From Trichomonas vaginalis G3 (taxonomy: Eukaryota > Parabasalia > Trichomonadida > Trichomonadidae), in the NCBI RefSeq assembly GCF_026262505.1, contig NC_067205.1:17732001-17796000 (forward strand): DNA of 64,000 nt, read 5' to 3'. The notes below the pieces were generated by a model. That model was not told the origin of the DNA and did not search any database. It saw nothing but the letters and a program-made list of their open reading frames with translations. Both the position numbers and the translations under genes were made by a program. Positions 1-64,000 of the stretch are shown here, one piece after another (the stretch's first letter is position 1; the number at the start of each line of letters is the position of its first letter).

Positions 1-352
1 CTTATCTCTAACAAAAATTAATTTTTAAAAAAAAGACCGAATACGTTTCACAGCGAGAAAAATAAAAGGCAAGATAGAATTTTCTAGACATAAAGAAGTT
101 GTTTACCGAGTTTTAGCTCTTATCTCTAACAAAAAATTAATTTTAAAAAAAGACCGAATACGTTTCACAGCGAGAAAAAAATAAAAGGCAAGATAGAATT
201 TTTCTAGACATAAAGAAGTTGTTTACCGAGTTTTAGCTCTTATCTCTAACAAAAAAATTAATTTTTAAAAAAAAGACCGAATACGTTTCACAGCGAGAAA
301 AAAATAAAAGGCAAGATAGAATTTTCTAGACATAAGAAGTTTTCTACCAAGT
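1..352 (+). repeat. Tandem 118-120 bp repeat, three copies (left end of element)
   Basis: Three head-to-tail copies begin at 1, 119 and 239, each starting CTTATCTCTAAC and containing GACCGAATACGTTTCACAGC. They differ only in the length of A runs. The array reaches the window edge, so more copies may lie outside. The same unit occurs in reverse orientation at 1908-2140, so these arrays act as the inverted ends of the element between them. Confidence 0.93.
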
Positions 353-783
353 GTCAGCTGTTACTTCTTCTCAATACTGATTAATAAAAAAATCTTTATT
401 ATTTATTTAACCTTTATTGTTTCATTAAACTTCATTTATTTTATATTATAGTTTTATTCTTTTAGCTACTTGTAAAATAATCTAATTTTATATCATCATT
501 TTACCGGATTATTCTTCAGTACATCGATTGTGTATCTAAAATAATATTATTATCCTTATTCTGTTTTTTCCAAAATTCTTTTAAATATCTTTTTTGGTTA
601 GATTACTTTATACTTTTTACTTTTATTTTTTAATTTCAAAAAAATTTGGTGATTGTTCTATTCTGTTACAATGTGCATTATCATATTCTAATGAATTATT
701 CATTACATACATTTAAAAAAACTTGTTAAAAATGAAATTAAAAAATTATGTTTATTATTACGCTGTGAATGTGTCAACAGCGG
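353..783. other. AT-rich non-coding interior of the integrase element
   Basis: About 430 bases lie between the left repeat array and the integrase remnant. I see no reading frame, hairpin or internal repeat of note. Confidence 0.5.
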
Positions 784-1729
784 TCATGCCTGTATCTGTA
801 TCCATATTTGCCACAACCTTTCTGTATCTGCATTTGTGTATTTCGGTTTCAGCTGATACATTTGATTTGGCGTGTAATTTGTTCCAGTTAATGGATTAAT
901 TGGGAGATCTTCAATGCGGTGTGTTATTATTGTACTCCCAAATAAAGGCAGGAATAGCCTGAATGCTTTGGCAGCGCTCCAATGTCGGCCAGAATCTCTC
1001 AATCTTCCCATTTTGGTAGGGAGAATGAGAGTCTGTATGCCGCCATTGGACGCCCCAAAGATCAAGTAGATCTTGAAAGGCGCCCTATTTTTGAACCGTT
1101 GTCGTCCAGAAACAATAAGGGGCGCCAAATTCAATGAAGGCGGAAGCCGCAACGTTCGCTGTCGTCGCTGCCAGCATATCTGGTATTTGTATACACGCTA
1201 GGACTTTGCGGCTAAAATCGTCGATTATGCCATAAATATACTGGCCACGAACACCCCTAAAATAATGAACATCTGCGTGCCAGATAAGATTGGGTGAAAG
1301 CGCCCAATATCTTACTGCTGTTTCTGGCCCGGCATGCTCTAATCGCGTCTTGGTGAAATGATTTTCTTTGAAGTATCTGCGTACTTCTCTATAAGATACA
1401 TCAATTTGTTGTAATTTCAAACGTTTCCATTGTTTTGTTTGACCACAGGGAAAGGCCCGGTGGTCATGTATCACAGCAAGAGCTTTGATTTGGTCGTAGG
1501 GATTGACCCTACGACCTTTCTTGCCTTTAGGCAATGGGATATTCTGTAAGCTAAATTGATTTTGTAAAAAAGATTTTGAAACATCTAAATATTTGAAATC
1601 ATTTGATTGAAGGGTTTGGGCGATGGGAACATGGGTGCAAGCTTCTTCCCATGTCATTTTACCTTCTTCAATCTGATTGGAAATACCAATTAGGTAAATT
1701 CGATCGACATACCCTTTGTAAGGATTCAT
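784..1729 (-). pseudogene. Retroviral-type DDE integrase, frameshifted
   Basis: It would have joined element ends to target DNA. The N-terminal part starts at an ATG at 1729 and reads through a conserved integrase core with NLIWHADVHYF, which holds the first catalytic Asp, and DDFSRKVLA. The second catalytic Asp lies in LFLDDNGSK near 1110, in a different frame, and the catalytic Glu in QNGKIERFW near 1010, in the third frame. At least two indels therefore separate the catalytic residues, and the longest intact stretch ends soon after EFGAP. The C-terminal part resumes in a frame ending at 784. No zinc-binding HHCC domain was found upstream. All three catalytic residues survive, so decay is recent or the breaks are sequencing indels. 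Confidence 0.8.
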
Positions 1730-1907
1730 TCTAATGAAGTACGTTAACAATCAAAATATTCTATAAGTGTCTAGTATGGAATTCAAAAGAATAAAGAAAA
1801 TGGTAACGTAAATAAACGTATTATGAAATAATTTATAATTAAAATGAAAAAAAAGAAAAAATAATAAGTAAAGTGACTGGAAATGAAAATGAAAATCAGT
1901 GTACAGT

Positions 1908-2140
1908 TTTATTTTTTTCTCGCTGTGAAACGTATTCGGTCTTTTTTTTAAAAATTAATTTTTTGTTAGAGATAAGAGCTAAAACTCGGTAAACAACTTC
2001 TTTATGTCTAGAAAATTCTATCTTGCCTTTTATTTTTTTCTCGCTGTGAAACGTATTCGGTCTTTTTTTAAAAATTAATTTTTTGTTAGAGATAAGAGCT
2101 AAAACTTTGCAGACAACTCCCCCATGTCTAGCAAATTTAA
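1908..2140 (-). repeat. Inverted copies of the 120 bp repeat (right end)
   Basis: Two copies of the left-end unit are read here on the minus strand, with CTCGCTGTGAAACGTATTCG at about 1919 and 2040. A third, degenerate copy follows from about 2105 to 2140. Confidence 0.9.
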
Positions 2141-3491
2141 CATTCGTCTCCCATTTTTATATATTTGGTTTAGAATGTTCGAAAATGCGTAATATGGTCA
2201 TTAATATTAATTGAAAAAACCTTGAATTAATTCAATCTGATCTCACAAAATATTTTAAATTACAAACTTTGTAGTTTGAATAGATAATTAGTATTAAACT
2301 CAAATAACTAGTTTATTTTGAATAAAAATTATTTGAATTCATTCAATTTTGTGAATTTTCCTTCAAAAATCAAGTTTAAATATCTTATTTGCCATATAAT
2401 TATAAATACAATGAAACATATTCGAAATTGAAAAGAATGACTTTTTCTGTTCTTTCAATCATTCAATTTGAATTTTGCAAAAGTGGATTTCTCATTGAAT
2501 AGCTATTAAAAACAACAAGCAATTTAACTTACATTCAAATTTATTTGTGTTATATTCAATCTTCTCAAAATTATATATTTCGGCTATAGCATGATTATTG
2601 CTATATAATATAATAAACCTATAATAGTATCATTCTTTCAATTATTTGAAGAGAAAACCGAAAAAATCTATTTTCGGTCTATAACAATAAATATTTCTTC
2701 ACACATTTTTTTCTTGATGTTTTTTTTAATAAATTAAAAAACTTCATTATCAAGAGGGTGTACCATTATCCTTAAAAATTTAAGTATTGTAAACTTCTCA
2801 ATTGTCTATGATAAGTGGTAAAAAGTGAGTATTGTAAACATCTCAATTATCTACGATAAGTGGCAAAAAGTTAAAACAAATTTTCATCAAAAATTTATAT
2901 TATTCACTTTAAGGTTCTGACACTTATCGTAAAAACGTATTCATCCAATAATTAAGTTTCAATTAAATAATCCAAACGAGATCCTTAGAGTATAATATCT
3001 ATATCCGAATGAGTAATGAAATATATCCTTTATTCAAAATTTTTGTTTTCCGTCTAAGTCGAATAGCTTCTGGTTTATCTTCATCTATTCTAATCTTATC
3101 TGTATATCATATTTATCTACAGTAAATTTTGAAATCACTAAGTTGCGCGGGAATATAAAGTTTAGCATCTTGTATGCTTCTAAACTTTATATTCCACACA
3201 TTGCAATATGAGTAATGTTAATTTGGAAATAAAAACTTTTTTGGAATGTCCAATCTTTCGATTGGAAATTTCAAGCACGCCATACTTCAAATTCCGACGG
3301 TTTTTCCAATTGAACTTTATTTACATAAATAGACTTAATATTTACATAAAAATGAAAACAATTTTTCTTCTATAATAAGAAAGAAAAACAGATCATTCTA
3401 AGAATTCTTGGTAGGTTATGAGCTCTTGAATTCTCAATATTATTATCATGATTTTTTTTCCCTATTTCGTTTTGGATTTTTTTTCGTGATA
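2141..3491. other. Intergenic region with a small local duplication
   Basis: No gene is visible. Two adjacent copies of ATTGTAAAC, TCTCAATT and GATAAGTGG, spaced ~60 bp, lie at about 2788-2876. CACTTATCGTA at about 2929 is the inverse of TACGATAAGTG at about 2853, so this may be a remnant of a small inverted-repeat element. Confidence 0.5.
3150..3195. repeat. Perfect 16 bp inverted repeat (hairpin)
   Basis: The arms GGAATATAAAGTTTAG and CTAAACTTTATATTCC enclose a 14-base loop. The match is perfect. It lies ~300 bp beyond the 3' end of the glycosyltransferase gene. It could form a cruciform or be the core of a tiny transposon; no function can be assigned. Confidence 0.85.
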
Positions 3492-4559
3492 TTAGAAACC
3501 AAAGCATCCATTACATCTTCCTAAGTAGTCTCTGAAATCACCTGGAGGTTTTGGACAGAACTTTTCCATCTGATTAAACAAGAATGGATTCCAATGAACT
3601 TGATGAATAATTGCAACTGTAAGATCATTTCTATTAATGCCTGTAGCATTTCCAAGGTTCTCGCCGTTTTTGATACCCATCATTGCTAAATGTCTGACGT
3701 TATCATTCGAAATATTCACGGAAATTCCGAATTTCTTAAATAAACCGCCATAGGCCCATCCGTTTATGCATCCTTGATCAACTAAACCCTTTCCAAACTG
3801 GAAATTACCTAAGTATGCTCTGAAAAAACTCTTCATTACATCTGCATCGCCTCCAAAATAGCCTGCGCAGATGGTATTTAATGAATTGAGCTTTTTATTT
3901 GATAAAGGAGCGCAACTAGAGATCCAACCGCGATTTCTACCATCGAAAACGCGTCCTTCGTCGGCTAAATGTAATTGATTTTTCGGAAAGTAGGCGTTGA
4001 ATGGATCACCTTGGAAAACTGTATCATATAAGTCGCAGATAATAATTCTATTTAGTTTGTGAAGATTTAATCCGATGAAATTATGAATCTGAATATAAGG
4101 ATCAGACCAATGGTCTTCATATCCCGTGTATGTTGGTTTATGATAGTTTATGAATTGACCACCACACTTGAGAACGTAGTTTTTGGTGTCGTTACTAACA
4201 TTTGATAAAAATTCGTCGGTAACAAAAAATATAACGCTGCAATTCGTGCCAGTTTGGCGTAATGTTCTAATAAATATAACCATGTTATATGGTCTGCTTG
4301 TTGTGTAGGAAATAACAACATCATGAATATTACTATTGGCTAGATTATTAGACGAGTTGAAATTGCATGCGTCACACATAGTTTTGTCTTTAGTAAAATG
4401 GATTTTATAGTCAGTTTGTATATAATTTTCGAGATTTTGTTTGAATGGAAATAAACTTAATTCTGCTTCGAGGTCGATATAAAAGTTACGATAACTGTCT
4501 CTTATAGAATCTGACATAACTAGCAAAATAGATATTATCACAAGTGCTAGTGAAAACAT
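3492..4559 (-). CDS. Probable type II membrane glycosyltransferase
   Basis: The 355-residue protein starts with a short hydrophobic segment at residues 2-15 (MFSLALVIISILLVM), suggesting a signal anchor and a Golgi/ER lumenal enzyme. The C-terminal two thirds resembles GT-A fold transferases: a Rossmann-like start (VVISYTTSRPYNM), then IIICDLYDTVFQGDPF, where DLYD fits the metal-binding DxD position followed by the typical 'D-x-V-F-Q-x-D-P-F' context, and later GYFGGDADVM and DQGCINGWA, typical of acceptor and donor site loops in GT8-like or TOD1/MUCI70-like families. Cysteines near both ends could form disulphides. The donor sugar cannot be told. No neighbour shares a pathway with it. The family call rests on motif pattern only. 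Confidence 0.62.
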   Translation of the reverse strand: MFSLALVIISILLVMSDSIRDSYRNFYIDLEAELSLFPFKQNLENYIQTDYKIHFTKDKTMCDACNFNSSNNLANSNIHDVVISYTTSRPYNMVIFIRTLRQTGTNCSVIFFVTDEFLSNVSNDTKNYVLKCGGQFINYHKPTYTGYEDHWSDPYIQIHNFIGLNLHKLNRIIICDLYDTVFQGDPFNAYFPKNQLHLADEGRVFDGRNRGWISSCAPLSNKKLNSLNTICAGYFGGDADVMKSFFRAYLGNFQFGKGLVDQGCINGWAYGGLFKKFGISVNISNDNVRHLAMMGIKNGENLGNATGINRNDLTVAIIHQVHWNPFLFNQMEKFCPKPPGDFRDYLGRCNGCFGF

Positions 4560-5203
4560 GGGAATTAAAACGTACTAAGGATTTTGACTTGGTAGATTCA
4601 TGAATAAAATATCTATTTAGGGGGGTGGATATCAATTTTGGAGACGTTAAATATTGTCCAAGTGGCCCCCAACAAGAAATAATATCAAATTGCCCAAACA
4701 TGCCCCCAACACACAAAAAACACAATGATTGAGGACTGTAAACGCATTCAAAATAAAGTGGTTTTAGAAATAAGTCAGTAGTCATAATTCTAAATTGAGA
4801 ATATAACCGTTTTATCTCCTCAATAATCCTTTACCATTGATATTTTGATTTGGGTAAACAACGCCTTCTTGGTAATACATTTATATTTGATGCAGTAATG
4901 CGCATTGCTGCACCATTTACATTTGCGTTGACAAAATCATTCTTTAAGAAAAAATCATTTTCTAGTTAGCATATTTTTGAATTTTTTTCTCATTTAATTC
5001 ATGAAATGATCATTTTCCATTACAAACAAGATACATGCAAATGTTTTTATATCTCAAAATTAAATATCTTATGATTTTTGATGATATTTTGTTGGAGCAG
5101 GTATATTACAGCCAATAATAATAGTTAAGGAATATACAAATATACGCAAAAAATGTGTTCCTCCATAAGGTGCTTCTCTATCTTTTTCTCATTAGAAATA
5201 AAT
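4560..5203. other. Intergenic region between divergent genes
   Basis: This is the shared upstream region of the glycosyltransferase (minus) and the BspA-like array (plus). It has a small G-run and C-run pair at about 4621 and 4665. No other structure was seen, and no exon with an ATG and splice donor could be identified for the downstream array. Confidence 0.4.
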
Positions 5204-5213
5204 AAAAGTGACA
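5204..5213 (+). promoter_or_regulatory. Candidate initiator-like motif AAAAGTGACA
   Basis: AAAAGTGACA lies 7 bases before an ATG at 5221. The same ten bases in the same sense lie upstream of the genes at 14381 (plus) and 13875 (minus, motif at 13897-13906). Trichomonad genes use a short initiator a few bases before the start codon, so this fits a core promoter element, but its function is inferred. Confidence 0.45.
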
Positions 5214-5250
5214 ATTTCAAATGAAAAATTTCAATAAATTCTTTTAGAAA

Positions 5251-5955
5251 TTGAGCGAAATAGTAGCATTTTGTACCGATGGTATATACAGGCGAAACCT
5301 TTCGATACCAAGTCAAACGAAATCGATAATCATTGATAAATCTTGTTCAAAATTAGCTATTAATTCGCTTGAGTTATCATCTCTTGAAGAAGTTAGGCTT
5401 CCTAATACATTAATTGAAATTGAAGACGATGTTTTTATTAATTCTAAAATCAAAAAATTATTTATCCCAAAATCCACCATAATTTTGAATTTTAATAATT
5501 CATTCAACTTTATGCCATACCTTGAAAGAATTGATGTAGATCCTAACAATCCTTGTTATACTTCAAAAGATGGAATCCTTTTTTCCAAAGGCTTTGATCA
5601 GATAATTCATTATCCTATGCATATAACATCTCCCTTATATATAGTTCCTCGTGCTGTTAGATTCATAAATCCTTATTGCTTTTTACAGCATGAATATATC
5701 ACAACTTTAATCTTTCATGACAAAATCCTTGAATTGAGGCAAAATTGTTTTCGGTATTGCCAAAGTCTGAAAATAATAATGATTCCAAATAAGTTTTCAT
5801 TACCAAAGAACTTGACAAATTCATTTATTTATTCAAATTTTCATTTTCCAGAAGACATTGTTTTTTATGATGACATTTCAGAATCATGCACATGCCATCA
5901 AAACATATTTGAATTACCATTTTTAACCATTTTTATAACTACCAGTATCATATGA
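5251..5955 (+). CDS. BspA-type leucine-rich-repeat protein, copy 1 of 5
   Basis: This 234-codon frame carries LRR_5/BspA-type repeats of ~23 residues (for example SLEEVRLPNTLIEIEDDVF then IKKLFIPKS) and ends in a hydrophobic stretch (PFLTIFITTSII) suited to a membrane anchor. Trichomonad BspA-like proteins are surface molecules proposed to act in adhesion. The frame opens at TTG (5251), two codons after an in-frame TAG (5245-5247). Uniquely among the five copies, an ATG at 5221 lies in the same frame, but that TAG closes it after eight codons. The real N-terminus is unknown: a 3' splice site at TTCTTTTAG, a non-AUG start, or a silent cassette are all possible. It is the most diverged of the array in sequence but keeps the same length. 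Confidence 0.7.
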   Translation: MSEIVAFCTDGIYRRNLSIPSQTKSIIIDKSCSKLAINSLELSSLEEVRLPNTLIEIEDDVFINSKIKKLFIPKSTIILNFNNSFNFMPYLERIDVDPNNPCYTSKDGILFSKGFDQIIHYPMHITSPLYIVPRAVRFINPYCFLQHEYITTLIFHDKILELRQNCFRYCQSLKIIMIPNKFSLPKNLTNSFIYSNFHFPEDIVFYDDISESCTCHQNIFELPFLTIFITTSII

Positions 5956-6097
5956 ATAGATTCTCTTGATTTAAAAGTTCATAAAACTTTACAATATGAA
6001 AAAAAATTGACTTTTGGTTTGTATCTCATGTGTAATATACATAGACTTAAAATGATATTTGCATGCATATTTCTATAATTCAATATCGGCTTCTCTT

Positions 6098-6174
6098 AAA
6101 AATTAAGGTTAACTTATATTGTCACTTTTTATTCTTATAATTAATTTCAAATTTGAAACAATTGTTACTAGGAC
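6098..6174 (+). promoter_or_regulatory. Conserved block upstream of BspA-like copy 2 (repeated before copy 4)
   Basis: This block and 8019-8094 share AATTAAGG, GTCACTTTTT, ATTTCAA, GAAACAATT and TTACTAGGACTTGAG in the same order. It contains no ATG that leads into the frame. Its conservation suggests that it is functional (promoter, intron end or 5' leader), or that the duplicated unit began upstream of the coding part. GTCACTTTTT is the reverse complement of the AAAAGTGAC motif seen at other genes. Confidence 0.5.
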
Positions 6175-6879
6175 TTGAGTGAGTTAAGAGTATATTGCAA
6201 AGATGGCGTTTATAGACAGAATACTTCAATATCAAACGAAGTCAAATCAATTATTGTTGATGAATCTTGCACAAAATTAGATATATATGCATTTTATTTA
6301 TCATCATTAGAAAATGTAGCATTACCAAACACACTAATTGAGATGGAAGATGATGTTTTTAAAAATTCTAAAATTGTCAATTTATTTATTCCGAAATCAG
6401 TTACAATATTGTATCAAAATAATCCCTTTAATTATATGCCATATCTTGAACGAATTGATGTTGATCCTAGTAATCCTAAATTTGCATCAAATAACGGAAT
6501 TCTTTTTTCAAAAAACTTTGATCTATTAATTCATTATCCAATGCATATTACATCTCCGTTGTATATTGTTCCTCGCACTGTTAGATATATTAATCCATAT
6601 TCCTTTAATCAACATCAATTTATTGAAACAATAATTTTCCATGATAGAATATTAGAATTAAGAGTTGGCTGTTTTCACAAAACCACCAATCTGAAATCGA
6701 TATTGATTCCTAATAGATTTTCGTTACCAAAGAACTTAGTTGATTCTTTTAAAGATTCAAATTTTACCTTTCCAGATAATGTCACATTTTATTTTGACAT
6801 TCTTGAAACATGTAAATTTATTAGAAATAAATTCGACCTACAGTACATTTCCCTATTTATATCTTTATTGATCTTGTAA
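6175..6879 (+). CDS. BspA-type leucine-rich-repeat protein, copy 2 of 5
   Basis: A 234-codon frame with the same layout as copy 1: an N-terminal ELRVYCKDGVY segment, LRR_5-type repeats (NVALPNTLIEMEDDVF, IVNLFIPKSVT), a central YLERIDVDPSNP region, and a hydrophobic end ISLFISLLIL. It opens at TTG after TAG-GAC, and no upstream ATG is in frame. It is almost identical in DNA to copy 4 (8095-8799) over long blocks, with short divergent patches at codons ~37-52 and after codon ~140, a mosaic that points to gene conversion. The intact frame and identical length argue against simple decay. Confidence 0.7.
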   Translation: MSELRVYCKDGVYRQNTSISNEVKSIIVDESCTKLDIYAFYLSSLENVALPNTLIEMEDDVFKNSKIVNLFIPKSVTILYQNNPFNYMPYLERIDVDPSNPKFASNNGILFSKNFDLLIHYPMHITSPLYIVPRTVRYINPYSFNQHQFIETIIFHDRILELRVGCFHKTTNLKSILIPNRFSLPKNLVDSFKDSNFTFPDNVTFYFDILETCKFIRNKFDLQYISLFISLLIL

Positions 6880-7117
6880 ATAAAAGCTTCAAATCCACAT
6901 TTTTCAAAAAAAAAGTATTTGCGAAGTTCCAAGAAGTCAAATGAAAATGTTAAAATTTTTGATACTTTGAACTGTCATATGAATTGTATGCTTAGAGTTC
7001 CTTTAAAAATTTTTACATTTAGAGATTGAAAATTATGAAATGATGTGAATTTTTTGAAAAAAAAAGTTCATTTTTTTGTTTAAATTTTTCATCACTGTCT
7101 CATTCATTTATTAGAGA

Positions 7118-7822
7118 TTGACCGAATTACGAGTATATTGTAGCGATGGAGTTTATACATTCAATGCATCAATATCAAACCAGTACAAATCAATAATTGT
7201 AGATGAATCTTGTTCAAAATTAGATTCCAATTCACTCCATTTATCATTTCTAGAACATGTTACATTACCAAATACATTAACTGAGATTGGAGATGATTGT
7301 TTCAAAGAATCTCAAATTGTCGAATTAAATATCCCAAAATCAGTAACAAATCTGAACCAGAACAATCAATTTAACTTTATGTCGAAACTTGAGCGAATTA
7401 TTGTTGAAGAAGGAAATCCCAATTATGCATCAAATAACGGAATTCTTTTTTCGAGTAATTTTGATCAATTGCTTCATTATCCAGGCCATATTGTATCTCC
7501 TATTTATGTAGTTCCTCAATCAGTTAGATATATTGGTTCATATGCTTTTTATGCTCATGAATACATTGAAACACTTGTATTTCATGACAAAATTTTAGAA
7601 TTTAGATCCGGAGCTTTCCAATTTTCAACAAAGTTGAAAAATATTAGGATTCCGAGTGAATGCCCGCTACCAAATAATATTGGTGATCCATTTTATCAAT
7701 CAAGTTTTAAATTCCCATATAATGTCACATTTTATGTTGACATCATTCCTACATGCAGAATGATAAAAGATTGTTCTTCTATCCGATTCTATATTTCTTT
7801 CATATTTTTTGCTATGGGATGA
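7118..7822 (+). CDS. BspA-type leucine-rich-repeat protein, copy 3 of 5
   Basis: A 234-codon frame with LRR_5-type repeats such as HVTLPNTLTEIGDDCF and IVELNIPKSVT, a KLERIIVEEGNPNY segment, and a hydrophobic C-terminus (FYISFIFFAMG). It opens at TTG preceded by ATTTATTAG-AGA, so the conserved in-frame TAG is again two codons upstream. It diverges from copies 2 and 4 throughout, so it is an older duplicate. No signal peptide is encoded in the visible frame, although the family is normally surface-exposed, which is consistent with a missing first exon. Confidence 0.68.
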   Translation: MTELRVYCSDGVYTFNASISNQYKSIIVDESCSKLDSNSLHLSFLEHVTLPNTLTEIGDDCFKESQIVELNIPKSVTNLNQNNQFNFMSKLERIIVEEGNPNYASNNGILFSSNFDQLLHYPGHIVSPIYVVPQSVRYIGSYAFYAHEYIETLVFHDKILEFRSGAFQFSTKLKNIRIPSECPLPNNIGDPFYQSSFKFPYNVTFYVDIIPTCRMIKDCSSIRFYISFIFFAMG

Positions 7823-8018
7823 ATAAATTCATAAACCAATTTTCCTACTTAAAGTCTCCCTATAGTTTTTCTGTGTAAATATTGAGTGAATCTCTATCAA
7901 AAATTTAAATTACTAACACATGCACACGATTAATTGAAAATATGTTTTTGAAACTATTATTTAAATAATTATGTATCATTATATTATTCTTCTTTAAAAA
8001 ATTGAGAAGTTTATAATA

Positions 8019-8094
8019 AATTAAGGTTTACTTAATTTCGTCACTTTTTTAGTATTTTATTTTATTTCAATTTCGAAACAATTTTTACTAGGAC
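8019..8094 (+). promoter_or_regulatory. Conserved block upstream of BspA-like copy 4
   Basis: The second instance of the block at 6098-6174, with the same order of short identical segments up to the shared TTACTAGGACTTGAG. The parts between the shared segments have drifted, so the shared segments may be constrained. Confidence 0.5.
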
Positions 8095-8799
8095 TTGAGT
8101 GAGTTAAGAGTATATTGCAAAGATGGCGTTTATAGACAGAATACTTCAATATCAAACGAAGTCAAATCAATTATTGTTGATGAATCTTGCACAAAATTAG
8201 TTGCTTATTCACTTCAATTGCCTTCACTTGAAAACGTAGCATTACCAAACACACTAATTGAGATGGAAGATGATGTTTTTAAAAATTCTAAAATTGTCAA
8301 TTTATTTATTCCGAAATCAGTTACAATATTGTATCAAAATAATCCCTTTAATTATATGCCATATCTTGAACGAATTGATGTTGATCCTAGTAATCCTAAA
8401 TTTGCATCAAATAACGGAATTCTTTTTTCAAAAAACTTTGATCTATTAATTCATTATCCAATGCATATTACATCTCCGTTGTATATTGTTCCTCGCACTG
8501 TTAGATATATCAATCCATATTGTTTTAATCAACATCAATTCATCGAAGGAATAATTTTCCATGGTAGAATATTAGAATTGAGAGATGGATGTTTTCAAAA
8601 TACTACAAATTTGAAATCGATATTGATTCCTAATAGATTTTCATTACCAAAGATCTTAGTTAATTCTTTTCATGATTCAAACTTTACCTTTCCAGATAAT
8701 GTCACATTTTATTCTGACATTCTTGAAACATGCAAATTTATTAGAAATAAATTCGATTTACAATACATTTCTCCATTTATATCATTATTAATATTGTAA
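8095..8799 (+). CDS. BspA-type leucine-rich-repeat protein, copy 4 of 5
   Basis: A 234-codon frame nearly identical to copy 2. The first ~36 codons match base for base, a patch of about 15 codons is replaced (VAYSLQLPSLENV instead of DIYAFYLSSLENV), then ~85 codons match again, and the last third has scattered changes. The opening TTG follows TTACTAG-GAC. The hydrophobic C-terminus is ISPFISLLIL. The alternation of identical and different blocks suggests partial gene conversion between the two copies. Function, as for the family, is probably cell-surface contact. Confidence 0.7.
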   Translation: MSELRVYCKDGVYRQNTSISNEVKSIIVDESCTKLVAYSLQLPSLENVALPNTLIEMEDDVFKNSKIVNLFIPKSVTILYQNNPFNYMPYLERIDVDPSNPKFASNNGILFSKNFDLLIHYPMHITSPLYIVPRTVRYINPYCFNQHQFIEGIIFHGRILELRDGCFQNTTNLKSILIPNRFSLPKILVNSFHDSNFTFPDNVTFYSDILETCKFIRNKFDLQYISPFISLLIL

Positions 8800-8828
8800 A
8801 TAAAAGTTTCACATTTTTATGCATTATA

Positions 8829-9041
8829 TTAAAGGTGCACTTACTCCTTTCTGACATTCTCTCAATTTTTTTGACACACAAGCTTTCTATCCCATTATCC
8901 TAAGGTCAAAAGTTAATATTTTTGAATGAGAGCAATAGAAAGTAGGAGATAGTAAAAATAAATCACTACGCAATACCTAATATGGCTGCTATACTTACCA
9001 CTTTTTCATAGCATGTCAGAAAGTGGTAAGTGCATCCTTAA
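8829..9041. mobile_element. Small inverted-repeat transposon (MITE) between BspA-like copies
   Basis: AAGGTGCACTTACTCCTTTC (8832-8851) and the inverse of GAAAGTGGTAAGTGCATCCT (9019-9038) form imperfect terminal inverted repeats that continue to CTGACAT and ATGTCAG. TTAA flanks both ends, or TA if the ends are read one base further out. The interior has no coding capacity. The AGGATGCAC end resembles the AGGAT ends of the elements at 15616 and 23587, so they may belong to one superfamily. Confidence 0.75.
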
Positions 9042-9405
9042 ATCAATCTGCATTCAGTAGTCAAAAATGAATTTTTTGTTTTATATATTTTTATTGGATT
9101 TGATATATTTTAATGATCAACTCCAAATTTTCTCAAATTTTCAAATTATACGCATGTTCAATTTTGAATAATCTTTTTTAAACGTTTTTTGAACCGATGT
9201 AAACCCCAATACTATCAACTATATTACTTTTTAATTCTCAATTCTCAGTCAAATCCATTCAATCATTGGAAAAACTGACTTTTTCATATGGAAAAACGTA
9301 TGAAATGATGTGACTTTTTATAGTCTCATTTGTAAAGCTTTCAAAATTAATGGTATGAACCCGAGATTATAATAGTGCTATAGATTTTGATTGATTTATT
9401 AGATT
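9042..9405. other. Intergenic region upstream of BspA-like copy 5
   Basis: About 360 AT-rich bases. An ATG at about 9354 leads into only a few codons (ATGAACCCGAG). No conserved block like that before copies 2 and 4 is present. Confidence 0.4.
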
Positions 9406-10110
9406 TTGACTGAATTACGTGTATATTGCAGAAATGGAGTTTATACGCAAGATACATCTATATCAAACAAGGTCAAATCAATAATTGTTGATGAATCTTG
9501 TAAAAAATTAGGTACATATTCACTTGGTTTAACTTTTCTTGAAAATGTAACATTACCAAATACATTAATAGAAATTGAAGATGATGCTTTTCATTCAACA
9601 AAAATCAGTAAAATTTTTATTCCGAAATCAGTTACAATATTGCATCCAAATAATCCTTTTAACTATATGCCATATCTTGAACGAATTGATGTTGATCAGA
9701 AAAATCTAAATTTTGCATCAAATAACGGAATTCTTTTTTCTAAAAATTTTGATCATTTAATCCATTATCCAATGCAAATCAAATCTCCTATATACAAAGC
9801 TCCTCCCACAGTTAGATATATCAATCCTTATGCTTTTCATGCTTACGCATACATTGAAACCATCGTATTTCATGACAAAATATTAGAAATGAGAGAAGGA
9901 TCTTTTTGGAAAACCCAGAAATTGAAAAGAATAATGATTCCATATAATTTTTCACAACCAAAGCTGCTAAAAGATGCATTTTTGGAATCAAGCTTCATTT
10001 TTCCTGATAATGTCATGTTTTATGCTTATATCAAGGAAACATGCATATTTATTAGAGATAGTATTTCCTATCGTTTTGAAATATCTTTAATATTTTTAAT
10101 TATTTCCTGA
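9406..10110 (+). CDS. BspA-type leucine-rich-repeat protein, copy 5 of 5
   Basis: A 234-codon frame with repeats NVTLPNTLIEIEDDAF and ISKIFIPKSVT, the YLERIDVDQKN segment, and a hydrophobic end (ISLIFLIIS). It opens at TTG after TTTATTAG-ATT, so all five copies share TAG-NNN-TTG at the same place although the flanking bases differ. The frame is intact and the length identical to the other four. It is the last of the array and is convergent with the SMC1 gene. Confidence 0.69.
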   Translation: MTELRVYCRNGVYTQDTSISNKVKSIIVDESCKKLGTYSLGLTFLENVTLPNTLIEIEDDAFHSTKISKIFIPKSVTILHPNNPFNYMPYLERIDVDQKNLNFASNNGILFSKNFDHLIHYPMQIKSPIYKAPPTVRYINPYAFHAYAYIETIVFHDKILEMREGSFWKTQKLKRIMIPYNFSQPKLLKDAFLESSFIFPDNVMFYAYIKETCIFIRDSISYRFEISLIFLIIS

Positions 10111-10518
10111 ATAATTAATTATTAGACAAAAAAAAGTTTTTACATAGGGTGCAAAAAATGCACAAAAAAGATTATTTAAAATTGAATTTGCATATTTTCT
10201 GCGTATTTGAAAAATTTTGGAGTTGACCATTATTAAAAATCAAATTCGTTAATAAAGAATTGCAACAGTTGTCTATACAAAAAAGAAAAAATTCATTCAT
10301 TTTGGACAACTTTACACAGATTTATTTTCACATACACAAATAATGCACTAGTTTTTGTTCAAATTTTGATTTCAAATAGAATGATTAGAATTGGAAAATC
10401 AAATGAAATCAAATTTTGTGACGATTACACAATATTTTTTTATATTCAGGTTGAATATTGAGTTTACAAAAAAATATATTTTAAAAATAAAATTAAAATT
10501 ATTGTTTATTGTTAAGTT
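10111..10518. other. Convergent intergenic region
   Basis: About 400 AT-rich bases between the 3' ends of BspA-like copy 5 and SMC1. No gene or clear structure was seen. Confidence 0.4.
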
Positions 10519-13500
10519 TTAAATTGCGAATGTTTCGGATGGTTCGTCATCAATGTATGAGGATTGATTAGGTTTCTTAAGTTGCAAGAAGAAAGTCCTA
10601 GAGTTTCCTCCATATCGAGTGACACCAATCAATGAGTCTGCAAACTGGAAAACACCACTCTTGTGGCTGACAATGATGACTTGGTGTTGGTGTGACATGT
10701 CAATCAAAAAGTCACTAACACTCTTGACATTTCTGTAATCAAGTGCAGCGTCAATTTCGTCAAGAACGAAGAGAGGTGCAGTTTTAACTGTACTCAATGC
10801 GAATGACAGTGCTAAGACCGCCAATGTTTGTTCACCACCACTCAAGTTAGAAACATTTCTGTTCCTTTTATGAGGTGGAATAACGGAATATGAAATTCCG
10901 CCATTGAATGGAATAGAAACATTTTCTGGAGTCAAAAACGCGTTTCCACCCAATGGTTGCGATTTCAATGATGTCAAACGAGGATAGAAGATGTTCAATG
11001 AGTACTGGATCTTGTCTAAACTATCTTTGAACAAACTTAATCTCTTGCGTTTGATTTCATTGAATTTTTCTTTTGTCACTTTTTGTAGATCTCTCAATTT
11101 TTTGATTTTGTTTTCTGATTCATTTTTAAGGAGTTTCAATGAATTAAGTTGATTTTGGCATCCGAAATTAGGTTTTAATTTGGATTGTGCTTCTTTCAAT
11201 TGTGAAATTTCTTTCTCAAATCTTTCTTTCGTCTGTTTTTGTTGTGATGGTGTCAGTTTTGATGATAGAAAACGTGACAGTTCATTTGAGAAGTCATGTA
11301 ATAAAACTTCTTCTAAACTTGAGAAATCTGATGACAAAATCTTTTCATTGATCAAATCTCGTGTTTCTTCAATGATTTTTTGTAAACTATTCGATTTGGT
11401 TTGTAATTCTGTCACTTTTTTGTTTACATTTTGTGCTTTCTTGATCATTTCTTTCTTCTGGTTTTGGCACTTGTTGAAGAGAGATTCTTTAGTGGTCATT
11501 TCACTTTTGACTTCATTCAATTCTTCTGATTTTTCTGACAATGAATTGTTTAATTGTTTCAGTTCACTTTTGACACCTGACAGAGATTTTTTGACATTTT
11601 TGATTTGGTTTTTATTGTCATTTTTCTTGAGGATGTCAATTTTTGCATTGAAATACTCAATTTTTGCTTCTTTCTCTTTCTTCTTGTTTTCTTCATCAAC
11701 GAATTCGTTGTATTTAGTTTGAAACTCTTCAATACTTGAACATCCAAGAATTTCGAAAATTTTGACATGTAAATCTGTTGTAAACTCAATATTGTCAAAT
11801 TTATCTTTCAATTCATTGATTTCTTTTTGTAATTGAAGAATATTTGTTTCAAACTGATCAATTTCTGTTTCTTTTGCCTGAATTTTTGTTTTTAATTCTT
11901 CAATTTTCTCTTCATTTTCATCATTTCTCTGAATTTGTTTCTTGTATTCTTCCATCAATTTTTCGAAATCATCAATTTTTGTTTTGTTTTCTTTAAGAAT
12001 TATTTCGTTTTGTTTTTGGAGTTTTTCAATTTCTTCTTCAATTTCTTTGACAAATTTTGGATTAGATTCGATGATTGCGTATTTTCCACATGAAACAAAT
12101 CCATTTACATGTGAAACAACACCATCAATGTCAATAATTGTTTTGTTGTAACTTGGATCACGTAATAAATTAAATATCTTCGTCTGATCTTCATAGAATT
12201 CGTAATCTTTGAACAAAAACTGTAACAAAGGTTTGTATTCTTTAGGATAACTCAATAAATTAATCATCGAATTCTGTGTCAAAATTTCGGAATTTTCTAT
12301 TTCATCAAGTGAGATAAAAGTGACACCAGAAAGATTGAATGTTTTCAATGTTTTGATACATTGTTTGATGACACTTTTTGAATCAACAACGATCAAATTA
12401 GAAAAAGAAGGCAATAAAGCAGAAACAGCTTTGTCGTATTTCTGGCGGATTGATGAAACAAATTGGATCAAAAACCCATGAATTCCTGAGATTTGATTAC
12501 TTGGATTTTGCAAGATATCGAGGATATTGTATCTGTTCTTGCACTGATTATCGGAATTGATCTTTTGTCTCTCGTCATTCAACAATTTCTGTTTTTGCAA
12601 AATAATATTTGAAAAATCATTTTGCAATTCAGGTTCATGAGGCATAACAAAGTTAGCTATCTTCTTGGAGATCATTTCTTCATACTCTTCTTTCAAGTTT
12701 TGTAAATTTGACTTTGAATTTTGAATATTTTGTTCCAAAATTCGTTTTTCGTCAAGTTTTGATTGGTATTCTGCATGAACAACTGTATTTGATGAGTTAA
12801 TCTTGTTGTTTAACTCAATCATTTCCTTCTTGTATTCATTTTTTACAGAGTTTCTCGATTCAATTTGTAAAATGTCACTTTTTAATGAAGAAATTTCCAT
12901 ATTTTTTGTGGTTATTTCATCATTAATTTGTTTGTCATTTAACAAAAGTTTTGAGAGTTTGCTGTTCAGCTCTTCTTCTTTGTTCTGGGTGATTTTGATC
13001 TCGTTTTCCAACGAATCAAAATTATTTTGCAATTTTTTCATCTTCTTCTGTGTTTCTTTGTATTCATGACGGGCTGCATTGATTGCTTCATCACTGTTCT
13101 TGGCTGCTTCGTTGTAATTTGATAGTTCTTCTCTCAATTTTTCGAAATCTTTTTTATTATTTTCGAAATCAGATTGAGAATCTTTGAGAATCAGTGATGA
13201 TTGGCATAATGTGAATGAGTTCTCTTCTTTCTCCTTTTCTTTGATCTTCAAATCCAAATCATTATACTCATTCACAATTTTTGCCTCTTCTTTGACAGAT
13301 TTGTACCTATCTGTGATACTGATTCTCTCTTCTTCTGCTGTTGTCAGGTTTTCTTTGACTTTTTTGAGGTCATCTTCAAGATGGTCGTACTGTTCCTTGT
13401 AATCGATCGATCCTGAGAGCTCCTCGATTAGCTTCGTAATTCCTTTCGGGTTTGTTGAGGCTAAATTACCAACTTCGCCTTGGAAAATAATGTAGGATTG

Positions 13501-13875
13501 GAATTTGTTATGAAAACCAACTTCGTTCAAGCTGTCTTTGTAGTCTGAGGCACTAACCTTGGAGCCATTGACGTAGTATGTGGAGCTTGAGTTCGTAACC
13601 TTTCTTTTGAATACGATAAGATCATTTAGCTTTCTGACGGTCATTTCGACTGAAGCTGAGGTAATGGTATCATCTGCGTTGCATATAAGTTCTGATAGTT
13701 CCTTGCATCGCATCGAAGAAGCAGGCGCTGCTAAGACAAAACAAATTGCATCGAAGCAATTGCTTTTTCCTGAGGCATTAGAGCCTATAACAGCTACAAA
13801 GTCATCAAAAGGTCCGATTTCGTGGACCCCTTGATAAGATTTGAAGTTCTCGAGTCGGAGTTTCTCGATCTTCAT
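10519..13875 (-). CDS. SMC1: SMC1-type structural maintenance of chromosomes ATPase (cohesin)
   Basis: SMC1 pairs with SMC3 in the cohesin ring that holds sister chromatids together in the nucleus. The protein is 1118 residues from the ATG at 13875; a longer open frame upstream starts only at GTG, and the promoter-like motif lies between them. Order: Walker A GSNASGKS at residues 31-38, SYIIFQGEV near 140 (SMC1 has FLVFQGAV here), long coiled coil to ~450, hinge (GIHGFLIQFVSSI onward) to ~600, second coiled coil, then NLSGGEQTLAVLALSFAL signature and PLFVLDEIDAALD Walker B. The pattern IGPF..F plus FQG..., EELSGS and DEIDAALD fits SMC1 better than SMC2-4. It is shorter than typical SMC1 (~1230), and Walker A has Ala where Gly is usual. 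Confidence 0.88.
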   Translation of the reverse strand: MKIEKLRLENFKSYQGVHEIGPFDDFVAVIGSNASGKSNCFDAICFVLAAPASSMRCKELSELICNADDTITSASVEMTVRKLNDLIVFKRKVTNSSSTYYVNGSKVSASDYKDSLNEVGFHNKFQSYIIFQGEVGNLASTNPKGITKLIEELSGSIDYKEQYDHLEDDLKKVKENLTTAEEERISITDRYKSVKEEAKIVNEYNDLDLKIKEKEKEENSFTLCQSSLILKDSQSDFENNKKDFEKLREELSNYNEAAKNSDEAINAARHEYKETQKKMKKLQNNFDSLENEIKITQNKEEELNSKLSKLLLNDKQINDEITTKNMEISSLKSDILQIESRNSVKNEYKKEMIELNNKINSSNTVVHAEYQSKLDEKRILEQNIQNSKSNLQNLKEEYEEMISKKIANFVMPHEPELQNDFSNIILQKQKLLNDERQKINSDNQCKNRYNILDILQNPSNQISGIHGFLIQFVSSIRQKYDKAVSALLPSFSNLIVVDSKSVIKQCIKTLKTFNLSGVTFISLDEIENSEILTQNSMINLLSYPKEYKPLLQFLFKDYEFYEDQTKIFNLLRDPSYNKTIIDIDGVVSHVNGFVSCGKYAIIESNPKFVKEIEEEIEKLQKQNEIILKENKTKIDDFEKLMEEYKKQIQRNDENEEKIEELKTKIQAKETEIDQFETNILQLQKEINELKDKFDNIEFTTDLHVKIFEILGCSSIEEFQTKYNEFVDEENKKKEKEAKIEYFNAKIDILKKNDNKNQIKNVKKSLSGVKSELKQLNNSLSEKSEELNEVKSEMTTKESLFNKCQNQKKEMIKKAQNVNKKVTELQTKSNSLQKIIEETRDLINEKILSSDFSSLEEVLLHDFSNELSRFLSSKLTPSQQKQTKERFEKEISQLKEAQSKLKPNFGCQNQLNSLKLLKNESENKIKKLRDLQKVTKEKFNEIKRKRLSLFKDSLDKIQYSLNIFYPRLTSLKSQPLGGNAFLTPENVSIPFNGGISYSVIPPHKRNRNVSNLSGGEQTLAVLALSFALSTVKTAPLFVLDEIDAALDYRNVKSVSDFLIDMSHQHQVIIVSHKSGVFQFADSLIGVTRYGGNSRTFFLQLKKPNQSSYIDDEPSETFAI

Positions 13876-14380
13876 TTTGCTAATTAAGATGATGTATGTC
13901 ACTTTTCGTATGATGTGATTTTATAGCGACAATACATGTAGCTCTATTAGTGTCTAAATAAAAAGAATTTTCTGGTTTTGTTCGCAGTTAACTCAATTAG
14001 ATCCGAATTATAAAAATTAGTTCAAAAAATCATGAAAATAGATGAAATATAGTAATGATTCTTGTTGTTAGTTATCAATTTATAACTTAATTTAGATAGC
14101 GGCCTTTATATTTTATACAACAAATTTTTTATAGAGTCTTTTTCTATCATAGAATGAAAAATATTACACTTAGTAGCTATACTTCAATATGCCTGGGCAA
14201 TTATTCAAAAAACTTGTATTTTCTTTTAAATTTTTTAAAAATATCAATGAATAATGGTAATTTTTAGATCATAAAGCTCAAAATCTGATTATTATGCATT
14301 TATCATTTATTTGCAAGAGACATGTAATGGTTTCTTCAGTTTGTATTTCTCGTTATTCTAATAAAAAGTGACAAGATTTT
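13876..14380. promoter_or_regulatory. Divergent promoter region of SMC1 and a small gene
   Basis: AAAAGTGACA occurs in the sense direction before both genes: at 13897-13906 for SMC1 (21 bases before its ATG) and at 14364-14373 for the gene at 14381 (7 bases before its ATG). The remaining ~450 bases are AT-rich without other recognisable elements. The repeated motif at both ends supports its role as an initiator. Confidence 0.5.
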
Positions 14381-14872
14381 ATGAAAGTTGTACATATTTC
14401 ACCGAAAAAACAAGAAAATTCATTTAAACCGAAGGCAAGAGATGTTAAACGGGAAGTTCCTGCCGTTGATATTCGATTACCGGAGGTAGATCCTATTTTT
14501 AAAGAAACTCTGGATTTTAGAACGATGAGAAATCAAGAAACTCTAACTCCAGTACTACAAGCAAGATTAGATCATATCAGAAGTATTAAACAAGAAAGAC
14601 CTAAAACAGCCGTTTATGTAAAAAAGAGAAATGAATTGCCTTTGATACAAAGAAGGATCGATTATACAAAAAATACAAAAGAAATGCTATATATAAAGAA
14701 GACTAGACAGATATCGCAATTCTATCATGATCCAATAGAAACAATTTACTTTAATCGAACGCAGAATACAGCACCAAGCTATGAGAATATGCAAACATCC
14801 GATATTAATCCTGTCTCAAGAAAAATACCTTCTTCTTTGAATCCTAGAGCTCGGCCAGTAATATTCTTTTAA
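14381..14872 (+). CDS. Unknown small basic protein
   Basis: 163 residues, rich in Lys, Arg and Gln, with no hydrophobic segment or recognisable domain. It contains several short Arg/Lys patches (KPKARDVKREV, QARLDHIRSIKQERPK, IQRRIDYTKNTKEM) and looks partly disordered. A start at the first ATG is supported by AAAAGTGACA 7 bases upstream. It is divergent from SMC1. The charge would suit a nucleic-acid or cytoskeleton-associated protein, but I do not recognise it. Confidence 0.7.
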   Translation: MKVVHISPKKQENSFKPKARDVKREVPAVDIRLPEVDPIFKETLDFRTMRNQETLTPVLQARLDHIRSIKQERPKTAVYVKKRNELPLIQRRIDYTKNTKEMLYIKKTRQISQFYHDPIETIYFNRTQNTAPSYENMQTSDINPVSRKIPSSLNPRARPVIFF

Positions 14873-15615
14873 TTTATTTCAATATAGACCAAAAGCAATT
14901 CTATTACTTCATTTTCATCTGTATTATGGTTAGTGAACGATGCTCAAACTACATTTTTTGAAAATTTTATTTTCAAAAATTTATTTCTTTTTATTTCTAT
15001 ACATTATTGATTAATATTCATGATATCCTAAGTGTTTTGACTTGATCCAAACACATAATATGTTCAATTCCTTCAGTTTGAAATATTCAGATTTATATTA
15101 GTTTATTTTTGCTAAGTGTTGCTTTATATTGGACCTCACCAAAGCATACGCTATGCATATTTCTTGTTTATATTTACATTTTATTTATATCAATAAAAAA
15201 TTGTTTGTATTAATTTTTTTTTTATTTCTTTACTTTTCTTCAATAAACATATATAGCTTGCATTTATATGAATGCCGTTTCATACAGTTGAGAAAAAATA
15301 AAGATCTTATCATCAGCTAATTTAAATTTAATTGAAATTGTTAATCGCTTGAAATTTAGATCTCAAATTTAGAGTAAATAGCGTTTACAAAAGAAATCAT
15401 TTGGTTAAAATGTTTTCAGAGGATTCAATTTTTTGTTAGGATGATCGTGGTTTATTTCATTTAGTTTTCTTTTCATAAATCAATATTTTGTATATAATTG
15501 AATAATGTTCTTTAAACAATAATAATTCATTGAACTCCGATTAAGTTCAATATATTTCTGAAATGAAATTCTGAAAGTGTTTACAATTTCTGAGGATAAA
15601 TTTTATAACTGAACT
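14873..15615. other. Intergenic AT-rich region
   Basis: No supported gene. A 63-codon hydrophobic frame at 15129-15320 is typical of chance frames in AT-rich DNA. Confidence 0.4.
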
Positions 15616-17104
15616 TAAGGATGTCAATTTGGAAGAAAAGTGAGAAAATTCCTAAAATGCTAAAAATGAATTTTCCAAACGTACTTTTTGATCTCATTTT
15701 TTTGATTTTGAAAAAAATTTGGAGAGAAGAACTCTTCGTTTTTGAATTTTGCCACGATGGTTTTAAAGTATATTAGACACATGTATTGATATTACTATTT
15801 TTGTATATTTTGAGAGAAAATCCCTAAAAAGTGAGAAAATCTGAAACGGTTTGAGAAAATATATAAACTATTGAAAATTTGAATTAAACTTCTAATTTGG
15901 AAAAAAGAAATTTGGAAAGAAGAAAATTCAAAAATCGAGATTTAGACTCAGTATCAAATGGAGAACAAAATGTTTCTTCATATGAAGGAAAAAATTTTCT
16001 TGAGAAGAAATAGAGTTTTTAAAATTTTATTGTATGTAATGAAATAAACAAATATTAAAATTATTTTTTGATAACAAGAAAATTCCCAACAGAAAATATT
16101 TGAGACAAAGAAAAAAAGAAAATTGAAAAATATTACTCTCCTTTACATTTCATGAGATTTTCAATTTATTTTCATAAAATTGACAATTTTATACGTTTAG
16201 ATGAAAATAAGTGATTTTGCTTGAAATAAAAATTATTGTTTGTTTACAGCTATCAAATAGATTTTTGCTATTTTGATTAAAATTTGTTAATCAAATTAAT
16301 AATTTTTTTTCTAAATATCTTAAATATCTGGATCACTCACTGATACGATGAATTAAACGATAAAAATAATACAAACTCAACTAAGTTTCCTGTCTTTCAA
16401 CCAAAAAATATTATGCAATTTAAATTAAATTGTTTATTCAAAGATAAAACAAAGATAAAGTAATTATAATTATCATATACTTTATGAATAACTCTCTAAT
16501 TGGATAAGATTTTCGTACAAATATTTTTATTAATATCGATAAGAATATGTTTACCTACTATCACCATATGTCGATAAACGAGAGTAGAGTGATTTTTATC
16601 ATCGAAACTTTTTAAAAGCTGTAAGCAGGAAGTAATAATCTTGTTTTTTCTGAGTTAGTTGTAGAACTATTGATGCCCGAGTTATCATTGTGATGCAGAA
16701 GGATATCAATGTACTGACTGAAGGATATGAATTGAATTGAATTTTATTGAATTTCAATTTGATCAAAATTTGTTGAAATGATATGAATGTGTCAACTTCT
16801 GTATCATTCTCCTTCACTCCTTCCTTATTCTTTCGAGAACGAAGCTAGCTCAGCTTTCGCTGAGCGAATTGACACTTTTCATGCCCTAAACGTACATACT
16901 CTCAAATTTATCGAAAAAATTAATACCACCTAAACTAGTATATTCTTATTTTAAATATGATATTATCCTTATATTCCACACTAAAATTCATCTAAATCAA
17001 CTTTTTAAAAAAGTTCGAATCCTGCGCGTCTCACTTTTTAAATTTTCCAAATGGAAAATTATATTCTCCTAAAGTGAAAACAATTTTCCAAATTGACTTC
17101 CTTA
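15616..17104. mobile_element. TA-flanked non-autonomous DNA transposon, copy A
   Basis: The element spans 15618-17102 and is flanked by TA on each side. Ends are AGGATGTCAATTTGGAA on the left and the inverse of AGGAAGTCAATTTGGAA on the right. A second copy in opposite orientation lies at 57209-59796, also flanked by TA and colinear apart from one insertion, which fixes both boundaries. TA duplication and short inverted ends fit the Tc1/mariner group. No transposase is present; a 72-codon frame at 16599-16817 is conserved in copy B only because the DNA is nearly identical. Confidence 0.9.
17013..17039 (+). other. tRNA 3'-end-like fragment with T run inside copy A
   Basis: GTTCGAATCCTGC (17013-17025) matches the conserved T-loop/B-box and 3' T-stem of tRNAs and is followed by seven bases like an acceptor strand and then TTTTT, a Pol III terminator. 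The 5' half of the T stem and the rest of a tRNA are absent. The copy B counterpart is at 57286-57298 on the minus strand. It may be a captured tRNA tail or chance. Confidence 0.35.
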
Positions 17105-17720
17105 TTTGTTGAAAATCATATCGAAAAGCGGGTATTTTTATTATAATCTTAAGCTTGTTTTCGATATTCAAAGATTAAAATATCAAACAGGGAAAATAAA
17201 AAGGCCATTATTATACATAACTTCATGACATTTGTTAAGATGGCTCATGTCTTCAAAATTAATAACAAAGATCAAATTCAAATTAATTTTTCTCAAACAA
17301 GTTATAAAATTATGCATTCATACATCAAACTTATGGAACTAGAAATCATTTCAAGTTCCAAGGTGCTCAGATATAGCTTGAATTTCCGAAATTTAAAATT
17401 AATGGCCACCACAAACTATCAGAAATTCTGAGAGTAGAAAATTCATAATTTGTATTAAGATCATAAACTCATTTGTCCATTTATCTAATCATGTTTCCTG
17501 ATATGATCAAATTGAAAAATTAAATTCACTGAAACTTTAAGCGTAAACTAGTTTCATGACATACATTCAAATAGAGCTCATTATATTTTAAATAATATAA
17601 AAAAAAAGAAGATATAAACAAATTATTGCGGTAGATCTGTTCTTTGATATGAATATATAAAAAATAAGATGGTAATTAATTTTAATACTACATATACACA
17701 CAATTTATCTGATTGTATAA
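17105..17720. other. Intergenic region downstream of the first Myb gene
   Basis: AT-rich. A 68-codon frame at 17225-17431 has no recognisable feature. Nothing else was seen. Confidence 0.4.
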
Positions 17721-18203
17721 TCAAAATCCAAGGTCAAAATCGTTAAAATTGTTAAAGTCAAAGAGCTCAAAGTTCTCTTGATCCTTAGCAGGTTTATCCT
17801 GTGGAAGAGTCTCTATATATGAAATAGGATCCAAGGTATTTCCATATGTTTCTCTCTTTTGTTTATCTCTTTCTTCTTGACGCATGAGAAGAGCATAGCG
17901 ACTCTTGATGTTGATATCTGTGCGGCCATTGAACTCTTTGGCAATAAGTGACCACTTGCGACCATAGAAGTCAACAAGTTGAAGAAGTTTAGCATCGTCT
18001 TCTTGACTCCATGGACTGCTGTTCAAGTTTGGACTCAAGTAGTTCTTATATCTGTCACGACACTGACGTGCGTTTCGACTAACCATGTACTCACTGACTT
18101 TCTTCCAGTTACTTGGACCTAAAACACTAACAAGCATTCGCAACTTCTGATCCTCTGATGGAGTAAATTTATCCTTTGGATGTGGCTTTCCAATTGGTGA
18201 CAT
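17721..18203 (-). CDS. Two-repeat Myb transcription factor, cluster copy 1
   Basis: 160 residues. Two Myb/SANT repeats occupy about residues 10-110: the first with KFTPSEDQKLRMLV, NWKKVSEYM and RQCRDRYKNYL, the second with PWSQEDDAKLLQLV, KWSLIAKEF and INIKSRYALLM. RQCRDRY is the DNA-recognition helix typical of the small Myb proteins that control trichomonad genes. The tail after residue ~118 is acidic and aromatic, ending FELFDFNNFNDFDLGF, like a short activation domain. The first ~116 codons are nearly identical in DNA to the genes at 19277 and 20640, whereas the tails are unrelated. Homology to the 20640 copy extends ~20 bases upstream of the ATG. Confidence 0.9.
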   Translation of the reverse strand: MSPIGKPHPKDKFTPSEDQKLRMLVSVLGPSNWKKVSEYMVSRNARQCRDRYKNYLSPNLNSSPWSQEDDAKLLQLVDFYGRKWSLIAKEFNGRTDINIKSRYALLMRQEERDKQKRETYGNTLDPISYIETLPQDKPAKDQENFELFDFNNFNDFDLGF

Positions 18204-19276
18204 ACTTGATTAAAAATGAATTTAGAAAAAATTTTTATTGAACTTTTTTTTCTATATGATTGTCAAATATTTGAATGAGCTAAATGAAAATATCAATACT
18301 TTTCATAAGATCGTCACGACTCATTGAGCATTAAGAATGCATCGAAAATTAAATATTTCTTATAAGATAATAAAAAAAATTTTGACGAATGTGATTTAAA
18401 TAGGAATTATTTTTTGTGAGAATACTTTATCATTGTTTTTTGGAAATATGCATTAGAATATCATTGCTGAAAAGTTAATTGAAATTGTAATTTCAATATG
18501 ATAGTTTATCTGATTGAAAATATTTTCAAATTTGAGAAAAAAATTTTAAAGTATTGTAATCCAGGAAAACATGATTTTATTATATAATTACTGATTAGTT
18601 ACAATAACAGAAGAGAAATTCTCTTTAATTTTCGCAGTATACTTGGCTATGAAAAAAATATGTGGGCAATAAGATCTATATAGAGTTTATCAAGAAAATA
18701 AGCAACAAAAAATTACTGGTCTTTTGATTGAAGCTGACAATTGTCCTTTCAAAAAAATAAAATTGAATTGGATTATGGGAATTTGAAAGGCTTTGGACAA
18801 ATAATTAAAATCTTTAAATAATGGTTAATATTTAGTATTTATAGGGAGTGGTATAAAATATTTTTTATCAGTCAATTTCCACCAATTTCAATTAAACACT
18901 CTTTTGGGTTCAGTGGGATGTACTGATATAGTTATTATGTCATATGCATGAAATAGATTTTGATTTTATATCAGTTAGTAATTTAATAAAGTTATTAGTA
19001 AGAATGGCATGAGACATGGAAAATGAAGTTTTCATGAATACCACTTTATTTCATATCTATATGTTGAACTAAAATCATGAATTTCTTACAATTCTGATAT
19101 CAATTTGTTAGAAATTAGCAATATAGCCATGATCAAAGAATACCGAACTTGATATACTCGTGTATTGTTATGTTTGTGCACTAATTTTGATTTAAACTGT
19201 TTATTTGAAACTGAATAAGAATTGACGTTTCAAAAATATAACATTATTTAATTAAAACTAAAATCTCTATTTACTT
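18204..19276. other. Intergenic region between Myb cluster copies 1 and 2
   Basis: About 1.07 kb, AT-rich, with no gene. It is not similar to the next Myb spacer, so the cluster is not a simple tandem duplication of whole units. Confidence 0.45.
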
Positions 19277-19810
19277 TTAATAAGAACAACTATATATTAT
19301 TTCCAAATAGTAATGAATCTTCAAGATTAAATTATCATTAAAATCAAACAAAATAGTTTGATTGAAATAAGCTGGTTGTTGATTTTGATTTGATTCATGA
19401 GGGTATGACGTCTCAGATATATTTTCGAATTGAATTTCTGGTTCGGAAGAAAGGAACATTTTCTTTTGTTTATCTCTTTCTTCTTGACGCATGAGAAGAG
19501 CATAGCGACTCTTGATGTTGATATCTGTGCGGCCATTGAACTCTTTGGCAATAAGTGACCACTTGCGACCATAGAAGTCAACAAGTTGAAGAAGTTTAGC
19601 ATCGTCTTCTTGACTCCATGGACTGCTGTTCAAGTTTGGACTCAAGTAGTTCTTATATCTGTCACGACACTGACGTGCGTTTCGACTAACCATGTACTCA
19701 CTGACTTTCTTCCAGTTACTTGGACCTAAAACACTAACAAGCATTCGCAACTTCTGATCCTCTGATGGAGTAAATTTATCCTTTGGATGTGGCTTTCCAA
19801 TTGGTGACAT
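19277..19810 (-). CDS. Two-repeat Myb transcription factor, cluster copy 2
   Basis: 177 residues with the same two Myb repeats as copy 1 (residues ~10-110), essentially identical in DNA across about 345 bases including the ATG. After QKKM the sequence departs completely. The tail contains ILFDFNDN, similar to the acidic-aromatic motif ending the sister proteins, but then continues with a hydrophobic stretch (ILKIHYYLEIIYSCSY). That extension may result from loss of an original stop. The gene probably binds the same DNA site as its sisters. Confidence 0.85.
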   Translation of the reverse strand: MSPIGKPHPKDKFTPSEDQKLRMLVSVLGPSNWKKVSEYMVSRNARQCRDRYKNYLSPNLNSSPWSQEDDAKLLQLVDFYGRKWSLIAKEFNGRTDINIKSRYALLMRQEERDKQKKMFLSSEPEIQFENISETSYPHESNQNQQPAYFNQTILFDFNDNLILKIHYYLEIIYSCSY

Positions 19811-20639
19811 TTTAATTTATGGATTGCTATTACTATAATGAGGTTATTATCGTCGACCTAAACTTGTATCAAAAAATTCAAATGATCTTCAATTTTTGAA
19901 AGAGCTATGGGTCAATTGAGAGTTCTATTGTTTCGGTGGTTTCATTGTTGAATATGTCTGAATGATATTACAATATTGTGAAAATAAAAAATGGATAATT
20001 GTTTTCAAAATATTTATAGAAGATAGTTTATAGATTATGTTATAGTTAAAATAAAATATTCATTTATAGAAAGAATGAAACTTTACATGTTTTCCATTTG
20101 AGAAAAAGCCATTTCAATTCTTTCATTGTATGAGTATTTCAGTTTTTTACCGTGAATTGGAAAATTTCGATGAAACCATTATCTCTATAAGCAAAATTGT
20201 AAGACACAATTGATTTTTTTAAGTAATTGTGTCAAATTTTTTATAATTATTTCCCAATTATAATGTACAATCACTCAATACACAGTATACTTATCAGTAA
20301 GAACTAACGACCACAAAATTAATCAATGAGAACTGTAAATAAAACAAAATATTTGTATGAATCAATAACGAACATCAATATAACATTGATTTGAAGTATA
20401 TATCACTTGTGCAACGTTAAATTAAGATAGAAGCTTTTGTCGAGAGATCTAATCAAAATTGAAAGTCAAAACTAGTATCAGAAGGAAGTTTGTATACATT
20501 ATTCATGCAAAAATCAATTATGCATGATCGATATAAATCTTTTGATTCTTTGAGAATTTTGAAATTTTCAAAAAGAAAATGAATCATTAATATAAAGGAT
20601 AGAAACAGTTTAGTAAATTATTAACAATTATATTGATTT
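19811..20639. other. Intergenic region between Myb cluster copies 2 and 3
   Basis: About 830 AT-rich bases; no gene, repeat or hairpin of note was seen. Confidence 0.4.
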
Positions 20640-21146
20640 TCAGAAATCCAAGTCATACATTTGAAGATCTCCAAAATCAAATAAATCTGTATTTATATCA
20701 AATTCAGGGACTTGATTAAATTCATGATTTTCTTGTATTTGTGATGATTTTTCAGCAAGTTTTAATATATCTTGTTCGTTATCAGGGAAGTTCATCTTCT
20801 TCTGTTTATCTCTTTCTTCTTGACGCATGAGAAGAGCATAGCGACTCTTGATGTTGATATCTGTGCGGCCATTGAACTCTTTGGCAATAAGTGACCACTT
20901 GCGACCATAGAAGTCAACAAGTTGAAGAAGTTTAGCATCGTCTTCTTGACTCCATGGACTGCTGTTCAAGTTTGGACTCAAGTAGTTCTTATATCTGTCA
21001 CGACACTGACGTGCGTTTCGACTAACCATGTACTCACTGACTTTCTTCCAGTTACTTGGACCTAAAACACTAACAAGCATTCGCAACTTCTGATCCTCTG
21101 ATGGAGTAAATTTATCCTTTGGATGTGGCTTTCCAACTGGTAACAT
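20640..21146 (-). CDS. Two-repeat Myb transcription factor, cluster copy 3
   Basis: 168 residues. The two Myb repeats are nearly identical in DNA to copies 1 and 2; the first residues differ (MLPVGKPHPK instead of MSPIGKPHPK). The tail after KKM is acidic with a final DLFDFGDLQMYDLDF, again a D-x-F-D-type motif that suits an activation or cofactor-binding end. Identical binding domains with different effector tails suggest competing factors for one promoter set. The homology break falls in the same KQK region as in the other two. Confidence 0.88.
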   Translation of the reverse strand: MLPVGKPHPKDKFTPSEDQKLRMLVSVLGPSNWKKVSEYMVSRNARQCRDRYKNYLSPNLNSSPWSQEDDAKLLQLVDFYGRKWSLIAKEFNGRTDINIKSRYALLMRQEERDKQKKMNFPDNEQDILKLAEKSSQIQENHEFNQVPEFDINTDLFDFGDLQMYDLDF

Positions 21147-22722
21147 ACTTGATTAAAAATGAACTCAGTTATGGATAGACAAACTAGCACTCAAATTTCA
21201 ATCCAATGAAAAAATCAATGTCTTGTTTGAGAAGATGATTGATTTTTTATTTTGGATTATATACTAATAATTCCAAAATAAACAACATATCCCCATTATT
21301 TGATATTTCCCTTTGTGTATATTGAAATTTTATTCTATGAGATTCATCAAAAAATCCAATAAGCTTATAATTGAGATGAAAAAAAATTATGTCGAAATTT
21401 GTCCATATAGATCATATTATAATATTTGACTTTAAATTTTGTACAATTTTGAATGCTGTTATGGTAGTATTTAAATTTTATATGGAACAAATCAAATTGA
21501 TTTTGTCACTTTTGTTCGTTAGTAAATTTCGAAATCAACTTCTTATTTTACATTTCATCCTTACTTCATTTCCAAAATTAAATGTATGTCAAAAAATACT
21601 TTTGATATTCATTCAATTTTTGACAGGCTTTTCAAAATTGAAAACTGTAATGGGAAGATCGAATCGAAGTTTGGTCTACTGTTCTTTTGAACTCCTTATT
21701 TTCAATTGTTTATATTTTCACAAAGCCATTGTATTCTTTCTTTTCTTACATATCGCTTATATATATATTATAATTCATGTCATTTTTTAACTGATAATTC
21801 TTAGGAAGATAAAAAAAAATTACATAAAACATCCAAAATTGACTCTTTTTATAATTCAAATTAATCTGTTTTTCCAAATCAACCATAATCTGATACTACT
21901 CATTTAAACATTATTATTTATTGGTTTATTCCCTTTAAAGATTCACTCATCTTCAAAATTGAAAATTGAAAACATATTTCTTTTAATTTTATAAATAATG
22001 CTTGTAAATCTATTAGTATTATCAAAATGTAGTTTTGAATTTTTGATTATTTCGGATCTTATCTCTATAATGAAAAATTATGAATTGATTATTATCATTT
22101 CGATATTGTACAACTCCATTCCTTACAGCTATGCGCTATTGTGATAAATTCCTAGAGGTTTATATGATATAATATAATAAATTTACCAACTTATTCCTCA
22201 TCATTAAAATTTGACTTTAAATCAATCATTTATTACCTTTATTATTCAAGGAGAAAATTATGTTATAATACAACCTTCTTAAATTCATTCTAAAATTTCT
22301 GATTTATTACATTCTCAGAAATGGCAGATAACAATCAATCTTGATAATTAAATTTTGAATCAAAGCCAGTCACCAGTTTTTATTTTCTGTAAATATTAGA
22401 AACCTCTAACAAAATATGATAATGCGAGCTTTTTGTTTAATAAAGTATTTATTACTCAAGTTTGTATATTGATATATGCTTAATGTTGTATCCTTAAGAT
22501 AGCAATTTAATGAAAATATGATTTATAAAATTGAAATAATAAATAAGTGTGAAAAACAACTATTTAGTTCTTTATTCCCTTATTGTAACGATTTTCTATT
22601 TATTGAACTATAAATATATTTACGTTATTTTTAGTTCATTTAACAAGCAATTTGATAATAAATTGTAATATTTATGATAATATAAATAAATCAAATTAGT
22701 TTCGGCTAGTTTTCATACGAAA
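21147..22722. other. Long intergenic region, no supported gene
   Basis: About 1.6 kb, AT-rich. A 133-codon frame at 21389-21790 is hydrophobic and of low complexity and looks like chance. No terminal inverted repeats were recognised. Confidence 0.4.
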
Positions 22723-22866
22723 AATTTACACTTTTCCGACGTTTTGTCAGGGGCGCGAAGCGACCCAAAAAATGTCGGAAAAGTGTAATTCTCAGGTATA
22801 TGATTATTTTTGCTTTTAATGCCGAACAGCATTTGAATCAAAAATAATCGTATGTCTGAGAATTTT
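22723..22866. mobile_element. Two-hairpin element, copy 1
   Basis: Two adjacent long hairpins fill the element. Hairpin a (22728-22786) has arms ACACTTTTCCGAC and GTCGGAAAAGTGT with a GC-rich inner stem around GGGCGCGAAGCGACCC. Hairpin b (22787-22863) has arms starting ATTCTCAG and ending CTGAGAAT, with inner TTAATGC and GCATT paired around CGAACA. The same ~140 bp occurs in reverse orientation at 46223-46363. Both copies sit between short AAAATT and AATTTT flanks. No coding capacity. Confidence 0.88.
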
Positions 22867-23056
22867 AGTTTTATGAAAATACTATAAAATAGTAAATATA
22901 GATATATGATTTCAAAACGCATTTGCCACTTTAGATATTCTTTCTGATTTTGAGTTTTTACATTCAAAAATTAAATAATTCATCTGGACAATTGTAAATA
23001 TATCAAAATTGAGACTCATTCAAATCATTCAATACTTATTTCATTTTCTTCTTTCC

Positions 23057-23545
23057 ATGCCAAAGAACAATCTCCTGAAGGTTCATTTCTCTAAAACAGA
23101 AGATAAAAAGCTTAAACAACTGATTAACATACATGGAACTAGTGATTGGAAGTTAATCTCTAAGGTAATGCCAGGAAGAAATTATAGACAATGCAAAGAT
23201 AGATGGGAAAAGTTTCTTTCCCCTAATATCAATAGAGAGCCATATACAAAAGAAGAAGATAAGATTATTCTTCAGTTACATTCAAAAATTGGTCCACAGT
23301 GGGTGAAAATAGCTTCATTTTTAAATGGCAGATCCGATTCATCAATTAAATCTAGGTTCAAACTATTACAGAGAAGGATTAATGATAATTCTAATAGTTT
23401 AAATGCTCAAAATACCCAGGTTTCAAATAATGACGAAATGAGTACCTATTTCAAAGATTTTATAGTAGATAATAGTCAAAGTGCTGCAATCAGCTATGAT
23501 TCTGATGATATTGATATGTTTTTTGATTTTCAGATAGAGTTTTAA
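23057..23545 (+). CDS. Two-repeat Myb transcription factor, divergent member
   Basis: 162 residues from the ATG at 23057 (the frame is open further upstream without an ATG). Two Myb repeats: FSKTEDKKLKQLI with DWKLISKVM and RQCKDRWEKFL, then YTKEEDKIILQLH with QWVKIASFL and SSIKSRFKLL. It diverges from the 17.7-21.1 kb cluster across the domain, so it is an older paralogue. The tail ends in DSDDIDMFFDFQIEF, the same acidic-aromatic style as the cluster members. It is on the opposite strand to the cluster. Confidence 0.88.
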   Translation: MPKNNLLKVHFSKTEDKKLKQLINIHGTSDWKLISKVMPGRNYRQCKDRWEKFLSPNINREPYTKEEDKIILQLHSKIGPQWVKIASFLNGRSDSSIKSRFKLLQRRINDNSNSLNAQNTQVSNNDEMSTYFKDFIVDNSQSAAISYDSDDIDMFFDFQIEF

Positions 23546-23834
23546 GTGTAAAAATAAATATTTACGTGATAAACTATCAAATTATTTAAGGATACCCTTA
23601 CATTGCGTAGTTAGAAAGAGAATCTGATATTGTCATGATTGCTAAAGTTTTAGGCTCCAGAAATGAATATACATCAAACTGAAACAATTGATAAATTGAA
23701 TGAACTTTTGAGAGGTTCTCAAATAAAAAAAATTATCTAATTTTTTACAATATTACTATTATTTTATCCACATATGTATATATAGTAATTTGAGAAAACT
23801 TTTAGGAAAAAATAAGTTTAATAAAAATCTGAAT

Positions 23835-24227
23835 TTTACTTGTTGAGAGAGGGTCAAAGTTGCTATTTGTCACTTTTCCACAAGAATATAATGGGGAAAA
23901 AGTTATCATATAGTTGATCTCATTCACTGAGGTGAGAGATGCATGTAGTGTAATATGTAATGGGATAAACAGTGGGATTGCTGCTCTAAGTCCTAGGTTC
24001 GAGACACATTGGCTTCATTTTTCTCTTTTTTATTGACGTAAACTATTCAATTTTTGTGTTCTCCATTCAAATTTCAGAATTTTTTTTGCAGATTTCACGC
24101 TACATTCGAAGTTACCTTTTGTAACAACCACCACTGCCTACGAAAGACGAAAGTGTGTCACGATTTCACCCGGAAATCCGACGGTTGTTTAAGAGTATGC
24201 ACTTTTGTCACCTACTCTTTACTTGTT
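23835..24227. mobile_element. 373 bp element with 10 bp target duplication, copy 1
   Basis: The element is 23845-24217, from GAGAGAGGGTCAAAG to GTCACCTACTC, flanked on both sides by TTTACTTGTT. An almost identical copy at 29923-30295 is flanked by a different 10-base duplication, which fixes the boundaries. The ends are imperfect inverted repeats (GAGAGAGGGTCAAAG against GAGTAGGTGACAAAAG). Ends beginning GAG and 9-11 bp duplications fit Mutator-like (MULE) elements. Inside are a tRNA-like A box (TAGTGTAATATG) and B box (GGTTCGAGAC) ~50 bases apart, so a tRNA-derived SINE is the alternative; there is no 3' A tail. Confidence 0.88.
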
Positions 24228-24299
24228 GTGGGATTGTTATTAATTGACACTCCAGACGTATTACTATTAGTTATGTGTATGCAATTAAAGTATTTCTGA

Positions 24300-25810
24300 T
24301 GGACAAAATGTGAGATTTATATCAGATAATTCATTTCTACTATTAAGTTATTCATTTATGAGTTTGTACTTATTCGCACTAAATAAATAACTATTAAAAA
24401 TTGTTTTAATTAATTGACACCATATAATAGAGTGAATTTTGTTTGATCAAACAACAATAGATGATAGATATAAAGCCTAGAAACTTGCTATTAATATGCT
24501 CTACTTGCTATTTCAATGTAAGTATGATATTTTCTAAATGTTTCGTTCAGATAACTTAGATATATTAGTCAAAATTTGAAATTTTAATAGCACATATATT
24601 AAAAATAATTATTATTCATAAAAGATTAATGAAATAGTAAAAAAAATCAATCAAATTATAAAAATACAACATTTAGAAGAATTCTTATTATCCTTCAAAA
24701 AGTCAGTATTTCTGCTGTAATTTTCTACAACATTGTAGTTATTGCACTTTGTCTATGGATTTGTATATATGTTATATATAAATTATATATCTAAACTGCC
24801 CATAAGTGCAATTTTTATATAAATTGTTTATTTCTTTAACAATTTCATATGAAATATGCTTTTTAAGCGTATCAAAGCTGTGTTCTTAATGTGCATGGAT
24901 ATATCAAGAAAAATGTCGAAAAAAAAATGTGAATTCACAAATTCACTGAATTTTCACCGTTTTTTGAATTTTGCTACAGCACTAATATTAAATAATACTA
25001 AAATCTTCTGTCTTTGTAAAAGAATAAATTCTGACAAAAAGTGCTCGTTTAAATTTAATGATCATCTGTATGACTAAGTGGTAAAAAGTGTTTATGACCA
25101 AAAAAGGGTTACATGCTTAGTCTATTTTTCTGATAGGATACTCTAGATTTACATGATCTCCGTTTTTAGATTCTTCGACAGATTTTATGATAGAAAACCA
25201 AGATTAACAAATTTCCGGCATGTTAATGAAGAAATCTGCAGCTACCCTCAATATTATTTCAATAATCAGTATCGTTTCTCTTACAATTTATTTTTTTCTC
25301 AATAATTTAACAAGAAATAACAATACACACTTGGTTTTACGTATAAAAGCTAAGTGTCGAACTTAATCAACTTTACTTACTTAGCAAATGAATATTTTTG
25401 TGGTTGCGAGTTCTGAATGCTGAAGTTTTAGATTTCTCTATAAATGATATCATTGCACTTACAATGTTGTTCCAGCCTATCGCATAAATCATAGAAAATC
25501 CAAAAAAAAAATAATATAAAGAAAATTCATGTCATGAAGTTCAAAAAATACCGTGTAACATTAAAATTTGTTATGCATAATACATTTTAGCTATTATTGA
25601 TTTTTTTTAATTTTCGAGAAATTGAATGGTGAGTCCGATAGAGAAATTTTTAAAAATCCTAGTCCCTCATAGAAGTAATTTCCCTCGTCTCCCATACTTC
25701 CAAATGGATGCATATGACATAAACCTTTATGCATTACACAAGTGGCCAATAATATCTATAGAGTAAAAAATTAGAAATTTAATTTTTTTATATGATAGTT
25801 ATATTTCAGA
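24300..25810. other. Non-coding interior of the 2.65 kb transposon
   Basis: About 1.5 kb of AT-rich DNA without a supported gene. Small frames (for example 24856-25077) lack any recognisable feature. Confidence 0.4.
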
Positions 25811-26046
25811 TTTGCGAGCGTAACTTTTTTCTCCATGGCATACTTGTTTTAAGAGCAAATGATCAAAATCGTCCTTCAATTATTGAAGGAGCTGATATCT
25901 TTTGAAAATTGAATTGAAAGGGTATTCAATTTTCAAATTTCCTCTCAATTTTGGAAACATATCAACTCTATGAATTAACAATTATGTGCCTTCACAGTTT
26001 ATCAGTCATATAAGGTGCTTATAAAGAAAAAAGTTACGCTCGCAAA
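25811..26046. mobile_element. Small element with 22 bp inverted ends
   Basis: Perfect 22-base inverted ends: one begins TTTGCGAGCGTAAC (25811) and the other ends GTTACGCTCGCAAA (26046). The interior of ~190 bases contains ATTGAAGG-type short inverted segments but no gene. It is nested near the right end of the 2.65 kb transposon. A target duplication could not be identified. Confidence 0.75.
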
Positions 26047-26236
26047 ATATGTTTTTATATAGATTTCACATAAAATAATTATGTAATTTCTAAAAAGAAT
26101 ATTTTTGTTCTTGAATATTAAAGTGTATTGTAGTTTAAAAAGTTTTAAATATGTTGCTAAAATTTCAGGTTTATAGCTCATGTCTAGCATGACTTCTTCG
26201 TATGCGCAAAAAATCTGACACGTAAGGGTATCCTTA

Positions 26237-28098
26237 AGTTCTCAATTGCTTTCGATTTTTGATAGGTTTACAATTGTTCATATAAAATCTCTCAAGATTT
26301 ATACTTTCTTTTAAAACAAAGTGTAGAAGTTGAATTTTTATAAGTTTACACATATTCAATTTGAATTTAAATGAATTGTGTCCTAAATATTGAAGAAAAT
26401 CAATCAATGTGATTTGCATTGTGTTCTAAAAGCTAAACATGTTAATGGAATGTATTATATGATAGAATATCTTTCTTATTACTAATTAAATTTGATTTGA
26501 ACTTTCTATATGGGAAATATTTTTGCCTCATATAAGGACATTTACTTGTGTAATGATGATTAATGGATATCAATGAGATATAATAGTCAAATTCCATGAT
26601 TAGGACATATATTTTTACATTAATTAACTGCATTATGTTTATTTATGAATATTCTTCATCTCTTCTATATGAGTTGCAACACGAAATCAAGTATATTCTC
26701 AGAATCACTCACAATTAAAATAATTTTAAAAAAACAGTGAATAAACCGTTAAATGGCATTTATATGAAGTATTTATTGTTATATTATAGCATAAGAACAA
26801 ATTACTGTGTAAAGTTATATGAGTTTTAATGAAATAATTCATCGAAAACAATTCCTAATAAATTGTATTACCTTATAATCACTCAATGTAGGATTCCATG
26901 ATCTATGACATATCATTTCCAAAGGGATTTTGAAAAAGGGAGCATTGAAATCAGTTATCAAAGTCATTGAAATTTAAAAACTGTTGCAATATGTCTATAT
27001 ATATAAATTCTATCAGTTACGATTTTCCAAAATTATGTTTTGTTTAAAATATATCAAAATATAACTAAGGTAGTCACAAAATCTAAGTAGTGAGGCTCTC
27101 AAAAATTGAACCGTACTCCATACAAAATTTGTGTACCCTCACTACTTAGATTTTGTGGCCTTCAATTGAGAGGTTAGTTTTGATAGAGCAAGTTATAAAA
27201 TTAAAAGGGAAAAATAAATAAAATTTAAACATTTAATTATATATAATGTAAGGAGTGTAATTCCAAATTTTCTAAAAACTATTCAAATTTGAGCATTTTT
27301 TTTGGAAATAGTAAATCTAATATGTACATCTAATAACAACATGATTCATCACCTTTTCAAGCTCTGCAGTCAATTTTTTGAAATTTGATTGAAATAAATG
27401 TAGCAAAAATTACATTTCATTAGGGAATATATGAGTTTCTCTGGAAACAGGCTGATAAATTTTAAATTTTGTCCAATCAACATGAATGCATTGAGAAATT
27501 TGGATTGATTTTCTGGTAGAATCTGGAACAATTCAACCATGTATAAATGGATCATGTAATCATCATGAAATGTTAGTGTTAGAGTTCAAAAGAAACAGAA
27601 TGAGTGGAAATCAAACACAATCTGAATAATTTTAAACGTATACAATCTTTAAGTTTGTATTTTGAATTCTACATATATGATTGTGTAATTCGTTCTTTCA
27701 AATTTTCGGATTCAGGCATGTTTTGATAAAATTCATTCCCAAAAACGTCAATTAACAATTAAATTTAGTGTATTTTAAATATATATACGTATTATATTTT
27801 ATAAATTATATTAAATTCGCAAAATTTTAAGTTTTAAACAAAAATAAAAAATGTTCAAAATATGAAATTATGCATAGGATATTAAAATTTACATGTTAGC
27901 AATTTTTTTGAATTGCTTTCAATTTTCATATTGAAATTTTTAAGATTTTTTTCTGAAATAATAAGCAAGAATATCAACCTAAATAATATTAAATTCCATG
28001 CGTTAATTTCTCCTCAAAAGTCATTGACCGCCTCTCAATCTAGATTTTGTGAGTACTTTATATTTTTTCTTTGCTTTTTTTCGTTTTCAATGTTTTTT
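26237..28098. other. Intergenic AT-rich region
   Basis: About 1.86 kb without a supported gene. It contains the hairpin element at 27075-27157. Frames of ~60 codons on the minus strand are of chance quality. Confidence 0.4.
27075..27157. repeat. Perfect 20 bp inverted repeat with interleaved second pair
   Basis: CACAAAATCTAAGTAGTGAG (27075-27094) and CTCACTACTTAGATTTTGTG (27138-27157) are exact inverses. A second, nearly inverse pair, CTCTCAAAAATTGAA (27096) and TTCAATTGAGAG (27161), is interleaved with the first, so a folded transcript could form a pseudoknot-like structure. It may also be a tiny inverted-repeat transposon. Confidence 0.8.
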
Positions 28099-28197
28099 GA
28101 GAAACTTAGGGTTGTACAAACTGGCACAATTTTGCGGGCCGCCTGCCAGGAGCTGGCACGCGGCCAAAATCAAAAAAGTGGCCAAAAATCGGGCCTC

Positions 28198-28246
28198 GTG
28201 GCGTGGAAAGGGTGGAGCCCGAAGGGCGACATCCTTTCCACGCCAC
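28198..28246. repeat. GC-rich hairpin near the hAT-like left end
   Basis: GTGGCGTGGAAAGGGTG and CATCCTTTCCACGCCAC pair with one mismatch around an inner GCCC-GAA-GGGC hairpin. It stands out sharply from the AT-rich surroundings and may be a subterminal recognition structure. Confidence 0.8.
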
Positions 28247-28874
28247 TCGGCCTATGACCACAATTATATAATATGCTCATTATTATTTTTTCTTCTTTTC
28301 TCTTCTTTTTTTTTCTTTTTCTCTTTTCTTTCTTCTTTTTCCCTTTTCCTTCCTTTTTTTCTAGTTTTGGAAAGGAAAAAGTAAAAAATTTAATAATTAA
28401 TTTTATTACTATGAAAATATACTTTTTAGCTTATATTGTAAGCTGTGAGAGTTTTAAGTGATGGAAGATATAAATCAAATTTGAAATTCAACAAATCTTG
28501 TTATGATTAAGTTGAATATTGTACTCTAATTAAGAGTTTTCAGTTATGAACTCAGGTATTATATAATAAAAGTATAACTCAAGATAATAAAGAGGTTTTT
28601 AAAATGTAGATCTGAAAATCAAACTACCATGTTTGATATGATTAAGTTGAATAATGTTATTTTATTAAATGGTTCAAATCTGTGAAATCGGCAATTACAA
28701 ATTAAAGGCGTAGTTCAAAAAATTAAAGAGATTTTAAAAATTTAATATCAGAATTAAACTAAAAAAAGGATTTAGTTATTTCAGTAATTATCAGAAAAGG
28801 TTAAAAAGATAGGGTAAGTAATGAGACTTGAGTGAGATGTGAGAAATCATATGTAAATAATTAGATATCTGATG

Positions 28875-29277
28875 AGTAAGGTAGTAATGAGAGTTAAGAT
28901 CTGGTTAGTAAGGTAGTAATGAGAGTTAAGATCTGGTTAGTAAGGTAGTAATGAGAGTTAAGATCTGGTTAGTAAGGTAGTAATGAGAGTTAAGATCTGG
29001 TTAGTAAGGTAGTAATGAGAGTTAAGATCTGGTTAGTAAGGTAGTAATGAGAGTTAAGATCTGGTTAGTAAGGTAGTAATGAGAGTTAAGATCTGGTTAG
29101 TAAGGTAGTAATGAGAGTTAAGATCTGGTTAGTAAGGTAGTAATGAGAGTTAAGATCTGGTTAGTAAGGTAGTAATGAGAGTTAAGATCTGGTTAGTAAG
29201 GTAGTAATGAGAGTTAAGATCTGGTTAGTAAGGTAGTAATGAGAGTTAAGATCTGGTTAGTAAGGTAGTAATGAGAG
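28875..29277 (+). repeat. 32 bp minisatellite, 12.6 identical copies
   Basis: The unit contains AGTAAGGTAGTAATGAGAG followed by TTAAGATCTGGTT. Twelve full copies and a 19-base partial copy appear without a single difference. No unit or flank resembles CRISPR (there are no unique spacers). Perfect identity means recent expansion or strong homogenisation. It is entirely inside the hAT-like element. Confidence 0.97.
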
Positions 29278-29912
29278 ATCTGCGGGCAGTAATGATACAT
29301 CTATGAGTACATAACTAAAACCTGAGTTCTATGAGCGAAATCTGAGAGCTAAAAGCCGAGAGATCTAAGGTAAGTAATGAGAGAAGAGAATTTGAAATTT
29401 TACAAAATACGTTTTCTCATACAAAATAATTCGCATTCTTTTATAACGAATCTCAATGCCAATTAATACATAAAACAGATTTTAGCAATCAATTGCAAGA
29501 TTTAGAAAGATTTTATTTATAATCTCAGCCAAATTAACAAATATTTTATTGATTTCGTAAAAAATAGCAATAAAACATAAAAATATGACATTCTATTTTT
29601 CCAAAAAAATTTCAAAAATCATTTTTAACATGAAATTTATATTTTTTAATTTTTTTTTTAATTTTGAATTTTTTTTGGAATTTTCAACCATGTCAAAAGT
29701 CGGGATCTACAAATGTATTCTCTTTGACATAGGATAAAAACATCCTTTCTTATAATTTCATTGTAAAATAAAATTTTCTTAAATTTATTGAATCCAAACT
29801 CAACTTTGCAACATTTTATTATCATAAAAACATAGAAACATCAGGTAAACTTCAATTTGGAGAGCTTAAAATCATATCTAAATTGAAAAATAAGGGGAAA
29901 AAATTGTAAAAA

Positions 29913-30305
29913 AAAATCTCATGAGAGAGGGTCAAAGTTGCTATTTGTCACTTTTCCACAAGAATATAATGGGGAAAAAGTTATCATATAGTTGATCTCA
30001 TTCACTGAGGTGAGAGATGCATGTAGTGTAATATGTAATGGGATAAACAGTGGGATTGCTGCTCTAAGTCCTAGGTTCGAGACACATTGGCTTCATTTTT
30101 CTCTTTTTTATTGACGTAAACTATTCAATTTTTGTGTTCTCCATTCAAATTTCAGAATTTTTTTTGCAGATTTCACGCTACATTCGAAGTTACCTTTTGT
30201 AACAACCACCACTGCCTACGAAAGACGAAAGTGTGTCACGATTTCACCCGGAAATCCGACGGTTGTTTAAGAGTAAGCACTTTTGGCACCTACTCAAAAT
30301 CTCAT
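29913..30305. mobile_element. 373 bp element with 10 bp target duplication, copy 2
   Basis: The element is 29923-30295, flanked by AAAATCTCAT on both sides. It is the same length as copy 1 (23845-24217) and differs from it at only about two positions near the right end (AAGC and TTGGCA against ATGC and TTGTCA). It inserted inside the hAT-like element, so it is younger than that host element. Confidence 0.92.
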
Positions 30306-30393
30306 TAGATGGGGCAAAAAGTGACTTTTTTAATGTGTTTTTTTAAAAAATCGTGCCAGCAGGCGTGCCAGTTTGTACAACCCTAGAGAAACT

Positions 30394-30865
30394 TGAATGA
30401 AAAAATTCGATTTTCTGAAGAATTAAGACATAAAATTAGATTATAATACGAGAGATTTGTTCAATTTTTATATATTATGTGATTAATTATATAATATGTC
30501 AATCTGAAAGAAATTTTGAAGATTGATTTTGTAAATATGTTTGCATACAGTTATTTCAGATGTTTAGAGTGAAAAATTCTATTTTAATATCTACAATCGT
30601 TCATGTGATTGATAAATTCACCATTTTTCACATGTTTTAAGTTCATTATTTATAAGAATACATGTAATTATTCTATTTGGATAACTAACAAACTCTATGT
30701 TTCATGAGAGTTAGGAGAATATTATCCAGAATGCAATAAAAGTTTATAATTTATCTCTTTATTTCGTAATTATTATTCGTTCAGCCATTATTACTGAAAG
30801 AATCCTTTAGAAAGTGGCATAAAAAGTATCTTATTTAAATATATTATACAAACAACAAACAATTT
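30394..30865. other. Intergenic region downstream of the kinase remnant
   Basis: About 470 AT-rich bases with no visible gene or repeat. Confidence 0.4.
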
Positions 30866-31770
30866 TTATTTCAAAACAAGAGATTGCGAAGAATCTGAAG
30901 GAGATTTCAACAATCTAAGTCTACTAGCCCCATTTTTATGAGGTAATATTTGGCTTTGAAGTCTATATGTTGACTTTCTTAAAGAATAAAGAGGTGATAT
31001 TATTTCATTATTTGAATAAAACTTGGAAATGCCATGTTGGTTGCTAATTTGGCACAAATTATCATGAACAACATCAGTCGATTTAAAGTATGGCATCTCC
31101 AAGTCTGTCTTTTGGCTCTATCCTCAAGCATCTTGCAATAACATCACGAAGAAGTTTATCTTTAATAAGAGAGCCATCATATTTAGCTAGTGAAATTAAT
31201 TGAACTAATTCTCTCGGATCAACAACAAAAAATGGATATCTTCCTGTGGCAATAAAATACAATGTACATCCAAGTGCCCAAATATCAGCTGCCATCGCAT
31301 CATAGCCATTTTGCTCATAAATTTCTGGTGCCATCATTATTTTTGTTCCTGAATAGATATTTCTAACATGTGAATCCTTAAATATTGTTGCTAGACCAAA
31401 ATCTCCGATTTTCAATCTTCCATATTCATCTGTCATAAAATTTGCTGGTTTTATATCGCAATGAGCTATGTTCATATCATGACATGCTTTGATGCAAAGG
31501 ACAGCTTCACGGCAATACTTCTTTATTTCTGCTGGCTGCATGTTTCTGTTGGATAGTACAATTCTTTCTAAATCAAATGGACAATATTCCATTAAAAGTG
31601 TTTTGTACCGAAATGGCTAACAAAAAAGTGACAGAAAACCTTAAATTGCGCGGCAATTTTAATTAAAAAAATAAACATTAATTTTTGTGATTGATATTAT
31701 GCATTTTATTTATATTATATAAGATTTAAATATAGGGGAAAAATTGGAAAAAAAATAAGATTGGAAGTCT

Positions 31771-32013
31771 TTAGGTAAGAAGGAAAGGGCAAGAGATATA
31801 TAGTGTACCTATATACCTCTTGCCCTTTCATTCTAAGTAGAAATGGGAGAAACTTTGTCCGCATCATAAGTTATGGGACAAAGTTTCTCCGATTTCTAAT
31901 GGGAATTGCAGGCTATGAGGCACTGATATATAATCAGTACCTCATAGCCTACAATTCCCCTTATTAGACTTCCAAACTTTGAGTTAATCTCTTGACATTA
32001 ACTCAAAGTTTGG
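31771..32013. repeat. Array of four long hairpins
   Basis: Four hairpins follow one another: H1 31783-31829 (GAAAGGGCAAGAG arms), H2 31838-31898 (GGGAGAAACTTTGTCC arms extended by TAGAAAT), H3 31901-31959 (GGGAATTG plus AGGCTATGAGG arms), H4 31972-32013 (CCAAACTTTGAGTTAAT arms, perfect). TTGGAAGTCT (31771) and AGACTTCCAA (31967) form an outer stem around H1-H3, so the strand can fold as a multi-branched cloverleaf. H3 and the H2 loop share sequence with the array at 58769-59081. Confidence 0.93.
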
Positions 32014-32207
32014 AAAACTTCTCGTAAGAATCAATCGTCAAAAACCTCGATTGCAGTTATATTCATTGTGTTAAATTTGATTTATTTTGAAATTTTTATA
32101 AATTAAATTTATATAACATAAAGCGTTATGAATTAGCATTTCCATATGAATTTTATCTCGAAAATAGTAATTCTGTACAGTTATATTTCGGTTAATTTTG
32201 GAAATTT

Positions 32208-32366
32208 CTAGGAATACTTTAAGATAGTATGATTATATATAACTCTGCCTTCATGATTTATTTTAGCTTTCGCGCAAATATCAGTTAACTTAACTCCATT
32301 ATTTGATTTTGTGATGGCTTCACAAAGCCAATCAATATCAATCTCTTCTGGAGAATGTCTTCTCAT
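32208..32366 (-). CDS. 52-residue unknown protein inside the kinase-disrupting element
   Basis: It starts MRRHSPEEIDIDWLCEAI and continues with NGVKLTDICAKAKINH, a charge and spacing pattern compatible with a small helix-turn-helix. The codon use looks protein-like compared with the surrounding non-coding DNA. It may be the remains of a transposase N-terminus. No family is recognised. Confidence 0.4.
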   Translation of the reverse strand: MRRHSPEEIDIDWLCEAITKSNNGVKLTDICAKAKINHEGRVIYNHTILKYS

Positions 32367-32904
32367 CTAGAATATTTTCAATACTTTACATACAAACATT
32401 TTTATTTCTAAAAAACTTTTTAATTTTTTCTAGGATATCTGAATGAAAATAGTTAGAACAAGATTTTGAAGCTCAAAACATTAAAAATTATTAAAGATTT
32501 GTATAATATGATTAAAAATGGGAAATAATATGAGGCAATATAAAGGAATATGAATATTAAATAAATATATCTAAATAGAAAGAATCAGAAAAATCAAATT
32601 ATTGGCGCCAAAAATGTCACCTTTTTGGTGAGCCATTTCGGTATGAGATAAATATTCCATTAAAAGATATTCGTTACCTTTGAAATTATATGTTTTATAC
32701 AATCTAACTATTCTTACATTGCATTGATGTCAAGCACTCGAGTTCTGAATCATGGAAATACTTTTCTCTGATCTTTTTATTTACAAATTTCTTTTTATAA
32801 ACATCTGAGTAAACGCAAAAAAGAATGCCAAAGGTACCCTGCCCTAAATAATGTAGAAAACGATATCCATCCTTCTTGAATAGTTCCTGTTCTTGTGTTT
32901 CCAT

Positions 32905-35301
32905 CGAAAAATATGTCTGAGGAGAAATATTGAAAACACTCACAATTTTAAATTACACTTTTGAATTGACTCATTGAATTAATGACTGTTCGAACAAAAC
33001 ATTTACCTTCAAAAATTGAATTAATTGAATTTAAAATATTGATTATAGTAATTAATATTATAAATAGATTTAAACGAGTTGATTTGGCATTTGAATTGTA
33101 ATTCTTTTGTGAGCAACACTCAAATTTTGAAAAGTTATGAAAATTTATCCAGTTTTAATAATATCCAGCCACATATCATTTTAATCTTATTATTATCGGA
33201 TAAAATATGATGTGGACATAATATCAAGACTATTTTATAAAAAATAAAAAAATTGCAATCATATCGATGAAAAGATTACAAAATTCAATAAAAATGCTTC
33301 AATTAAAGATGGAAATATAGTGTCAATGTAGAAACCAAGCTAATACATGGTTGTATCATGATTTCTTTGAGTTTTGTCGATTTTTTCAATTTGGGAAAAT
33401 TAAAATTTATCTTGAAATTTAAGAGACATTGCTAGAGTTATTTAGGGTACATGACATTTTGTTAATGCCGAATTGAAATATTTGAACTTTTGAGAGTGCT
33501 ACAAATAATTCATATGAAATAATATATTTGTTTTTAAAATTGAGCATTATGTAATGTTTAGTCATACGAAATCATAATAAAATCCTGTTTTGATAGTTAT
33601 TGAGAATATTTCTGATAACCATACCGACAAAACCGATATGAATATTTTGATTATATATTTTGAATACAAGTATTCAAAAATATATGGTCAAGACATTTTT
33701 GAAAGACATGAGATTAACATGAGTATTTAAGCATTTCATATTTTATAACGTTCATTGACTTTTAATTCAAAATGAAATTAAAACAATTATTAAGCATTTA
33801 ATATGCTTTTAAAATAGACTTAAATATAAAATTTGATAAAATTTACAATCATCAAAAATTTAAAAGGAATTTACAAAATATACTAGAAGTATTATTTTAA
33901 AAGAGATTTTGTCAAATAAATTTTACGTTTTAGTTTTGAATACTTACGCTCCACTTCTCATTGAATATGAAAATATGTAATGTTTGGATCAGAATGAAAC
34001 ATAAATTCTGGTCTATAACTTCAAAGAAGGTAAAGATTCACTCATGAAACTTAGTGATGTAACATTATTTTAAAGATGAAATTTCAAAAATAGATTCCTA
34101 TGATTGGACTTTATAAAATAGAATATATCATTGATCACTTGATTATTGGGGTAACTTCCAATTATTCTAGATATTCAATCAGAAATCTAGTAAAGATGTA
34201 TAAAAAGAAGGTTAAATGACTACAACCTTACATTGTATTTAATATATTTTTGAATTTTACGTTCGATTAGCAAAATCAATTTTTTTGATACACCAAGTTC
34301 AGTTTATTATTGAAATTGGATCATTATTAGATTAATGATATCCAATTTTAAATCAAATCATCTAATGTTGTCATACTGTGAATTTAGCGAATGAAAGGTC
34401 TATTCAAACTTCGAAAATTTTAGATTTTTCTATTGACTTTTTTCAAATGAGATTTAAAATAATCTATGGTTCACATATAACAAATATTTCATCTAAAAGA
34501 AAAAACTCGTAATATTGAAATGTATCGAGTTTGAGAGTAATTGACGATCAAATTCAACAAAGAACTCAATAAATTTTAATAACCAGACCTTCATTCACAT
34601 ATATTAATTATTCTCTCGATAAAGATTAAGGAACTTTTTTTAAAAACGTATTTTATGAGTTATGTTTTTCTGAGAATATTTTAATCATAGAATTTTAATA
34701 TAATTTGCAGTATCATTTTAACTTTATATGAAGATTAAAATGTTCAGGATTTCATCTATCATTGGGAATTTTGAAAACGTTAATTTCTTGAAATGAAATA
34801 CGAATATTCTATTAACCTATTAATATAATCATACTTTTAATTTTTGAATACTTATTTTGAGAATGATATTGGTCTTCAAATCAATAACGTATGACATCAC
34901 AAGCAGAATTTCGAATCGATTAGTGAAAAATAGTTGTCTTCTCACGTACAATTAAAGAGTATTCATGTTCGTAAATTAATTCATGCCGATAATTTTATTG
35001 TTCTCCATTAATTTTTTTTAATTATTCCTTATTGAAACAAATTCTTATTTGCTGTAGACCTATAATTCGGCAATAAAAAATTTATTCTTTTAAGATGAAA
35101 ATTCAGAACTTTTACATATATTTTACAAATCCCAAAAATTTTAAAAACTCCTCTAGGTTCTTGAATATAAATACATCACAATCGCGGCATTTTTTGAGAA
35201 AGATATTCGAACAATATTGTTATCAAAACAATACACAAAATTTCTGAACCTCTCACAAATTTTAATTCAATTAAAGTATTGAAAATATCTCATTAAAATA
35301 T
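32905..35301. other. Long intergenic region upstream of the adenylyl cyclase
   Basis: About 2.4 kb, strongly AT-rich, with no supported gene and no inverted-repeat element that I could recognise. Confidence 0.4.
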
Positions 35302-38300
35302 ATGGCGGAATCCTCTGTTTCGAAATCTAGCGTTTCGAGTGTTAGCCAGAGTGTTCCAAACTTTGATTCCCTTGCTCAAACAAAAGGAGGCTTTTTAGAT
35401 CGCATATTCCCGATTTTGGATCAAATGATGGAAAAAACGAGATTTCCTTCTTGGTTCATGTCATTTGTTTCAATCTTTATTCTCTTACAAAACCTCTCAG
35501 TAGGTGCATGGATCTATACACCAAACTTCCAGAGAACTTCTGGTCATTGGACTGATTTATATAAAATCGTAATCTATATCTTGACATTCAGCAACCCATT
35601 AGACACAGCAAGTGTTAGCTATGTGATGCTAGGCCTTTGCATTGGAATTGCTGTGTTTTCAGTCCTGTGGATATTCTTTATGGATTTCTACAACAAGAAG
35701 TTCTATATGCTGCCGGTTCCACTGCTATATGTTTCATCATTGATTATTGATATAATCGATTCTATATTCATCATTCCAAGTGTTTACGTTGCTAATCATG
35801 GTATCACAGGTCTTCAAAGTCACTTTGACTAGGGTTTCATAGCTGAGATCATCACCGGTGCTATTGCTTATGGATTATTCCTCTTAATATTCTTAATTAA
35901 TACCTTCCTTAAATGCCGATCAGTCGTATTAACAAATTTAGTATTCCCAATGTTCGATTACTTCTCAGTAACAATGTGGATTATCATCACATCATTCTTC
36001 TCAATGCTTACAGCCATTTTCAACTACTTTGATGAATGGTATTACTCAGTTGTTGGTGCAATTCACATTCTTGTCACACTTTACATTATCTATCGTCTTT
36101 TATTTATTCCTTTCTACGAAGTTTGGAGAAACTCAATCGCTTTAGCCTTTGGTATCACAACAATCTTATGAGATATTAATTTCTATGTTCTCACCGCTTG
36201 CCCGAACTTGACTTACAATTATACAATATTTATTTTCGTTTTCGGCTCACTTATCGGGTATGCCATCAGCTATGCCTTCTACACAAAGAAGGTAGCAAGA
36301 GTAAAGAAAGAATTGACATATCAAGAGGAAATCCAAGATAAACAAGAATATATGGACACATTAAGTATCAAAAAAGGCATTCATCATGCAATGATGTACA
36401 TTGTTGTTGGTCTTTATGGCATCTGCGACTACTTTATCGATGGTTCAGTGTCTAATTTCATATTAAATCAGCCACAATTGGAAGCTGCTGTTGCAATTAT
36501 GTTACAGATCATCACTTTCTTCCCATCAGAATCAAAGAAGATGGATCTCTTGTTCAAGAGAGTCCTTACGAAGAGAAAACTTAATCTTGCCGAAAGATTC
36601 TTGATTTACCAATGCTACAGAATCAAAGTAAGAAGATTAGTATCTGATACTAAAGATACTTTAGAGACATTCAATAAATTGAAAGCAAAGAACGATACAG
36701 TCAAATCAATTATCAAATCATTTTGGGATAAACAAGATGCTGATAATTCATTCTTGTCAAACTTAAGTATCACTGTTAATGATGTCAATTCATTGTTCAA
36801 AGCATGCTTGGCAAGTAATCCAAACAACTTAAGAATGACAAATGAATACGCGAACTTTTTGGCTGAATGCAAATGTGACTTTGATGCTGCAATCATTGAA
36901 AGTATCAAAGCAGATATGATTGCTGATGGAAGAAACTTCAACGTTGATATTTCATTCAGAAGTGTTGTCAACAAATTCCCAAGATATCTTAAAGACAAAG
37001 TTCTTGATGTCAAAGGAAGAAGAGTTCTCAAAGGAAACATGAAATCAAATGGAAGTGAAAGCAAGAATTCAAGCTCATCATCAAGAAATGATTCATTTGA
37101 TTCCAAATCCGTTGATTTCGAAAGACAAGAACTCGTTTCAAAGAAGATTTTAAGAGATGCAAAAGTCAGATTAGCATTTCATCATGCAATTATGGATACA
37201 AGACCATGGCAATATAATACAATTGCTATGTTAACATTATGGGATGTTCTATTAATTTGCGTTTTCTTCATCGGTTTCTATGCTTATTTATTATCAAATC
37301 TCAGATGGAGAAGAAGCAGTTATAGCGATTTATCTGATGCTGGCTATGCAACATTCTATTCTGTCTATGCAAATGTTTACACACTTTCAAAATTCGCATC
37401 AGATAATGGCAGATATAACACAAGCAATGCAATCTTAGGAAATATTTCCATTGATGATGGAACTGTTGAAACATTGTTACCAACAGAATATTCGATGGGA
37501 ATGAAGACATTCTTCTGTTTGAACAAATCAAACATGTACTTAAGAACATTGTTACAATCATTAGCTGATCAAGCTATGGATGATAATGATCCATACGAAA
37601 TTGCTTCCATTTTAATTGCTGTTAATTCATCATTTAATGTTTGCGATAAAGCAAGTCCACAGTTTAAGATCAAAGCATCATTAAAAGCTTTAGTTTTAGT
37701 TATCAATTACCATTCAAACTATTTAGCTGGTGTTCAGGACGAACAAGTTATTCCGAATATTTTCGAGAATAATGATTATTGCCAGATCATGTCGAATATT
37801 CCGATGATTGCTACAAATGCTGATGAAACATTCAGATCAATCCTTAATTATAATGTTGAAAAAGCTTCAACATACAAAGCTAAATTCATGACATGGATGA
37901 TTGTTGGTTCTCTCATGATCTTCTTCGGTATTGCTTTACCAGCTGTTATCATTATTAATACTTATAACAGTATGGTTGATAGGATCATCAAAGTTTTGTT
38001 GGCATTACCAAGTGCTGTTAAAGAAGATGCAAAGAGACCATTAATGATCAACTCATCAGAAGACAAGAATGAGTTAACAACATCAAAAGTTGAATCATCA
38101 AACATCATGGAAGTTTTGCCAAGAATTTTCTTCTTCTTCTTGTTCGGAATTGTTGGAACATACATTGCATTCTGTTATACATCAATACAAGTTAATGACA
38201 GACTTACACTGATTCTCAAGTGGTTCTACTATTCATGCACAAGAATTACAATGGCATCTCAATTAGGTAACAATGCTTTGCAATTGATCTTCTTGAATGG

Positions 38301-40008
38301 TTCATTAAATCAATCAATTATGGATCGAGATGCACTTGTTCAAATAGAAACATCAGGATTGCAAAAATTAAGAGATGCGGAATCAATTTTATTGCAAGGA
38401 AATGATGAAATTAAAGGATCTATTGGTTACGATGCTAAATTAGATCAAATGAATATCCAGAGTCAATGCACGTTAGGAAGAGATCCAAAGACAATCCATG
38501 ATATGTACGCATGTGGAAGTATCGATGCACAAATTCATATCTTTAGACAAAAGGTTGAAGAAGTTATTAAAACTCCCGAACATTTCAATGGAGCAATGAA
38601 CAATGAAGTAGCTGCAAACATGGCTCACATTTTGCGTTTCCACTTCTATCCATGTGTTATTAGAGCAACAAAGAGAATCTCTGAAGTCATGGAAAATGCT
38701 TATGACAAAGCCATGAGATTTGACATTTTGTTTGTTGTCATTGGCATGATTTGCATGGTTATAATTTTCACATTGCCATGGTTCTTCAGAGATTTCGTTA
38801 TTCAAAACTACAGAATGTTGTTGATGGCCTTGCAACATCTTCCTCCTCAAACAATTGTTGATACTCCTGAAATCTTAGAGATCTTTTCAAGGAGAAAGAA
38901 ATCAAACAAAGCAGAAAAGATGTCTGTTTCTAAATCAATTGTTTATGGAGCAAGTGAATGCATCATTATCACAAACTCAAACTCTGTCATTGAAATTGTC
39001 AACCAAAGTGTAACAGATAACATTGGCTTAACACCAGATCAAATGTTAGGCCAACACATTGCAAACTTTGTTTCAGACAATGATCAGCAGAGATTGAACC
39101 AACAAATTGATTTAATGGTAAATGGCCAAGGATCATCATTCTGGCAAGATCATTTACAGTTAACTAATGATAACAATGAAATGATTCCATTCAGTGTAAC
39201 AATGATTGGAATGAAGGATAATGATGAATCAACAGATATTAAATCCTTTGTTTACATTTTGACAAATGAAACGGATGAAATCGAGAAGCGCAAAGCAGCT
39301 GAAGAAGCCAAAGCCAAATCAGAGAAATTGTTGTATCAAATCTTACCAAAGGACATCGTCATTAGACTCAACAGAGGCGAAACTGATATTTCATTCTCTA
39401 TTCCATCAGCAACAATCTTCTTCATTGATATTGTCAAGTTCTCTGCTTATACAGCAAACTTGACACCATCAGAAATTATGGCAAACTTGAGCCTTGTTTT
39501 TGCCACATTTGATGGAATTGTTTCGGAATATCCAAGCATCACAAAGATCAAATTAATTGGTGATGTTTACATGGCAGCAGCTGGTTTGTTCCAAACAGAA
39601 GAAGATAAGTACAACCATGCAGAAGATGCCGTCAGATGCTGCTTAAGAGTTCAAAAGGCAATGGAAGAAATCAACATGAAATTAAATGCTTCACTCGAAG
39701 TCAGAATTGGTGTCAACAGTGGTGGCCCACTGATTGGCGGCGTTTTAGGTACAGATAAACCAACATTCGATATTATTGGTGATACAATCAATGTTGCTGC
39801 TAGATTACAATCAACAGATATCCCTGGAAATGTACAGATATCAGGTGATACTAAAGCAATGATTGAGAACTTAGACTTTGAAATCGAAGAACGCGGTGAA
39901 ATTGACCTCAAAGGTAAAGGTAATAGACTTACATACTTTGTTAATTTACCAAAGCAGAATGACTTAGAACAGTCATTTACTGCAACTATTACTGGAAGAA
40001 AAGAATAA
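35302..40008 (+). pseudogene. Receptor-type adenylyl cyclase with two in-frame stops
   Basis: One frame of 1568 codons runs from the ATG at 35302, interrupted only by TAG (35830-35832) and TGA (36169-36171). It encodes many membrane segments over the first ~900 residues, a further membrane segment near 1165-1185, a PAS domain at about 1210-1320, and a class III cyclase domain from ~1365. Catalytic residues by full-frame numbering: metal Asp1376 (FFIDIVKFS) and Asp1421 (KLIGDVYMA), adenine-selecting Lys1417 and Asp1490 (FDIIGDTINVAAR), Asn1497 and Arg1501. These indicate ATP rather than GTP as substrate. The family makes cAMP at the plasma membrane. Each stop is one G-to-A change from TGG. The remaining 1266 codons are clean, so the loss is very recent, polymorphic, or a sequencing matter. 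Confidence 0.9.
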
Positions 40009-40299
40009 AAATGTTATACTATCTATTTTATTTAAATCAAACAACTTTTTACATGTATAATTATACATTTTCCTGGTTAAAGTCATTGTTACATATATGC
40101 ATCCAAATAAATTGAACTAGAGAATACTGTATGAATTTAAAATTCGGAAATTTATACTTAACATTTTCAATTGCAATCGTCTAATAGTGTCAAAAATTCA
40201 ATGTATATGGGTTAAAATGTGCAATATCATTCTATTATGAAAAATAATTCACTATGAATGAAAAAATGTATAAAAATGTTATCTATTTGTGCTAACAGA

Positions 40300-41010
40300 C
40301 TATGAAACAGTTTTTACGATAGATATTAAAAAATTATTATTCATTATGCATTTATGTAAGTTTGATTTACATTGTTGATCAAATTTGTATGGCCAATAGC
40401 AAATATTTGAATCAGAACTATGCAGTATGGTAGTTTTTCTTCCAAAGAAAGTCGAAGGACCATTTTCTGGAACAAAAATCGTTATTTTTGCGCTGGAAGA
40501 AGCCCCAAAAGGATTAGAAGCAGTTGCGTCATAGGAGCTTCCACAAAAGTAAACCGAAACTGCACTCGAATATAATGCACCTAAAAATAAATTACCGATT
40601 GAATTTAATTTTGTTCCGTATGGGAATATTATTCTTTGAATACGCGTAAAATGATATATTCCCATAGATTCAATGGTAGTAAGTGTTGGAGGAAGTACTA
40701 GTTTTTGAAGATATAGATTTCGAATCCCATCTAGGTAAATTTTGGTAATTGGAGCTAAAATTATAAGAAATTTCAGATTATAAGCATCTTGTATTGCAGA
40801 TCGTCCTATTTCTGTTACCGGATAGCCTTTGTATTTACACGGAATTATCAACTTTTCCATACTACATGAATTCCCACCATAAAATCCATTAGCAACTTTG
40901 TATACACTCGAATCTCCGAAAGCATAGTGATCAGTCTTGAATGTATAAACAAGAGTGCATGAGTCTATTTTTTGAGAGGAAAAATCGAAAAGGTGGCAAG
41001 ATTTCGTCAT
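40300..41010 (-). CDS. BspA-like leucine-rich-repeat protein, short
   Basis: 236 residues from a clear ATG. A BspA/LRR_5-type signature lies at MEKLIIPCKYKGYPVTEIGRSAIQDAYNLKFL, split here as MEKLIIPCKYKGYPVTEIG and AIQDAYNLK, followed by LQKLVLPPTLTTIESMGI and RIQRIIFPYGTKLNSIG. No signal peptide or membrane anchor is evident, and the protein is short for the family, so it may be truncated. Unlike the five copies at 5-10 kb it has a normal start. It is convergent with the cyclase gene. Confidence 0.65.
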   Translation of the reverse strand: MTKSCHLFDFSSQKIDSCTLVYTFKTDHYAFGDSSVYKVANGFYGGNSCSMEKLIIPCKYKGYPVTEIGRSAIQDAYNLKFLIILAPITKIYLDGIRNLYLQKLVLPPTLTTIESMGIYHFTRIQRIIFPYGTKLNSIGNLFLGALYSSAVSVYFCGSSYDATASNPFGASSSAKITIFVPENGPSTFFGRKTTILHSSDSNICYWPYKFDQQCKSNLHKCIMNNNFLISIVKTVS

Positions 41011-41487
41011 ACACTGTTTGGTTCTTAATGGATGCTAGCTTATATTACATCTGTTCCATATTTAGTGCTTGATGTGATGATTTCTCTAGGATATAAAAAA
41101 ATATTTTTATCATCATCATGATGGCGTCTTGTTTCTGTATCACAATCGGTCATTCTACCATTTTAAAATTTAATCATGATATGACATGGCTGAATATAGA
41201 TTTCAATTTAGCATTCAAAGACAAATTTCACTAATGGGATTAAGAATTGGTTTGTGTATTACTTATTCTATGCGTACATGGCTTAGCCAATCACATCATT
41301 ACTATTTTTTCGATAAATAATAAAAAAGTTGGAAAATTTATACATTCAAATTTTCAAAGATCTGTTACGGGCGCGTATAGTAGAAAAAATTGAAGAAAAA
41401 CTGTTATCAAATATATTTTGATTACTTTCCAATCTATTGGAATTTTTTTGAATTGAATAATCGTAATCCATTTAATTTTATATATAA
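41011..41487. other. Divergent intergenic region
   Basis: About 480 bases between divergent genes at 41010 and 41488, with a short CATCATCATGATG tract near 41113. No AAAAGTGACA motif was found. Confidence 0.4.
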
Positions 41488-42576
41488 ATGTCTAAATACT
41501 ATAAATTTACTAGAACAAGTTCTAGTGACAAACAACCGCCTACAGCTTTATTTGCGATGATATCTAAACCATCTGCACTAGATTATATTGAAGAATCTGA
41601 AAAATATATTATTCAACTTTACGGAAAACACGAAGAATTTAGGAATAGATCTGATTTTATGGGAAAACTTGAAAGGTTAATCCCATACGGTCCTTTCATT
41701 ATCAATTTAGTAAGTAATAATGAAAAAGAATTACAAAAGTTAGTAAATTATCAAACAAATTACCAACAAACGAATTTAGAATTCGCAGACATTGGTGTAA
41801 AGACCGATATTCCTAATTATGAAGCAATAGTTAATAATCTTATCAAATACGCAAATTATTCTGATAATTTCTTTAAATTTATTCAAAATCGAATTTCAAA
41901 TTTAACAGCTATACCAGCTCAGTATATTTTGAATTGCCCAGAAAAGTCACCACTTCTATCATCATTATTAGAAAAAAAAATTCTAATCAATCCAGAACCA
42001 AAAGAATTCAACATCTATAACAATCAAAATACGTATCTTGCTAGTCTTATGGAAGCATACGGAATCGCATCTAATCCTACACAGTCTTCTATCATAGATA
42101 AAGCGCATTTACAGCCACTCCTTTCAAAAGCGAGCAACTACGAATCGGCATATATACAAATAATCAACGCATTCGCATTGCATCCTAATTTTTTTGATAA
42201 ATGGTTTGATTTTATTGGATTTAAGACACATCTCAGTAATTTCCACTTTAGCTTACTAATGTTAAACGACAATTGGATAATAAAAATATTCGAAGGCTCA
42301 AAAGAGTTAAAAGGACAAATAATATTCTATTATTTGCACAATGACGGTGGATACAAAACAATTTTCGACTATTTTACAAAAGCTAAGAAAGCTCTTACTA
42401 ATGATAAAAAGGAAATATCTACTACTTATTATGTTGGTGTTGCTTATTTCAGAAAATATGCTTTAGAAGCATTATCTGAATTTTCTGATATAATAACAAC
42501 AGAATACCTTATGGATGTAATAGAATTCCTTGATGAAGAATATAGACATGTTAATTCTGCCTCAAAATCCATATAA
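41488..42576 (+). CDS. Unknown 362-residue protein
   Basis: The frame starts at an ATG (MSKYYKFTRTSSSDKQPP) and is predicted to be mainly helical and soluble, with no signal peptide, membrane segment or catalytic motif. Leucine-rich helices such as FHFSLLMLNDNWIIKIF and TTEYLMDVIEFLDEEY suggest a helical-repeat scaffold, but no repeat period is clear. The composition and codon use are like other host genes here. I do not recognise it. Confidence 0.72.
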   Translation: MSKYYKFTRTSSSDKQPPTALFAMISKPSALDYIEESEKYIIQLYGKHEEFRNRSDFMGKLERLIPYGPFIINLVSNNEKELQKLVNYQTNYQQTNLEFADIGVKTDIPNYEAIVNNLIKYANYSDNFFKFIQNRISNLTAIPAQYILNCPEKSPLLSSLLEKKILINPEPKEFNIYNNQNTYLASLMEAYGIASNPTQSSIIDKAHLQPLLSKASNYESAYIQIINAFALHPNFFDKWFDFIGFKTHLSNFHFSLLMLNDNWIIKIFEGSKELKGQIIFYYLHNDGGYKTIFDYFTKAKKALTNDKKEISTTYYVGVAYFRKYALEALSEFSDIITTEYLMDVIEFLDEEYRHVNSASKSI

Positions 42577-42645
42577 AAAAATATTTGTTAGAGAATAAAA
42601 AAATTTTAAAATATTGAATAATTTCTTTAATACCACATATACGTA

Positions 42646-42753
42646 AGTCGAATTAAGGATCTCGTTTGGAGAAAAAACAGCTGGGATCTCCAAATTTCAA
42701 AAATATATTAAAGTTGGAGAAGATTTTTCTCCATATGAGATCATTAGTCGAAT
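42646..42753. mobile_element. 92 bp inverted-repeat MITE with 8 bp duplication
   Basis: AGTCGAAT occurs at 42646-42653 and 42746-42753. Between them, AGGATCTCGTTTGGAGAAAAA-type and TTTTTCTCCATATGAGATC arms (42657 and 42724) pair with about three mismatches. An 8-bp duplication would suit a hAT-type MITE. It has no coding capacity. Confidence 0.65.
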
Positions 42754-43296
42754 AAGAATGACTATGGAATAACTGTGATTAAAAAATTTCACTCAAATAC
42801 ATATTATTTGTGTTATTGAATGAATCTAGTTCGGTATGTAACATGATTAATGTACATTTTATTGCATTTGATGATATTTAATTTTCAATTTGTAATTTGG
42901 AATTAATCTTAATAATATTTGCTTTTTGGTTAATGATAATGTAAGGTGTGGACCTACTGTATTGATATGAATAATAAAGGAATTTAGAATAAGCATAAAT
43001 AATCACAGGAATGTAACAATTTTTTGAAAGTTTTACAAATAATCAATGAAAATTAAAATCATGATTTATATTGATGTACTATCAAAATTACTCAAAGGAT
43101 GATAAAGACTGTTAAAATTCTGGCCGTCAGATGGGCGTATTTGAGAATGATTTGCCATCGATAAAAAGAAATTGTGAAAATGTAAAGTTTTTAATATGAA
43201 TTATCGGGCTCTGAATTTTGACGGTGAAGAATACTAGCTGTATTATACCTAAATATTACAATTATTTGATTATTTTGGTGTAAATTTTGAGCTCTG
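42754..43296. other. Intergenic AT-rich region
   Basis: About 540 bases with no gene seen. The inverted Myb duplication begins at its right edge. Confidence 0.4.
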
Positions 43297-43413
43297 AATT
43301 GATTCATGTTTTTGATCACTCATAGAATTGTTCGATTTTTTGATAGGATCACTGCTCTGAAAAAATCGAGACATTTGATAGCATTGATAAACAATCATTT
43401 TTCGAAATAGCAG

Positions 43414-43977
43414 ATGAGTATCAAGTGCGACGACTACAAGAAGACTCCAGTCCTCTACAGGAAGCGTTTTACAGCCGAGGAAGATGAACTTCTCCGCAAG
43501 CTTGCTAAAGACAACACTAACAAGACGTGGCGCGACATTGCAAAGCACCTCCCAGGAAGGAGTGCCACACAGTGCAGAGACAGATACAACCAATACCTCT
43601 TCCCGAGTGTTGTTTCCAAGCCATGGAGTGACGAAGAAGACAGAATCATTGTCGAGAAGTACAAACAATATGGTCCACACTGGTCGAAGATCTCAGAGTT
43701 TCTTCCAGGCCGCAGCGGAAGCAACATCAAGAACAGATGGAATGGTGCATTATCACGTTTCCATGGTATCCCACACAAGAAGTCGAAGCTTGAGCGTAGA
43801 CAGCCACGCAATATCTTAAATGCGCTTGCACAATCAGAAACAGCAATTGTTTCTCCATCTTCTGATGAAAGCTCAAGTGATGCTCAAGACATTTTTGACC
43901 AACTTACAGAAGGTCTCATCCAACAGGAATACGATACATTTGATCTCTTCAACAGCTGGGAAGATATCACAATGTAG
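43414..43977 (+). CDS. Two-repeat Myb transcription factor, inverted pair member A
   Basis: 187 residues. The Myb repeats are at about residues 14-62 (RFTAEEDELLRKLA, TWRDIAKHL, TQCRDRYNQYL) and 65-112 (PWSDEEDRIIVEKY, HWSKISEFL, SNIKNRWNGAL). A basic stretch follows (HKKSKLERRQPR), then an acidic serine-rich tail ending YDTFDLFNSWEDITM, similar in style to the tails of other Myb genes in this window. Codons are strikingly G/C-ended compared with neighbours, suggesting high expression. It is convergent with its identical twin at 44483. Confidence 0.93.
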   Translation: MSIKCDDYKKTPVLYRKRFTAEEDELLRKLAKDNTNKTWRDIAKHLPGRSATQCRDRYNQYLFPSVVSKPWSDEEDRIIVEKYKQYGPHWSKISEFLPGRSGSNIKNRWNGALSRFHGIPHKKSKLERRQPRNILNALAQSETAIVSPSSDESSSDAQDIFDQLTEGLIQQEYDTFDLFNSWEDITM

Positions 43978-44482
43978 AATTGTTTGTATTATTTGTTCTT
44001 TATATTATGTAAATTATTTCTATCTTAATTTATCTGAATTTCCTACTTCCAAAGATTCTTATTAAGTTTAGTTCTTCATTTCATATATAAATATATACAT
44101 ATAGATCTCTAATTTTGAGAAATATTAATTTTAATTAAATTTGATAATTACGCAACTACAATATCTTCTCATAAGTTACCCATTAATGGGGCACTATTGG
44201 TAATGAATTTTATTAAGATCAATATTGATTATAATAAAATATATGATTAATTTGGATTTTTCAATTATGAACAAAATCTACCTTATCAGAATATGAATAA
44301 TCCTAACTTACGAAGCAATAATAAAACAAAAATTAAGAGTATTTAAATTAACGGAAAAGTATTGATTTTGGGTATAAAATATATACTGATATAAGCAGTC
44401 ATTAATGTAGCGAAACCGAAATTCAGATAAATTAAGATAGAAATAATTTACATAATATAAAGAACAAATAATACAAACAATT

Positions 44483-45046
44483 CTACATTGTGATATCTTC
44501 CCAGCTGTTGAAGAGATCAAATGTATCGTATTCCTGTTGGATGAGACCTTCTGTAAGTTGGTCAAAAATGTCTTGAGCATCACTTGAGCTTTCATCAGAA
44601 GATGGAGAAACAATTGCTGTTTCTGATTGTGCAAGCGCATTTAAGATATTGCGTGGCTGTCTACGCTCAAGCTTCGACTTCTTGTGTGGGATACCATGGA
44701 AACGTGATAATGCACCATTCCATCTGTTCTTGATGTTGCTTCCGCTGCGGCCTGGAAGAAACTCTGAGATCTTCGACCAGTGTGGACCATATTGTTTGTA
44801 CTTCTCGACAATGATTCTGTCTTCTTCGTCACTCCATGGCTTGGAAACAACACTCGGGAAGAGGTATTGGTTGTATCTGTCTCTGCACTGTGTGGCACTC
44901 CTTCCTGGGAGGTGCTTTGCAATGTCGCGCCACGTCTTGTTAGTGTTGTCTTTAGCAAGCTTGCGGAGAAGTTCATCTTCCTCGGCTGTAAAACGCTTCC
45001 TGTAGAGGACTGGAGTCTTCTTGTAGTCGTCGCACTTGATACTCAT
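44483..45046 (-). CDS. Two-repeat Myb transcription factor, inverted pair member B
   Basis: The same 187-residue protein as at 43414-43977, on the opposite strand and convergent with it. The two genes share upstream DNA for ~110 bases, so both probably keep the same core promoter. Transcripts running through the 375-base spacer would be complementary over their entire length, which could yield double-stranded RNA. Confidence 0.93.
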   Translation of the reverse strand: MSIKCDDYKKTPVLYRKRFTAEEDELLRKLAKDNTNKTWRDIAKHLPGRSATQCRDRYNQYLFPSVVSKPWSDEEDRIIVEKYKQYGPHWSKISEFLPGRSGSNIKNRWNGALSRFHGIPHKKSKLERRQPRNILNALAQSETAIVSPSSDESSSDAQDIFDQLTEGLIQQEYDTFDLFNSWEDITM

Positions 45047-45163
45047 CTGCTATTTCGAAAAATGATTGTTTATCAATGCTATCAAATGTCTCGATTTTTT
45101 CAGAGCAGTGATCCTATCAAAAAATCGAACAATTCTATGAGTGATCAAAACATGAATTAATTA

Positions 45164-46222
45164 TCCGAATTAGTCATATTCGCTTATATAAAACATTTAT
45201 CAGGAGACAGCTAAATTTAATTTGAAAAGGAAGTTTTTACACTCTATCGTTCAGATCGCATTTTCACTAATTAATGATCAACTATACAACTCAGATTGTT
45301 TATTTTCAAAAGGTCTCAAATCAACTCCGATAATTTAGAGTTCTTTCAAAAATTTTGACACTCAAAAATAATTGTAAATTAACCCCCTCTACGGGCATTC
45401 AAAAACTTCTAAATTTACATGACACTGTTTCGGTAATGATTTAATATTCTTCAAGTTCGAATAGGATATTTCAATTATTATTAAGTTTTCAACGTTACAA
45501 ATTTCAAAATTTCTATTATTCTTCTTAAATATTTATATTCATGCATTTTAAATACTATTTATTTCATAACTTTATATTTGCGATATTTTTTTTTATTAAT
45601 TAATTCAATTTATTAAATATTTCACATCGTTTATTAAATTTATTTTCAAGCGTAATTGATGTTAGATATTAAATGGATGTTTTTCATTTTTTGTATTATT
45701 TTATTTCAAAATTGTTGCGTAAATTTTATTTCCTAAAAAATTTGATGCTTGATCCCATTTTACTATTTTCCAATACAGTTGATTCGGTTTCTCTGGAAGC
45801 TACAATCTCGTTTTAAAATTTTTAATATTTGCAATAAACTGTACAAATTAAATATGAAGCTGTATTTTTACATCTATACTAGAATTTGGTCAGGAAATTC
45901 ACTTAAATTCATTCTTTGAAGAATTTAATTCGGCAATTGATTAAATATGCTGAAACAATGAATTGTGATGGTTTCCATAGGTAAAAATGGTATGTAGCGA
46001 ATTAATGCTTATCTTCCAATAGCATGAAACAATATCTACACCATTCAAGAGATAGATAAACAAAAATTTTGAAAAGTAAGGTTGTCACCGTAAGTTACAA
46101 TTCAAATTAATCGCCAAAAGTGTTCAGCATCAAGAATATCAGTTAGGGTACCCAGTCATGAATTAAACAATTGTTATGATTTAAAATGCCTTAATTAACA
46201 AAATCAAAATATTAAAATTCAA
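45164..46222. other. Intergenic AT-rich region
   Basis: About 1.06 kb with no gene or notable repeat seen. Confidence 0.4.
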
Positions 46223-46363
46223 AATTCTCAGACATACGATTATTTTTGATTCAAATGCTGTTCGGCATTAAAAGCAAAAATAATCATATACCTGAGAATT
46301 ACACTTTTCCGACATTTTTGGGTCGCTTCGCGCCCCTGACAAAACATCGGAAAAGTGTAAATT
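46223..46363. mobile_element. Two-hairpin element, copy 2 (reverse orientation)
   Basis: This is the reverse complement of 22723-22866 with a few differences. It reads ATTCTCAGACATACG to GAGAATT (hairpin b) and then ACACTTTTCCGA to TCGGAAAAGTGT (hairpin a, with inner GGGTCGCTTCGCGCCCC). TTCAAAATT and AATTTTGAA lie just outside and extend the symmetry. It lies 130 bases beyond the 3' end of the ABC transporter gene. Confidence 0.88.
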
Positions 46364-46492
46364 TTGAAATAAAATTAGGTAAAATATAATAGTCATATTA
46401 TATACATGGCCATCATAAATGGATGAATCTAAGTGAAGTTAATTATATTAATTTCAAATTATATATAAACAGTTATTGATTTTGAGGCGAAC

Positions 46493-48319
46493 TTATGCAT
46501 TTAATTGTATCTTTACAAGTTCATAGTAAATTCCGCGTTTGGAAATAAGTTCGTCGTGACTGCCTTCTTCAACAAGTTCACCATCATCAAAAACAAAGAT
46601 GTGTGATGCACATCGGATAGTACCAAGGCGGTGTGCAATGATGATTGATGTTCGTTCGGACATAACTGCACGAAGTGCTTTCTCAACTTTCTTCTCACTA
46701 ACTGAGTCGAGTGCTGCTGTTGCTTCGTCTGTGATGAGAACTGATGGATTCTTAAGAACTGCACGTGCAATAGCAATTCGTTGACGTTGTCCACCACTAA
46801 GTGTTGTGCCTTTCTCACCAACTTTAGAGTCGTATTGTTGTGGAAGTTTCATGATGAAGTTGTGTGCAAATGCAATCTTAGCTGCTTTCTCGACTTCTTC
46901 CTTGCTGCTGTCTGGTTTCCCATAAAGAATGTTGTCACGAACACTAAGTGTAAACAAACTGCTGTCTTGTTGAACAACACCGATGTTCCTGTGAAGGAAT
47001 GATGCTGAGTATTCTTTGATATTGACATCATCAATGAAAATACTGCCTTCATTAACATCGTAAAATCGTAATAACAACTGAACAATAGTACTCTTACCAC
47101 ATCCACTGTGACCAACAAATGCAACGATGTCTCCTGTTTTGATTTTGAATGAAACATTCTTCAATACCCACTGATCTCTTGTTGGATACTTGAACCAAAC
47201 ATTTCTAAACTCAATATTTCCTTTCAATTCCGATGGTTCGTAGCCACTTGTCAAATCTACAGATTCATTATTTTCAAGTAACTCAAAAATACGATCGGCA
47301 GCTTCAATACTTCTTGCTTCACGATTGGCAGTTGCTAAAAGCATGCCTAGAAGGAAAGAAAACAAATTGACAATTCGTAAAATCGCAAATAAATCTCCAG
47401 CAGAGATTTTATTGCGTAAAATTAAAAATCCGTCAAACGATAGAACGACCGACCATGTTCCTTGGTTCAACATATGACCACCTCGGAATGATAAAGAAAA
47501 TATTCCATGAGAAACTCTTTCTAAATGGCAGGAACGGCTGACAATGTTGTAGTATTTCTCGTACTCGTTTTTCTCTTGGTTATATGAATAAATTACTCTT
47601 GGATTTGACATTGATTCAAGAGCTACTGTTAAAGCTTTAGCATTTACCTTTGATTTAGCTCTCATATTGCTAACAGCGTAGTTTTTGATTGCTCGAAGTA
47701 TTACGGCGTTAAAAAGTGTAATAAATAATGAAAAACAAGTAATTGGTGCACTAATTGTAAATCCGACAATTATAGATGATATCAATTGACCTATGTTTCG
47801 CAATTGCGTGTATTTCGAGAAATTAAAGACAGAAGAAACTTGCCCAGCATCCTCATTTAGTAAATTTAAAGAATCTCCAATAGATGTTTTGTCAAAATAA
47901 GTAACATCACTTTGCATGTACTTTTTAAATATAACTCGTTTAACTTTGCAGTTAATAATCGAACCAATTTGATTCCAAAATGTATTATTAACGAGATTTA
48001 ATATTGAATTAGTGATAGCCATAATAAACATGTATAATGAATACTTCTTGATCAAAGGAATTGGATCATCTGTTAATAACGAATCAATGATTTTACCGGC
48101 GTATAAATTTGACTGAATAGCTGTATATCCTACAACAAATGATGGAATAAAAACCAAAAAATACTTCGGTTTTCTATAAAAAAACCAATACATTTTATGA
48201 AGAAAAGGAATCTTTTGATATTTCGATTTCTTTTGCGTGATTTCCTCAACAATCTCTTTCACTTCTTCTGGGTTATCTTGAAGCAATAATGCTTGATTTG
48301 TATCATCCTTTTCTCCCAT
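46493..48319 (-). CDS. ABC half-transporter, ABCB/MDR-like
   Basis: 608 residues with one membrane domain (about six segments, residues ~50-330) and one nucleotide-binding domain: Walker A GHSGCGKST, Q loop VVQQDSSLF, signature TLSGGQRQR, Walker B SVLITDEATAALD, and H loop IIIAHRLGT. The exporter-type order and the D loop after Walker B are complete, so it is probably active as a dimer. Half-size B-type transporters export lipids, peptides or drugs across plasma or organelle membranes; the substrate cannot be told. The N-terminus is charged, without a targeting peptide. It starts at the only plausible ATG, 48319. Confidence 0.92.
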   Translation of the reverse strand: MGEKDDTNQALLLQDNPEEVKEIVEEITQKKSKYQKIPFLHKMYWFFYRKPKYFLVFIPSFVVGYTAIQSNLYAGKIIDSLLTDDPIPLIKKYSLYMFIMAITNSILNLVNNTFWNQIGSIINCKVKRVIFKKYMQSDVTYFDKTSIGDSLNLLNEDAGQVSSVFNFSKYTQLRNIGQLISSIIVGFTISAPITCFSLFITLFNAVILRAIKNYAVSNMRAKSKVNAKALTVALESMSNPRVIYSYNQEKNEYEKYYNIVSRSCHLERVSHGIFSLSFRGGHMLNQGTWSVVLSFDGFLILRNKISAGDLFAILRIVNLFSFLLGMLLATANREARSIEAADRIFELLENNESVDLTSGYEPSELKGNIEFRNVWFKYPTRDQWVLKNVSFKIKTGDIVAFVGHSGCGKSTIVQLLLRFYDVNEGSIFIDDVNIKEYSASFLHRNIGVVQQDSSLFTLSVRDNILYGKPDSSKEEVEKAAKIAFAHNFIMKLPQQYDSKVGEKGTTLSGGQRQRIAIARAVLKNPSVLITDEATAALDSVSEKKVEKALRAVMSERTSIIIAHRLGTIRCASHIFVFDDGELVEEGSHDELISKRGIYYELVKIQLNA

Positions 48320-49213
48320 TGATTTTGAAAAGAAAATTTTGAATAAAAATTTGGAGAAATAAAATGTGTTTTTATTATATACTTTGTGGCATTTATTATA
48401 TCTTGAATTGTTTTTGATGCCGATATCAAATAATAGTCATTTTTACAATTTTTCAAAATCAAATTCTTTAGAAATGATATTACTCTTGATGAAATGAGTA
48501 AGGACACATATTAGATGTTACGAATCTTTAAGTTAAAGATCTGTCTCAATACCTCAACGAATTAAACGATCATTGATTATTGAGACAATATGGGTAAAAA
48601 GGGAAAAAATGTGAAAGATAACAAAACCCAAAATTAATGAAAATTAACTCGAAAAATATGTTATATGTACAATAACAAATCGATATCCGAGATATATTTT
48701 TTTTGTCATGAGCCCTCTATGGAATAATAAGCTATAACAAATCTCAATCTGCCTGGCAAAGGCAAATGACGGCAAAACCGCGTCAGAAGCTCTCAAAATT
48801 GTGGGAAAGATTGGGATAAGCTTATTTTCCGCCTACGTTAATTGTTCTAATAAAATAAATCTCTAAATACGTTCTAAACACATCTTATTCATTAGAATTA
48901 AGTGATTAAGATATAAGTTAAGATTTTTATTTTAAGTAGTATATGTGGAAGGGTTGTGTGACTTTTTTTGTAAACGTAAGAATTCATACAATATCGAGCG
49001 ATTTTGTATCATTTTTTTTAACATATGAAGTAAAAAATGTATGATTCTTACGGTTTTTATTCTTACGTTTTTGAATAAATCAAGATTTAAAAAATTTTCA
49101 AAATTGTAAGACATTTACACTCAGCCCAAACATAATGAAATAAACGCATTAAAAAAATTAACATTAATTTTAAAATAATATATTTTATCTTTTATAAAAG
49201 AAGCTATATATAG
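48320..49213. other. Intergenic region with a weak inverted-repeat element
   Basis: GGAATAATAAGCT (48721) and AGCTTATTTTCC (ending 48830) form an imperfect inverted pair enclosing TGCCTGGCAAAGGCA. It may be a MITE remnant. The rest is AT-rich without a gene, and no Maverick terminal inverted repeat was recognised. Confidence 0.4.
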
Positions 49214-49444
49214 ATGATGTCAGATATTCCGCGATTAATTAAACATTGTTTAAATCCTGAATGGATTAAACTTCAATTTAAAAATGAAGATTGTGAATTA
49301 TTAAATGAATATGAAAGCCAAAATAAGCTAATGAGGTATAAATATAATGATAAAGAATATTTAATTTCATGGAATCAATGGAGTCATAATCAAAGACCTC
49401 ATAAACGAGAAGAAGAAATTGAAAATAATTATTTTCATGAATGA
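49214..49444 (+). CDS. Small Maverick-region protein, unknown
   Basis: 76 residues, acidic at the end (KREEEIENNYF), with tryptophans in EYLISWNQWSHNQ. No family is recognised. Position at the left edge of the Maverick block and codon use suggest that it belongs to the element. Confidence 0.5.
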   Translation: MMSDIPRLIKHCLNPEWIKLQFKNEDCELLNEYESQNKLMRYKYNDKEYLISWNQWSHNQRPHKREEEIENNYFHE

Positions 49445-49495
49445 AAAATAAACTTTAAAAAGAATTTGATGAGTTCAACATTGAACTTTAAGAAA

Positions 49496-49861
49496 CTAAT
49501 GATTATTTGAATTTATGAAATCAATTATTTGATTCATTCTTTCTTCAATCTCTTCTATTCTTTTTGTTAAATCATCAATTTTCATTAATGAGGTGATTCT
49601 TGATTGAGGAATAGATTTCAAACTAACCACCCCTTTTATTTTTGAAATTTTGAATCCATCAACTTTAAACATTTTATTCAATTTACATGTTGTCAATTCT
49701 TCAAATAATTTTTTATTATTAGCATAATAGTCATTAAATTCTTCAACAGATGAAAAAATTTTTATTTCAGTAATTGGTTTAACAACATTTATTTTTTGAA
49801 CATTTTCACTTTCATTTATTTCTTCCTTCTCTGTTTCATTTATTTTTAAAATCGGTTTCAT
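49496..49861 (-). CDS. Maverick-region protein with C-terminal coiled coil
   Basis: 121 residues. An acidic N-terminus (NETEKEEINESENVQ) is followed by a compact middle with VEEFNDYY and NKMFKVDGFKISKIKG, and a C-terminal heptad-like helix (LTKRIEEIEERMNQIIDFI) that would dimerise. It could be a DNA-binding or scaffold protein. No database family can be named. It is convergent with the gene at 49214 and divergent from that at 49928. Confidence 0.55.
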   Translation of the reverse strand: MKPILKINETEKEEINESENVQKINVVKPITEIKIFSSVEEFNDYYANNKKLFEELTTCKLNKMFKVDGFKISKIKGVVSLKSIPQSRITSLMKIDDLTKRIEEIEERMNQIIDFINSNNH

Positions 49862-49927
49862 TTATCATTAAATAAAAATTAGAATATAAGTGATGAAATA
49901 TATTTTTTAATTAATATTAAATCAGAA

Positions 49928-50164
49928 ATGGCTGCAGGATTCTTTAAAAAATTATGGGATGGAATTAAGAAAGCTGCGGGTTGGGTTTATAAAAAGATTA
50001 TTAAACCTGTAGCAAACTTTTTAGCACCAGTAGCGAAAACGGCAGGAACTATCATAGGTGGAGTATTAGGTACTAAAGCAGGTAATCCGGCGATGGGAGC
50101 ACAAGCAGGTAACGCAGTTGGTGGAATTGCTGAAGGAATACTTAATAAAATAGGAGGTAGATAG
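49928..50164 (+). CDS. Small amphipathic, glycine-rich capsid-associated protein
   Basis: 78 residues: an amphipathic basic N-terminal helix (MAAGFFKKLWDGIKKAAGW) followed by a Gly/Ala-rich hydrophobic part (GTIIGGVLGTKAG, AVGGIAEGIL) resembling a glycine zipper. Such architecture is typical of small membrane-active minor capsid or lytic proteins of adenovirus-like particles, but the assignment is by character only. The first eleven residues match those of the convergent gene at 50189-50404. Confidence 0.6.
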   Translation: MAAGFFKKLWDGIKKAAGWVYKKIIKPVANFLAPVAKTAGTIIGGVLGTKAGNPAMGAQAGNAVGGIAEGILNKIGGR

Positions 50165-50188
50165 TGGAAAAATAAATAAATATTATTT

Positions 50189-50404
50189 TTATCTTAGTAT
50201 CGGTTGAAGTCTTTGATAAACTTTTTCTCCTTTATTTAATATTTCTCTTATTGGGGCGGCTTTTGGTGTTATTGATTCAGCAACGTCACTAATTGCTTCT
50301 TTATTCTTAAATATCCAATTTGCTCCTTTCTTCATTGTTTCCCAAACTTTATGCGCTCCTCTTTTTACTTTATCCCACAGTTTCTTAAAGAATCCTGCAG
50401 CCAT
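50189..50404 (-). CDS. Second small amphipathic protein sharing the MAAGFFKKLWD start
   Basis: 71 residues beginning MAAGFFKKLWDKVKRGAHK, basic and amphipathic, with a tail (KAAPIREILNKGEKVYQ) unlike its neighbour. The genes are tail to tail with 24 bases between stops. The shared N-terminus suggests a common membrane-binding or packaging signal attached to two different bodies. Confidence 0.6.
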   Translation of the reverse strand: MAAGFFKKLWDKVKRGAHKVWETMKKGANWIFKNKEAISDVAESITPKAAPIREILNKGEKVYQRLQPILR

Positions 50405-50473
50405 AGTTGATTATTTCATTAAAATTAAAAATTCATTTTCATCTTTTAATTTTGATTTTTTATTTAATAATAA

Positions 50474-52114
50474 ATGACGACTAACTATTTGGTGCCAAAC
50501 ACTAAACCGATTAATGGAAATGTGTTTCATTCATTCGAAAAGATAAATGAAATATTCGCAAAGAATGACGGTAGAAGATATTATAGAGAACTTGAAAGTT
50601 CATGCTATGACTCTGATGCTCCATATTTTGATGATAAACAAACTCATTTAAGAATTACAAATCCAGCTCATGATGTGAACCAATTAGGTGACACATATAT
50701 TAAACGCAAAGTTAAAGCAACTCTAGTTTCAAATAAAGCTTTCACATGTGATGCCGCGTTTAAATGCATGCGTTTATTCGTTGGTTACAAATCATCAAAT
50801 CAAAGCTTTAAACAATTAGAAGTAGAAACTGAAAGAGGTGATGCCGGTTATCTTCAGATGGATTGCGCACGTGAATCTTTTGCATTTGCAACATATAAAC
50901 CAAAATCAGAAAGGAAAGTTAAAAAGTTTGTTCATTCGTTATATAATAATGTTCAAAAATATGATAACTCAGTATGTGGTAAATATATTGACCCTTCAGA
51001 AGTTTTCGAGAACGCAAATAAAGAAGTTGATGTCACTTTTGATATGATTATTCCGGTAAATGATTTGTTAGCATTTCAGGCGTTCGATGATTATCCTAAA
51101 TCATTTGGTGATATCATTCTTAAATATTATGTTTTCAGGGATACTTTAGTATTTTGTCAGGTTGATCCGTTAAGAGTTGCTGATTTACAAAATTACGTTT
51201 ATGAAAAGATAACTGATGAAAATTATGAAAAGATTATGAATCATGTTTATAAATATGATCGCAAATTCCAACAAATCGGACTTCCTGCCAAATTAATTAC
51301 AAGCTTAGCCGCTACATCTGCTGACGCAACAGTTGATGACGTTATTATTTCATGCACAAAGATGGAAGTTTTAGAGGATAAATGCATTACACCAGGATAC
51401 GGTTTAATTGAAGAATCAGTTAAAGCAATACCACGTTTATTCAGTAAGGAAGATCCATTCATGATTCCAGCTCAACATATTGACGTTCGTTCACTAAATG
51501 GAGGTTGCATCACTCCTGAAGGTATTAGCTCAGATTTCTCATATGCTCTTCATAATGTTACAGATGTTGTGTTAACATTTCCGAAGAATGCAATGCAAAG
51601 AACGGTTTTAGAAAATCCAATGCTTCGAGGTCTTCAGGTCACTATAGATTCCAGAAACTTCCCCGATCAAGCGATGACCACAGTGGGCGACATATTCTTT
51701 ACACGCATGCTTCAAGCTTCTGATTTAGATGGAGTGAATGAATGCACAGAAGAATACGAGGACTCATTAACTAGACCACTGAATGATGATAATGGCACGC
51801 CATTAGCTAGAACATGGAAAGACCAAACTTCATTCTTATGCACTATTCCAGTTCAACGTGATGGAGCGGGTATATTCTTTGATGGATTAGAAACTTTCAA
51901 CTCACAAGTTACAGTACAAGTGAAAGCTTATCCAATCATTCAGGGTGTAAATGACACTTACTGTTCAAAGGTGACAAATCCTCCTCAGGTTTGGTTTACT
52001 AGGACTACATATTGGACGTGGACACCGGACGAAGGTTTGAAATATCATCCAACAGGTACACCACCACAGTATAGAAGTTCATATGATGAAATATTGATGA
52101 ATAGAAATGTTTAA
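50474..52114 (+). CDS. Probable Maverick major capsid protein
   Basis: 546 residues, mostly beta-strand in character, without membrane segments or enzyme motifs. Length, position beside the packaging ATPase and small amphipathic genes, and a C-terminal half rich in aromatic and proline-containing strands fit a double jelly-roll capsid protein of Mavericks, which would form icosahedral shells. The frame is intact. I could not verify the fold; the call rests on context, length and composition. Confidence 0.6.
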   Translation: MTTNYLVPNTKPINGNVFHSFEKINEIFAKNDGRRYYRELESSCYDSDAPYFDDKQTHLRITNPAHDVNQLGDTYIKRKVKATLVSNKAFTCDAAFKCMRLFVGYKSSNQSFKQLEVETERGDAGYLQMDCARESFAFATYKPKSERKVKKFVHSLYNNVQKYDNSVCGKYIDPSEVFENANKEVDVTFDMIIPVNDLLAFQAFDDYPKSFGDIILKYYVFRDTLVFCQVDPLRVADLQNYVYEKITDENYEKIMNHVYKYDRKFQQIGLPAKLITSLAATSADATVDDVIISCTKMEVLEDKCITPGYGLIEESVKAIPRLFSKEDPFMIPAQHIDVRSLNGGCITPEGISSDFSYALHNVTDVVLTFPKNAMQRTVLENPMLRGLQVTIDSRNFPDQAMTTVGDIFFTRMLQASDLDGVNECTEEYEDSLTRPLNDDNGTPLARTWKDQTSFLCTIPVQRDGAGIFFDGLETFNSQVTVQVKAYPIIQGVNDTYCSKVTNPPQVWFTRTTYWTWTPDEGLKYHPTGTPPQYRSSYDEILMNRNV

Positions 52115-52138
52115 AATTATAAATTTATTTTTGATTAA

Positions 52139-52258
52139 ATGGATTTAAATTCATCCACCACTTATGAAGAATTAGCAGGAGTATATAATACATACGTAGA
52201 TGATATGATTAATGAAGCATTGAGTGATAATAGAAATGCTCTATCTAAGGAAAATTAA
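52139..52258 (+). CDS. 39-residue acidic Maverick-region peptide
   Basis: It starts MDLNSSTTYEELAGVY and ends in NALSKEN. Its TAA overlaps the ATG of the packaging ATPase (TAATG at 52256-52260), which suggests coupled translation or tight packing. No family is recognised. Confidence 0.5.
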   Translation: MDLNSSTTYEELAGVYNTYVDDMINEALSDNRNALSKEN

Positions 52259-52964
52259 TGAAAATTCCATATTCTGAATGTTACTTAAATTCAATCACTG
52301 CAGCAATTGGTAAACAAAATAAGGGTAAAACATTAACGATATTAAAAAAATTATCATTATTGCTAACACTTCCCCCTATTCACATGTGTTAATTTATATC
52401 AACCGTTCAGGTTCACCTTCAGATGATACATTTGAATCTTTAAAGCATTTAATCAAAATTCCAATTATTTATTTATCACAAGAAGAAGCAGAAGATTATT
52501 TAAAAAACTTTTTAATGTATAAAGAATTATATAATACAATCAAGAAGCAAGGATTAGAGGATAAAATTATTGATAAACAACAGGATGAATTATTTGAAAC
52601 ACTTTCTATTTCAAATTTTGATAGAGAATTTTTGCATTCACTCATTTTTCTAGATGATGCAGTGAAATCAAAACTAATAACAAATGAGAAATCCTATTTT
52701 AATCAGTTATTAACTCAATGTCGACACATTCAGTGTTCATTCTTCATGGCTGTTCAATACTTCAAAGCATTAAGCACAAACATTAAATCAAATCTATCAA
52801 CCCTTTTCATTTTCAGTGGGTTTAGTCGTCAACAGTTGAACGTTATGCTTTATCAAGTGAATCTACCAATGAGCATTAATGAACTTTACACACAATATCA
52901 GCAATTAGGTGAACATGGGAAAATAATAGTTGATTTAAATAAAGGAAGTGTTAAATTTGATTAA
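52258..52964 (+). pseudogene. Maverick FtsK/HerA-type packaging ATPase, frameshifted
   Basis: It would power DNA packaging into capsids. The first frame from 52258 contains Walker A (IGKQNKGKTLTI) and terminates at 52391. A one-base indel, most likely in the A7 run near 52345-52351, moves the remainder to the frame that continues to 52964. That part holds the Walker B (SLIFLDDAV) and a sensor-like stretch (FMAVQYFKAL followed by basic residues). The total length of ~235 residues is normal for the family. A homopolymer break may also be a sequencing error. Confidence 0.8.
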
Positions 52965-53004
52965 CTTTTTATAATTAATTTTTATTTTTTATTTATAATT
53001 AAAC

Positions 53005-53904
53005 ATGACAGAAATAGCAAATCTTCTACAGGTTCCATTAAAACAAGGAACAAACAAAAAGGGTACATATAATAGAACTATGAAAGTTCCTGATGGAATG
53101 AAAGAATTAGTTCATATTGTTGCTGGTCTTCAAAAAGATGTTAAACAAATGAGAAACGTTTTAACATTACCAGAAGCTCAAGCATATGCCAAACGTCATG
53201 GTCCAAATTGGGAAGCACACGAAGCAGACATTACGGGTCCAAATGGAAAACCTGATGGTATAAATGAAGTTTTCATTACTGATGGTCAAGGTAATATTAA
53301 AGTCATAAATGGTTATAAATTAACTATAACTGATTATCCTAAACGTAAAGCATATAATGAACGTTATCCTATGCAATTTGATGAAAATGGAAAAGCTGTT
53401 AAACAATACATTGGAGAAGGTGAAAATGGTCCAATTAATTCATACCGTCATAATCCATATTCTTATTTCAATGAAGAATTAAATGCTATTGAAGAGGGAC
53501 CGGATGGATTACCACGATATTCTAACCAGTTTGATGGTCAATATGCAAATATTAGACCTGAAATTTCAGCTAAGAAATTCTTTAAAGTTGCTTTATTCGA
53601 TCCAGTTTTCGCAAATGTTAAAGATGAACTTAAACAGCAATTCCAACCAATTATAGTAGCAAGAATTGCATCAGGTGCTTTATCTTAAGCATTCAAAGAT
53701 TTAATTAAGAAACCATTATATCAGCAACGAGGTTTAACTTATGATTTAGTTAAGGAATCAGATAAAAGAAAATTTGAGAAATCAGATGATTATAAGAATG
53801 CAATTAATGAATATATTCGGTCTATTAATTTCGATGAAAATGCTAAAAATCAACTTCATGAACAAATACAGGGAATAATAGATTCAAAAGTTCCAGCAAA
53901 ATAA
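53005..53904 (+). pseudogene. Unknown Maverick protein with an in-frame TAA
   Basis: A frame of 299 codons from the ATG at 53005 contains a single TAA at 53686-53688; 71 further codons in the same frame continue with normal composition to a stop at 53904. The protein has a Gly/Asp-rich middle ([25 protein letters not shown]) and a helical C-terminal part. It may be a minor structural component. No family is recognised. Confidence 0.6.
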
Positions 53905-53937
53905 AAGTTTAAATATATTTTTTTTATTCGATTATAA

Positions 53938-54609
53938 ATGAGAAGACGTTTCACTAGTCAAAAGAACACTAACGCAAAAGCAGAGATTACGGTTGGTTAT
54001 AACGTAAATGATGATAAATCACGAATTATTCAAAATGTTAAAGTTAATGTTAGCCCCGAATTAACAAGGTCAGCAACTCAACCAAATTTATTAACTCGTG
54101 ACTTACCGAAGAATGAGGAGAATGAAGAAAACCATGAGAATGGAGACCCAATCATTTTATCTGAACCCGGTAAAGAACCTGTTGAAATTCCCACTTATCC
54201 AACATACTCCCCACCTCTTTCATCAAACATCGAGAACCCATATAAAATAGACATTAATTCTGAATTAATGAAAATTTACCGTGATATAATAATTAATAAT
54301 TATGATTCAATAATAAATTTAATTGACCAATCCGGTTTAATTATTTTACCTTATGAATCATTAATTCACATTATCGCCATTCTTTGTGATGTTCAAGATT
54401 CAGACGTTAAGATTCAATTTTTCATAGATGATGAGTTTTCATGCTGCGGAACAGTTGCAAAAATAAATCCTATAAAGGATATTAGCACAATTAAGATATC
54501 AAAGAACGGAACAACAACTGAACTTCATTTAACATATAATGATATTTATAATAAAATAGTTGATGAATATAAAATATCACTTGAAAAATTCTTTGTTAAG
54601 GCTATTTAA
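53938..54609 (+). CDS. Unknown Maverick protein with basic N-terminus
   Basis: 223 residues. The N-terminus MRRRFTSQKNTNAKAE is basic, a central acidic low-complexity stretch follows (KNEENEENHENGD), then a proline/tyrosine tract (IPTYPTYSPPL), and a C-terminal folded part with DSDVKIQFFIDDEFSCCG. A particle core or scaffold role is conceivable. Its stop overlaps the stop of the gene on the other strand (54606-54609). Confidence 0.6.
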   Translation: MRRRFTSQKNTNAKAEITVGYNVNDDKSRIIQNVKVNVSPELTRSATQPNLLTRDLPKNEENEENHENGDPIILSEPGKEPVEIPTYPTYSPPLSSNIENPYKIDINSELMKIYRDIIINNYDSIINLIDQSGLIILPYESLIHIIAILCDVQDSDVKIQFFIDDEFSCCGTVAKINPIKDISTIKISKNGTTTELHLTYNDIYNKIVDEYKISLEKFFVKAI

Positions 54610-55084
54610 TATTCAAGCATTAACATTATCGAATAATAATCCTTTGAATCATAATCGATAATAATTGACCTTTCACCAGTTTCTATCGTTTGTTTTATTT
54701 CTTTTTGTTCCCCACTATCTGGATCGGTCATTGTAATTGTTTTTGTTATAGTATCTGCTTTATCTTTAACTTCAATCTTTTTTCCATCGGGATATTTAAA
54801 CCAAAATTCCAAAAATTCGATATTGTCAATCTGTTCATATTTTAATCTATCAATTACATTTTAATACCATCTGAAAATCTTATGAAATGGTCATTATATG
54901 GGTTTGATTGAACTAAATTTGAATGAAGTGAAATATAACCTGTTGATGAATATGACATTGACTCATATTTTCTGAAAACACTAAAATTTATAACATGAAT
55001 GAATTTCTTATTCGTTGAATTTATGAATTCTTGAGGTAATCTTATTCTAGTTTTATTTATCACTGGAAAATAACGCTTTACCAT
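54606..55084 (-). pseudogene. Maverick structural-type protein, frameshifted
   Basis: From the ATG at 55084 (MVKRYFPVINKTRIRLPQEF) the first frame runs to a stop at 54854 after RFSDGIKM. A one-base shift at the A4 run there opens the next frame, which continues at once with a similar character (YEQIDNIEF, FKYPDGKKIEV) to 54606 and lacks its own ATG. Mainly beta in character, it could be a penton-like minor capsid protein, a suggestion from size and context only. Confidence 0.65.
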
Positions 55085-55103
55085 ATTTTTAATCGTAATA
55101 AAA

Positions 55104-55814
55104 ATGTCAATTATCAATATTATTTCGAATAATAACTGTGAATTAAATTTAACAGTTAGCGGAATTTATAATGTTACTCTCGTTTCTGTGAGTGGTAAAT
55201 TTAATCCCATTCTTTTAGACCCTTCAGATTATATATCATTTATTAAAGATGACCTTGAAAAAACGTATGATATGTATATAAATAATGTGATAACGAAATG
55301 GGATATTAACATGATTTTAAGTTATTTAAATGAATCATTTATCGTATGGTATGAAGAAAATTTTAAATCAAAACCCGATAAACTTTTTGAACTTGATGAA
55401 ATAAATAACCTTATTAAATTTCCGCTGAAAATTAAATTTTGTACTCCTCATCTTCGTTCATTGTTGGGAATATTAAATTTTGAAAAAGATGTTGGGGATG
55501 TTTTGTATTCTGACACTGGTTCCAATTTCATTTTAATCAAATGTGATAAAGTTAATACCCCAATGAGATTTTCACATCAAACATTAGACCCTAACTCTTA
55601 CCCATCAATACAAAACATTTTATCCATCAACTTAAACACATTTTCTTTATCATATCCGTTTCAATTATCCGGGAATTCATTTATTCTTCATTCAAAAGAT
55701 TTATCAAATATTAAATTTAGAATAACTGACCTATTTGATTGTGATTTAGAATTTATGAATGAAATATTATGGCAATTTCAAATAGAAAAAATAGCTGATG
55801 AGATAACGGATTAA
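55104..55814 (+). CDS. Unknown Maverick protein, beta-rich C-terminus
   Basis: 236 residues, starting 19 bases from the divergent gene at 55084. The second half alternates hydrophobic and polar residues (SLSYPFQLSGNSFILHS) and ends with DLEFMNEILWQFQIEKI. It may be a minor capsid component, as expected for this position in a Maverick. No motif gives a function. Confidence 0.6.
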   Translation: MSIINIISNNNCELNLTVSGIYNVTLVSVSGKFNPILLDPSDYISFIKDDLEKTYDMYINNVITKWDINMILSYLNESFIVWYEENFKSKPDKLFELDEINNLIKFPLKIKFCTPHLRSLLGILNFEKDVGDVLYSDTGSNFILIKCDKVNTPMRFSHQTLDPNSYPSIQNILSINLNTFSLSYPFQLSGNSFILHSKDLSNIKFRITDLFDCDLEFMNEILWQFQIEKIADEITD

Positions 55815-55838
55815 ATATTTATTTTTAAATCATAATAA

Positions 55839-55880
55839 ATGATTAAACAACAGCAACCACAACAACTTAAGGCACATTAG
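55839..55880 (+). pseudogene. Start of a further Maverick gene, cut off
   Basis: An ATG in the same ATAATAAATG context as other Maverick genes gives 13 codons, rich in Gln and Pro (MIKQQQPQQLKAH), before a stop. Beyond it the sequence no longer looks like the element, which marks the truncation. Confidence 0.4.
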
Positions 55881-55985
55881 TAGGAATTGATTAACCAACA
55901 TTTCTTATAAATCCAAAACTTCGAACTCGGATAAAAAGTAACATATTGAAATTATTAAAACAATTTTTAATCAGAAAATAGATTC

Positions 55986-57065
55986 TTAGTTAAATCCTAG
56001 ATATCTAGCCGGTATATCTTGAAAATCTGAAGGATTATTTCTATACCATCTATAGAATTTCCATTTCAAGCTAATACATTGATTATACATAGCGCATCCA
56101 GGAAGTAATTTAATTTTAATATAGTGATTTCCTCTTGTGAAATACTGCCTAGGTGTTGTCACAACTGATTCACCTTTTTCTTCGCAATCAAATCTGTCAT
56201 CAAGTGATCCAACAACAAGATTACCATCGATATATAGTTCTGCTTTTGGAATAGATTTGAGCTGGAATTGTAGATCTGTATTTTGAGGAACATAGAGAAT
56301 TGAATTTAGTTCTATTGTTGAATAGGATTCTGAGAATTCTTTCATTGAGAAATCTTCATAAACTTGATAAGAATCTGTTGTCGAATCATTATAATAAGAT
56401 GTATAAACAACACCTCTCTTTCCTTCTGGAAATACATATTGGGATGTATCTTCACAGAAGATATTATCAGAGAAACTATTACAAGTGCATCCGAGGCCAT
56501 CTGATTCTCTGCCGTATTCAAGAGAGCCATGTTCGTTACAGTATGCATCATTATATTGACTACATGTATCTGTGTAATATCCTGGCAAGCAATCTTCTGT
56601 ATAGCAGTCCATAATCGTAGTAGATGTACTATCAATTAATGTTCCATTAAGATAACCTTCTATACGATCAGTCACACAGTTATTTTCATCAGCAATTGTA
56701 TATGGATAACATCTATTTGCATAAAGATATTGATTAAACGATTTTTCTTTCCAACCAGTACATTCATCACCTCTATCTTTCTGGTGTTGATTGACAAACT
56801 TGGTATAGATAGCGGGCCATGCTTTGGATTTAATTTCATAATATCCAGATACTTTGGGGCAAAATGAGCCGGCAATCCAATGCCAATGATGACTGTTTGA
56901 ACTACTTTTTCGATAGTATGATGTTACTTTACCAACATAGTGATCATCATGATCATAATAGTTTAAAACTCCTAAATTTCCATTACTTTGTGAGGAACAT
57001 GCGATTTTTGGAACTTTAATATCATCATCTTCAAGCACATTATAGAAAATTAAGTATTGAAGCAT
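55986..57065 (-). CDS. Cysteine-rich PA14-like surface protein, probably N-truncated
   Basis: 359 residues. The second half looks like a PA14 domain (GKRGVVYTSYYNDS, then AELYIDGNLVVGS and RGNHYIKIKLLPGCA), a beta-barrel found in secreted and adhesive proteins, and the first part (FCPKVSGYYEIKSKAWPAIY) may be the end of another. Between them is a Cys-rich stretch similar to EGF-like modules (CNEHGSLEYGRE, GLGCTCNSF). No convincing signal peptide follows the ATG; the same frame continues upstream for ~13 codons to a TGA, suggesting a missing 5' part. A TA-flanked transposon starts 142 bases upstream. Confidence 0.6.
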   Translation of the reverse strand: MLQYLIFYNVLEDDDIKVPKIACSSQSNGNLGVLNYYDHDDHYVGKVTSYYRKSSSNSHHWHWIAGSFCPKVSGYYEIKSKAWPAIYTKFVNQHQKDRGDECTGWKEKSFNQYLYANRCYPYTIADENNCVTDRIEGYLNGTLIDSTSTTIMDCYTEDCLPGYYTDTCSQYNDAYCNEHGSLEYGRESDGLGCTCNSFSDNIFCEDTSQYVFPEGKRGVVYTSYYNDSTTDSYQVYEDFSMKEFSESYSTIELNSILYVPQNTDLQFQLKSIPKAELYIDGNLVVGSLDDRFDCEEKGESVVTTPRQYFTRGNHYIKIKLLPGCAMYNQCISLKWKFYRWYRNNPSDFQDIPARYLGFN

Positions 57066-58401
57066 TACAGGTTCACTTTGAGAAGAAATAATTGGATCAC
57101 ATCACTAAGTATGACGAAAATTTGCATCATATTAACGATATTAAAAAATGGAAAATGGAATAATAATACTCCATTTACTATAAATCATAATAATAATGCA
57201 GTTCAGTAAGGAAGTCAATTTGGAAAATTGTTTTCACTTTAGGAGAATATAATTTTCCATTTGGAAAATTTAAAAAGTGAGACGCGCAGGATTCGAACTT
57301 TTTTAAAAGTTGATTTAAATGAATTTTAGTGTGGAATATAAGGATAATATCATATTTAAAATAAGAATATACTAGTTTAGGTGGTATTAATTTTTTCGAT
57401 AAATTTGAGAGTATGCACGTTTAGGGCATGAAAAGTGTCAATTCGCTCAGCGAAAGCTGAGCTAGCTTCGTTCTCGAAAGAATAAGGAAGGAGTGAAGGA
57501 GAATGATACAGAAGTTGACACATTCATATCATTTCAACAAATTTTGATCAAATTGAAATTCAATAAAATTCAATTCAATTCATATCCTTCAGTCAGTACA
57601 TTGATATCCTTCTGCATCACAATGATAACTCGGGCATCAATAGTTCTACAACTAACTCAGAAAAAACAAGATTATTACTTCCTGCTTACAGCTTTTAAAA
57701 AGTTTCGATGATAAAAATCACTCTACTCTCGTTTATCGACATATGGTGATAGTAGGTAAACATATTCTTATCGATATTAATAAAAATATTTGTACGAAAA
57801 TCTTATCCAATTAGAGAGTTATTCATAAAGTATATGATAATTATAATTACTTTATCTTTGTTTTATCTTTGAATAAACAATTAATTTAAATTGCATAATA
57901 TTTTTTGGTTGAAAGACAGGAAACTTAGTTGAGTTTGTATTATTTTTATCGTTTAATTCATCGTATCAGTGAGTGATCCAGATATTTAAGATATTTAGAA
58001 AAAAAATTATTAATTTGATTAACAAATTTTAATCAAAATAGCAAAAATCTATTTGATAGCTGTAAACAAACAATAATTTTTATTTCAAGCAAAATCACTT
58101 ATTTTCATCTAAACGTATAAAATTGTCAATTTTATGAAAATAAATTGAAAATCTCATGAAATGTAAAGGAGAGTAATATTTTTCAATTTTCTTTTTTTCT
58201 TTGTCTCAAATATTTTCTGTTGGGAATTTTCTTGTTATCAAAAAATAATTTTAATATTTGTTTATTTCATTACATACAATAAAATTTTAAAAACTCTATT
58301 TCTTCACAAGAAAATTTTTTCCTTCATATGAAGAAACATTTTGTTCTCCATTTGATACTGAGTCTAAATCTCGATTTTTGAATTTTCTTCTTTCCAAATT
58401 T

Positions 58402-59507
58402 TGCAAATTACCTCAGACTTTTCAGAGGATTGAGTTGCCACTCACTCCTCTGAAATAGTCTGTGGTAATTTTTAGTCTCTACACTATTTCAATATAAGCT
58501 CCATTTTTAAACAGTTTTTAAAAATGGAGCATTGAAAAGTGTGATGAGACTGTTGCATGCTAAGATCAGTCATAATGTAAACCTCTCAATTTTATTGTCG
58601 TGGGAAGTATCTCAATTCCTTCAAAAAAATTGAAAAACTATTTAATTTTAAAAATATAATACTTTTAATTAGTTAATTAATTGGAGATATTTTTTAAAAA
58701 ATCACTTTTGATAATACTTTTGAGAACTTTAATTAAAAAAATATATTCAAAAATATCCAGGATATCAAGAGGGAATTGTTCCTTATGAGGTATATAGTTA
58801 TGATGTATACCTCATAAGGAACAATTCCCTCCTTAAAACGAGAAAACTTGTTCGAAATTGTTTATCATTTCGAACAAGTTTTCTCGTTTTTAATAAGAAA
58901 CTAAAGGCTATGAGGCACTGATTATATATTAGTGCCTCACAGCCTTTAGTTTCTAATAGATAGCTGGGAAACTTTCTCCAAATGATAAGTTATTCAGAGA
59001 AAGTTTCCCAGCTATCAAGAGGGAATTGTTCCTTATGAGGTATATAGTTATGATGTATACCTCATACGGAACAATTCCCTCCTTTAAAATCGTAGACATT
59101 TTTATACTTATTAATCAACCATTCAAAATCATATTCCTCTGAAAAGTTATTTTATTAAAAATTTAGAATTTTAATAAATATAGAGTTTGAATTTCATACA
59201 ATACCTATATATTTTCAATAATGGAATTTGAAAACCATTCTCAAAAGTTCTCAGAAAACCTTTTTTTTCATTAATTTTAAGAAATCTGAGTATTAAATTA
59301 AGTGATAAATTCGTTTGACACTACTTTAATTTTTAAATTCAAAAAATTATATGTGCTTCTTAAAATGACTCAAAAAATTTTATTATAAAATAATATATAA
59401 TATTAAAAATCCCACAACATTTTTTACTTTACATAATCGTACTTCCTCGACGATTAATTTACACTCAATTTCTATCGTTGACCGAACTTAGCATGCAACA
59501 AGACTTC
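58402..59507. mobile_element. Insertion inside copy B carrying hairpins
   Basis: The boundaries are defined by the break in homology with copy A (AAATTT to the left, CTTTTTTCC to the right). The left end folds as two hairpins: ATTACC/GGTAAT arms from about 58407 to 58472, and GCTCCATTTTTAAA arms from about 58476 to 58550. Then come 21-base inverted ends starting GTTGCATGCTAAG (58552) and ending CTTAGCATGCAAC (59499), matching at 19 of 21. Inside is the five-hairpin array. No gene is present. Either the hairpin pair belongs to the element's left end, or two events are stacked. Confidence 0.8.
58769..59081. repeat. Array of five long hairpins
   Basis: K1 58769-58831 (26-base perfect arms starting GAGGGAATTGTTCC), K2 58835-58890 (24-base perfect arms starting AAAACGAGAAAACTTG), K3 58896-58954 (AGAAACTAAAGGCT arms, one mismatch), K4 58959-59016 (GATAGCTGGGAAACTTTCTC arms, perfect), and K5 59019-59081, a copy of K1 with one change. 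K3 shares GGCTATGAGGCACTGAT with H3 of the array at 31771, and K4 shares its TGATAAGTTAT-like loop with H2. Confidence 0.95.
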
Positions 59508-59798
59508 TTTTTTCCAAATTAGAAGTTTAATTCAAATTTTCAATAGTTTATATATTTTCTCAAACCGTCTCAGATTTTCTCACTTTTTAGGGATTTTCTC
59601 TCAAAATATACAAAAATAGTAATATCAATACATGTGTCTAATATACTTTAAAACCATCGTGACAAAATTCAAAAACGAAGAGTTCTTCTCTCCAAATTTT
59701 TTTCAAAATCAAAAAAATGAGATAAAAAAGTACATTTGGAAAATTCATTTTTAGCATTTTAGGAATTTTCTCACTTTTCTTCCAAATTGACATCCTTA

Positions 59799-60240
59799 CA
59801 ACAAACTATCTAAATTAATTTTTGGTATCGGTTTTGGTTGAAAATTTTTTGAAATCATAAATCACACATTGATTTTGAAACGAACGCATCTCATTAGTCA
59901 TGTGATTTTATCCCAAGCATATGGGGATTCTAAATTTTTGTCCCTATCGTTATCCCAATTGAATTTTTTTTTGGAATTTAAAAATTTTTTTTCTCCATGT
60001 AAACTTAAATTTTAATTTTTACCACTAAAATGCAATATTTCAACAAATTAATGAGTAATAATATTTTAATTTATAATAATTATTATAAATCTCCTCAATT
60101 TAATGTAATTATTGTATTAATTTTTGTTGAAAATATAAAATCTTCAAGTAAATGATGTGAATTTAATATTTTTAGAATGTTGTTTAATTGTACTATATTA
60201 TGCATGTAAAATTTTGTTACAATACATTTTATATGGGATC
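59799..60240. other. Intergenic AT-rich region
   Basis: About 440 bases with no gene or clear repeat. Confidence 0.4.
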
Positions 60241-60279
60241 CCCATTGCCCAATTGAGAGAAAATTGAGAGGTGGGATTG

Positions 60280-60315
<36 letters not shown>

Positions 60316-60412
60316 AAGTGGGGCTTCCAGGCACTTCGTGCCTTCTAGCCCTAAGAATTTTTCCCAAGACCCAAGAGGAGGACCGAACCCCAGCCGACCA
60401 GCCGTTGATTTT
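60241..60412. repeat. A34 run with GC-rich tRNA-like segment
   Basis: A run of 34 A (60280-60313) is followed by a GC-rich stretch with the hairpin AGGCAC-TTC-GTGCCT (60329-60343). On the minus strand GGTTCGGTCC resembles a tRNA B box, followed downstream by the T run. This could be a short retroposon-like or Pol III-derived sequence. No A box at normal spacing is seen. Confidence 0.45.
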
Positions 60413-60630
60413 TTTGTCAAGACTTCTTCGTAAATGTTTTGTCAAGACTTCATCGTAAATGTTTTGTCATGATTTCATCGTAATGAGCGTAAATGACCCA
60501 AAAATATAATTTAGGTGAAGAGGTGAGATGTCACCCGTTTTCTCACCTCATTTTTCACCTCTTGAATTTTCATGATTTCATCGTAAATGCTTTGTCGAAA
60601 CTTCTTCATCGTAAATGTTTTTTACTTCAC
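60413..60630 (+). repeat. Degenerate 25 bp direct repeats upstream of the virus-like block
   Basis: CGTAAATGTTTTGTCAAGAC-type units recur at about 60428, 60453, 60478, 60580 and 60611, separated in part by CTCACCT repeats (60520-60560). They end exactly where the coding block starts and could be a promoter or an element end. Confidence 0.7.
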
Positions 60631-60635
60631 TTAAA

Positions 60636-62553
60636 ATGCCACGTAAGCTACGTAAGAATATACGTAAGAGGAAGGGAGCATTGAAACATCCAATAGTAAA
60701 ACTGACACCACAACAACAGTTGCAACAACAAATGATGAATGACCCCACTATGTTGCAACAAATGTCAAGCAACCCTATGCTTTTAAACCGAGTTATTGGT
60801 GCACAGAGTGGAGGTTTAAGAGCGGCACTTTTAGCGAAAATGGCAGGCTATGGTGGAGCTGCAGACGGAACAGCCTATAACCCTCAAAGTCAAATGAATT
60901 TGAGTTCACTCAAAAATCAAATAACAGATGTCAAAAAGTCAAACATAGACATACAGAAGCAAATAAGTGAAAACGAAAAGAAACTAGAATATGACAGACA
61001 CACAAAGAAACTCAATGAGTTAAACGTAGAGAAAAAGAAAAGAAGAACAACTGAAAGAACTAAGTACAGAGGAATATGCGAAAAAAGTGTCAGAAAAAGC
61101 AGCAGAAGTAGCAAAAATGGAACAAGATGTTATAAATTTGAAAAACCATACTACTCAATATAAAGTACTGAAAGATGAAGAGATAAAACAAAAAGCCGTG
61201 AAGACATATATGGATAGCGATGAGTATAAAAAAGAAGTTGAAGCAAATGTAAAGGCAGAAAAACTTTTACAGTTGCAAAACCAAACCGTACAGTATGAAA
61301 ACTTAGCACAAGAAAGTAAAAATAACGACGCAGCCATGCAAAAGGCAATGAAAAGCGCAGAATATATAAAAGCTAATAATGACTGGTTAGATGCCCAAGC
61401 CAACGCTAAAGCAGCCCAACTTATAGGGTCAATAAGGACAAAAATACAAGCGGATGAAGACAGTTCAAATGAAGCTTTAATGAATGCTGACTTTAAGAAC
61501 GCCTTCGAAGCTCTTCATAGTAAGGTGAAACTAGTGAACGACTTCTCATCTGGAAAGAAACTGAAGTCTGAAGGTTTCGACAACGAGTTAAGAGAAGTAG
61601 CACAAAATATGACGAAAATAACAGATGCAGCAACGAGACAGGCAGTTCAAAGTGCCTATGACGCCGTTAGAGCGACTGTTGTGGAAAGTCAAGAAAAAGA
61701 GTTACAACAGACCAAAACAGACCTAGTAAATGCTTTCTTAAGAACGAAAAGTCAGGTAGGACATTATGCTGCAGATGGAACATATGTGCCAGCTGGTGGA
61801 ACTTATATACCAGCTGGTGGAACTTATATACTAGCTAGTGGAACTTATATACCACCAAACCCTCCAAGAGAAGCACCTGCACCAGGACTACCTAAAACAT
61901 TTACATCGTCACATGGACACAGACACAGGCATGCACCACAACAACAACCAAAACCAACAGTTCAAAACACTGCACCACAACCAACAGTTCAAAACACTGC
62001 ACCACAACCAACAGTTCAAAACACTGCACCACAACCACCTCCACAACCAGCACAGCAACAACCACAAACAGAGCAAGGACATAAAAGAAGTAGAGAACAA
62101 GGAAACCAAGAATTCTTAAAAATGCTTAAGGAAAATTATGGTTACCCAGATACTCTTGACTTTAGTGACAGATATAAAGAAGCTATTAGAAAGTTCAAGG
62201 AAGGAAATACTGACCCGAACCTATTTAGCTTTATGGTTCAGCACCAAATGGGATATAATTTCAAACCTGGAAAATACAAGCTCGCTAAGGGATATGATTT
62301 AATAGCATATCATCCAAATGACATGACTGAATTTACTCCGAGATATTTGGTGTCAGAGATAAATGATAATTCAACTATCTTCATGAAACGCGTAAAAAAT
62401 AGAGACGGAACGAAAGAAGAAAGGGTTATGAATGCGGATGGCTTAAATAGGAACTTGTTAAAAACGGTCTCGGAATATATGAAATGCCAGCAGATGAGGT
62501 ACAAGAAACTCCACAGGAAGAAGTTCAGATACAACCAGACATGGAAGAAATAG
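60636..62553 (+). pseudogene. Virus-like coiled-coil, Pro/Gln-rich protein, frameshifted
   Basis: The first segment from the ATG at 60636 (MPRKLRKNIRKRKGALK, basic) leads into a Gln/Met-rich stretch and a coiled coil, stopping at 61163. At about 61035, in an A-rich run, the coiled coil jumps to the frame that continues to 62553. The second part has four GGTYIPA-like repeats (61770-61855), three PTVQNTAPQ repeats (61957-62030) and a folded C-terminal region. Basic N-terminus, coiled coil and Pro/Gln repeats would suit a virion or inclusion protein; I do not recognise the family. The base composition is visibly less AT-rich than the host genes. Confidence 0.6.
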
Positions 62554-63359
62554 TTCAGCAACAACAGCTAGAAGAGCCTGAAGGAAACGAACAAGTCCCT
62601 CCTTTGGAAACTAACTTCACAGAACTAGATGAAGATTTGGAACAGCCGAAAAATCTTGACCCTCAACAAGAGTATGCGGAGAATATGGAATCTTTCCAAG
62701 AGTCTAAGAAAAATTCGGCTGACATAGTAGAAGAATATCGAAAAATGTTCGCCGACATACAAAAGACTCCAACATCAGATGAAAATATCCAGCATAGAAT
62801 GGAAGAACTGAAAGAAAGTGTACGCAAATACAACAATCCTTTTTACTTACGACCATATAACGTTCAATCTTTGGCTGAACTCGGTGAAAATAAAAGGTTA
62901 AATTTCACCAAAACATATAGAAATGAAACATTGTTTAAAGTTCATTCAGAACCTAACCAATATGGAAACAAACCTACTTTTGTTTCTGCAGACGATGGAA
63001 CTACAATGAGATGGGGTCATAAAGCTAACCCGGATAGGTGGTTCATAAACTTACAACCACAATTCCAAGAAGTTGTAGACGCAATGGAAGTGAATGGTGA
63101 ACCAGATATAGCTGGTATTTTCAGCGCGGCTTTAATGCCATTGAAAGATATGAAAGATGCAGATATTTTGGACCAGTATGAAATGAACATGGCTGATGGA
63201 AATATAACACCTGACGTTCTAAACATTTATCTCAAAGAACTACACAGAACCATAGAGATGGTATATTTGGTGAAGAGTTTAGAAAGAAAGTTAGGGAGAC
63301 AGAAGGAAGAGAACCTATTGTACATGACCTTGCAAACGAAAGTTTACAAAATGTCATAA
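62484..63359 (+). CDS. Virus-like acidic protein, start overlapping the previous frame
   Basis: 291 codons from an ATG at 62484, overlapping the end of the previous frame by 70 bases. The N-terminus is acidic and Gln-rich (PQEEVQIQPDMEEIVQQQQ); later parts look folded (MRWGHKANPDRWFINLQ). The overlap could be a genuine compact-genome start or another frameshift joining it to the previous gene. Near 63255 the coding character moves to another frame (GIFGEEFRKKV), so the true C-terminus lies elsewhere. Confidence 0.5.
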   Translation: MPADEVQETPQEEVQIQPDMEEIVQQQQLEEPEGNEQVPPLETNFTELDEDLEQPKNLDPQQEYAENMESFQESKKNSADIVEEYRKMFADIQKTPTSDENIQHRMEELKESVRKYNNPFYLRPYNVQSLAELGENKRLNFTKTYRNETLFKVHSEPNQYGNKPTFVSADDGTTMRWGHKANPDRWFINLQPQFQEVVDAMEVNGEPDIAGIFSAALMPLKDMKDADILDQYEMNMADGNITPDVLNIYLKELHRTIEMVYLVKSLERKLGRQKEENLLYMTLQTKVYKMS

Positions 63360-64000
63360 AAACTTACTTTGCAGACAATGAACCGAGAAGGGATGAATAT
63401 TTAAGAAAACTCAAATGGACAGTACCAAATGAAATGTTAGTATTGAAAAACATGTTCCTTGACAAAATAAAACAAACTACAGAAATAAATGACGCAAGAC
63501 TGAAACATTGGGTAAAAGCTTTCCCATTCACAAAAGATATTGTTGGTAACATGGAAAAAACCAGAATGGCTACAAAAACATATATTTGGAAACGAGCTTA
63601 TTCCATATGGACAAGCTCTGTTTGAAGGAGCTTGAACCGGAAAACTCAGGAAAGAGTCATGCAAAACAATACGCGAAGACTCAAATACAAACTATGACAA
63701 AATCTTTCTAGGATATAGGTTACCTGAGATGGGCGACCAGAGCCCAAAGGCAAAAAGGACATGGGAAATTTACAACATACTAGGTGAACATGAGGCAAAG
63801 ATGCAACAACTTAAGCAGAGGGCAAGTTACCAAAAAGCGACACCAAGAAGAAGAGTAGAACAAAGTGTGAAAGTAGTGAAGAAGTAACTTCATCTAGTGA
63901 AAGTAGTGGCAATGAAGGAAAAAGAAGAGTTAAAAACTCAGTCAGGAAGAAAGTAAAGCTTGGTCCGAGTGGTTCTATTATGATATATAAATCCAACTAT
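63255..64000 (+). pseudogene. Continuation of the virus-like block, several breaks, runs off the window
   Basis: From about 63255 protein-like sequence continues through several frames: ADNEPRRDEYLRKLKW and KHWVKAFPFTKDIVG to ~63580, then NELIPYGQALFEGA up to a TGA at 63630-63632, then KIFLGYRLPEMGDQSPKAKR to a stop near 63888, and finally a serine/acidic then basic stretch (SSESSGNEGKRRVKNSVR) to the edge. Consistent composition with multiple shifts indicates decay or indel-rich sequence. No family is recognised. Confidence 0.5.

Follow-up and report, generated by a model that had tools for sequence, protein, structure and literature searches.

Arrays of alternating hairpins as a common internal component of several IS481EU-type DNA transposons in Trichomonas vaginalis

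The window, by which we mean the whole 64,000-nucleotide stretch of the Trichomonas vaginalis G3 genome that was analysed (contig NC_067205.1, positions 17,732,001 to 17,796,000 of the forward strand), contains two hairpin arrays, five hairpins standing back to back in an element referred to here as E2 and four in a second element, E1. A scan of all 64 kb for hairpins scoring ≥17 returned exactly nine, all within the E1 and E2 arrays, against 0, 0, 0, 0 and 0 in five Markov-resampled windows. The features, in window coordinates, are as follows.

31583..31598, no strand: left TSD of E1, 16 bp, AATATTCCATTAAAAG
31599..32650, plus strand: E1, 1052 bp, ends TGTTTYGTACCGAAATGG.. and TATCTCATACCGAAATGG..
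31778..31834, no strand: hairpin H1, type A
31838..31898, no strand: hairpin H2, type B, core one base short of the 38-base form of other copies
31897..31963, no strand: hairpin H3, type A, with GGCTATGAGGCACTGAT in common with K3
31970..32015, no strand: hairpin H4, type B
32651..32666, no strand: right TSD of E1, 16 bp
58547..58550, no strand: left TSD of E2, 4 bp, AGAC
58551..59500, plus strand: E2, 950-bp non-autonomous IS481EU-type transposon, recognised by its copies, TIRs, TSD and relative E2A
58551..58572 and 59479..59500: TIRs of E2, beginning TGTTGCATGCTAAG
58769..58831, no strand: hairpin K1, type A, arms 26, loop 11, centre 58800
58835..58890, no strand: hairpin K2, type B, arms 24, loop 8, centre 58862.5
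58896..58954, no strand: hairpin K3, type A, arms 27, loop 5, centre 58925, contains GGCTATGAGGCACTGAT
58959..59016, no strand: hairpin K4, type B, arms 25, loop 8, centre 58987.5
59019..59081, no strand: hairpin K5, type A, a duplicate of K1 250 bp away, one base different
59501..59504, no strand: right TSD of E2, 4 bp, AGAC

The two hairpin types were assigned by eye from hairpin listings and alignments: type A has a loop-proximal TGAGGYA consensus and an odd loop length, whereas type B is marked by AAACTTT halfway along the stem, most of its rows having a loop of 8 bases. A preliminary description of this DNA had reported the five-hairpin array at 58769–59081, the duplication of K1 as K5, a segment common to K3 and H3 and a loop core common to K4 and H2. 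All of these were recovered, with K1 to K5 each located, a single mismatch between K1 and K5 (at 59067), GGCTATGAGGCACTGAT in both K3 and H3, and ATAAGTTAT in K4 and H2 between AAACTTT-type arms. It also placed the two arrays in different elements with different ends, and E2 and E1 do differ in both their ends and their TSD lengths. To this we add three features, that types A and B alternate in adjacent hairpins, that their centres are regularly spaced at 62.5 bp, and that the four-hairpin unit of 250 bp is tandemly repeated elsewhere in the genome.

Further repeats and genes lie around the two elements. Just left of E2, outside the array, are inverted repeats with arms at 58420–58435/58440–58455 and 58498–58511/58517–58530, and E2 may have inserted into a second short palindromic element represented by these repeats at 58417–58530. 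E1 is adjoined by a minus-strand frame at 31083–31592 (in the region 31083–32700), the insertion lying at the start of the frame, which we take by motif to resemble a protein kinase. Elsewhere in the window, five consecutive plus-strand frames of exactly 234 aa each form a tandem gene or repeat array at 5251–10110, and a DUF4106 gene, of a family typical of Trichomonas, is found at 61087–62553.

Neither E1 nor E2 contains an ORF of ≥100 aa in the ORF list. E2 has the characteristics of a MITE, being 950 bp long and non-coding, with TIRs, a TSD, at least 40 near-identical copies and an autonomous partner, E2A. The copies share 99–100% identity over their full or nearly full length, and their number is a lower bound from 40 of 809 candidates scored. 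In 30 copies the TSD was an exact 4 bp in 25 and 5 bp in one, with no flush repeat in four, and the 4-bp sequences were varied (ctat, ttat, gttt and agac among them). The copy in the window is young, because only two sites differ from the majority of copies, and E2 copies are also found nested in E1 copies (L032; L002/L048). The relative E2A (C2:12147811–12150028, 2218 bp, TSD acat) has the same TIRs as E2 and carries an open frame of 357 codons (324 from Met) followed by seven hairpins, the one frame >120 codons within the element on the transposase strand, which is the strand that was listed. The plus strand of E2 corresponds to this transposase-sense strand.

In E1, exact TSDs were of 15 bp in 15 of 32 end combinations, 16 bp in nine, 17 bp in two and 14 bp in one; the remaining combinations gave 12 bp in one, 4 bp in two and no TSD in two, these last pairing ends from different copies. 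The sample includes one copy twice (L002 = L048) and three places with flanks in common (L034, L038 and L039). No larger partner of E1 was found among the first 100 of 204 TIR places.

Three further hosts have resolved ends. E3 (C1:19693670–19698813, 5144 bp, TSD taag) has TIRs related to those of E2 and a 279-codon rve frame (counted from stop to stop) followed by the array, the next longest frame being of 108 codons and inside the array; other copies of its transposase have frames of up to 355 codons. E4 (C1:657296–659307) has E2-like ends, a right part 91% identical to E2 and a longer, partly decayed array. E5 (C1:5021104–5023566, 2463 bp, TSD gcat) has ends resembling those of E1: of the four ends that these two elements have between them, three carry AAAAAGTGACA and one carries AAAAAGGTGACA. 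It is adjoined by a minisatellite of TACTGACAGTAGCAGTACTTTT units (L104, about 560–870). The resolved ends form two groups, E2/E3 and E1/E5, with ends related within each. Further arrays lie at L086 and L087, and L105 (C1:5869100–5870000) combines long inverted ends (CGCTTATATAAAAGGAGACTCTC...) with seven regularly spaced hairpins in an A/B array. At L085 the hairpins start ~2.3 kb beyond a same-strand transposase frame which is 54% identical to the E3 transposase. At L084, beside an rve transposase of 42% identity, there were no hairpins in the 1.9 kb examined, of which ~1.36 kb lies beyond the frame, so that not every related family can be said to carry an array of this kind. At least 39 transposase relatives listed at 42% identity, with one identical score, lie at C4:8280130–8596348 and C4:20780227–20878978, many of them ~8.7–9.1 kb apart and one inside a 2162-aa open frame.

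The passages of Kojima and Bao 2023 (PMC10045372) drawn on here describe the IS481EU superfamily by an IS481-like DDD/E transposase, ends TNT..AYA, short TIRs and TSDs of roughly 4, 15 or 25 bp, which can differ inside a single family, and report autonomous and non-autonomous families in T. vaginalis and other parabasalids. The hosts described above resemble this superfamily in transposase, ends, TIRs and TSDs of 4 and 15–16 bp. The best NCBIfam model for both transposase frames was IS481 (E-values 1.6e-27 and 3.8e-24), at scores (96.8 and 85.7 bits) far below the curated cut-off of 224, and Pfam rva_4, rve and rve_3 were found above cut-off on the E2A and E3 frames, rve_3 and rve of E3 coming from a separate search. 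The ends are TGT..ACA in E2, E2A, E3 and E4, TGT..ATA in E1 and TAT..ACA in E5, all of the form TNT..AYA. TSD lengths were discrete, mostly 4 bp in E2 and mostly 15–16 bp in E1, with 4 bp in single copies of E3, E2A and E5, whilst no TSD of ~25 bp was seen in copies of E1, E2, E2A, E3 or E5. The pairing of E1 (mostly 15–16 bp) with E5 (4 bp, one copy), which has related ends, repeats the mixed TSD lengths of IS481EU.

Judged from these sequence features, the hosts with resolved ends fit the IS481EU superfamily, the probable assignment of E1 being by ends and TSDs only. Unrelated host transposons, the setting proposed in the preliminary description, are ruled out where ends are resolved, since these fit IS481EU. 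Its suggestion of an undescribed mobile element family is likewise not supported, the hosts fitting a published superfamily (PMC10045372), and it is the array itself that appears undescribed. Two other assignments were considered. Ginger1, for which a target preference of CCGG/CCGT is given in the part of PMC2836005 consulted, was rejected on target site, the 4-bp TSDs of E2 being varied. A Maverick origin was not supported, the resolved elements being of 0.95–5.1 kb with TSDs of 4 bp or mostly 15–16 bp.

The hairpin modules are widespread in the 180.85-Mb assembly that was searched. The 17-mer GGCTATGAGGCACTGAT was found at 473 places (233 + 240) and its reversed control at none, a palindromic type-A core at 141 places against 0 in the control, and the type-B core, defined by exactly 24 bases separating AAACTTT and AAAGTTT, at 2683 against 51. 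The further genome copies on which the preliminary proposal depended are thus present, both as GGCTATGAGGCACTGAT places and as type-B cores. A looser B pattern (18–34 bases; 4847 against 1567) was set aside, as it caught another repeat family. This other common repeat, AAACTTT..ATGTCCTATGTATTTGTCAATGACGGC..AAAGTTT, e.g. at C1:41354–41396, was frequent among the looser-B matches listed. Outside T. vaginalis, the type-A pattern was found in 0 stretches of viral contigs, the type-B pattern occurred once per stretch in 2 viral and 12 prokaryotic stretches, which was taken as chance, and phage records held no near match to E2.

The geometry of the arrays is close to constant. In ten stretches, 46 of 53 neighbouring pairs (centres <70 bp apart) had a centre-to-centre spacing of exactly 62.5 bp, the other seven being 57.5, 60.5, 61.5 (two), 62.0 (two) and 67.5, in a sample which includes L079 and E3, copies of one family. 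By arithmetic (62.5/10.4–10.5) this is about six turns of B-DNA. The array lies 3′ of the transposase frame in E2A and E3, the two transposase-bearing elements with resolved ends, and the distance from its last hairpin centre to the right end is 450 bp in both E2 and E4, 451 bp in E2A and 453 bp in E3.

Constant spacing could also arise from tandem duplication alone, and one explanation of the arrays is non-adaptive: a passenger satellite would grow by tandem duplication of 125/250 bp, template switching (quasipalindrome correction) and gene conversion would keep its arms complementary, and active transposons would spread it. The tandem 250-bp units are in keeping with such growth, K3 modules being present twice in L073, twice in L079 and six times in L080, and eight B cores following at ~250-bp steps in C1:5021467–5023249. 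The persistence of the A/B cores and of their exact spacing, despite a mean column identity of the hairpins of only 73% (A) and 71% (B), is harder to reconcile with it. We return to this explanation with the evidence on pairing below, on the whole of which we consider it quite unlikely.

Comparison between hosts shows the array to behave differently from the sequence around it. The arrays of E2 and E3 are ~91% identical over 333–339 bp on opposite strands for four E3 units (blastn). Two other placements gave 87.9% (363 bp) and 82.8% (244 bp), and same-strand matches reach only 64–78%. The terminal and right-flank pieces of the same two elements match on the same strand at 61–73%, and short flank pieces of 66 and 118 bp on the opposite strand at 74% and 62%. 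The module order K1 K2 K3 K4 of E2 is reversed in E3, which confirms an inversion of the array, and the transposases of the E2A and E3 families are ~53% identical compared with ~91% for the arrays. Either exchange with inversion or unusual conservation of the array is needed for this pattern, and the difference in identity could also reflect conversion, as the satellite explanation would have it. Between E1 and E2–E4 (blastn, E-value 1e-3) only the array and ~20 bp beside it match. The full-length alignment which would unite them as parts of one ancestral transposon, raised as a check in the preliminary description, was not found; common descent of the array within IS481EU and its exchange between IS481EU families are thus both possible.

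The same description had proposed hairpins shuffled as modules between unrelated transposons. Its modular part stands, given the different ends, the many copies, the inversion in E3 and the 250-bp repeats; its unrelated hosts do not, as resolved ends, TSDs and the IS481-type transposases of E2A and E3 all fit IS481EU. An array that is itself mobile, inserting into transposons or recombining between them as an independent cassette, would account for its presence in four types of element whose ends are resolved and differ (E1; E2/E2A/E4; E3; E5) and in the further contexts L085, L086, L087 and L105, for the array of E3 being turned round, with respect to its flanks, compared with that of E2, and for E1 having little but the array in common with E2–E4. 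We nevertheless consider it very unlikely: the contexts read, which make up a small share of the total, included no array standing alone between ends or TSDs of its own; the distance of the last centre from the right end is held within 450–453 bp in E2, E4, E2A and E3; and the ends form two related groups in hosts that look like one superfamily.

Pairing of the arms is maintained across the aligned hairpins. In 27 type A hairpins 92.9% of 648 cells were paired, compared with 71.6% when shuffled, and in 18 type B hairpins 94.9% of 414 cells, compared with 69.9%; slid registers gave pairing of only 26–52%. Changes on both sides were found at 21 of 24 pairs in A and 18 of 23 in B, and the observed covariation score was reached by none of 500 shuffles for either type, although one of five measures for the A hairpins (further pair types) was reached by two of 500 shuffles, the others by none. 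The alignments hold 27 of 28 A rows and 18 of 19 B rows, leaving out H2, whose row is one base short and whose centre placed it among the A rows, and an E4 hairpin that carries a deletion (4984.5, B). Covariation is somewhat favoured in this set, as the rows came mostly from a palindrome scan, with some gaps filled by spacing, and many are related. A check by pattern only gave a similar picture: in 13 distinct B 38-mers, among the matches listed for AAACTTT/AAAGTTT alone and so with inner arms unselected for pairing, 97 of 104 inner-arm cells were paired compared with 15 of 52 in the loops. Changes that match across a pair suggest that the folded shape matters to the elements. The hairpins showed no similarity to the TIRs, for which 42 to 273 of 300 shuffles matched the score (six ends), so they are not simply further end-sites of the transposase.

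In young copies the stems are being broken. Across the 30 young E2 copies there were 17 single changes away from a Watson-Crick pair, three of these to G-T, two restoring changes and no double change, counted as cells, so that one inherited change may count several times. Pairing across families is therefore not automatic, and at that age the correction on which a passenger satellite would rely is not visible. Diversity in young copies was not lower in the array than in the flanks, at 0.0067 in the E2 array (flanks 0.0032 and 0.0054) and 0.0096 in that of E1 (flanks 0.0100 and 0.0033), and this absence of any reduction agrees with non-adaptive growth. Pairing which decays in fresh copies yet persists between families is as expected under selection in lineages that are still transposing, but slow conversion could mimic selected pairing.

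Short derivatives of E1 bear on the same question. The H3 module, scored by the GGCTATGAGGCACTGAT 17-mer or the palindromic A core in copies with both ends listed and within the range covered by the A-core matches, is held by 21 of 23 E1 copies, including all three short ones of 616–674 bp, and is not exact in the other two. Retention in the short copies counts against a passenger and, the copies having common ancestry, is no more than suggestive of a role in cis; array retention in derivatives could be simple descent, as the copies are non-independent.

The hairpins might instead act as RNA. Transcribed hairpins of ~25 bp would then give rise to small RNAs (miRNA- or siRNA-like, or part of a 34-nt piRNA-like pool) acting in trans on transposons or host genes, or would be bound by proteins as RNA hairpins. 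RNA folding of 58765–59085 is very strong, with an MFE of −204.8 kcal/mol compared with a mean of −63.9 in 100 shuffles (z −25.5); in the MFE fold a single long outer stem joins K1 to K5, and each of K2, K3 and K4 folds into a hairpin by itself. The uniform geometry of the hairpins and the compensatory changes in their arms also agree with an RNA role, and the parasite possesses a Dicer orthologue, two Argonautes of PIWI-like type and small RNAs that map over TEs, as given in the portion of PMC7845603 drawn on here. The modal small RNA of 34 nt, read by those authors as piRNA-like in the same portion (PMC7845603), is however longer than the arms. Over nine arrays (1194 cells) the mismatches were 32 G-T and 37 A-C, strand-symmetric overall, which also agrees with the satellite explanation, and this absence of wobble bias counts against RNA because selection on a one-strand RNA should tolerate G-U more. 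One-sided wobble-type mismatches occurred in E1 (0 vs 4) and L086 (0 vs 3), cells too few to weigh. Rfam gave 0 matches at gathering score in the window, the arrays of E2 and E3 are in opposite orientation, and elements without a transposase keep the array, for which an RNA acting in trans would have no need. We regard an RNA function as unlikely. The symmetric mismatches, the occurrence of both orientations and the spacing of 62.5 bp, about six turns, lean towards DNA over a one-strand RNA.

Several IS481EU-type DNA transposons of T. vaginalis have the array in common as an internal component. As to its function, our preferred reading, held at somewhat less than even confidence and drawn from sequence comparison, is that the folded arms are selected in lineages still transposing and that the array would act in cis, as DNA. 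With about six helical turns between them, the palindromes would hence lie on one face of the DNA, where they may extrude, or the transposase or a host factor may recognise them as hairpins, and the array may organise the right subterminal region for synapsis or raise transposition. A stronger form of this reading is rather doubtful at present: the two-letter, helically phased A/B array, repeating every six turns, might be a portable cis-acting module of several IS481EU families, inverted and expanded among them, selected for DNA folding rather than for sequence, and might constitute a new kind of transposition control region.

Several known systems have parts of this organisation. Subterminal regions of CACTA (En/Spm) and hAT transposons carry short protein-binding motifs repeated near the ends, partly as inverted pairs, which act in cis, whereas here whole arms of ~25 bp covary, two hairpin types alternate and there is no resemblance to the TIRs. 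MITE-derived hairpins and microRNA clusters are non-autonomous and high-copy, with near-perfect hairpins of precursor-like size; the arrays described here differ in being regular and many-hairpin, with two alternating cores, and common across families. Bacterial REP/BIME sequences are clustered, alternating palindromes linked to a transposase, with REP units of ~20–40 nt lying outside the transposase gene unit and linked to RAYT enzymes, whereas the present array is internal to a eukaryotic DDE transposon. Prokaryotic IS481 resembles the hosts in supplying the best NCBIfam model for both frames, and differs in that the scores are far below the curated cut-off; we know of no hairpin array in prokaryotic IS481.

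The novel part appears to be the array, not the element superfamily. In the main text of PMC10045372 the terms hairpin, palindrome and tandem repeat do not occur, and its abstract, its discussion and the passages drawn on here do not mention a periodic hairpin array. Listed titles and abstract openings of the literature on T. vaginalis transposons, hairpins, tandem repeats, microRNAs and IS481EU gave no description of such an array, no paper was found on cruciform arrays in transposons generally, and the sections of PMC6431247 and PMC12859917 covered hold nothing on such arrays.

An internal, periodic, covarying array adds a third component to IS481EU, beyond the ends with their TSDs and the transposase, and provides a signature for finding IS481EU elements. 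Kojima and Bao, in the passages cited, observe that the classes of TSD length differ by roughly one helical turn and leave the origin of the longer ones unexplained (PMC10045372), and an array close to the right end, with a phase of about six turns, gives this question a concrete object. If their products are small RNAs instead, the arrays would feed the parasite's small-RNA pool. The array also offers a testable case of selected folding within a eukaryotic transposon.
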